Shown: positions 1 to 24,287 of the stretch, one piece after another
How positions within the stretch are numbered: position 1 is the first letter of the stretch
Layout of the letters: every line of letters starts with the position of its first letter
Origin: a virus
IMG/VR virus record: IMGVR_UViG_3300030106_001290
Location: 729 to 25,015 of that record
Strand: one strand, 5' to 3'
DNA: 24,287 nt
Translations under genes and position numbers: made by a program
Notes under the pieces: model-generated
The model's input: the letters and a program-made list of their open reading frames with translations, nothing else
The model's database searches: none
What the model was told of the DNA's origin: nothing

Positions 1-2
1 GA

Positions 3-1658
3 GAGGTGGTTAACTTGGCAACCATATCAAGTGACTCCAGGTATGGTATATTATCCAAGTCTGGACCTGATGCCAAGTCTATGTTCACAGATAAGGTGGT
101 ACCCATATCGGTTAATTACCCCTTCTTTTTCAAACCGACCCAGGACGGAATGGACAGGCCCAAGACCGAGCTTGCCTACCGTGTACCAGCCACCAAGTAT
201 ACCCGTCGTAAACTTACCGCCGCCACCACCGAAGAAACCTTACAGGACGAATTACAAGGACTTGACACCACCATCGATTGGAAGAACACCGGTGACAACT
301 CCTATGACGGTGAGAAACTCAAGCTCCTCGTCCATGATGAGTCGGGGAAGTGGGAGCGTCCGAACAACATCCTCAACAACTGGAGGGTTACGAAAACCAC
401 GTTACGATTAGGTAGCAGAATAGTTGGTAAATGCATGATGGGCTCAACATCAAACGCGTTAGATAAAGGTGGTGATAACTTTAAAAAATTATACTATGAC
501 TCAGATGTTACCAAAAGAAACCGCAATGGACAGACTCGCTCAGGACTATATAGTTTGTTCATACCTATGGAATGGAACTACGAAGGATACATTGATTCTT
601 ATGGATTACCTGTATTCGAAAATCCAACAGAGAAAATTTATGGACCATATGGTGATAGAATTAGAGACGGAGTAATTAATTATTGGAGCAACGAAGTAGA
701 AGGTTTAAAATCTGATCAAGATGCTTTAAATGAGTTTTATAGACAGTTTCCAAGAACAGAGCAACATGCTTTTAGAGATGAAACAAAACAAAGTTTATTT
801 AATTTAACTAAAATATATGAGCAAATAGATTACAACGAAGAAATTAAAATGTCTGGCGTTGTAACACAAGGTAGTTTTCAATGGCGTAATGGTGTAAAAG
901 ATACTACAGTAGAGTTTATGCCAAACAATAACGGTCGGTTTAAAATAAGCTGGATACCTGATGTTAATTTGCAAAATAGAATTATAACTAAAAACGGAGC
1001 TAAATATCCTGGTAACGAACACGTAGGCGCTTTTGGTTGTGATAGTTATGATATATCAGGTACCGTTGATAGATTAGGTTCTAATGGTTCTTTACACGGA
1101 GTCACTAAGTTTAGTATGGAAAACGCTCCGCCTAATAGGGTGTTTTTAGAATATGTAGCAAGACCACAAACAGCTGAAATATTTTTTGAAGATGTTTTAA
1201 TGGCTTTAGTATTTTACGGTATGCCAATACTTGCAGAGAATAATAAACCTAGACTTTTATACTATTTAAAACGTAGAGGCTATAGAGGTTATTCAATGAA
1301 TAGGCCTGATAAAATTTGGAATAAATTATCTGTTGCAGAAAAAGAAATAGGTGGTATACCAAACTCAAGTGAAGATATTAAACAAGCTCATGCCGCTGCT
1401 ATAGAAAGTTATATTGAAAACTATGTAGGACAATTAGGAGATAGTTATGGCGATATGTTTTTTAATAGAACATTAGAAGACTGGTCAAAATTTGATATAA
1501 ATAACAGAACTAAATTTGATGCCTCAATAAGTTCTGGTTTAGCTTTAATGGCTTGTAATAAAAACCTATATAAACCAACTCAAGAACGAACAATAAAATC
1601 AATAAACCTCGGTATTAAAAAGTATAACAATAGAGGTATAAGATCACAAATAATGTAA
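3..1658 (+). CDS. terL: Terminase large subunit, 5'-truncated
   Basis: This is the DNA-packaging motor: an ATPase that drives genome translocation into the procapsid plus a nuclease that cuts concatemers. The frame is open at the window edge, so the true start and the Walker A motif lie upstream; the GTG at 6 is not a believable start. Numbering from that GTG, Walker B with the catalytic carboxylate is LKLLVHDESG (D111, E112), and the ATPase coupling motif is GSTSNA at 146-151. The RNase H-like nuclease triad is probably D346 (GCDSYD), E411 (AENN) and D505 (KFDASISSGLAL). The family is clear; the resemblance is to terminases of crAss-like and related marine phages, from memory. The first ~420 bases are about 50% GC with C-ending codons (13 of 16 Thr codons are ACC). 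The rest falls to 20-35% GC. The portal gene starts 2 bases after the stop. Confidence 0.95.
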   Translation, partial: EVVNLATISSDSRYGILSKSGPDAKSMFTDKVVPISVNYPFFFKPTQDGMDRPKTELAYRVPATKYTRRKLTAATTEETLQDELQGLDTTIDWKNTGDNSYDGEKLKLLVHDESGKWERPNNILNNWRVTKTTLRLGSRIVGKCMMGSTSNALDKGGDNFKKLYYDSDVTKRNRNGQTRSGLYSLFIPMEWNYEGYIDSYGLPVFENPTEKIYGPYGDRIRDGVINYWSNEVEGLKSDQDALNEFYRQFPRTEQHAFRDETKQSLFNLTKIYEQIDYNEEIKMSGVVTQGSFQWRNGVKDTTVEFMPNNNGRFKISWIPDVNLQNRIITKNGAKYPGNEHVGAFGCDSYDISGTVDRLGSNGSLHGVTKFSMENAPPNRVFLEYVARPQTAEIFFEDVLMALVFYGMPILAENNKPRLLYYLKRRGYRGYSMNRPDKIWNKLSVAEKEIGGIPNSSEDIKQAHAAAIESYIENYVGQLGDSYGDMFFNRTLEDWSKFDINNRTKFDASISSGLALMACNKNLYKPTQERTIKSINLGIKKYNNRGIRSQIM

Positions 1659-1660
1659 TA

Positions 1661-4078
1661 ATGATTAGAACAGGTAGTAAAACCGCTTTCCCTAGCCAAG
1701 CTGTTAGTGATGTAGAAAAAATGTCAATGGAATACGGCTCAAAGGTTGGTAGCGCTATAGAACACGAGTGGTTTAACACTAATGGCTCATACAATAGATA
1801 TGGAATGTTCAAAGAATCTTTCCATAATTTAAGACTATATGCTAGAGGTGAGCAATCAATTAAAAAATATAAAGATGAATTATCTATTAATGGTGATTTA
1901 TCGTATCTTAATTTAGACTGGAAACCAGTACCTATCATACCTAAATTTGTAGATATAGTTGTAAACGGTATGAGTGATAGATCTTATGACATAAAAGCAT
2001 ACTCACAAGATCCAGCTTCAATACAAAAAAGAACTGCTTATGCAGATAATATATTAAGTGATGTATATGCTAAAGAGTTTAAACAAATAGTTAAAGACAG
2101 CTTTGGTTTAGATACATTTAAATCAAACATGAGTCAAGATGATCTTCCTGAAAACCAAGAAGAAGTATCTTTACACATGCAATTAAACTATAAGCAGAGT
2201 ATTGAAATAGCTGAAGAAGAAGCTATAAATAGTGTTTTTGATAAAAATAAATACGAGTTAATAAGTAGAAGGTTTAATCAAGATTTAGTTACATTAGGTA
2301 TAGGTGCTGTAAAAAATTCTTTTAATAAAGCAGAAGGAATAAAAGTAGAGTATGTTGATCCTGCTGATTTAGTATACTCACCAACTGAGTCACCTTATTT
2401 TGACGATATATATTATGTAGGTGAAGTAAAAGATGTTTACGCTAATGAATTAAAGAAAGAGTTTCCGGAAATAACTGATGAAGAACTAGAGCAATATACT
2501 GGTTATTATGGCGGTGGTTATAATAATAGTTCTAATTATAGAAGTAAATCTGAAGACAACAATGTGATTAGAGTTTTGTATTTTGAATATAAAACTTATA
2601 TGAATCAAGTTTTTAAAATTAAAAACACAAACACTGGTGGTAAAAAAGCATTAGAAAAAAGCGATGATTTTAATCCACCACAAAATGAAGAGTTTGAAAG
2701 AGTTGACAGAGTAATAGAAGTTATATATCAAGGTGTAAAAGTTTTAGGTAGTGGCGATAGAATATTAAAGTGGGAGTTGAAGAAAAACATGATGCGACCT
2801 AAAGCTGATACTACTAAAGCCATAATGAGTTATGCCATTGTTGCTCCTAGAATATATCAAGGTAGAATAGAATCATTAGTTAGCCGTGTTACAGGTTTTG
2901 CAGACATGATACAGTTAACGCATTTAAAGCTACAACAAGTAATGTCTCGTATGGTGCCAGATGGTGTTTATCTTGATGCTGATGGGCTTGCTGAAATAGA
3001 TTTAGGTAACGGTACAAATTATAATCCGCAAGAAGCTTTAAATATGTATTTCCAAACTGGTTCTGTTATTGGTAGATCAATGACACAAGATGGTGATTTT
3101 AACAGAGGTAGTGTACCTATATCAGAGCTTAGAACTGGAGCTGGTAATAATAAAATATCTTCATTAATAAACACGTATAATTATTATTTACAAATGATAA
3201 GAGACGTGACGGGTTTAAATGAAGCTAGAGATGGTAGTCAACCAGATAAAAACGCTCTAGTTGGTTTGCAAAAGCTTGCAGCTGCTAATAGTAATACAGC
3301 AACAAGACACATATTACAGTCTAGCTTATTTTTAACATTATCTATGGCTGAGTGTATATCAATGAGAATATCTGATGTATTAGAGTATTCGCCAACCAAA
3401 GATTCATTTATAAAGTCTATAGGTAAGTTTAACGTTGGTACGTTAGAAGAAATATCTGGATTACACTTACACGATTTTGGTATATTTTTAGAGTTAGCAC
3501 CTGATGAAGAAGAAAAACAAATGCTAGAAAATAATATACAAATAGCTTTACAATCTCAACAAATAAATTTAGAAGACGCTATAGATATACGTGAAGTTAA
3601 AAATTTAAAACTAGCTAATCAGTTATTAAAAATACGTAGAAAGAAAAAGCAGAAAGCAGATCAAAAAGCTGCACAAGCTAATATTCAAGCTCAAGCTCAA
3701 GCAAATGCTCAAGCTCAACAAGTAGCCGCGCAAGCTGAATCTCAAAAGCAACAAATAGCTGCTGAATCAAAAGTACAAATAGCGCAAGCTCAATCACAGT
3801 TTGATATTCAAAAAATGGAGAAAGAAGCTGCTATTAAAAAAGAGTTAATGGAGTTAGAGTTTAATTTTAACATGCAGTTAAGAAATGCTGAAGTTGAAAA
3901 TGTTAAACAAAGAGAAAAACAAAAGGAAGATCGTAAAGACGAAAGAACTAAGATACAAGCAACTCAACAAAGCGAGTTAATTGATCAAAGAAAAAAAGAC
4001 ACAGGACCTAAAAATTTTGAATCTGCAGGATTTGATAATTTAGAAGGTTTTGGCCTAGAACAATTTGAACCTAGGTAA
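1661..4078 (+). CDS. Portal protein with long C-terminal coiled coil
   Basis: This is the probable portal, the ring at one capsid vertex through which the terminase pumps DNA. It has 805 residues, long compared with many phage portals but in keeping with crAss-like ones. The N-terminal region (FPSQAVSDVEKMSMEYGSKV, then an EHEWF motif) and the block around residues 75-105 (LSYLNLDWKPVPIIPKFVDI) match, from memory, portals of marine and crAss-like podoviruses. Position directly after the terminase supports the call. From about residue 660 the protein becomes a charged, Q/A-rich helix with a short repeat (QAQAQANAQAQQ), predicted coiled coil to about 775. This may extend into the head as a portal barrel or bind the scaffold; that role is inferred. 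The ATG lies 2 bases past the terminase stop with no Shine-Dalgarno, suggesting coupled translation. Ile is mostly ATA, unlike the capsid gene. Confidence 0.88.
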   Translation: MIRTGSKTAFPSQAVSDVEKMSMEYGSKVGSAIEHEWFNTNGSYNRYGMFKESFHNLRLYARGEQSIKKYKDELSINGDLSYLNLDWKPVPIIPKFVDIVVNGMSDRSYDIKAYSQDPASIQKRTAYADNILSDVYAKEFKQIVKDSFGLDTFKSNMSQDDLPENQEEVSLHMQLNYKQSIEIAEEEAINSVFDKNKYELISRRFNQDLVTLGIGAVKNSFNKAEGIKVEYVDPADLVYSPTESPYFDDIYYVGEVKDVYANELKKEFPEITDEELEQYTGYYGGGYNNSSNYRSKSEDNNVIRVLYFEYKTYMNQVFKIKNTNTGGKKALEKSDDFNPPQNEEFERVDRVIEVIYQGVKVLGSGDRILKWELKKNMMRPKADTTKAIMSYAIVAPRIYQGRIESLVSRVTGFADMIQLTHLKLQQVMSRMVPDGVYLDADGLAEIDLGNGTNYNPQEALNMYFQTGSVIGRSMTQDGDFNRGSVPISELRTGAGNNKISSLINTYNYYLQMIRDVTGLNEARDGSQPDKNALVGLQKLAAANSNTATRHILQSSLFLTLSMAECISMRISDVLEYSPTKDSFIKSIGKFNVGTLEEISGLHLHDFGIFLELAPDEEEKQMLENNIQIALQSQQINLEDAIDIREVKNLKLANQLLKIRRKKKQKADQKAAQANIQAQAQANAQAQQVAAQAESQKQQIAAESKVQIAQAQSQFDIQKMEKEAAIKKELMELEFNFNMQLRNAEVENVKQREKQKEDRKDERTKIQATQQSELIDQRKKDTGPKNFESAGFDNLEGFGLEQFEPR
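3686..3721 (+). repeat. Imperfect hexamer repeat (CAAGCT) in portal gene
   Basis: CAAGCT occurs at 3686-3691, 3692-3697 and 3710-3715, with the variants CAAGCA and AATGCT between them. It encodes the Q/A-rich helix of the portal tail. The repeat keeps frame, so expansion or contraction would only change coiled-coil length by two residues per unit. Confidence 0.7.
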
Positions 4079-4080
4079 TT

Positions 4081-4107
4081 TACTAATTATATAATATTAT
4101 ATCATGG
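4081..4107 (+). promoter_or_regulatory. AT-rich leader with repeated 14-base motif (copy 1)
   Basis: The gap before the scaffold-type gene is pure AT-rich sequence ending in atattatatcatgg (4094-4107), which overlaps the start codon. Exactly the same 14 bases occur at 7264-7277 over another start codon, and the bases upstream are similar. It could be a phage promoter element or a translation-start element. Simple AT-richness might produce some similarity by chance, so confidence is limited. Confidence 0.4.
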
Positions 4108-5336
4108 AAAACACTGAAAAACAAGAAGAAGTTATTCAAGAGGTAGAAGCGCAAGAGCCTGTTGAACAACAAGCTGAACCTGTTAAAGAAGAAGTATCTT
4201 ATAAAGAAGTTACAAAAGACGGTACAGTAAAATTAGATTTAGGAAAATTAAAACAATTTCAAGAACAAAATGAGTCCACTGAAGAGCAAAGCACAGATGA
4301 GGTACTTGTTCGCGGCGAATCCGACGTTAGCGAAGAAGTTTCTGAAGAAAACAAAGAAGAGCAAATTGAAGAAGTTGCCGAGCAGAGTGAAACGCAAGAA
4401 GAAGAAGTAGTTCTTGAAGAAGTAACACAAGAAGAAAATATAACTGAGTCTCAAGAAATTGAAGAGCCAGTAGTAGCAGAACAACCTGTAGTTGAAAAAC
4501 CAGAAGTTGTTGTACCAGAAAATTTACAAAGTTTAGTAGATTTTATGGAAGAAACAGGTGGTAGTTTAGAGGACTATGTAAGGTTGAATGCTGATTATTC
4601 TAATGTAGACAATAATACTTTACTATTAGAATATTATAAAACGACTAAACCTCATTTAAACATGGAAGAAATAAACTTCTTAATTGAAGATACATTTCAG
4701 TTTGATGAGGAACTTGATGAGCCAAGAGATATTAAAAAGAAAAAATTGGCTTTCAAAGAAGAAATTGCAAAAGCTAAAAAACATTTAGTTGGACTTAAAG
4801 ATCAATATTACAAAGAACTTAAGTTAGGTTCTAAGTTGACTAAAGAACAACAAGAGGCTATTAGTTTTTACAATAAATATAACCAAGAACAGCAAGCTGT
4901 GGTTAAAGCTCAAAAAGCTAGTGCTGATCATTTTTTAAAACAAACCAACAATGTTTTCAACCAAAATTTCAAAGGTTTTGATTTCAACGTGGGCGAAAAG
5001 ACGTATAGGTTTAAAGTTAATGATATTGAAAGCACTAAAAAGTATCAGAGTGATATTTTAAATTTCGTATCGGAGTACGTTGACGATAAAAATATGATGA
5101 AAGATGCAAGAGGTTATCACAAAGCTTTATACGCTGCAAGAAATATCGATAAAATTGTAAAGCATTTTTACGAACAAGGTAAAGCTGACGCTATAAAAGA
5201 GACTACAATGAAAGCTAAAAATATTGATATGTCTCCAAGGTCAACTACACCTGTTGTAAATGCTGGAGGTTTTAAAGTTAGAGCTTTAAGCGGAGAGAGT
5301 AGTTCTGGGTTAAAATTTAAAATTAGAAATAAATAA
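4104..5336 (+). CDS. Capsid scaffolding-type protein
   Basis: The 410-residue product sits between portal and capsid genes, the usual place for a scaffold that templates procapsid assembly and later leaves. The sequence fits. Residues 1-145 are an intrinsically disordered, Glu/Val-rich acidic stretch. Residues ~148-200 are a conserved-looking folded patch (FMEETGGSLEDYVRLNADYS, then YYKTTKPHL). Residues ~210-285 are a highly charged helical region, probably coiled coil. The C-terminal ~60 residues are basic and end in KFKIRNK, as expected for a segment that binds the capsid shell. There is no visible serine-protease motif, so a fused maturation protease is unlikely. The family match to marine crAss-like scaffolds is from memory. 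The start follows an AT-rich leader without Shine-Dalgarno. Alternative: a minor head protein. Confidence 0.72.
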   Translation: MENTEKQEEVIQEVEAQEPVEQQAEPVKEEVSYKEVTKDGTVKLDLGKLKQFQEQNESTEEQSTDEVLVRGESDVSEEVSEENKEEQIEEVAEQSETQEEEVVLEEVTQEENITESQEIEEPVVAEQPVVEKPEVVVPENLQSLVDFMEETGGSLEDYVRLNADYSNVDNNTLLLEYYKTTKPHLNMEEINFLIEDTFQFDEELDEPRDIKKKKLAFKEEIAKAKKHLVGLKDQYYKELKLGSKLTKEQQEAISFYNKYNQEQQAVVKAQKASADHFLKQTNNVFNQNFKGFDFNVGEKTYRFKVNDIESTKKYQSDILNFVSEYVDDKNMMKDARGYHKALYAARNIDKIVKHFYEQGKADAIKETTMKAKNIDMSPRSTTPVVNAGGFKVRALSGESSSGLKFKIRNK

Positions 5337-5356
5337 TAACTTAAAATTAAAACAAA
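5337..5356 (+). promoter_or_regulatory. A-rich translation leader of capsid gene
   Basis: The gap preceding the capsid ATG has no purine-rich Shine-Dalgarno. It ends in aaaacaaaATGG. The leader of the next gene (6824-6848) ends almost identically, in taaacaaaATGG, and both begin with an 'aactt' block. A-rich -15 to -1 regions are the known strong initiation signal in Bacteroidota, so these two shared leaders probably give high translation of the two head proteins. Confidence 0.5.
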
Positions 5357-6823
5357 ATGGGATTTAATACGTCTTTAGGTTTAGCGGGTTCGTTCTCGTT
5401 AACACCAAGCCCTACTCCAGTTGTTAGTGATCAAAACTATATCGATTTTACTAGCTCTAGTACTGCAGGTTGGGCACAACAATATCTACCTGAGTTGTAC
5501 GAGCAAGAAGTTGAAAGATACGGAAATCGTACTCTTAGTGGATTTTTACAGATGGTTGGCGCTGAGATGCCAATGCAATCTGATCAAGTAATTTGGTCTG
5601 AGCAAAACAGACTACACGTTGCTTACAAAAACTCTAGTGCAACTGGAAAACACGTAAGAGTTGGTGATGCTGATTCTAACGGTGGTACTATTGAAATTGG
5701 AGAGCAGTTAAACTGTTCAATTAGAGTTGGTAATACTATTATCGTTACTGATGCTGCTACTGGTCTTAAAACAGTAAAATGTTATGTAAGAGCTGTATCT
5801 TTCGGTACTTCTGATGGTAGCGCTGATTCTTCTGGTTCATCTAGTCACACTATTTCAGTTGAGCCTTATACTCAAGCAGATTTAGCTACTACTGTAGTAT
5901 TTAGTGATAGTGAAGCTGTAAACATTTTTGTATACGGTTCTGAATTTGCTAAAGGTTCTTCATCTATGTCAGGTGAGCTTAAGCCTGAGTTCCAACAGTA
6001 TAACAACAGACCAATGATCATTAAAGATCATTTCCAAATTGACGGTTCTGACACTGCTCAAATCGGATGGGTTGAAACTACTGATGAAGCTGGGCAAACA
6101 GGATATTCTTGGTATATGAAGTCTGCTAGCGAAACTAGAATGAGATTTGAAGATTACTTAGAACTTGCAATGATTGAAGCTGAATTAACAGCTGCTGGAT
6201 CAGGTGCTGCTGGAGAAACTAACATTAACGGTTCTCAAGGAGTATTTGCTGCAGTTACTGCAAGAGGTAATGTATTTGAAGATTTAGCTAGTTTAGCTGA
6301 TTTTGATCTAGTACTTAAAAATCTTGATAAGCAAGGTGCTATTGAAGAAAACATGTTATTTGTTAACAGAAATTTAGCTCTTACTTTAGATGATATGGTT
6401 GCTGGATTAAACGCTAACTATCAAGGTGGTGCTTCTTTCGGAGTATTTGAAAATTCTGCTGATATGGCGCTTAATTTAGGTTTTTCTGGATTTAGAAGAG
6501 GTTCTTATGACTTCTATAAGTCTGACTGGAAATACTTAAATGACGCAGCTGGTAGAGGTGGTTTTGGAGATATCTCTGGATTATTAGTACCTGCTGGTAC
6601 ATCTAGCGTTTACGATCAAGTACTTGGTAAAAATATCAAGAGACCTTTCTTACACGTAAGATATAGAGCTTCTCAAACTGATGACAGAAGAATGAAGACT
6701 TGGGTAACTGGTTCTGTTGGCGCTGCTACATCTGGTGATGACTTAATGGATATACATTACTTATCTGAAAGATGTGTAATCGTACAAGGTGCTAACAACT
6801 TTGTTCTGTTAAAAGAATCATAA
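5357..6823 (+). CDS. Major capsid protein
   Basis: This is the 488-residue shell protein, probably with the HK97 fold. The N-terminus (MGFNTSLGLAGSFSL, then DFTSSSTAGWAQQYLPELYE), the middle (AQIGWVETTDEAG and RMRFEDYLELAMIEAEL) and the C-terminus (YLSERCVIVQGANNF) match, from memory, a capsid family abundant in marine viromes and related to crAss-like phages. Residues ~85-200 form a beta-rich, Ser/Gly/Thr-rich block that may be an insertion domain on the shell surface. Codon use differs from neighbours: of 20 Ile codons only one is ATA, the commonest Ile codon elsewhere in the window, and C-ending Asn and Phe codons are more frequent. This is the mark of selection for high expression. The start is fixed by the A-rich leader. 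No long N-terminal delta domain is evident. Confidence 0.93.
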   Translation: MGFNTSLGLAGSFSLTPSPTPVVSDQNYIDFTSSSTAGWAQQYLPELYEQEVERYGNRTLSGFLQMVGAEMPMQSDQVIWSEQNRLHVAYKNSSATGKHVRVGDADSNGGTIEIGEQLNCSIRVGNTIIVTDAATGLKTVKCYVRAVSFGTSDGSADSSGSSSHTISVEPYTQADLATTVVFSDSEAVNIFVYGSEFAKGSSSMSGELKPEFQQYNNRPMIIKDHFQIDGSDTAQIGWVETTDEAGQTGYSWYMKSASETRMRFEDYLELAMIEAELTAAGSGAAGETNINGSQGVFAAVTARGNVFEDLASLADFDLVLKNLDKQGAIEENMLFVNRNLALTLDDMVAGLNANYQGGASFGVFENSADMALNLGFSGFRRGSYDFYKSDWKYLNDAAGRGGFGDISGLLVPAGTSSVYDQVLGKNIKRPFLHVRYRASQTDDRRMKTWVTGSVGAATSGDDLMDIHYLSERCVIVQGANNFVLLKES

Positions 6824-6848
6824 TTATTAACTTTTAAAAATAAACAAA
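6824..6848 (+). promoter_or_regulatory. A-rich translation leader of small head gene
   Basis: This leader resembles the capsid leader at 5337-5356, ending in taaacaaaATGG and containing an 'aactt' block upstream. There is no Shine-Dalgarno. The similarity suggests matched, strong initiation for the capsid protein and its neighbour. Confidence 0.45.
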
Positions 6849-7199
6849 ATGGATAAATTTTTATTTTTTACAGACGGAGATACTATCGACGCTGCTGGAG
6901 ACATCGCTTGTTATCCACTAAGTTCTTTTTTAGGATTTAGTAATGACGCTTCTGATGCTGTTTCATTAGCAATGAAGTTTGTATCTTCTGTTACAGGACC
7001 TGGCGCGACAACTGAAATCGACACAGTTAGTTTAGTAATTACTGCTGCAAAACATAAGAAAGTTATTGAATCAATCACTAAAGCTATAAACGCTGCAACT
7101 TTTGATGATAATAGCGGTCTTATTGTTGTTTGTGATGCTTTGAACTCAGTATTTGCTGATTCAGATATTACAGGCTGTGCAATAACTCACGACTCGTAA
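6849..7199 (+). CDS. Small probable head decoration/auxiliary protein
   Basis: This is a 116-residue acidic, Ala/Ser/Asp-rich protein that starts MDKFLFFTDGDTIDAAGD. It has alternating hydrophobic beta-like stretches (AMKFVSSVTG, TVSLVITAA, GLIVVCDAL) and a central helix around KKVIESITKAINAA. It has no signal peptide and no membrane helix. It follows the capsid gene after 25 bases, shares that gene's type of leader, uses ATA for only 2 of 10 Ile codons, and is the last gene before a strong terminator. All this points to an abundant protein made with the capsid, most simply a head decoration or auxiliary protein. A protein of this type following the capsid gene is familiar to me from marine phages, but I know no established function. 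Confidence 0.62.
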   Translation: MDKFLFFTDGDTIDAAGDIACYPLSSFLGFSNDASDAVSLAMKFVSSVTGPGATTEIDTVSLVITAAKHKKVIESITKAINAATFDDNSGLIVVCDALNSVFADSDITGCAITHDS

Positions 7200-7213
7200 G
7201 TCAACCAATAATT

Positions 7214-7251
7214 AAAGGAATAGGCGCTTCGGCGCCTAGCCCTTTATTTTT
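7214..7251 (+). terminator. Rho-independent-type terminator with UUCG loop
   Basis: A perfect 7-bp stem TAGGCGC/GCGCCTA closes on a TTCG tetraloop (7221-7238). An outer AAAGG/CCTTT stem (7214-7218 with 7241-7245) sits across a two-base internal bulge, followed by a short T-run (7247-7251). It lies 14 bases after the small head gene, in the longest intergenic gap (74 bases) in the window. The GC-rich stem stands out from the AT-rich surroundings. It probably ends or attenuates the transcript that carries the capsid genes. Confidence 0.85.
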
Positions 7252-7277
7252 AACTATTTAATTATATTATATCATGG
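7251..7277 (+). promoter_or_regulatory. AT-rich leader with repeated 14-base motif (copy 2)
   Basis: Immediately after the terminator, the sequence runs into atattatatcatgg (7264-7277), identical to 4094-4107. Placement after a terminator makes a promoter plausible, because the downstream genes otherwise depend on readthrough. I cannot see a canonical Bacteroidota TAnnTTTG element in it, so the element type is unsettled. Confidence 0.4.
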
Positions 7278-8080
7278 CAAAAAAGAAAAAAGAAGTATTG
7301 GTGGAAGAGCCAGTACAAGTTCAGGCTCAAGAGCCTAAAACTCCTAAATGGGAGATGAAAGACAGAATGTATTATTTAAAAGGTAGAGGTGAGCCTCTAA
7401 CTTATGTATTACAATCAAAGTCTACACCTAGAAAACCATTATTATGGTTTGATGAAGAATTAGGTTATAATAGAGAAATGCGTTACGCTAGTAATCAAAA
7501 CTCTATATTTGTAGACGAGCAAGACAAAAGCGCTATATTAGAGCATATTGTTTTTGAAGAAGGTGTATTATATGTTCCAAGAACAAATCAACCACTTCAA
7601 AAGTTTTTATCACTATATCACCCTAAAAAAGATATAGTTTATGCTGAAAGAGATCAGGTTAAAGAAGCTAAACAAGATTTATTTAGCATTGAAACTGAAA
7701 TGGAAGCTTTAAACACAGCGGTTAGTCTTGAAATAGATCAAGCAGAAGCAATATTAAGAGTTGAAAAAGGTTCAGCTGTTAGTAAAATGAGCTCTGCTGA
7801 GATAAAAAGAGATTTGTATTTATTTGCTAGACAAAATCCAGTATTATTTTTAGAGCTTGTAAATGATGAAAATGTTGTATTAAGAAACTTAGCTATTAAA
7901 GCTAGAGAACTTAATATAATTAGTTTATCACAAGATCAAAGAAATTTTTCTTGGGTTTCTACAGGTAGAAAACTAATGGAAGTACCTTTTGATGAAAATC
8001 CATATAGCGCGTTTGCGTCGTGGCTTAAAACTGATGAAGGCGTCGAAGTTTACAAATCAATACAAAAAAGAGTAAACTAA
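7274..8080 (+). CDS. Conserved phage structural protein, function unknown
   Basis: This is a 268-residue protein that I place in a family seen in marine phages, from memory. A Lys-rich and Gln/Glu-rich flexible N-terminus (~1-25) leads into the conserved block WEMKDRMYYLKGRGEPLTYV, then PLLWFDEELGYNREMRYASN and SIFVDEQDKSAILEHIVFE (roughly residues 25-100), ending with KFLSLYHPKKD. The C-terminal half is helical and charged (ETEMEALNTAVSLEIDQAEA, then MSSAEIKRDLYLFARQNP). No catalytic motif, signal peptide or membrane segment is visible. It opens the group between the terminator and the tail genes, so a head-completion or neck role is likely but inferred. Its C-terminal pattern (helix, then LRNLAIKARELNII) could be a protein-binding module. 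It should be named only as a conserved hypothetical. Confidence 0.7.
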   Translation: MAKKKKEVLVEEPVQVQAQEPKTPKWEMKDRMYYLKGRGEPLTYVLQSKSTPRKPLLWFDEELGYNREMRYASNQNSIFVDEQDKSAILEHIVFEEGVLYVPRTNQPLQKFLSLYHPKKDIVYAERDQVKEAKQDLFSIETEMEALNTAVSLEIDQAEAILRVEKGSAVSKMSSAEIKRDLYLFARQNPVLFLELVNDENVVLRNLAIKARELNIISLSQDQRNFSWVSTGRKLMEVPFDENPYSAFASWLKTDEGVEVYKSIQKRVN

Positions 8081-8089
8081 CAACTAATG

Positions 8090-8118
8090 ATCACAGCCCT
8101 TTAATTAGGGCCTGTGAT
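8090..8118 (+). other. Long stem-loop before the 8135 start
   Basis: The left arm 8090-8100 (atcacagccct) pairs with the right arm 8107-8118 (agggcctgtgat). It makes 11 base pairs with one bulged C at 8111 and a TTAATT loop. No T-run follows on the plus strand, so it is a poor intrinsic terminator in that direction. It may be an RNA-processing or stabilising hairpin between genes. It contains the GTG at 8114, which argues against that codon as a start. Confidence 0.65.
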
Positions 8119-8134
8119 TATAATAAAATATAAA

Positions 8135-8836
8135 ATGGCAATATCAGTAGATAAAGTATACACTAAAGTATTATCAATACTTAATAAAGAGTCTAGAGGA
8201 TTTTTAACGCCTGGCGAGTTTAATAAAATTGGTTCTCAAGTACAGCTTGACTTACTTGATAAAGCTTTTTATGAATACAATAGAGCTATAGCTACTCAAA
8301 GCGCTGGTAGAGGTGGCGAAGGCTATGCTGATATACCTAAAAAAATACAGGATAAAATAGATCCTTTTTATGCTACAGAAAGCATATCATTAACCAGTGG
8401 TGTAGGAACTTTACCTACATTTTACAATATTATAAACGTATCTGCAGACAGTAGAACTACAGATATTGAAAGAATAGAAAAGTCTAAATTAACTTTTTTA
8501 CTATCTTCACCATTAACAACTCCTTCAACTACTTTTCCTATATATTACATAACAGGTAGCACTATAACAGTAAACCCTAGTAGTTTATCAACTATACAAA
8601 TGGATTATATATCTGTGCCAGCTGATCCTAACTGGGGTCATACTACAGATTCTAGTACAGGTGCTTTAACTTTTGATAACACTGTTGGTAACTTTACAGA
8701 CTTTGAGTTACATCCAAGTTGCGAAGTTGATTTAATATTAGGTATATTAAAATATGCTGGTGTTGTAATAAAAGATTTATCAGTAACTCAAGTTGCTAGT
8801 AGAGAAGATGCTATTAAAACAAGAACAGAAAATTAA
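8135..8836 (+). CDS. Probable neck/ring structural protein
   Basis: I chose the ATG at 8135 (MAISVDKVYTK) rather than the upstream in-frame GTG at 8114, because the GTG is inside a hairpin arm and the ATG follows the same A-rich leader type (aaaatataaaATGG) as neighbours. The product is 233 residues. The N-terminal helical part (VLSILNKESRGFLTPGEFNK, then QVQLDLLDKAFYEYNRAI) is a pattern I associate with connector or ring proteins of crAss-like and marine podoviruses. The middle (~85-190) is beta-rich with many Ser/Thr, and a C-terminal helix is rich in Asp/Arg. The next gene starts 5 bases later, and the pair probably act together at the portal vertex. The role is inferred from position and family memory; no enzymatic motif is seen. 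Confidence 0.66.
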   Translation: MAISVDKVYTKVLSILNKESRGFLTPGEFNKIGSQVQLDLLDKAFYEYNRAIATQSAGRGGEGYADIPKKIQDKIDPFYATESISLTSGVGTLPTFYNIINVSADSRTTDIERIEKSKLTFLLSSPLTTPSTTFPIYYITGSTITVNPSSLSTIQMDYISVPADPNWGHTTDSSTGALTFDNTVGNFTDFELHPSCEVDLILGILKYAGVVIKDLSVTQVASREDAIKTRTEN

Positions 8837-8841
8837 TATAA

Positions 8842-9744
8842 ATGGGATTATTAGGTACAACAAGCGAACAAACGTATTACGAAGGCGATAATCTTGGTAA
8901 CTACAGATATACTTCTTTAGCAAATATTGTTAATGGCTTTATGATTGGTTACGTTGGTGATGGTAAATTAATAGACAATGTAAGAAAGTCAGATGTTATA
9001 TTTCACGCTAAAAGAGGTTTGCAAGAGTTTAGTTATGATATATTAAAAACTGTAAAAGCTATAGAAGTTGAATTAGGCCCTTCATTAGCATTAGCTATGC
9101 CGCAAGATTATGTTAGCTATGTTAAATTAACATATGCTGGCGATGATGGTGTTAAAAGAATTATATATCCTACAACTTTAACTGTTAATCCTACTCAAAT
9201 GCCAGCGCAAGATGGTGATTTTGAGTATATATATGATGATAATGGTGATGTTATTGAAAGCAGCAATTCATATATTGAAGATAAGTGGAAAGAGTTTGAT
9301 ACAGATAATATAACTGGTAATTTATCATCAACAGATGATTATTACATAGGCACTGATGAATATTTAAGCTACATAGGTGGTAGAAGGTATGGATTAGAGC
9401 CGCAGCATCAACAAATAAATGGTTATTTTACTATAAACGAAAGAACTGGTAGTTTTAATTTTAGTAGTGATTTATCTGGTAAAATAATAGTATTAGAATA
9501 TGTGTCTGATAGTTTAGGCACTGATACTGAAATGAAAGTACACAAGTTTGCAGAAGAAGCTTTATATAAACATATTGCTTTTAATATTGTTGCTGCAAAA
9601 AGAAACGTACCAGAATATGTAGTTCAAAGATTTAAAAAAGAAAGAAGAGCCGCAATGCGTAATGCTAAATTAAGATTATCTAAACTTAATCTTGAAGAGA
9701 TGGCTCAAATAATGAGAGGTAAAAGTAAACGTATAAAAAACTAA
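8842..9744 (+). CDS. Conserved neck/tail structural protein
   Basis: This is a 300-residue protein strongly reminiscent of a very common marine-virome phage family. Conserved blocks seen here are NYRYTSLANIVNGFMIGYVG (~20-39), VIFHAKRGLQEFSYDILK (~52-69), LALAMPQDYVSYVKLTYAGD (~82-101), RRYGLEPQHQQINGYFTINE (~183-202), VLEYVSDSLGTDTEMKVHKF (~218-237), and a basic C-terminus ending RGKSKRIKN. The N- and C-terminal parts look helical and the centre beta-rich, as expected of a ring-forming tail or head-to-tail connector subunit. A DDNGD-rich loop (~130-155) looks disordered. It begins 5 bases after the previous gene and ends 3 bases before the giant tail gene, so the three are probably translated from one message. 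The family identification is good; the exact place in the virion is inferred. Confidence 0.72.
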   Translation: MGLLGTTSEQTYYEGDNLGNYRYTSLANIVNGFMIGYVGDGKLIDNVRKSDVIFHAKRGLQEFSYDILKTVKAIEVELGPSLALAMPQDYVSYVKLTYAGDDGVKRIIYPTTLTVNPTQMPAQDGDFEYIYDDNGDVIESSNSYIEDKWKEFDTDNITGNLSSTDDYYIGTDEYLSYIGGRRYGLEPQHQQINGYFTINERTGSFNFSSDLSGKIIVLEYVSDSLGTDTEMKVHKFAEEALYKHIAFNIVAAKRNVPEYVVQRFKKERRAAMRNAKLRLSKLNLEEMAQIMRGKSKRIKN

Positions 9745-9747
9745 CGC

Positions 9748-12700
9748 ATGCCTGAAATTAAAAATAATTTTGTCCAAGGTAAAATGAACAAAGATCTTGA
9801 TGATCGTTTATTACCTAATGGACAATATAGAGATGCGCTAAACGTAACTGTTGGTAGATCTGACGACTCTGATGTAGGTGTTGTGCAAAATGTAAAAGGT
9901 AACACACTTGCTTATCCAGAAACTTTAAATATTATTGCCGCGTATCCAAAAGCAAAAGTTATAGGTTTACATGTAGACAATGAACAGGAAAGAGTTTTTT
10001 ATTTTGTAACAGATAGATCAACAGGTGTTTTATCTGATACTATTGGACCTCCAGGCTCAAGTGGTAATCCATTAGCAGCTTCAACAACTTTTCACGGTAT
10101 ATATTATTGGGACCAGCAGTCAGGCTTTGGTCAACCAAAACTTATAGTTAAAGGTCATTTTTTAAACTTTAGTAAAGATTATTTAATTACTGGTACTAAT
10201 ATTATAGGTGATTTATTATTTTTTACTGATAATTTAAATCAACCTAGAAAAATAAATATTAATACTGCAATAGCTAATGTTACATATTATAATAACGAAC
10301 AAAAAGTAAGTGTAGCTAAATACGCACCGTTTTATCCAATAAGATTGTTAGACTCTTCTAATAACTCAACTATGGTTAATGACGCAGATGTTGAATCTGT
10401 ATTTTTAAGAGATCAATTTGTAAGATTTAGCTATAGGTTTAAATACAAAGATAAAGAGTATTCTACAATGGCTCCTTTTACTCAGCCAGTATTTATACCT
10501 AAAACATACGCTAATGATTCAACAGGCTTATCTGATGCTGATATATCTAAAATATTTGAAACAGGCGAAGTGTCATCAATGGTAAACAATATAAATAAAG
10601 TTGTTTTAAAAATACAAATGCCAAGCAATGCTTCTACCGTTTTAGAAGACTTTGATATTACAAATATACAAATATTATCAAGGGTTGATGGTGATTTATC
10701 TGTTAGAGTTGTTGAAGATATAAAATCAGTGGATGCTTCTATTAACAGTGGTGTATTAAATTACACATATAAATCATTAGAGCCTTTTAAAACAATACCA
10801 GAAGATCAAACTACAAGAGTTTTTGATGATATACCTTTAAGAGCTAGAGCTCAAGAAGCTACTGGTAATAGAGTAATATATGGTAATTATACAAACAAAA
10901 GATCTTTAGCTAATACTATTTTAGATTATGATGTTGATAGAGCTACAAAAAATTCAGCTACTAGTAGTGAAGATGATAACTTATATAAAGAATATAAATA
11001 TCACAATTTAAAATCAAGAAGAACGTATCAAGTAGGTGTTGTGTTATCTGATATATTTGGTAGACAATCACCTGTTTTATTGCCTAAATCAAATAGTAGT
11101 GCAACTTCTACTGAAAGATCAACTATATACGCTTCTGCTCGTGATCCTCAAACGTTTAATTCATCACAGTGGCAAGATTATTCAGTGACTACAACTAATA
11201 CTGAAAACTGGGGTGATGTATTAAGAATATCGTTTAAACAACCTATAGACAATGTATACAGCGCTTCAAATCCATATGGCTGGTATTCATATAGAATAGT
11301 TGTAAAACAACAAGAACAAGAGTATTATAATGTTTATACTTATGGTGTACGTAGAGCTAGTACTAATATAGGTTTTATATCTTTACATGGTGATAATGTA
11401 AATAAAGTTCCTAGAGATTTAACAGACGTAAATAAAGACACTGATATAGCTGGTAGTAATGTTAGACTGTATCCAAAAGTTATTAACACTAATACGGCTT
11501 TAGGTGGAACAAGAATTAATTATTTATCTAGTGGTGATTTATTTGATGTGATGGAAATAGCTACTATAACTGATTTTGGTTATTCTACTACAGAATCAGA
11601 TCAAATGGGGGCGTTTGGACCTTTGTTTTTTAATACTTATTTAGGTAGTGATACAGGTGGGGGAAGTCCTACTGCACCTACAGCTGTTACTAATAGCTTA
11701 TTAGCTAAGTTTTCTGTATCAGATATTATACAAACAGACGCTGCTGGTCAAGAAATACCTGTATTATATAGTAAAATGGGTAAATTAGCTGTTTTTGAAA
11801 CAGAGCCTTTTAATTCTAAATTAGATATATTTTACGAAACATCTACAGCTGGACTTGTTTCAGATTTAAATACATCTATTTTAACATCATTAACAGGTAT
11901 AACAGATATACAAATATTTGAACTGTTAAATGATGGTGGTACTGGGCTTACAGAAGCTACTTCAATAGGTCAATTTGTTGCTGAAGTTAAAGCATTTAAC
12001 GATGGTGGAGCGCAGCAAAATGCTGTTTTAACTATACAGTCAGCTCAAAGTAGTGTAAACGGTGATGTAAGTGATAATTTTATAATAGAAGAAAACAATG
12101 GTCTTTATAAAATTAAAACGCAAAATACTAATTATTTTTTTGGGCAAAACGGTGAGGTTATAGATTTTACTATAAACTCTAACTTTGCTAATGAAGATTT
12201 TACTCAATCAAAAATATTATATTTAAAAAATATACCACCAAGCTTTATTAAGCCGCCAGATCCTATTAGCGTACCGTTTAATAAACCTTTAGATGTAGAG
12301 ATATTAACTATACAAGCTGAAAATGGTAGCGCCTTAGAAACACAATCAGGTATATTAGGTATTGAACCTACGGTACCTGCTTTTGAAATACAAAGCCAAA
12401 CATTGGTAACGGGTAAATACCAAATAGACCCAGATAATGGTAAAATAAGTGTTTTACAGTATCTATCAGGAAACAATCAATTATTAACAGGTACAGATAT
12501 TATTATTGTTAAAGTTAACGATACAACTAATTCACCAACTTTTCCACCTGATTTAACTGCAGAGCAATATCAAACTCAAACGCCTAGTGGTTTAACAGAT
12601 TCTAGCGCTAATTTTGATTCAGATGATGATGCTGTTTTTAACACTGTTGAAGTTATTATAAATGTAACAGGTAGTGAATTTAAGCCTTTCTATGCTTCTG

Positions 12701-12954
12701 AAAATGGATTTAGTACACCTATTGAAGCCGCAAATCAACCAACAACTAAACAATTATGGCATGATGGGTTTGTTAATTTACCTAGCGACAATGGAAATCA
12801 ACCAGGTGATAAAGTATATGAAAGTATAACTCCACTTGTAGTTTTTGATACTAATAATCAATATCACACTATGTCTTTAACTTTTAATGGTACTAATGTA
12901 CAATCATTTGTATCTGATTCAAACGGTGAGGTTACAGATGTAGACCAGCTGTAA
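9748..12954 (+). CDS. Tail 'stabilization/muzzle' protein, N-terminal part of a split gene
   Basis: This is a 1068-residue tail protein whose first 50 residues (MPEIKNNFVQGKMNKDLDDR, then LPNGQYRDALNVTVG and VQNVKGN) are the hallmark of the very large tail or stabilization proteins of marine and crAss-like phages, probable makers of the short tail nozzle or muzzle. Residues ~15-520 look beta-rich and propeller-like (HGIYYWDQ, FFTDNLNQPRKININT, FVRFSYRFKYKDKEYS). From ~640 to the end there are Thr/Ser/Asn-rich beta repeats resembling Ig or cadherin-like inserts (PPSFIKPPDPISVPFNKPLD near 830; FNTVEVIINVTG near 965). The domain that normally follows in this family is encoded by the next gene, in the same phase, after two TAA codons (12952 and 12964). 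The product ends VTDVDQL. I infer that the two polypeptides assemble together. Confidence 0.8.
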   Translation: MPEIKNNFVQGKMNKDLDDRLLPNGQYRDALNVTVGRSDDSDVGVVQNVKGNTLAYPETLNIIAAYPKAKVIGLHVDNEQERVFYFVTDRSTGVLSDTIGPPGSSGNPLAASTTFHGIYYWDQQSGFGQPKLIVKGHFLNFSKDYLITGTNIIGDLLFFTDNLNQPRKININTAIANVTYYNNEQKVSVAKYAPFYPIRLLDSSNNSTMVNDADVESVFLRDQFVRFSYRFKYKDKEYSTMAPFTQPVFIPKTYANDSTGLSDADISKIFETGEVSSMVNNINKVVLKIQMPSNASTVLEDFDITNIQILSRVDGDLSVRVVEDIKSVDASINSGVLNYTYKSLEPFKTIPEDQTTRVFDDIPLRARAQEATGNRVIYGNYTNKRSLANTILDYDVDRATKNSATSSEDDNLYKEYKYHNLKSRRTYQVGVVLSDIFGRQSPVLLPKSNSSATSTERSTIYASARDPQTFNSSQWQDYSVTTTNTENWGDVLRISFKQPIDNVYSASNPYGWYSYRIVVKQQEQEYYNVYTYGVRRASTNIGFISLHGDNVNKVPRDLTDVNKDTDIAGSNVRLYPKVINTNTALGGTRINYLSSGDLFDVMEIATITDFGYSTTESDQMGAFGPLFFNTYLGSDTGGGSPTAPTAVTNSLLAKFSVSDIIQTDAAGQEIPVLYSKMGKLAVFETEPFNSKLDIFYETSTAGLVSDLNTSILTSLTGITDIQIFELLNDGGTGLTEATSIGQFVAEVKAFNDGGAQQNAVLTIQSAQSSVNGDVSDNFIIEENNGLYKIKTQNTNYFFGQNGEVIDFTINSNFANEDFTQSKILYLKNIPPSFIKPPDPISVPFNKPLDVEILTIQAENGSALETQSGILGIEPTVPAFEIQSQTLVTGKYQIDPDNGKISVLQYLSGNNQLLTGTDIIIVKVNDTTNSPTFPPDLTAEQYQTQTPSGLTDSSANFDSDDDAVFNTVEVIINVTGSEFKPFYASENGFSTPIEAANQPTTKQLWHDGFVNLPSDNGNQPGDKVYESITPLVVFDTNNQYHTMSLTFNGTNVQSFVSDSNGEVTDVDQL

Positions 12955-12984
12955 ACTACTATATAAATATGTAATATAAATAAA

Positions 12985-14283
12985 ATGGCGTACACACTTG
13001 AAATATCTTATTTTAACTCAATAGTATTGAAGCCAGAAACAGGTATTGTTCAGTTGCCACTTGATGCAAATGGTAGTTTTATAGCTACTGAAACTTTATC
13101 AGGTGATGCTAAGGCTGGTGATTATCATATTGAAGAGTCAAGAATAAAAGGTGGTTTTAACGAAGACTCAATGGGTTTTGGTGTAAAAGCATATATAACA
13201 GACGAAAATTACGATATAAATCATAGATCAAATGCTATGATATTTTCAGGTATATTTAACACAAGAACAGGTGTTAATAATACAAATCAGTTTAATTCAA
13301 GTCAACCTATAACTAGAGCTGTTGATATAGCTGATGGTAGTATACAAAAATTATACTCTGAAGATACTAATTTAATAATATTTCAAGAAGATAAAGTTAA
13401 TAGGGCTTTAATTGATAAAGACGCTATATTTACAGCTGAAGGTCAAGCTTTAACAGTATCAGGCGCTAAAGTTATTGGTCAAATAATACCTTACACTGGT
13501 AGGTTTGGTATTAGCAAAAACCCTGAAAGTTTTGCTGTATATGGTAGAAGAAAATATTTTGTAGACAAATCAAGATCAGCTGTATTAAGATTATCACAAG
13601 ACGGTATTACTACTATATCAGAATATGGCATGTCAGATTATTTTAAAGATAACATAAAAAAATATGGTGTTATATACGGTGCTTTTGACGAGCATAATAA
13701 AAAATACACAGTATCTTTACAAGAAGGAACTGATCAAGATGATGATGCAACATTATCTTTTGATGATAGAATTAACGGTTGGGTTAGTTTTTATTCATAT
13801 ATACCTAATTTTTCATTTAGTTTAAATACTAAATATTATACATTTAATAACATAGATATATACGAGCATTATGCTAACGAACTTAGAAATGTTTTTTACG
13901 GTAGACCTTTTGTTAGTACTATTGATTTAGTATCTAATCAAAGCCCGTCACTTGTAAAAAACTTTCATACAATAAACTACGAAGGAACTACAGGTTGGAA
14001 AATGAATACATCTGTTACAGACTCTGGCGACGCAGCTTATACTGTACTAGCTAATGATACTTCTGTTTCAGCCTCAACAATACCTGTAAACTTTGTTAGA
14101 AAAGAAAATAAATACTACGGTCATTTAAGAAACAACACACCTACTAATTATAGCGGTCAAGTTGTTGGTATAGATGTATCTGGTATAAAAGGATTTTTTA
14201 CAAAAGTACAATTAGAAAATAATAAAACAACACAAGCTGAACTGTTCTCAGTATCACACAACGCTGTGTTTTCATCAAGTTAA
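12985..14283 (+). CDS. Tail 'stabilization/muzzle' protein, C-terminal part of a split gene
   Basis: The 432-residue product carries motifs I know from the C-terminal part of the large marine tail protein: ESRIKGGFNE (~50-60), IFSGIFNTRTGVNNTNQFN (~90-108), LIIFQEDKVNRALIDKDAIF (~130-150), GRFGISKNPESFAVYGRRKY (~170-190), VLRLSQDGITTISEYGMSDY (~200-220), NGWVSFYSYIPNF (~264-276) and NFHTINYEGTTGWK (~320-333). The block looks like a beta-propeller plus a small beta domain. The ATG has a good A-rich leader (aatataaataaaATGG), so independent initiation is likely. It is in the same phase as the upstream gene across a 30-base gap with two stops, so the pair looks like one ancestral gene split in two. 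Residues 1-45 have no clear family match and may be new linker or interface sequence. Confidence 0.8.
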   Translation: MAYTLEISYFNSIVLKPETGIVQLPLDANGSFIATETLSGDAKAGDYHIEESRIKGGFNEDSMGFGVKAYITDENYDINHRSNAMIFSGIFNTRTGVNNTNQFNSSQPITRAVDIADGSIQKLYSEDTNLIIFQEDKVNRALIDKDAIFTAEGQALTVSGAKVIGQIIPYTGRFGISKNPESFAVYGRRKYFVDKSRSAVLRLSQDGITTISEYGMSDYFKDNIKKYGVIYGAFDEHNKKYTVSLQEGTDQDDDATLSFDDRINGWVSFYSYIPNFSFSLNTKYYTFNNIDIYEHYANELRNVFYGRPFVSTIDLVSNQSPSLVKNFHTINYEGTTGWKMNTSVTDSGDAAYTVLANDTSVSASTIPVNFVRKENKYYGHLRNNTPTNYSGQVVGIDVSGIKGFFTKVQLENNKTTQAELFSVSHNAVFSSS

Positions 14284-14288
14284 TTAAA

Positions 14289-14921
14289 ATGGGATTATTC
14301 GGAAATAGTGCTGCAGACGACGCAAGAGACAGATTTAATGAAGCTCAAAGAGCTTTAAATGCTAAATTAGCTAGTAGACAACCTATTGTCAACCCTTATG
14401 CTAATATTAGTGATTTATCTGGTATGATTAGCAATCCTTTTGCTAATTTGCAAGTAGCTACAGCAGCCGCAGAGCTTCAAGCTGAAGAAGCTGATTTAGC
14501 TTTAGCAAGCACATTAGATACATTAAGAGCAACAGGCGCTGGCGCAGGTGGTGCTACAACACTAGCACAAGCTGCATTAAGAAGCAAAGCAGGTGTATCT
14601 GCTAGTATTGCTCAACAAGAGGCTAGAAACGAACAATTAAGAGCTCAAGGCGAGCAACAAGCAATAAAAATGCGTATGGGTGAAGCTGAAAGACTACAAA
14701 ACGCAGATATATTAGGTAGACAATATATGTTTGATGCACAAGAACAAAGAGATGTTGCTGATATATCTAGACTATCAGCTATGTCACAACAGTTTGCTCA
14801 ACAAGAAATGGATGCGGCTGCTTCTGGAAGTAACTTACTTGGCACAGTTATTAGTGCTGTAGGTGGTCCTGTAGCTGGCGGTATTTTTGATATTGCAAAA
14901 GATTTATTAAAAGATAGATAA
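14289..14921 (+). CDS. Putative small internal virion (cargo) protein
   Basis: This is a 210-residue protein, Ala/Gln/Glu-rich and almost entirely helical. Residues ~10-30 and ~60-75 are charged helices. A Gly/Ala hinge (GAGAGGATT, ~92-100) precedes a long helix (~105-170) with heptad-like spacing (QQEARNEQLRAQGEQQAIKM). A Gly-rich amphipathic or weakly hydrophobic C-terminal helix (LLGTVISAVGGPVAGGIFDI, ~183-202) could insert in a membrane. Such an organisation, located between tail genes and giant virion genes, recalls T7 gp14-type and crAss-like cargo proteins that are ejected to line a channel. I cannot establish homology by eye. It starts 5 bases after the muzzle gene and ends 2 bases before the next ATG. 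There is no signal peptide. Confidence 0.6.
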   Translation: MGLFGNSAADDARDRFNEAQRALNAKLASRQPIVNPYANISDLSGMISNPFANLQVATAAAELQAEEADLALASTLDTLRATGAGAGGATTLAQAALRSKAGVSASIAQQEARNEQLRAQGEQQAIKMRMGEAERLQNADILGRQYMFDAQEQRDVADISRLSAMSQQFAQQEMDAAASGSNLLGTVISAVGGPVAGGIFDIAKDLLKDR

Positions 14922-14923
14922 TT

Positions 14924-16639
14924 ATGGCATTACCAGTAATAAAAGCAACAAAATTTAACTACGGAGCATATGCTCAGCCAAAACAAGTAAAGTTTAAAGA
15001 TCCTAATGCAGGTATAGTAGCTGGTATAGCTTCTGTTGGCAAACAAGTTATACAAAAAGTTGAAGAAAATAAACTACAGGAGCAAAAAAATAATATAACT
15101 ATTGCTAAAAACAACGCAGAATATAAATACGCTGCAACTCAAGTACAAAATCAATTTGGTGATAAGGTTGATAAATATGTTCAAGGTTTAGTTGATAGAT
15201 TTGCAGATAATGAAAAGTTTAGAGTTAGTAATCCAGATAATTTAGAACAATATCTTGATACTAAAAATCAATTAAACGGCTTGCTTCAACAACTGTTAGC
15301 AGTAAAACAAAAAGGAGTTGCTTTGAAAAATAATTTTAAAGACATGGATGTTAATAATTTAACAGGTAGTTCTTTAACAAATTATCATAGAGCAGACGCT
15401 TTAATAAATGAACATTTTGAATTAAGTGATAAAGACGGTGAGTTGTTTATATCTCTTACTACAACTGATTTATCTAAGGTTAAAGCAAGTTCTAATCTTA
15501 TGCCTGATTTTAGCAATGTATTTACTAAACAAGAAGCCGTGTCTAATTACATGTTAGATGAAAACTATTTTAAAGTTGATACTAAATGGAACACTAACGA
15601 CGCTAATTTCTCGCAAGCATTAACAAAAATAATTGCAGCTGGTGATAATCAAAAAATACAATTAGAAAAAAGACAAGATGCTAATCTTAATGATTATGAT
15701 GCTTTCTTTTTAACTGAAAAAGGTGTAAGAGATTATTTAAATTCTGATAATAATGATGTTAATGAAAATTTAGATATAATTATACAGCAAAGTGGTAAAA
15801 AAATATATGAAGACGAAATAGCTGGTGTTGTTGGTAGTTATGATCCAACTAATGCAGATCAAAATGCAGAGATAAAAAGTTATCTTATTAATAAACTAGT
15901 TCAACAAGGTAGTTTTAAAGATGGTAAATTTGCTTTCAAGAGAAAAAGACCTGAAGCGCCAAAACAACCTGATTATGTTGATAAAGTTACTAGAATAACT
16001 AATTTATTTGATAAAAACAGAATTATATCAGGTAATAAAATTATTTATAATTCTGTAGCTAATTTAGAAGATATTAAAAATAATCCTACAGCTTATAATA
16101 TACCAGAAGCTTCTAGACCATTATTAACTAACTTTATGAGTAAAGTTGATTTTGCTACAACTCACGTTGCTAACGCAAATCTTGAAATAACTAGATTAGA
16201 AGCTATTACTAAACCAAAAGATATAGTAGAAGAGTTTGGTAGTCAAGCTAATTATGATCTGTATTTAAAAGGTTATAAAGATATAGTTAAGTTTTATGAT
16301 GAAAATAAAGATAAGCCAAATCTTATAGTAAATACTAACATAATGACCGATAAAGGTGAGTCACCTATTGCAATACCTCAAGTTGTACAAAACTTTGAAT
16401 CAGCTATATTACAACAAGTTATTAGAAAAGATGCTCTTGATATTAATGATGTGTTTGCAAGAGCTACAGACACTGGTATACCATATGCTAAATACAAACC
16501 GGGTATGAGCTTTGAAGATTACAAAGAAGCTACTTACAAACGTATTGATAAAGCAAACTTAAATTTAGAAGGCGAAATAGTAATGGATGAAAGTTTAGAT
16601 AAATTAATACAGCAACAATATAATAGTTTAAAAAAATAA
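14924..16639 (+). CDS. Putative internal virion (cargo) protein
   Basis: The product has 571 residues. The N-terminus (MALPVIKATKFNYGAYAQPK, then VKFKDPNAGIVAGIASVGKQ) looks like a short conserved motif plus a weakly hydrophobic Gly/Ala segment (~30-41). It is followed by a long charged helical region (~45-140, QKVEENKLQEQKNNITIAKN) that should form coiled coil. The remainder is soluble, helical and rich in Lys/Asp/Asn, with no recognisable enzyme motif, signal peptide or strong transmembrane segment. Position between a small helical protein and the giant virion gene, with 2- and 3-base spacers, argues for a virion component packed or assembled with them. Function is not recognised. Alternatives are an inner tail-tube or head-plug protein. 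Confidence 0.55.
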   Translation: MALPVIKATKFNYGAYAQPKQVKFKDPNAGIVAGIASVGKQVIQKVEENKLQEQKNNITIAKNNAEYKYAATQVQNQFGDKVDKYVQGLVDRFADNEKFRVSNPDNLEQYLDTKNQLNGLLQQLLAVKQKGVALKNNFKDMDVNNLTGSSLTNYHRADALINEHFELSDKDGELFISLTTTDLSKVKASSNLMPDFSNVFTKQEAVSNYMLDENYFKVDTKWNTNDANFSQALTKIIAAGDNQKIQLEKRQDANLNDYDAFFLTEKGVRDYLNSDNNDVNENLDIIIQQSGKKIYEDEIAGVVGSYDPTNADQNAEIKSYLINKLVQQGSFKDGKFAFKRKRPEAPKQPDYVDKVTRITNLFDKNRIISGNKIIYNSVANLEDIKNNPTAYNIPEASRPLLTNFMSKVDFATTHVANANLEITRLEAITKPKDIVEEFGSQANYDLYLKGYKDIVKFYDENKDKPNLIVNTNIMTDKGESPIAIPQVVQNFESAILQQVIRKDALDINDVFARATDTGIPYAKYKPGMSFEDYKEATYKRIDKANLNLEGEIVMDESLDKLIQQQYNSLKK

Positions 16640-16642
16640 AAT

Positions 16643-19600
16643 ATGCTTGAAGATATCTACATGTTAGATGGCGTAGAGATTGATATTTCTATCTTTAGTG
16701 ATGAAGAAAAAGAAGAGTTTTTTAGAAAATATCCTGCGGCTACTAAAAAAGAAGATATCGGTGGTGGTATGTTAAATACCACGCTAGACGCAATGAATAC
16801 TACTTTAGATTCTTTAAAAAATAGATCTCAAGAAGAAGGTGATTGGAAAAATTTAATTTTTAATCCAAATATGCGTACTATTGTTGAAACTGCTTTTGAT
16901 AGTGGTTTAGCTCAGGAAGCTGTAAATAAATATTCACCTATAGTATTATCTGGATCTGCTGGTTTAATTAAATCAACAGCTGATTTATTTTCAAACGCTA
17001 TTGATTTAAGAAAAGGGTTGTATGATTCTGTTACAGGATTAGCTTACGATTATGGTGTTTCAGAATATGTTACAGATGATAATATTAGAAAACAATTAGA
17101 AGATCCTGATAAAAGAAATGAATTTTTAGATCAGTCTTCAGAAATACTTGATAAAATAATAAGCTATATACCACCATCACTTACTAGAGTACCAGTAAAT
17201 GTTGATTTTAAAGGTGTAAGCAATGTTTTTAAAACAGTATCATCAGCTGCTGATGTACTTGTTAAAAAAGGTGGTGATTATGATTTAGGTGTTTTAGGTG
17301 CTTTACAAGAAGGTAAATTTGATATAGCTCTTGATAATACTGTTCAAGGTGTTTTTCAAGCTATTCCTTCCGCATATGCTGTAATAGCAGGTGGTCCAGG
17401 TGGTATGGCGCTAATTGGTACTTCTGCCGCTGGACAACACTACGAAGAATTAGCCAAAGCTAATCCAGATGAGAGAGGCGCTAGTATGTTTGCTACTTCT
17501 CTAGCGCAAGGTGGTGTAGAACTAGCATCAGAAGCTGTAACAAGAGGTTTAGCTAAGGGTTTGTATAGAACTTTTGGTGGTAAAGTAGATAATTTAGACG
17601 AAGTTTTTAAAACTGGTCATAAAATGATTTTAGGTAAAATTGCTAAAAGCGCGTTTTATGAAGGTTTATCTGAAGTAGCTGCTCAAGAAGTTAATAACAT
17701 GATTGACGAAACTTGGGGTATAAATAGATTTTATAATGAAAACGGTGAATTTGATGGCAGTGCTTTATTAAGAAGAACTTTTGATACATTTTTAATATCT
17801 TCTTTTATTGGTGGTGGTATTGGTGGTAAAGTTGGTTTAACACAAAATCAAACTAACTTGATGTATGAAAGAATGACGCCAGATGATATTAAAAAAGAAA
17901 ATAAATCTTTAGCTAATAGAATAAATCAATTAAACTCAATATATAAAGAAACTAAAGACACAAGTATACTTAGTGAGATTAAAGCTTTACAAAACAAAAT
18001 ATATGCTAACAAAATAAAAGTTGGTAAAATTGTAGAAGCTATGCCTAGTGATTTAAAAAAACAATATTTAGATAATTTAATAGGTATTGATGACGCTGCT
18101 TTGTATATTAAAAATGGTAAATTAAACCCTAGACAACAAGGTTATTATAAAGGTGTAATAACTAAATTAAAAAATAAAAATGGTAAATATTATTCTTTTG
18201 CCGAAGCTATGGCAAATGAGTTAAGTTTGCAAGAAAATATACAGTTTACTAAAGATTATGCTGAAGATAGAGGTTATAAAAGCCCTATTATTGCTAAAAC
18301 ACCTGAAGAGTTTGCTGAAAAAAGCGGTCAAGACGCTAGTGCTGATGGCGCTTTTGTTGACGGACAGATATATATAAACGAAACAGTTGCTAGACAAACA
18401 GGCGCTATATCTGTTGGTAGTCACGAGCTTTTACACAGAATATTACAAAATTCTTTACTTGACCCAAATCAAAGAGTTAAATTAATAAATGAGTTTAAAA
18501 CCGAGCTTGAAAAAAGAGGTTTTCATAAAATTGTACAAAAACGTATAGATGATAATTACAAGCTTGATGAACAGGGTAATGAGCGTGATATATCAGAATA
18601 TGCTGAAGAATATTTAACATCTTTTTCTGATGCTATTGTAAAAGGTGATATTGTTTATGACGAAGGCTTTTTTGAAAACATAGGTAGAACTATAATAGAA
18701 CCTTTATTTAGAAAAATACCAGCATTTAGAAATGTTAAATTTAATACTGGTAAAGATGTTTTTGATTTTGTTAAAAACTATAGTTTAAATGTTCAAGCTG
18801 GTAGACAAACTACAGGTGTAGTTCAAGATGAAAGAGGTGAAGATAAAGAAGCCGCTAAATCTATTAGTAGACAAGCTGCAAAAGCTAGAGATGAATTAAA
18901 TAAATTTCAAGACGGAACTACAAATAATGACGGTAGTTTTAATAAAGCTAAATTTCTTGAAAATGTAAAAGAAGGTGAAAGATCTATACAACAAACTTTA
19001 AAAGGCATGGTTGAAGCTAAAGGTAAAGCTTTAATTGGTAAAGGTTTAAAAATGAACTTAAATGAATATACAGCTCAAACATTAGCTGAGTTGTTATTTA
19101 GAGGTGATTTAAACAAGTTTAATGGTACTGGTCAGCTTTATGGATACATGAATCAAAGAATTAAATTTGCTTCATTAGATGCGTTTGAAAACAACCCTAC
19201 TATTGTAGACAACTTTGATAATCTTGACTTAGAAAAAATTAAAAATGTAGTTGGTGAAGATTTACCAAGTTTACCTGGTGAAACTAATATAGTTGAAGAT
19301 GTTGAAGGTAGAAAAATAAACCCAACTAGTATAATAAAAGATCCTGTACTTAGAAAAAAATACGTTGATCTTGTTAAAGAAAAATTAAAATCTAGAACAG
19401 CGAAGTTTATAGCTGATTCAGGTTTAGGATTAGAAGTTTTAGCAGAAATAACTGGTGTGCCTTTGGCTAAGTTAAGAGACGATGCAAAAAATTTAACATA
19501 TAAAGATGAAATTGTTACACAAAGAAATTTAAGTAAAATAAAAGAATTTTATCCCGACGCAACAGTTGGTATGATTATAAAGTCTGAAGCTGGTAAAATA

Positions 19601-22600
19601 CAAGATTTTATTAAAACAAATCCTGACTCTAGATTATTTTTACCACCTGAAAATGTAATACCAGATGATACTCAAAGAGATATAAAAGGTTTATCTATAA
19701 AAATAAAATCATCATTATTAAAATCTTTTTATAAATCAACTGGTAGAAGAAGTAAAGGCGTGACATCTCAAGTTGGTGTAAAAGAATTAATACAAGAAAA
19801 AGTTAATACACCTGAAAATTTTAATGCAGAGTTTGGTATAGTAAAAGGTCAACCTAATACTTATGATAGAGCTATAGGCCAAAAGTTAAAAGGTTATATG
19901 AATCTTATTGATAAGATGATGACTAACTTTTTAGAAGGTGAAACTGTTAGTCCAGCAGAAAAACAAGCTGTTAGAGCTGGTAAGCCAAAAGCATTATTGT
20001 CTAAGACTGTTAATGACATAAATTATTCTCAACAAGGCTTTGGATTAAAAAAAGGTGATGTATCCGGTAGACAAGCAAAACAAAAAAATAAAACATCTGA
20101 AAACTTTTCAAGAGGTAGTAGATTTAGTGATACAAATGAAATACAAATAGTTGCAGATGTTCAAAGTCAATTTTTTGAAATGCACCCTCAATGGATTAAT
20201 GATACTAGAGCTGCTACAACTAATGGCGGCGGTAGAAGTATATTTGAATCAACAGAAGACTTTGACAATAGAGTTGGTATGCAACGTGTTAGCGAAGGTA
20301 AAACTATTGATAAAGTTTTTAAAAAAGATAATTACTCTAAAAATAAAAAACAAACTAAAGAATTTATAGATAAAGTTCTTGCAAATCCAGTTAAATATGC
20401 TCAAGAGCAGGTTGCTAAAGCTAGAGATTATGTAGGGTATTTTGAAGATGTGCAAAGTTTTTTAAATAGAAAAAGAACTGGTAAAGAAAAAACTACAAGA
20501 GCAGAGGAAATTTTTGCGTTTGAAGAGATTATAAATGATGCTCAAAATCAAATGGATCATTTTTTAAGAGTTGGCGCAAGAATAAACTTTATATATGTTG
20601 ATGATAATAAAGCTCCAATATTTGATGAAGAAGTAACACAAGAGCACACAGGTGTAACAGTTGGCATTGGTAGAAGTTCTTTATTATACGCTAGAGATAA
20701 TATAATGAGTAAATATGCTCGTGTAATAACAGCTACTTATATGCAAGGCGCTTTACAATATCTTACAGATAGACAATTAGGAGCAGCTGAAGCTAAAGGC
20801 GGTGTAGCTCTTGGTAAAAAAATGGGCCAAGATTTTTCTGATTTAATGAAAGCTTTAGCAGAAGGTGAAATAAAAGGCACTGAAGTTGAATTATTTTCAA
20901 TAGCTAGATATTTAGACCCAAGACTTACTAGATTTAATCCTAATAGGTACTTGTTAATAGATAAAAACAAAACAATGACTGAACATTTTAATGTAAATGT
21001 TCCGCCTAAACTTAGATCAGATGTTGTAGTTGCTAAACAAAAAGAATTAATGTTAGATATTTTATTTGAAAGAATATCTAAATCTAAAGCTAAACAAATA
21101 ATAAATAGATTTGCAGCTAAAGATGCTGTTAAAAAACAAAATGCAGCTAAAAATTCTAACGAATCGTTGTCTATTTTAACTGCTAATGTAGATAACGTGT
21201 ATGATCAAATAGATATATTAGCTAAAATCGATAAAGCAGTTGCGCTTTCTAAAACAGCTAACAGACCTAAAAAAGGTATAAGTGTGTTTGATTTTGATGA
21301 CACACTTGCTCAAACTAAAAGCATGATATTAGTTACTATGCCTGATGGTAAAACTAGTAAAATAAATGCTACTGAATTTGCCGCTAAGTCTGAGCGACTA
21401 GAGTTACAAGGCGCGACTTTTGATTTTAGTGAATTTAACAAAGTTGTTGAAGGTACAAAAGGACCACTTGCTGATTTAGCCTTAAAACGTCAAGGTAAGT
21501 TTGGTAGTGGTGATATATTTGTTTTAACAGCAAGACCTCAAGCTTCTGCAAAAGCAATACAAAAATTTTTAAAAGGCATTGGTTTAAATATACCTTTACA
21601 AAATATAACCGGCTTAGAAGATGGTAGACCACAAGCAAAAGCCAACTGGATAATAGGCAAAGTATCAGAAGGTTATAATGATTTTTATTTTGCTGATGAT
21701 GCTTTAAAAAATGTTAGCGCTGTTAAACAAGTTTTAGATCAAGCAGATGTTAAATCAGATGTACAACAAGCTTTATTAAGTAGAACAAATGCAGTTGATA
21801 GACAGTTTAATGATATAATAGAGCAAAAAACAGGTGTTGATTGGTTTAAAGAATATTCTGCTGGTAAATCTAGAAGATTAGGTAGAGGTAAAGGTTTAAG
21901 GTTAATAATGCCTTTTTCAACTCAAGATTTTCAAGGTTTAATAAAACATATAACACCAAAAGGTAGAGAAGGTGATATTGCTGAACAATGGTTTGAAGAG
22001 AAGTTGTTTAGACCATTTGCCAAAGCAGAAGCAGCTATAGCTAGAGATGAAATTAGTGTTGGTCAAGATTACAAGCAATTAAAAAAATTATATCCAAGTA
22101 TTCCTAAAACTTTACACAAAGAAGCCGTTGATGGTTTTTCTTATTCAGATGTTATAAGAGTTTATATATGGAATAAACAAGGTTATGAAATAGAAGGTTT
22201 ATCAAAGTCTGATTTAAATCAAATAAATGATTTTATAAATAAAGATTCAGAACTTAAATCATTTGCTAATAGTCTTGAAAATATACAAAAAGGTAGACCA
22301 TATCCAAAACCTGATGTTAATTGGCAAGCTGGAACTATTACTACAGATATAAGAGAAGGTATGAGAACAGTAAATAGATCTGAATATTTAGAAGAGTGGC
22401 AGCAAAATGTTGATGTAATCTTTTCTGAAAAAAATATGAACAAACTTGAAGCTCAATTTGGTACAGCTTATGTTAATTCTTTAAGACATATATTAGATAG
22501 AATGAAGTCTGGTGTAAATAGACTTAATACTGGAAACTCTATAACTAATGATTTAATGGATTGGGTTAATGGATCTGTAGGTGCTATAATGTTTTTAAAC

Positions 22601-23872
22601 ACAAGATCTGCTGCTTTACAGTTAATTTCTAATGTAAATTTCTTAAATTGGAGTGATAATAATATATATCAAGCTGGTAAAGCTGTTGTTAATGTGCCAC
22701 AATACGTTAAAGATGTTAAATTTTTAATGAACTCGCCAATGCTACTTAAACGTAGGCAAGGCTTAAGAATAAATGTAGCAGAGTCAGAATTAGCAGACGC
22801 TTCAAGACAAGGTGGTGTTAAAGGAATAATAGCTTTGTTATTAAGAAAAGGTTTTATATTTACTCAAATAGCAGATAGTTTAGCTATATCTACAGGTGGT
22901 GCGCCTATGTATAGAAACAGAATAAACACTTATTTAAAAGAAGGATTTGATCAAAAAACAGCAGAAGAAAGAGCTTTTTTAGATTTTCAAGAAATAGCTG
23001 AAGAAACACAACAGTCTAGTAGAACTGATAGAATTAGTATGCAACAAGCTTCTGATTTAGGTAGAATAGTTTTAGCTTTCGCAAATACACCTATGCAGTA
23101 TAACAGATTAATACAAAAATCTGTTTCTGATTTAGTAAATAGAAGAGGTGACGCTAGAAGTCATATAAGTAAAATATTATATTATAGTACTATACAAAAC
23201 TTTATATTTAATGCTCTTCAACAAGCGCTTGTTGCAATAGCATTTACAGATGATGATACTTTTGATGAAGAACAAAAGAAAAAGTTTAGAGACGAAAAAT
23301 TATTTAACACAGCAAATGGTATGTTAGATTCATTACTTAGAGGATCTGGATATGTAGGCGCAGGCGCGTATGCTATAAAAAATGTAATAATAAGTTTACA
23401 AAGACAAAGTAAAAAAGCTAATCCAAAGTTTGAAGATTCTGCTGCTAGAATATTAGATTTTTCACCACCTATATCTTCAAAAGTTTCAAAATTAAGAGGT
23501 GGACTTAGAACATTAAGCTGGGAAAGAGACGAAATAGTAGAAAAAGGATTTAGCTTAGATAATCCAGCTTTATTAGCAGGCGCTTCAATACTAAATGCAT
23601 TTACTAATATACCATTAGACAGAGCTGTAAGAAAATACAATAATATAAGCTCGTCTTTTAATAATGATCATGGTTTACCGATAAGAGTTATGACTGCTCT
23701 TGGTTGGAGTGAAAGAGATTTTGGCGTTGAAGACTGGCAGATAGAGCAAAGAGAAAGAGAAAGAATTAGAAAAGCAAAAGAAAAATTTAAAAATAACCCA
23801 TCAAAGTGGCCAAAACTAGATTTAAATAAAAAACGAACAAAACTAAATTTAAGAAAAAGAAAAATATTTTAA
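16643..23872 (+). CDS. Giant virion cargo protein with metallopeptidase-like and HAD phosphatase-like modules
   Basis: The 2409-residue product takes up 30% of the window. Residues ~235-410 include Gly/Ala-rich weakly hydrophobic segments (AIPSAYAVIAGGPGGMALIG; FLISSFIGGGIGGKVG). An HExxH motif, HELLH at 594-598, is followed by a Glu pair at 655-656 (EYAEEYL), the arrangement of a gluzincin-type zinc peptidase. Residues 1550-1690 contain a full HAD set: DFDDT at 1550-1554, T1629 in VLTARP, K1666, and D1685-D1686 in YFADDA. The C-terminal ~550 residues (from about NGSVGAIMFLNTRSAALQLI) match, from memory, the C-terminus of giant proteins in marine phage genomes and end very basic (LRKRKIF). 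No signal peptide is present. The location and size suggest a protein packed in the capsid and ejected. The enzyme calls rest on motifs only. Confidence 0.8.
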   Translation: MLEDIYMLDGVEIDISIFSDEEKEEFFRKYPAATKKEDIGGGMLNTTLDAMNTTLDSLKNRSQEEGDWKNLIFNPNMRTIVETAFDSGLAQEAVNKYSPIVLSGSAGLIKSTADLFSNAIDLRKGLYDSVTGLAYDYGVSEYVTDDNIRKQLEDPDKRNEFLDQSSEILDKIISYIPPSLTRVPVNVDFKGVSNVFKTVSSAADVLVKKGGDYDLGVLGALQEGKFDIALDNTVQGVFQAIPSAYAVIAGGPGGMALIGTSAAGQHYEELAKANPDERGASMFATSLAQGGVELASEAVTRGLAKGLYRTFGGKVDNLDEVFKTGHKMILGKIAKSAFYEGLSEVAAQEVNNMIDETWGINRFYNENGEFDGSALLRRTFDTFLISSFIGGGIGGKVGLTQNQTNLMYERMTPDDIKKENKSLANRINQLNSIYKETKDTSILSEIKALQNKIYANKIKVGKIVEAMPSDLKKQYLDNLIGIDDAALYIKNGKLNPRQQGYYKGVITKLKNKNGKYYSFAEAMANELSLQENIQFTKDYAEDRGYKSPIIAKTPEEFAEKSGQDASADGAFVDGQIYINETVARQTGAISVGSHELLHRILQNSLLDPNQRVKLINEFKTELEKRGFHKIVQKRIDDNYKLDEQGNERDISEYAEEYLTSFSDAIVKGDIVYDEGFFENIGRTIIEPLFRKIPAFRNVKFNTGKDVFDFVKNYSLNVQAGRQTTGVVQDERGEDKEAAKSISRQAAKARDELNKFQDGTTNNDGSFNKAKFLENVKEGERSIQQTLKGMVEAKGKALIGKGLKMNLNEYTAQTLAELLFRGDLNKFNGTGQLYGYMNQRIKFASLDAFENNPTIVDNFDNLDLEKIKNVVGEDLPSLPGETNIVEDVEGRKINPTSIIKDPVLRKKYVDLVKEKLKSRTAKFIADSGLGLEVLAEITGVPLAKLRDDAKNLTYKDEIVTQRNLSKIKEFYPDATVGMIIKSEAGKIQDFIKTNPDSRLFLPPENVIPDDTQRDIKGLSIKIKSSLLKSFYKSTGRRSKGVTSQVGVKELIQEKVNTPENFNAEFGIVKGQPNTYDRAIGQKLKGYMNLIDKMMTNFLEGETVSPAEKQAVRAGKPKALLSKTVNDINYSQQGFGLKKGDVSGRQAKQKNKTSENFSRGSRFSDTNEIQIVADVQSQFFEMHPQWINDTRAATTNGGGRSIFESTEDFDNRVGMQRVSEGKTIDKVFKKDNYSKNKKQTKEFIDKVLANPVKYAQEQVAKARDYVGYFEDVQSFLNRKRTGKEKTTRAEEIFAFEEIINDAQNQMDHFLRVGARINFIYVDDNKAPIFDEEVTQEHTGVTVGIGRSSLLYARDNIMSKYARVITATYMQGALQYLTDRQLGAAEAKGGVALGKKMGQDFSDLMKALAEGEIKGTEVELFSIARYLDPRLTRFNPNRYLLIDKNKTMTEHFNVNVPPKLRSDVVVAKQKELMLDILFERISKSKAKQIINRFAAKDAVKKQNAAKNSNESLSILTANVDNVYDQIDILAKIDKAVALSKTANRPKKGISVFDFDDTLAQTKSMILVTMPDGKTSKINATEFAAKSERLELQGATFDFSEFNKVVEGTKGPLADLALKRQGKFGSGDIFVLTARPQASAKAIQKFLKGIGLNIPLQNITGLEDGRPQAKANWIIGKVSEGYNDFYFADDALKNVSAVKQVLDQADVKSDVQQALLSRTNAVDRQFNDIIEQKTGVDWFKEYSAGKSRRLGRGKGLRLIMPFSTQDFQGLIKHITPKGREGDIAEQWFEEKLFRPFAKAEAAIARDEISVGQDYKQLKKLYPSIPKTLHKEAVDGFSYSDVIRVYIWNKQGYEIEGLSKSDLNQINDFINKDSELKSFANSLENIQKGRPYPKPDVNWQAGTITTDIREGMRTVNRSEYLEEWQQNVDVIFSEKNMNKLEAQFGTAYVNSLRHILDRMKSGVNRLNTGNSITNDLMDWVNGSVGAIMFLNTRSAALQLISNVNFLNWSDNNIYQAGKAVVNVPQYVKDVKFLMNSPMLLKRRQGLRINVAESELADASRQGGVKGIIALLLRKGFIFTQIADSLAISTGGAPMYRNRINTYLKEGFDQKTAEERAFLDFQEIAEETQQSSRTDRISMQQASDLGRIVLAFANTPMQYNRLIQKSVSDLVNRRGDARSHISKILYYSTIQNFIFNALQQALVAIAFTDDDTFDEEQKKKFRDEKLFNTANGMLDSLLRGSGYVGAGAYAIKNVIISLQRQSKKANPKFEDSAARILDFSPPISSKVSKLRGGLRTLSWERDEIVEKGFSLDNPALLAGASILNAFTNIPLDRAVRKYNNISSSFNNDHGLPIRVMTALGWSERDFGVEDWQIEQRERERIRKAKEKFKNNPSKWPKLDLNKKRTKLNLRKRKIF

Positions 23873-23873
23873 A

Positions 23874-24230
23874 ATGAATAAATTAGCGATAGTATTATTT
23901 TTTACGTTGAGTATTACTAACGCACAAATACAAGATGACAAAAAGCTACATTTTGCAGCAGGCGCATTAGCTAGCAGTGTCGGATATGAATATGTGTATA
24001 GCAAAACAGGAGACAAGAAACAAGCATTAGCGGCTGGTATATTAACATCTATAGTTGCTGGTATAGGTAAAGAAGTTTATGACTCTTTTCAACCTAAAAA
24101 TAAATTTGATCAACACGATGTAGCTGCAACAGTATTAGGTGGTGTAACTGTTAGCTTTACAATAAAACTCAACTTAGTAAATTTTGGAAAAGAAGCAAAA
24201 AATAAAAAAAGAAAAAAACAAAAAAAATGA
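23874..24230 (+). CDS. Small exported YfiM/DUF2279-like protein
   Basis: The product has 118 residues. Residues 1-18 are a signal peptide (MNKLAIVLFFTLSITNAQ) with the Bacteroidota-style NAQ end. The mature part has DKKLHFAAGALASSVGYEY (~23-41), a hydrophobic Ala/Gly helix (ALAAGILTSIVAGIGKEVYD, ~50-69), then KFDQHDVAATVLGGVTVSF and a very basic tail (KKRKKQKK). The pattern DK-x-HF-x-G ... GKE-x-D ... D-x-A-x-x-x-x-G is that of the YfiM/DUF2279 family of small membrane-associated proteins found in bacteria and phages. Its biochemical role is not established. It starts 1 base after the giant gene, uses TGA (the only non-TAA stop here), and may act on or in the cell envelope. It could belong to a lysis or superinfection module; this is inference. 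Confidence 0.7.
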   Translation: MNKLAIVLFFTLSITNAQIQDDKKLHFAAGALASSVGYEYVYSKTGDKKQALAAGILTSIVAGIGKEVYDSFQPKNKFDQHDVAATVLGGVTVSFTIKLNLVNFGKEAKNKKRKKQKK

Positions 24231-24233
24231 AAA

Positions 24234-24287
24234 ATGAAAAAAATATTATTTGTCCTATTTGCGGCGGTATTTGCGGTATCTGCTAAC
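24234..24287 (+). CDS. Start of a second exported protein, cut by the window end
   Basis: An ATG three bases after the previous TGA opens a frame that runs to the window edge. The 18 visible residues, MKKILFVLFAAVFAVSAN, have a Lys-Lys start, a hydrophobic core and an Ala-x-Asn-like end. This is a typical signal peptide. Nothing of the mature protein is visible, so no function can be assigned. It shows that the gene order continues with a further envelope protein on the same strand. Confidence 0.75.
   Translation, partial: MKKILFVLFAAVFAVSAN

Follow-up and report, generated by a model that had tools for sequence, protein, structure and literature searches.

The muzzle, the tail-tip protein that gates the release of DNA, is encoded by two genes in a large clade of uncultured marine bacterial viruses, and this arrangement is an ancient inherited state. 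We describe it from a window of 24,287 nucleotides, part of a 25-kb virus record, in which the two genes are ORF1 (1068 amino acids) and ORF2 (432 amino acids). The best explanation, in which we have considerable confidence, is an old gene fission that left ORF1 and ORF2 adjacent and whose two products would co-assemble as a two-chain muzzle subunit; we prefer it because the matches to the two propeller ends of gp44, the muzzle protein of phicrAss001, are on different chains. Purifying selection acts on both genes: relative to L007, a near-identical contig from another metagenome dataset, dN/dS is about 0.13 in the ORF1 body, about 0.18 in the ORF1 tail and about 0.07 in most of ORF2.

Table 1. 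Features of the two-gene muzzle region (window coordinates)
Feature	Position	Strand	Basis or content
ORF1, muzzle N-terminal gene	9748..12954	+	N-terminal propeller/ring-joining part, middle domains, cadherin-like tail
Anchor segment ending ...FETEPFNSKLDIFYETSTAGLVSDLN	11773..11889	+	last ORF1 stretch in common with fused homologues
ORF1 tail, aa 716-1068, cadherin-like repeats	11893..12951	+	profile, Foldseek, tail HMM
TAA stop of ORF1	12952..12954	+	sequence
Second in-frame TAA, AT-rich leader	12964..12966	+	probably incidental
Leader motif AAATATGTAATATAA, weaker copy of AAAACAHGTRATWAT	12965..12979	+	GT 14 bases upstream of ATG
ORF2, muzzle C-terminal gene	12985..14283	+	conserved strand EISYFNSF, ESRIKGGFN, C-terminal propeller part

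Two genes with the two ends of a muzzle

The remaining structural genes of the window have their matches in phi38:1-type phages, which makes the virus a relative of the crassviruses; its closest named phages are Pervagoviridae and Elemovirus. Virion structural genes (phrog_13977 and phrog_14543) precede ORF1, and the genes behind ORF2 show synteny with phi38:1 in their order and sizes. The pair occupies the position of a muzzle gene, after the ring/tail-tubular protein gene (where gp44 is likewise sited) and before the cargo and large virion genes. At the place of a large structural gene of phi38:1, the window carries a 2409-aa ORF (16643-23872) for which PHROGs and NCBIfam searches gave no match. 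Related contigs fall mostly in marine Bacteroidota bins, some clearly misbinned, which hints at the host phylum: contigs of the group from GTDB MAGs (L221-L233) are binned with Bacteroidota MAGs, and also with MAGs of Ilumatobacteraceae, Woesearchaeota and Pelagibacter in what looks like misbinning.

The original prediction assigned the N-terminal hallmark of the muzzle to the first product and the C-terminal hallmarks to the second, and profile comparisons bear this out. ORF1 matches positions 1-340 of the 1474 in phrog_14478 (E = 6e-54) and ORF2 matches positions 919-1277 (E = 8e-48). The C-terminal muzzle domain is present in ORF2, which scores 29.6 bits against Pfam crAss_MUZ_C (PF25729; curated cut-off 27). 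The ring-joining start of the muzzle, where the propeller begins, is found in ORF1 through phrog_14478 and hhalign to gp44; a Pfam scan of the window ORF1 gave no PF25731, a family above cut-off in the relative L034. The crassvirus muzzle, a tail-tip hexamer, is characteristically made from a single polypeptide; here we find two genes, and the clade has kept them separate.

The reference structure is gp44 of phicrAss001 (PDB 7qok, 7qol; PMC10172136), one chain of 1371 residues whose ends are matched by the ORF1 and ORF2 chains. By hhalign, ORF1 6-192 aligned to gp44 7-176 (96.9%, E = 1e-10) and ORF2 100-348 to gp44 1035-1292. Since the gp44 propeller begins before residue 163 and resumes after IG2, a domain that reaches to residue 1021 (PMC10172136), these alignments divide the propeller between the two chains.

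AlphaFold models of ORF1 and ORF2 as single chains (mean pLDDT 71 each) point in the same direction. The best PDB match of the ORF2 model is the phicrAss001 muzzle (7qok_A, E = 1.3e-16); it also matches the nozzle proteins T7 gp12 and P22 gp10, remote proteins that are single chains. The propeller and ring-joining domain of gp44 have been likened to the T7 nozzle (PMC10172136). Besides cadherins, the ORF1 model matches the muzzle chain 7qol_P (E = 7e-9) over 526 Foldseek alignment columns, with a TM-score of 0.22 and an ORF1 middle that is only moderately modelled. Sequence searches of solved structures, with the single proteins and with the ORF2 profile, returned no muzzle, which was found by fold comparison alone. 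The low-confidence parts of the models (ORF1 1-59 and most of ORF2 1-110) would be compatible with a missing partner, although this is no proof.

One old fission and a re-fusion as the simplest history

Single-ORF muzzles homologous to the window pair at both ends, and in the same synteny, occur in the cultured relatives phi38:1 (gp097; a Cellulophaga phage of the Pervagoviridae), the elemo phages and Tenacibaculum phage Gundel_1; the uncultured genome MW202828 has a single ORF as well. These fused homologues uphold the earlier view that one muzzle protein is here made as two polypeptides. Most relatives of the window in IMG/VR have the split form. In a 178-row tree, a clade of 94 rows (support 100) comprises 84 split rows and 10 nested fused rows, and 78 of the 80 rows in its sister group are fused. 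The original prediction would have been contradicted by homologues whose two halves are always separate genes; this is true for most of the clade and false for the sister group, the cultured relatives and one nested subclade.

Four state changes suffice for the 178-row tree. Because the ten fused rows nest in the split clade, the simplest history, with the fewest changes, has a single old fission that was reversed once by re-fusion, and two later fissions that occurred separately (L293 and L340). The same ten rows lie within split rows whether the tree is built from the C-terminal muzzle region or from the adjacent gene for the ring protein. The two trees disagree on which rows are sister to the re-fused clade, and the ring-gene tree draws another two fused rows (L163, L164) into the split ones, where the branches are unstarred. 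Grouping all split rows in one clade was rejected by the AU test (p = 0.0056). A single origin of the main fission is supported by the leader motif and tail module that distant split lineages have in common.

Other interrupted muzzles were encountered. L293 and L340, represented by one contig each, appear to be independent fissions in the otherwise fused sister group, and their breaks lie elsewhere, inside a small linker domain. The muzzle of Maribacter phage Panino (L004) is annotated as two ORFs owing to a frameshift at 7180-7243; we rejected it as a case of the same fission, as the frameshift falls within a conserved propeller blade and adjoins a T5 run, and it is a sequencing error or a recent mutation. 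Muzzle genes with additional internal frame breaks in L048, L080, L127 and L145 are probably assembly errors or decaying copies.

Junction, leader and added tail

The two window genes were claimed to lie in exact phase, separated by 30 bases and two TAA codons, and the coordinates confirm this (start-to-start distance 3237 = 3 x 1079). Thirteen of the 14 genes listed for the window terminate in TAA, which is therefore read as a stop. The second TAA, within a leader of very high AT content, is probably incidental, and we give it no weight. L007 and L008, near-identical contigs from two other metagenome datasets, repeat the stop, gap and start identically, so that the split in the window contig is not an assembly error, and sequencing error had rightly been discounted.

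The further claim, of a gene split by tandem in-phase stops, did not survive comparison with relatives. Among 77 distinct split relatives, the second gene is in phase 0 in 36, phase 1 in 22 and phase 2 in 19. The gap measures 1-44 bases in 73 of them and 458-514 bases in the other four, where a complete gene of about 170 codons stands between the muzzle halves. A shared phase occurs by chance in one case out of three and the relatives are spread over all three phases, so the phase seen in the window is uninformative. Variable phase, short gaps and an interposed gene together argue for an old two-gene arrangement and not for a stop-interrupted frame. The extra gene, seen in one subclade (L036:6450-6959, L072:6526-7020 and L102:10859-11392), shows weak nucleotidyltransferase-like similarity only.

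ORF1 can be aligned with fused homologues up to an anchor with the consensus LDIFYETSTSGL. From this anchor to the conserved ESRIKG segment, fused proteins have 16-230 residues (55-62 in the re-fused clade, by the same measure); ORF1s of the split clade continue for 248-966 additional residues past the anchor and then stop. ORF2 starts with the strand EISYFNSF, directly ahead of ESRIKGGFN. The break had been placed in a variable beta-rich insert; its position is more specific than this, after the extra tail and directly before that conserved strand. Placed by eye in a weakly conserved stretch, it may map close to the IG2 G-H insertion of gp44.

Where it is recognisable, the added tail is cadherin-like, as judged by sequence profile and modelled fold. 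The tail profile matches cadherins (CELSR1, E = 1.5e-12), as does the modelled fold in Foldseek (E = 1.8e-10); when the window ORF1 was scanned as a single sequence against Pfam, no cadherin match came up. In the set tested, the tail HMM matches split ORF1s only, though not every one, the tail of L096-type ORF1s being different or too diverged for it. The tail profile found no match in the fused homologues tested, including phi38:1 gp097, the elemo phages and Gundel_1. The crass domain of gp44 has no clear match in ORF1, which has cadherin-like repeats instead, and we know of no cadherin-like tail on T7-like or P22-like nozzle proteins.

The ORF2 ATG (12985) is preceded by AAATAAA and, at 12965-12979, by a weak copy of a leader motif. 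A GTRAT core, usually inside AAAACAWGTAATAAT, is found 8-16 bases upstream of the ATG in 59 of the 77 split leaders and is missing or altered in 18. In ten split-clade contigs, compared with a second-order Markov model, the strict motif is over-represented in the sense orientation between other genes: AAAACAHGTRATWA was found 5 times at other junctions, versus 0.0 expected, and 0 times in antisense. The loose form tried first showed no clear enrichment outside the muzzle (18 hits including the muzzle, versus 7.6 expected). The stricter forms were derived from muzzle leaders and several patterns were tried, so that the enrichment is good without being a clean single test. AAAACAHGTRATWAT recurs at a few junctions per genome in G001, G002, G003, G004, G005, G007 and G010, its strict form on the sense strand only, at a varying distance from the start codon and, in G007, with a hairpin in between. 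The leader motif is thus a candidate promoter or other gene-start signal for ORF2.

Competing explanations and implications

Could the junction still yield one protein, through read-through of the stop, a frameshift or an altered genetic code? The common phase of the window genes and the alternative codes reported in crAss-like gut phages (PMC7886860) invite this idea; however, those codes involve TAG and TGA (PMC7886860), and the stop here is the TAA that closes nearly all listed window genes. ORF2 also retains its ATG, usually with the leader motif. The varying phases and gaps of the relatives exclude read-through for the group taken together, and we rejected recoding, which we regard as very improbable, on phase, gap and TAA use. 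Slightly less probable still is a group I or II intron, or an intein, that interrupts one gene and is then removed. Introns and inteins reportedly break up conserved genes of crAss-like gut phages, which likewise appear as several ORFs and from which splicing restores one protein (PMC7886860). The window clade differs in its lack of a splicing element, its variable phase and the whole gene that intervenes in some members; moreover, the gap is short in the window and falls to a single base in relatives. Rfam searches found no family at window 11500-14400 or in six relatives, and no intein domain was found in ORF1.

The Panino frameshift beside a T run shows that errors of this kind happen, but a recent disabling mutation in the window phage, or an assembly error, has next to no probability here: it is refuted by a junction that recurs in near-identical contigs of other datasets and in 77 distinct relatives, and by strong purifying selection on both sides. 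Another reading, unlikely in our opinion, is that functions have parted, ORF2 remaining in the tail channel and ORF1 becoming a separate adhesin-like tip protein. The long, faster-evolving cadherin-like tail of ORF1 and the leader usual for ORF2 are in keeping with such a parting; against it, ORF1 retains the N-terminal muzzle part with many invariant positions, and the two genes, directly adjacent in 73 of 77 relatives, have re-fused once, as would suit parts of a joint structure.

We retain the two-chain muzzle subunit as the explanation, a likely prediction from sequences and models. The ORF1 chain would supply the N-terminal part, with propeller and ring-joining segments, followed by the middle domains and the added cadherin-like tail; the ORF2 chain, with a translation start and a leader of its own, would contribute the conserved edge strand and the remaining propeller. 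Wherever the muzzle has one single-chain subunit, both chains may co-assemble instead, the channel-gating beta-propeller then being completed across chains, and the free ORF1 tail would sit at the tip, probably towards the host surface. The leader motif may act as promoter or other gene-start signal for ORF2. More speculatively, and we hold this extension to be doubtful, the amounts of the two propeller chains may be set independently and the freed ORF1 C-terminus may have turned into an exchangeable, cadherin-like adhesin of the tail tip; amounts could differ because ORF2 would have its own promoter inside the muzzle region. If so, fission and re-fusion would let marine phages alter the host-facing tip with the gate undisturbed.

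We found no earlier report of a split muzzle in the literature searched, which covered few subscription papers, and a prior description may exist. The muzzle has been described as the gatekeeper of ejection in crassviruses and is a single chain in the one solved case. With its clade-wide two-gene muzzle, broken between portions of a single propeller, its common leader motif and its nested re-fusion, this group of marine phages offers natural variants for testing where the gate needs covalent joints and whether the tip exchanges independently. For annotators of these phages, a "missing" C-terminal half of the muzzle is the normal state.
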